A stretch of 5,551 nt of DNA from Treponema sp. (GTDB taxonomy: Bacteria; Spirochaetota; Spirochaetia; Treponematales; Breznakiellaceae): the NCBI GenBank assembly GCA_009786715.1, contig WQRN01000077.1, positions 1 through 5,551 on the forward strand, read 5' to 3'. This document shows, piece after piece, positions 1 to 5,551 of this stretch. Below the pieces are notes generated by a model. It had not been told where the DNA came from, did not search any database, and saw only the letters and a list, made by a program, of their open reading frames with translations. Position numbers and translations under genes: made by a program. Positions within the stretch are counted from its first letter, which is position 1. Each line of letters begins with the position of its first letter.

Positions 1-911
1 TCTATAAATTGAATTTTATCTCCTGAATCCAAACGCTTTTTCAAATCGATGGCTGTAATTGTTTCAATCGGGTCACTGTCTTTATCTTTTTTTAATCCGC
101 AAAATTGTTCGTAGTCGATGAGTTCTTTAATTGACGGATTTTTTCCGCACACAGGACAATTTGGATCTTTTTCCAAATTGAGTTCGCGGAATTTCATGCG
201 CCATGCGTCAAAATGAAGAAGTCGCCCTATTAAAGGTTTAGCCCCTCCGACTATCATTTTAATTGTTTCTGCTGCTTGAATGGTTCCGATAATACCCGGC
301 AAAACTCCCATTACTCCGCCCTCTGCGCATGAGGGAACGAGTCCCGGAGGCGGAGGAGACGGATAGATGCATCTGTAACATGGTCCGTCTTTCGCGTGCG
401 CTTCTCTAGAAGCGCAAAACACGCTTGACTGTCCTTCAAATTGAAAAACCGAACCGTAAATATTTACTTTTCCAAGAAAGACACACGCGTCATTTACAAG
501 ATAGCGCGTTTGAAAATTGTCCGTTCCGTCCGCGACAATATCGTACTCCCCGATTATTTCCATCGCGTTCTTGCTTGTAAGCATTGTGTTATGCACAACA
601 ACATTCACAAAAGGGTTGATGCCTTTGATTCTGTCTTTCGCTGACGCGACTTTCGGTCTTCCTATGTCTTTGGAACTGTGAATAATCTGTCTTTGCAAAT
701 TTGAAGCGTCCACTTCGTCAAAATCAACAAGACCGATTGTTCCGACTCCCGCCGCAGACAGATAAAGCGCAAGAGGAGCGCCCAAACCGCCTGTGCCTAC
801 AATTAAAACTTTCGCGTTTTTTAATTTTACCTGCCCTTCAACGCCGATTTCCGGTAAAAGCAAATGACGGCTGTATCTGGATATTTCTTCATTTGTAAGT
901 TCTAAAGCCAT
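1..911 (-). CDS. moeZ: MoeB/MoeZ-like E1 adenylyltransferase with start of a rhodanese domain, 3'-truncated by window edge
   Basis: Activates the C-terminal glycine of a ubiquitin-fold carrier with ATP and then exchanges AMP for sulfur. The reverse-complement frame from ATG 911 is open for 303 codons to the window edge. Seen: SRYSRHLLLPEIG (11-23), the nucleotide loop GTGGLG (39-44), LVDFDEVDASNLQRQ (61-75) with R74, RPK (85-87), VADGTDNFQTRY (126-137), the loop cysteine in PSCAEGGVMGVLPG (C195) and two zinc pairs CYRC (178/181) and CPVC (252/255). After the zinc region, residues 281-303 (ETITAIDLKKRLDSGDKIQFI) look like the first strand and helix of a C-terminal rhodanese domain, as in MoeZ and MOCS3/Uba4. 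The rhodanese active-site cysteine would lie outside the window. The start is fixed by AGGAGG five bases upstream, within the carrier gene. In context it probably activates the adjacent carrier. With no rhodanese fusion it would be called MoeB. Confidence 0.93.
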   Translation of the reverse strand, partial: MALELTNEEISRYSRHLLLPEIGVEGQVKLKNAKVLIVGTGGLGAPLALYLSAAGVGTIGLVDFDEVDASNLQRQIIHSSKDIGRPKVASAKDRIKGINPFVNVVVHNTMLTSKNAMEIIGEYDIVADGTDNFQTRYLVNDACVFLGKVNIYGSVFQFEGQSSVFCASREAHAKDGPCYRCIYPSPPPPGLVPSCAEGGVMGVLPGIIGTIQAAETIKMIVGGAKPLIGRLLHFDAWRMKFRELNLEKDPNCPVCGKNPSIKELIDYEQFCGLKKDKDSDPIETITAIDLKKRLDSGDKIQFI

Positions 912-1185
912 TATTTCCTCCTGCAATTGCAGGGATTATCATTACTTCACTCTTTTCCGCTACAGGAGTATCAAGTCCTTGAAGGGTGTTGATGTTTTTT
1001 CCGTCGATAAAGAGATTAATAAAGTCACGAAGATTTTTGTTATCTGCAAATAAATGCGTTTTAATATCGGGATAAAGATTTGCAAGAGCGTTTAACGCCT
1101 CGCCTGCGGTTTTTCCTTCAACTTCCACTTCGGCATTACGCTCGGTAAAAGATCTAAGCGCATAAGGTATTAATACATTAATCAT
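889..1185 (-). CDS. MoaD/ThiS/CysO-like ubiquitin-fold sulfur carrier with C-terminal tail
   Basis: Small beta-grasp sulfur carrier of 98 residues. The C-terminal region SEVMIIPAIAGG (79-90) is the classic MoaD/ThiS/CysO ending, in which the last glycine is adenylated and converted to a thiocarboxylate. The middle (EGKTAGEALNALANLYPDI, 23-41) fits the first helix of the fold. The carrier delivers sulfur to the neighbouring cysteine synthase by inference from the CysO system; roles in molybdopterin or thiamine synthesis are less likely, as no genes of those pathways are present. Unusually, the frame does not stop after Gly-Gly but continues for eight residues (NNGFRTYK), so a protease must act before activation; the JAMM gene just upstream is the obvious candidate. 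The start has a good ribosome site (AGGAG, 6 bases). The 3' end overlaps the MoeZ-like gene by 23 bases and supplies that gene's ribosome site. Confidence 0.92.
   Translation of the reverse strand: MINVLIPYALRSFTERNAEVEVEGKTAGEALNALANLYPDIKTHLFADNKNLRDFINLFIDGKNINTLQGLDTPVAEKSEVMIIPAIAGGNNGFRTYK
917..922 (-). promoter_or_regulatory. Ribosome binding site of the MoeZ-like gene, inside the carrier gene
   Basis: AGGAGG lies five bases before the ATG at 911. It is made of the Ala-Gly-Gly codons (GCA GGA GGA) that encode the functional C-terminus of the sulfur carrier, so these bases both code the carrier's reactive end and set the start of the next gene. Confidence 0.8.
920..933 (-). repeat. Perfect 14-base palindrome overlapping the MoeZ-like gene's ribosome site
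   Basis: CCTGCAATTGCAGG reads the same on both strands. In the mRNA it can fold as a 5-base-pair stem (CCUGC with GCAGG) around an AAUU loop; the 3' arm covers the first part of AGGAGG. It encodes Pro-Ala-Ile-Ala-Gly of the carrier. A coupling hairpin opened by ribosomes translating the carrier gene is possible; the pattern could also be chance in coding sequence. Confidence 0.5.
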
Positions 1186-1615
1186 TTTTTGCTCCTATAA
1201 AAATATTTTCACTTTCAAAATTTTTCCTGTCCGCTGTCAACTCCCAGCTTGTTAATTCATCAGATTTTCTCTGCATTATAGATACAATTATATAAGAATA
1301 AAAAGGCAGCGCGTGTTCCTTGTCGTAATCAGACGGCATAGCGGGATGATCCGGGTGCGAATGATAAAAACCTATAACATCCAGTTTTCTTTTTCGCGCT
1401 GTCTGCTCCGCCTGCATCATGTCTTCGGGCGTTATTAAAAAACGATGATACTGTTCTTTATATTCACGCGCATTGCGGATAGCCTCTGTGTATTTTACCG
1501 TTTTAACACCATTATCGTCAATCTCGCCGATTAAAATGCCGCAGCATTCATTGGGGTATGCGCTTTCACCTTCGGCGCGGATAATTTTTTCGTGTTCGGG
1601 AAAAAGGTTGAGCAT
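1178..1615 (-). CDS. JAMM/Mov34 (MPN+) zinc metallopeptidase, Mec-like
   Basis: Zinc isopeptidase/peptidase of the JAMM family; in the M. tuberculosis pathway its relative Mec+ cuts cysteine off the CysO-cysteine adduct. Using the ATG at 1615 it has 145 residues and all active-site residues: the catalytic glutamate in PNECCGILIG (E23), the zinc histidines in HSHP (H85, H87), then S95 and D98 in PSDYD, giving the usual H-x-H-P...S-x2-D spacing. An upstream in-frame ATG at 1630 lies inside the cysteine synthase gene and has no ribosome site. The 1615 ATG has GGAG nine bases before it, overlaps the previous stop as TAATG, and gives a family-like N-terminus, MLNLFPEHEK. The gene overlaps the carrier gene by 8 bases. 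Likely substrates, inferred from context, are the carrier-cysteine adduct and/or the carrier precursor with its C-terminal tail. There is no signal peptide or membrane segment, so it is cytoplasmic. Confidence 0.93.
   Translation of the reverse strand: MLNLFPEHEKIIRAEGESAYPNECCGILIGEIDDNGVKTVKYTEAIRNAREYKEQYHRFLITPEDMMQAEQTARKRKLDVIGFYHSHPDHPAMPSDYDKEHALPFYSYIIVSIMQRKSDELTSWELTADRKNFESENIFIGAKND
1192..1196 (-). promoter_or_regulatory. Ribosome binding site of the sulfur carrier gene
   Basis: AGGAG stands six bases before the ATG at 1185, inside the last codons of the JAMM gene. It supports that start and the 8-base gene overlap. Confidence 0.75.
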
Positions 1616-2517
1616 TAAATATTTCTCCATAACGGTTCAGAGAGATATCGATATCCGTTATCGCAGAGTATGGTTGCGATGCGCGAGCCTGCGGGAAGCG
1701 TTTTAGCGATTTCAATAGCGGCGTGTACATTCGCGCCTGAACTTATTCCCACAAACAAGCCTTCTTCCGCGGCAAGGCGGTGAGCCATTTTATACGCGTC
1801 TTCTGTTTTAACTTCGATACGATTGTCGGCAATACTGCTGTCAAATATTTTTGGATTGATAGTTGTCGCCATGTGCTTCATGCCTTCCAGCCCGTGAAAA
1901 GGCGAATCCGGCTGCATCAGCGTTATCTGAATAGACGCGTCAGTATCTTTTAATTTTTTTGACACACCCATAAAAGTTCCCGATGTGCCTGCGCCGCAGA
2001 CAAAGTGAGTGGGATTGCATTGCTTATAAATTTCATCGCCTGTTGTGTTATAATGCGCCTGCGAATTTTCAAAATTATCATATTGATTCGGAAAAAAATA
2101 TATATCAGGTTTGCTCTGTGCTTCCTTCATGGCGGCATTGTACGCGCCGTCCGAACCTTCAAGCGGACTTGTCTCGGCAATTTGCGCGCCATACGCTCTT
2201 ATTACTTTTTTTCGCTCCATACTTACGTTTGACGGCATAAAAAGTTTAACTTTATATCCAAGAGCCGCGCCGAACATCGCGTATGCGACTCCCGTGTTAC
2301 CGCTCGTGGAATCTAAAATTATTTTATTTTTTGTCAGCTCTCCTGTTTCGATACCATGCAGTATCATTGCTCTTGCAGCCCTATCCTTAACAGAACCGCT
2401 TGGATTCATAAATTCGGCTTTCGCGAATATGCTGACATCAGGAGACAGAGCACCTTTAATATTTTTTAATTCTATAACAGGAGTATTGCCAACCATATCT
2501 AAAATATTATATTTCAT
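1615..2517 (-). CDS. cysM: CysM/CysK-like PLP-dependent cysteine synthase
   Basis: Fold-type II PLP enzyme that replaces the acetyl (or phosphate) group of an activated serine with sulfur; 300 residues. Motifs: MVGNTP (8-13), the PLP lysine in NPSGSVKDRAA (K44), the substrate loop TSGNTG (71-76), the PLP-phosphate loop GAGTSGT (175-181), GISSGA (257-262) and a C-terminal DNGYRYLSEPLW. I chose the ATG at 2517 because homology begins at MKYNILDMVGNTP; the open frame reaches back to 2604, but that part lies inside the acetyltransferase gene and looks unlike the family. The ribosome site is weak (AAGGA, 11 bases away), consistent with coupling to the preceding gene. Lying between the acetyltransferase and a JAMM/carrier pair, it probably uses O-acetylserine with a carrier-protein thiocarboxylate, as M. 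tuberculosis CysM does with CysO and O-phosphoserine. Ordinary sulfide use cannot be excluded. The segment HGLEGMKHM (208-216) differs from the CysK motif GIGAGF. Confidence 0.93.
   Translation of the reverse strand: MKYNILDMVGNTPVIELKNIKGALSPDVSIFAKAEFMNPSGSVKDRAARAMILHGIETGELTKNKIILDSTSGNTGVAYAMFGAALGYKVKLFMPSNVSMERKKVIRAYGAQIAETSPLEGSDGAYNAAMKEAQSKPDIYFFPNQYDNFENSQAHYNTTGDEIYKQCNPTHFVCGAGTSGTFMGVSKKLKDTDASIQITLMQPDSPFHGLEGMKHMATTINPKIFDSSIADNRIEVKTEDAYKMAHRLAAEEGLFVGISSGANVHAAIEIAKTLPAGSRIATILCDNGYRYLSEPLWRNI
1625..1628 (-). promoter_or_regulatory. Ribosome binding site deciding the JAMM start
   Basis: GGAG lies nine bases before the ATG at 1615, inside the last codons of the cysteine synthase gene. 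The alternative in-frame ATG at 1630 has nothing similar in front of it, so the site favours 1615 and a TAATG stop-start overlap. Confidence 0.6.
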
Positions 2518-3505
2518 AATACCAAAATTCCTTTTGATCCAGCTCGATATGCGTAGAAATATTGTTGTTTTTATACTGCAATTCAGGGTTTTTAACGCTG
2601 ACACGCGTTTTTTCCGGTATCGATCTTACAACAAACGCATTGCCGCCGATCACAACGCCTTCGCCAATGATGGTATCGCCTCCTAAAATTGAAGCCCCGG
2701 AATAAACTGTTACGTTATCGTGAATGGTAGGATGTCGTTTAACACCCTTAATACTTTGTCCGCCCTTGGTAGACAAGGCTCCGAGAGTTACACCCTGATA
2801 CAATTTGACATTGTTTCCAATAACTGTAGTTTCGCCAATAACAATGCCTGTGCCGTGATCCATAAAAAAATATTTTCCTATAACAGCGCCGGGGTGAATA
2901 TCAATACCTGTGACGTTATGCGCATATTCACTCATTATTCTTGGGATAAGCGGAACAGAGAGCAAATAAAGCTCATGAGCGATCCTATGAACCATTCCGG
3001 CGTAAATGCCGGGATATGACACAATTATTTCCGCTTTACTGTACGCCGCAGGATCGCCGTTATACGCAGCTTCAATATCCGTATCAAGTTTTTCCTTTAT
3101 CTCAGGTATTTTTGAAATAAACTGATGTGTAATTTTTGCAGCTTCTTCCTCAATTTCGTTTTGTCCGATGTCTTTATAACGTAAATCGTAACGCAGCGCT
3201 AAAGAAATCTGAACGCAAAGATCGCTATATATTTCTTCAAGCATGACGCTTATTCTATTTTTATACGAAAGACTTTGTATTTCCAATGAACCGCGCAACC
3301 CATGCTTATTTACATTTGCGCTTTCAAAAACTCCTGGGAATAATATGTGCTGTAATTGTCCAATCATGGCGACTATAACGGATTTAACAGGCTGTTTTGG
3401 CATTTCGCGTAACTTGTCTTCGGCAGAATCGACTATTATGCCGGTTACCCGTTCTATTTCGGCCATGATTTGCGTTTCTGAAGAACCGCGTGTGTTTTGA
3501 TTCAT
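2507..3505 (-). CDS. cysE: Serine O-acetyltransferase, long N-terminal type
   Basis: Transfers acetyl from acetyl-CoA to L-serine, giving O-acetylserine, the carbon acceptor for cysteine synthesis; cytoplasmic. The protein has 332 residues. Residues 1-190 are the mainly helical N-terminal region and residues 195-300 the left-handed beta-helix of hexapeptide repeats. Catalytic residues seen are D202 in GIDIHPGAVIG and H217 in MDHGTGIVIGE, at the same 15-residue spacing as E. coli CysE D143/H158. H258 in KRHP fits the position of E. coli H193, allowing for a short insert. The insert-bearing motif VTLGALSTKGGQ (239-250) is the form found in longer EpsC-like bacterial acetyltransferases. The protein ends in Tyr-Glu-Ile; a terminal isoleucine is the residue by which CysE docks into cysteine synthase. 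A GAGG ribosome site lies 5 bases before the ATG, 11 bases after the desulfurase stop, and the 3' end overlaps the cysteine synthase start by 11 bases. Acetyltransferase genes are known neighbours of encapsulated desulfurases. Confidence 0.94.
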   Translation of the reverse strand: MNQNTRGSSETQIMAEIERVTGIIVDSAEDKLREMPKQPVKSVIVAMIGQLQHILFPGVFESANVNKHGLRGSLEIQSLSYKNRISVMLEEIYSDLCVQISLALRYDLRYKDIGQNEIEEEAAKITHQFISKIPEIKEKLDTDIEAAYNGDPAAYSKAEIIVSYPGIYAGMVHRIAHELYLLSVPLIPRIMSEYAHNVTGIDIHPGAVIGKYFFMDHGTGIVIGETTVIGNNVKLYQGVTLGALSTKGGQSIKGVKRHPTIHDNVTVYSGASILGGDTIIGEGVVIGGNAFVVRSIPEKTRVSVKNPELQYKNNNISTHIELDQKEFWYYEI

Positions 3506-3510
3506 GCTAA

Positions 3511-3514
3511 CCTC
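3511..3514 (-). promoter_or_regulatory. Ribosome binding site of the serine acetyltransferase gene
   Basis: GAGG lies five bases before the ATG at 3505, within the only intergenic spacer in the window (11 bases, 3506-3516). It supports this start. Confidence 0.65.
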
Positions 3515-3516
3515 AA

Positions 3517-4941
3517 TTATGCAATTTCCCTGATAGCTCTTACCAATGCGTCAATTTCGTCAGGCGTATTGTAAAAAGCGATAGTCGGGCGAACTGTCGC
3601 TTCCAATCCAAAACGCCGTAATATAGGCTGCGCGCAATGATGTCCCGCTCTAACCGCAATTCCATGTTCCGATAAATGTTTTCCAATTTGTTCAACACTT
3701 TTTCCGTCCAGAACGAAAGACAGTGCGCTTGCTTTTTCCTTTGCGGTTCCGATAAGGCGCAAACCGTTTATTTTTTTTAGTTCGCGTGTTGCGTAATCAA
3801 GAAGTTCATGCTCGTAGGCGGCAATGTTTGGAAGACCTAATTGCATAACGTACTCCAGCGCCGCGCCAAGACCGACAGCGTCAGCGATGTTTCCCGTTCC
3901 AGCTTCAAATTTGCTCGGCGCAGGGTTGTAGGTTGTGCGTTCAAAAGTTACGTCTTTGATCATGTTGCCGCCGCCCTGATACGGTTTTGACTCTTCAAGA
4001 GCGGAAGTCTTACCGTATACGGCTCCGATTCCCGTCGGCGCGAAAATCTTGTGACCAGAAAAAACATAGAAATCCGCGTCCAGTTCGCTTACGTTTAACG
4101 GAGTATGAGCGACAGACTGCGCTCCGTCAATTAAAATTCTAACACCGTAACGATGAGCAATTTGAACCATCTCGTGAACAGGAGTAATTGTTCCCAATGC
4201 GTTAGAGACATGAGTAATGGATGCAAACTTTGTACGCCCGGTAAACAATCTTTCGTATTCCGATAAAATTATCTGTCCCGTATCATCAACGGGAGCAACC
4301 TTAATAACTGCGCCTGTTTCCTGCGCGACTAATTGCCACGGAACAATATTCGCATGATGTTCCAAAATAGTCAGGACAATTTCATCGCCTTGTTTTAACA
4401 GCGGTTTCACATAACTTTGCGCGACGAGATTTATCCCCTCTGTCGTTCCGCGAACGTAAACAATATTATCTTTTGACGGCGCGCCTAAAAACCTCGCGGT
4501 AGTTTCCCTTGCCGCTTCATAAGCATCTGTCGAGCGGGCGGCAAGTTCATGCGCTCCTCTGTGTACGTTAGAGTTTTCATGCTCATAAAAGTACGAAATA
4601 CGGTTTATCACCTGACGCGGCTTTTGCGTAGTCGCGCCGTTATCAAGCCATATTAATTGCTTACCGTTGCTAAGTCTCTCACTCAGAATCGGAAAATCCG
4701 CGCGAATACGGTTTACATCAAACGATGATTGTGAATTTGTATTAGAAGATGGTAAACTCGTACCCGGTACAACTACCGGAGAAAAAAAAGATGGATCAAC
4801 ATTATCACATCTTCCATTAAGCTCCGGAAAATAACTCTGCGCCCAATCCGCCAATTCTTTTTCACTTGGCAAACCATAAGAGCTTAACTCTGCTTGTGAA
4901 AACTCCGATTGCGCGAAACTTATATCGTTAGGTGTAATCAT
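3517..4941 (-). CDS. SufS-type cysteine desulfurase, encapsulin cargo with N-terminal extension
   Basis: PLP enzyme that removes sulfur from L-cysteine, giving alanine and an enzyme persulfide; 474 residues. The catalytic core starts near residue 74 (FDVNRIRADFPILSERL) and matches group II SufS/CsdA enzymes: LDNGATTQKP (99-108), ILEHHANIVPW (192-202), the PLP aspartate in IDGAQS (D272), the PLP lysine in SGHK (K298) and the persulfide cysteine in RAGHHCAQP (C436), on the short loop typical of SufS. Residues 1-73 have no counterpart in ordinary SufS, which normally starts at the core. They are Ser/Asn/Pro-rich and contain one amphipathic segment, GLPSEKELADWAQSYFPEL (23-41), and a hydrophobic patch SFFSPVVVPG (51-60). 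In family 2A systems such an extension targets the enzyme into the shell, so I infer the same here. The start overlaps the encapsulin stop by 14 bases with only a weak ribosome site, suggesting coupled translation and matched expression. No SufE or SufU partner is encoded in the window. Confidence 0.95.
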   Translation of the reverse strand: MITPNDISFAQSEFSQAELSSYGLPSEKELADWAQSYFPELNGRCDNVDPSFFSPVVVPGTSLPSSNTNSQSSFDVNRIRADFPILSERLSNGKQLIWLDNGATTQKPRQVINRISYFYEHENSNVHRGAHELAARSTDAYEAARETTARFLGAPSKDNIVYVRGTTEGINLVAQSYVKPLLKQGDEIVLTILEHHANIVPWQLVAQETGAVIKVAPVDDTGQIILSEYERLFTGRTKFASITHVSNALGTITPVHEMVQIAHRYGVRILIDGAQSVAHTPLNVSELDADFYVFSGHKIFAPTGIGAVYGKTSALEESKPYQGGGNMIKDVTFERTTYNPAPSKFEAGTGNIADAVGLGAALEYVMQLGLPNIAAYEHELLDYATRELKKINGLRLIGTAKEKASALSFVLDGKSVEQIGKHLSEHGIAVRAGHHCAQPILRRFGLEATVRPTIAFYNTPDEIDALVRAIREIA

Positions 4942-5551
4942 AGTAATCGCCCACTTCTACGTCTTCAAGAACAGCGATTGCGTCGTCCGCTAAAATTGCG
5001 GCTGAGCAGTAGAGCGACAGCAAGTAAGAAGCGATCCCTTCATCGTCAACGCCTTTGAAGCGGACGGAAAGCCCTCTGGATTGTTCATTTTGTAAACCGC
5101 TCTGATGAAGCCCGATAACTCCGCGCTTCGATTCGCCTGTGCGAATTAATAAAATGTTTGTTTTTCCACCCTTTCCTTTTGGTTTTTTAACACCGTCCAC
5201 GAGTAACTTGTCAGTCGGTACAATTGGAATGCCGCGCCAGAGGATAAAATTTCCGCCGTAAATGTTTATCGTACTCGGCGGTACGCCTCGCCTTGTGCAT
5301 TCGCGGGCAAAAGCGGCAATCGCTCTCGGGTGCGCCAAAAAGAACGACGGTTCTTTCCACACTTTGGAAATCAATTCGTCCAAATCATCAGGCATCGGTG
5401 CTCCCTTAATCGGCGTAACGCGCTGACTGTCCGCAACATTTTTTAACAGTCCGTAATCATCATTATTGATGATCTGGCTCTCCTGCCTCTCCCTCAAACT
5501 TTCAACAGCCAAATTGAGCTGCTCCCTTGTCTGATCGTAAGGTGACGAAAA
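4928..5551 (-). CDS. srpI: Family 2A encapsulin shell protein (SrpI-like), 5'-truncated by window edge
   Basis: Forms the icosahedral HK97-fold shell of a protein nanocompartment in the cytoplasm. The 207 C-terminal residues are present; the frame stays open to base 5551, so the N-arm, the E-loop and part of the P-domain (roughly 110 residues of a ~310-residue family member) lie outside. The visible part begins FSSPYDQTREQLN and carries the spine-helix segment ESLRERQES with INN, then GAPMPDDLDELISKVW (50-65), FFLAHPRAIAAF (70-81), WRGIPI (105-110), RTGESKRGVIGLHQ (137-150), GLSVRFKG (160-167) and the C-terminal AIAVLEDVEV (191-200). These match my memory of SrpI almost block for block. A TTG codon at 5512 could be read as a start, but homology clearly continues upstream of it. 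A Lys/Gly-rich stretch at 121-130 looks longer than in SrpI. It is followed, with a 14-base overlap, by its presumed cargo, the cysteine desulfurase. No cNMP-binding domain (family 2B feature) is visible in the part present. Confidence 0.93.
   Translation of the reverse strand, partial: FSSPYDQTREQLNLAVESLRERQESQIINNDDYGLLKNVADSQRVTPIKGAPMPDDLDELISKVWKEPSFFLAHPRAIAAFARECTRRGVPPSTINIYGGNFILWRGIPIVPTDKLLVDGVKKPKGKGGKTNILLIRTGESKRGVIGLHQSGLQNEQSRGLSVRFKGVDDEGIASYLLSLYCSAAILADDAIAVLEDVEVGDYYDYT

Follow-up and report, generated by a model that had tools for sequence, protein, structure and literature searches.

The 5,551-nt stretch of DNA analyzed here (the window) raises the question of why a shelled enzyme predicted to break cysteine down should share an operon with a carrier-protein route predicted to make it.

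Genes of the window and their known counterparts

Seven minus-strand genes fill the whole window, in the transcription order encapsulin, desulfurase, serine acetyltransferase, cysteine synthase, JAMM protease, sulfur carrier, and E1, and the window edges truncate the encapsulin at its 5' end and the E1 at its 3' end. With the starts chosen here (for the cysteine synthase, the ATG at 2517 was taken, the mechanical ORF list having had the GTG at 2604), 5 of the 6 gene junctions overlap by 8 to 23 nt, the 11-nt gap between the desulfurase and the acetyltransferase being the sole non-overlapping junction, and this arrangement of starts and stops is like that of a translation-coupled operon. An earlier note on this DNA had named the same seven genes, all on one strand with overlaps, and both the identities and the layout were borne out by Pfam and NCBIfam matches, with the limit that several genes fell below strict NCBIfam equivalog cut-offs and some names are therefore given by family and not as curated equivalogs.

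The encapsulin (4928 to 5551) matched PF19307 with an E-value of 4.9e-79 and is a family 2A shell protein. The truncated piece scored 348.6 bits against NF041162 (cut-off 380), and full-length shells of relatives exceeded this cut-off in 12 of 12 genomes. One full-length relative, P0002 (314 aa), is 100% identical across the window's shell piece and aligns with solved family 2A chains over residues 9 to 313, with no cyclic-nucleotide domain; such a domain would mark family 2B. Scores of 360.6 and 373.6 bits were obtained for the shell against the solved chains 6x8m and 8t6r, respectively. The next gene (3517 to 4941) encodes a SufS-type cysteine desulfurase, the predicted shell cargo (NF041166, 800.8 bits; cut-off 800), with RAGHHCAQP as what we take to be its catalytic-loop motif and an N-terminal stretch, GLPSEKELADWAQSYFPEL, that by eye resembles the LARLANEFFS-like loading motif. 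The N-terminal domain of this desulfurase has about 72 residues. In the clade of related loci described below, a loose YFPEF-like loading pattern was found in 53 of 80 desulfurase frames, a stricter pattern giving 39 matches (some frames are cut). Across the 85 clade loci, the strict pattern matched desulfurase frames only, and a second shell cargo was rejected on this weak test of just 39 matches. Six desulfurase relatives on viral contigs (L001 to L006) had no encapsulin match.

The serine O-acetyltransferase (2507 to 3505) is of the EpsC type (NF041874, 157.4 bits; cut-off 150), and its last residue is isoleucine. The C-terminal isoleucine of CysE docks into CysK, and isoleucine ends 42 of 46 acetyltransferase frames in the clade; the other four comprise three frames truncated by contig ends and one apparent chance match. 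The cysteine synthase (1615 to 2517) belongs to the CysK/CysM family (PF00291, E-value 1.4e-64; TIGR01136, 320.9 bits, cut-off 344) and scored 309.0 against cysM and 277.8 against cysK, both under the cut-off; its nearest solved chain is 2egu, with Mycobacterium CysM (3dwg) also among the matches. The JAMM/JAB protease (1178 to 1630; PF14464, E-value 4e-25) has 2kcq as its nearest solved chain and carries what is presumably the catalytic motif, NEC...HSHPDHPAMPSDYD. It is followed by the ThiS/MoaD-like sulfur carrier (889 to 1185; PF02597, E-value 6.1e-11), with 1v8c, 4n6e, and CysO (3dwg) among its solved relatives, and by the MoeB/MoeZ-type E1-like adenylyltransferase (1 to 911; PF00899, E-value 5.6e-82; NF004281 MoeB, 298.6 bits, cut-off 266). 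Full-length relatives of this E1 have a C-terminal rhodanese domain with a CKIGQR loop.

Both halves of the locus have known counterparts. Like the mycobacterial MoeZ/CysO/CysM/Mec+ route, in which we know of no encapsulin, the window has a carrier, a rhodanese-E1, a synthase, and a JAMM protease. In mycobacteria, MoeZ sulfurates CysO and Mec+ releases cysteine, with a desulfurase proposed as the MoeZ donor, and CysM uses O-phosphoserine, whereas the window has an adjacent acetyltransferase gene (PMC3227635). Operon type 4c of a 2006 survey combines the same four kinds of gene (ThiS/MoaD, E1-rhodanese, JAB, and cysteine synthase), and its row in that survey shows no encapsulin, desulfurase, or acetyltransferase (PMC1779556). 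On the shell side, the SrpI/CyD system of Synechococcus elongatus shares with the window a family 2A shell, a SufS-type desulfurase whose N terminus has a putative loading stretch, and acetyltransferase and CysK neighbors; unlike the window, its locus lacks JAMM, carrier, and E1, and its desulfurase N-terminal domain spans 225 residues, against about 72 in the window. A family 2A shell of Acinetobacter reportedly accumulates elemental sulfur. Family 2A shells have been described beside sulfur genes in 13 phyla, with the desulfurase N terminus loading the shell (PMC8049743). Because the rhodanese domain is a feature of MoeZ-type E1s, the carrier cassette could account for part of the rhodanese signal among such neighbors. 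Among open-license PMC papers we found no published description of a shell joined to the carrier cassette, in agreement with the earlier note, which knew of no such case; as far as these papers go, both halves are known and their join appears to be new.

Linkage of the cassette to the shell

The clade sample comprised 85 loci: the best 80 of 128 relatives of the full-length shell P0002, from a scan of a species-level genome collection, and 5 added loci, namely an Aliarcobacter cibarius plasmid (L140) and four loci from whole-genome draws (L153, L162, L164, and L165). The 80 loci were picked by similarity to the window-type shell, so that the counts are valid for its clade only. Within 9 kb of the encapsulin, and counting a carrier fused to the E1, all four cassette genes (synthase, JAMM, carrier, and E1) were found in 52 loci, three in 3, two in 6, one in 4, and none in 20; at least two were thus present in 61 of 85, the Aliarcobacter plasmid among the loci that carry the join. 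Contig ends cut many of these loci, and among the 29 with at least 4 kb visible upstream and at least 6.5 kb downstream, 22 had four genes, 1 had three, 1 had one, and 5 had none. The desulfurase was found within the same distance of the shell in 80 of 85 loci and the acetyltransferase in 46.

By comparison, none of 21 other family 2A loci (5 plasmid and 16 genome loci, two of the latter from one genome) had any cassette gene in the stretch visible, mostly about 8 kb on each side and short in 5 of the 21. Draws of 299, 247, 247, 249, and 199 genomes, made in the respective phyla of G011, G001, G008, G010, and G009, gave shell matches in 12, 4, 3, 4, and 10 genomes, figures that include the center genomes, shells of family 2B, and a single match that is very weak; Bacteroidota, Actinomycetota, and Cyanobacteriota genomes stood outside this survey, some of these phyla being covered by plasmids only. 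As a control, JAMM was searched for in 15 genomes with a cassette-free shell outside the clade set: it was found at 38% identity or more in 2 (G1097 and G1118), weakly in 4, and not at all in 9, and it was found at that identity in 4 of 4 cassette-bearing genomes tested alongside. In G1097 and G1118 the JAMM gene lies beside a synthase on a different contig from the shell, and no carrier frame was detected in these two unlinked cassettes. The comparison loci and the JAMM control make a chance neighborhood unlikely, and recurrence in many loci rules out an assembly join or a one-off. The earlier note had proposed a neighborhood survey as the test of its reading, and the junction proved neither unique to this genome nor an artifact; its description of the cassette as fused to the shell operon holds at the level of the operon and not as a single polypeptide.

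Of the 61 loci that have two or more cassette genes, 54 carry the cassette upstream of the encapsulin and the other 7 carry it downstream (L007, L008, L009, L015, L028, L060, and L077, where it is inverted). The window has the downstream layout, and L007 and L008 have the identical seven genes in identical order, a recurrence that places this order beyond chance. When all frames were clustered against one another, the seven genes were recovered along with many shadow frames and, in 20 loci, a family of ABC-transporter ATPases. In L007 the E1 is followed on its own strand by a MetQ/MetN/MetI-like transporter; L140 has a cysteine transporter upstream, and in L153 an amino-acid transporter of family 3 is oriented toward the operon. 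These three hand-picked loci agree with a role in salvaging sulfur amino acids taken up from outside. An Rfam search of nine sources (the window and eight loci) returned no RNA switch, only a tRNA.

We also looked for the cassette away from the shell in 13 genomes, 11 of them from the 20 cassette-free loci and 2 with only the E1 at the shell (L058 and L065); the remaining 9 cassette-free loci are all cut near a contig end and were not among the 13. A synthase of at least 53% identity was found in 9 genomes and an E1 of at least 65% in 12. All four functions were present off the shell locus in 8 of 13 (G008, G1250, G1251, G1252, G1254, G1255, G1256, and G1258), with the carrier fused to the E1 in four of these. 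Two genomes (G1249 and G1253) had a carrier-E1 fusion only, G1260 had an E1 piece at a contig end, and in G1259 the acetyltransferase, synthase, and JAMM were present but E1 and carrier were not. The 65% E1 of G1257 is the one adjoining the shell; the rest of that genome gave an E1 at 54% and, for the synthase, nothing above 39%. The genes of G1251 and G1253 share a contig with the shell, about 10 kb away from it. Another CysK-like gene was found near the shell in 8 of the 20 cassette-free loci, and the shell system therefore needs no adjacent carrier route.

On the shell tree, the window groups with two Treponema bins (L007 and L008), and the closest shell shares 96% identity with its own over 207 columns. 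A clade of 86 rows with support of 100/99 holds the window, the 80 scan loci, L140, L153, L162, L165, and L154; 11 of the 21 comparison loci form the other side of the tree, and 9 are absent from it. L154, a basal clade member and itself one of the 21, is without the cassette, and a search of its genome gave no JAMM. It branches level with L140 and L162, and on this tree the shell-cassette join arose at or near the base of the clade. By submitters' labels, the clade spans ten phylum-level groups, with gut bacteria from several phyla, termite symbionts included, among its members. The tree needs 19 label changes, 6 of them for Spirochaetota alone, against a minimum of 9 for ten groups, and binning errors or paralogues can add to this number. 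The mobilizable plasmid L140 is consistent with transfer between phyla. Pairwise distances of the shell and the cassette proteins correlate (r of 0.65 to 0.74; 0 of 999 permutations as high); shared ancestry by itself would produce the same, so that this is a sign of joint descent and not of function. Going by their naming, most scanned bins other than those coded Co191 and Th196 are presumably also from termite guts, an origin that their titles do not state. Code Co191 (L007 and L008) denotes the termite Cornitermes sp. and Th196 (L017, L018, L023, and L025) Termes hospes (PMC7024585), and sulfate in the termite gut has been reported to be low (PMC9137090).

A proposed cycle of sulfur storage and recovery

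Linkage, its survival through rearrangement into several layouts, the presence of the four functions elsewhere in 8 of 13 genomes, and correlated divergence together give good support to a joint function, and the two modules most likely act as one functional unit, as the earlier note had supposed. For what they do, a store-and-recover cycle is the leading reading and a plausible one. By homology, the family 2A shell would pack the desulfurase via its N-terminal stretch, and cysteine would be converted to alanine and sulfane sulfur, the latter presumably kept in the shell. On demand this sulfur, probably as a small persulfide, may load the rhodanese domain of the E1. The carrier, which in the window continues past its Gly-Gly, would be trimmed there by JAMM, a need that follows from its sequence, and the E1 is expected from its homologs to adenylate and sulfurate the freed C terminus to give a thiocarboxylate. 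The acetyltransferase would supply O-acetylserine, the likely synthase substrate because its gene is adjacent, and the synthase would join this with the carrier sulfur to give carrier-cysteine, from which a second JAMM cut after Gly-Gly, as by Mec+, would free cysteine. One protease would thereby gate carrier entry and product release alike.

For the return of sulfur from family 2A shells, which break cysteine down, the clade offers a concrete candidate exit route within the same operon, a carrier system that would avoid free sulfide. That one operon banks and re-draws cysteine sulfur through a shelled desulfurase and a carrier route is advanced tentatively, with slightly less than even confidence. 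The fuller version, a two-way bank gated by JAMM acting on a pro-carrier or polyprotein and passed as a unit between phyla in termite and other guts, is possible but doubtful. An operon that both degrades and rebuilds cysteine achieves nothing if the two are not otherwise timed, and since both halves seem to be made together, metabolite levels or carrier maturation would have to control a useful cycle. The CysK-like alternative in 8 of 20 loci, G1257, the SAMP1 score of the carrier (see below), and the cassette-free L154 also count against a bank.

The strongest rival dispenses with the cycle. The locus may be a sulfur-limitation operon in which the cassette uses outside sulfane sulfur or thiosulfate and the shelled desulfurase separately meters sulfur elsewhere, the modules being kept together because both are needed under sulfur scarcity and transfer as a unit. 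Sulfate starvation raises SrpI and its desulfurase in Synechococcus (PMC8049743), and a MoeZ-type E1 has thiosulfate sulfurtransferase activity, although the authors doubted thiosulfate as the physiological donor (PMC3227635). The eight genomes with the four functions off the shell locus also agree with separate use, but linkage that outlasts rearrangement and the correlated divergence of shell and cassette speak for a closer tie, and a dedicated desulfurase adjoining a rhodanese-E1 suggests hand-over. We regard this explanation as unlikely, though a serious contender.

A direct relay without storage, in which the shelled desulfurase is the E1 donor and the thiocarboxylate serves something other than bulk cysteine, or a SAMP-like modification, draws on the carrier itself, which scored above the curated cut-off for the protein-conjugating modifier SAMP1 (NF041918, 62.5 bits; cut-off 60); JAMM matched desampylase (78.6 of 130) and the E1 matched the SAMP-activating E1 (323.3 of 450), both below the cut-off. 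However, most loci include the cysteine synthase, 46 of 85 have the acetyltransferase nearby, and an E1 of about 390 residues would have no predicted way into the shell, which makes such a relay improbable.

The carrier as a precursor

The earlier note identified the sulfur carrier correctly and overlooked both its tail and the carrier-E1 fusions. In the window, PAIAGG is followed by the tail NNGFRTYK, so that Gly-Gly is not C-terminal; the carrier/E1 overlap encodes this tail, and the Gly-Gly codons, GGA GGA, resemble a ribosome-binding site for the E1 start ATG at 911 (911 to 923, minus strand). Between 1 and 69 residues (median 5, with no conserved sequence) follow Gly-Gly, in PAIAGG or a close variant, in 50 of the 52 loci with a separate carrier frame, and in the other 2 the carrier ends at Gly-Gly. 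By a simple start-choice rule applied to 51 loci, the E1 start overlaps the carrier end in 32 and in 24 is placed no more than 15 nt past the Gly-Gly codons. In the solved structures of CysO (3dwg_C) and of its relative 4n6e_B, the chain terminates at Gly-Gly, whereas the clade carrier continues into a tail or into the E1. Judged by sequence, it is a pro-protein, and we file it as a pro-carrier variant rather than as CysO proper. Pro-carriers with residues past Gly-Gly, clustered with JAMM and E1, are also found in the QbsE/QbsD and HcyS/HcyD systems, which serve a siderophore and homocysteine, respectively, and are not known to include an encapsulin.

Because the E1 acts on a terminal glycine (PMC3227635), trimming to Gly-Gly is needed, for which the JAMM protease encoded alongside is the obvious candidate. 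JAMM probably cuts twice, in carrier maturation and in cysteine release. Still less probable than the relay is a tail with no role, a by-product of the overlap removed by general peptidases rather than by JAMM, which the unconserved tails and the position of the E1 starts would allow, but the in-frame fusions need an exact cut after Gly-Gly for a usable carrier, and in the 2006 survey the release of ThiS/MoaD domains from fusions was already proposed as a role of JAB proteases (PMC1779556). Such fusions of carrier and E1 were found in 12 of 75 E1 frames (two of the 75 are repeats, L231 and L232 being the same as L058 and L065), in Fibrobacterota, Spirochaetota, Campylobacterota, Pseudomonadota, and Bacillota bins and one further genome. 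Pro-carrier and fusion both resemble ubiquitin precursors, and the double role of JAMM can be tested.

Cysteine synthases at shell loci without the cassette, and the full cassette of L153

Among shell loci that carry no cassette genes within 9 kb of the encapsulin, a CysK-like gene other than the cysteine synthase of the cassette was found near the encapsulin in L011, L013, L014, L016, L019, L026, L033, and L045, as if at these cassette-free loci one cysteine synthase replaced another. At locus L153 (genome G522, on a contig of 4,059,867 bases), a full cassette was located upstream of the shell, desulfurase, and acetyltransferase genes.

Fusions of the carrier to its E1

In L009, L015, L018, L023, L025, L162, L222, L224 to L227, and L229, the sulfur carrier and its own E1 form an in-frame fusion, in which the carrier is attached to the N-terminus of the E1 and its Gly-Gly is followed by a short linker.

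Flanking genes and a plasmid-borne cluster

In L007, the Treponema bin locus that is the nearest relative of the window, a MetQ/MetN/MetI-like ABC transporter (11309-13636) lies immediately past the E1 gene on the same strand. Methyl-accepting chemotaxis genes were observed near the operon at three loci (L007, 2662-4866; L083, 12898-14568; L140, 14831-16231). The last of these is located on the mobilizable Aliarcobacter cibarius plasmid pACIB, from a poultry carcass, where shell and cassette are joined in a single cluster (4025-14539). One insertion element lies between the JAMM and carrier genes of this cluster and a second at the expected end of the E1 gene, of which a rhodanese piece remains.

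Several shells in one genome

Among the best 80 of 128 shell relatives, more than one family 2A encapsulin locus was found in Synergistaceae Po218_bin54 (L022, L024, and L053), Treponema Nx346_bin17 (L011 and L012), and Nx346_bin45 (L009 and L045). In genome G003, the shell count was likewise two.
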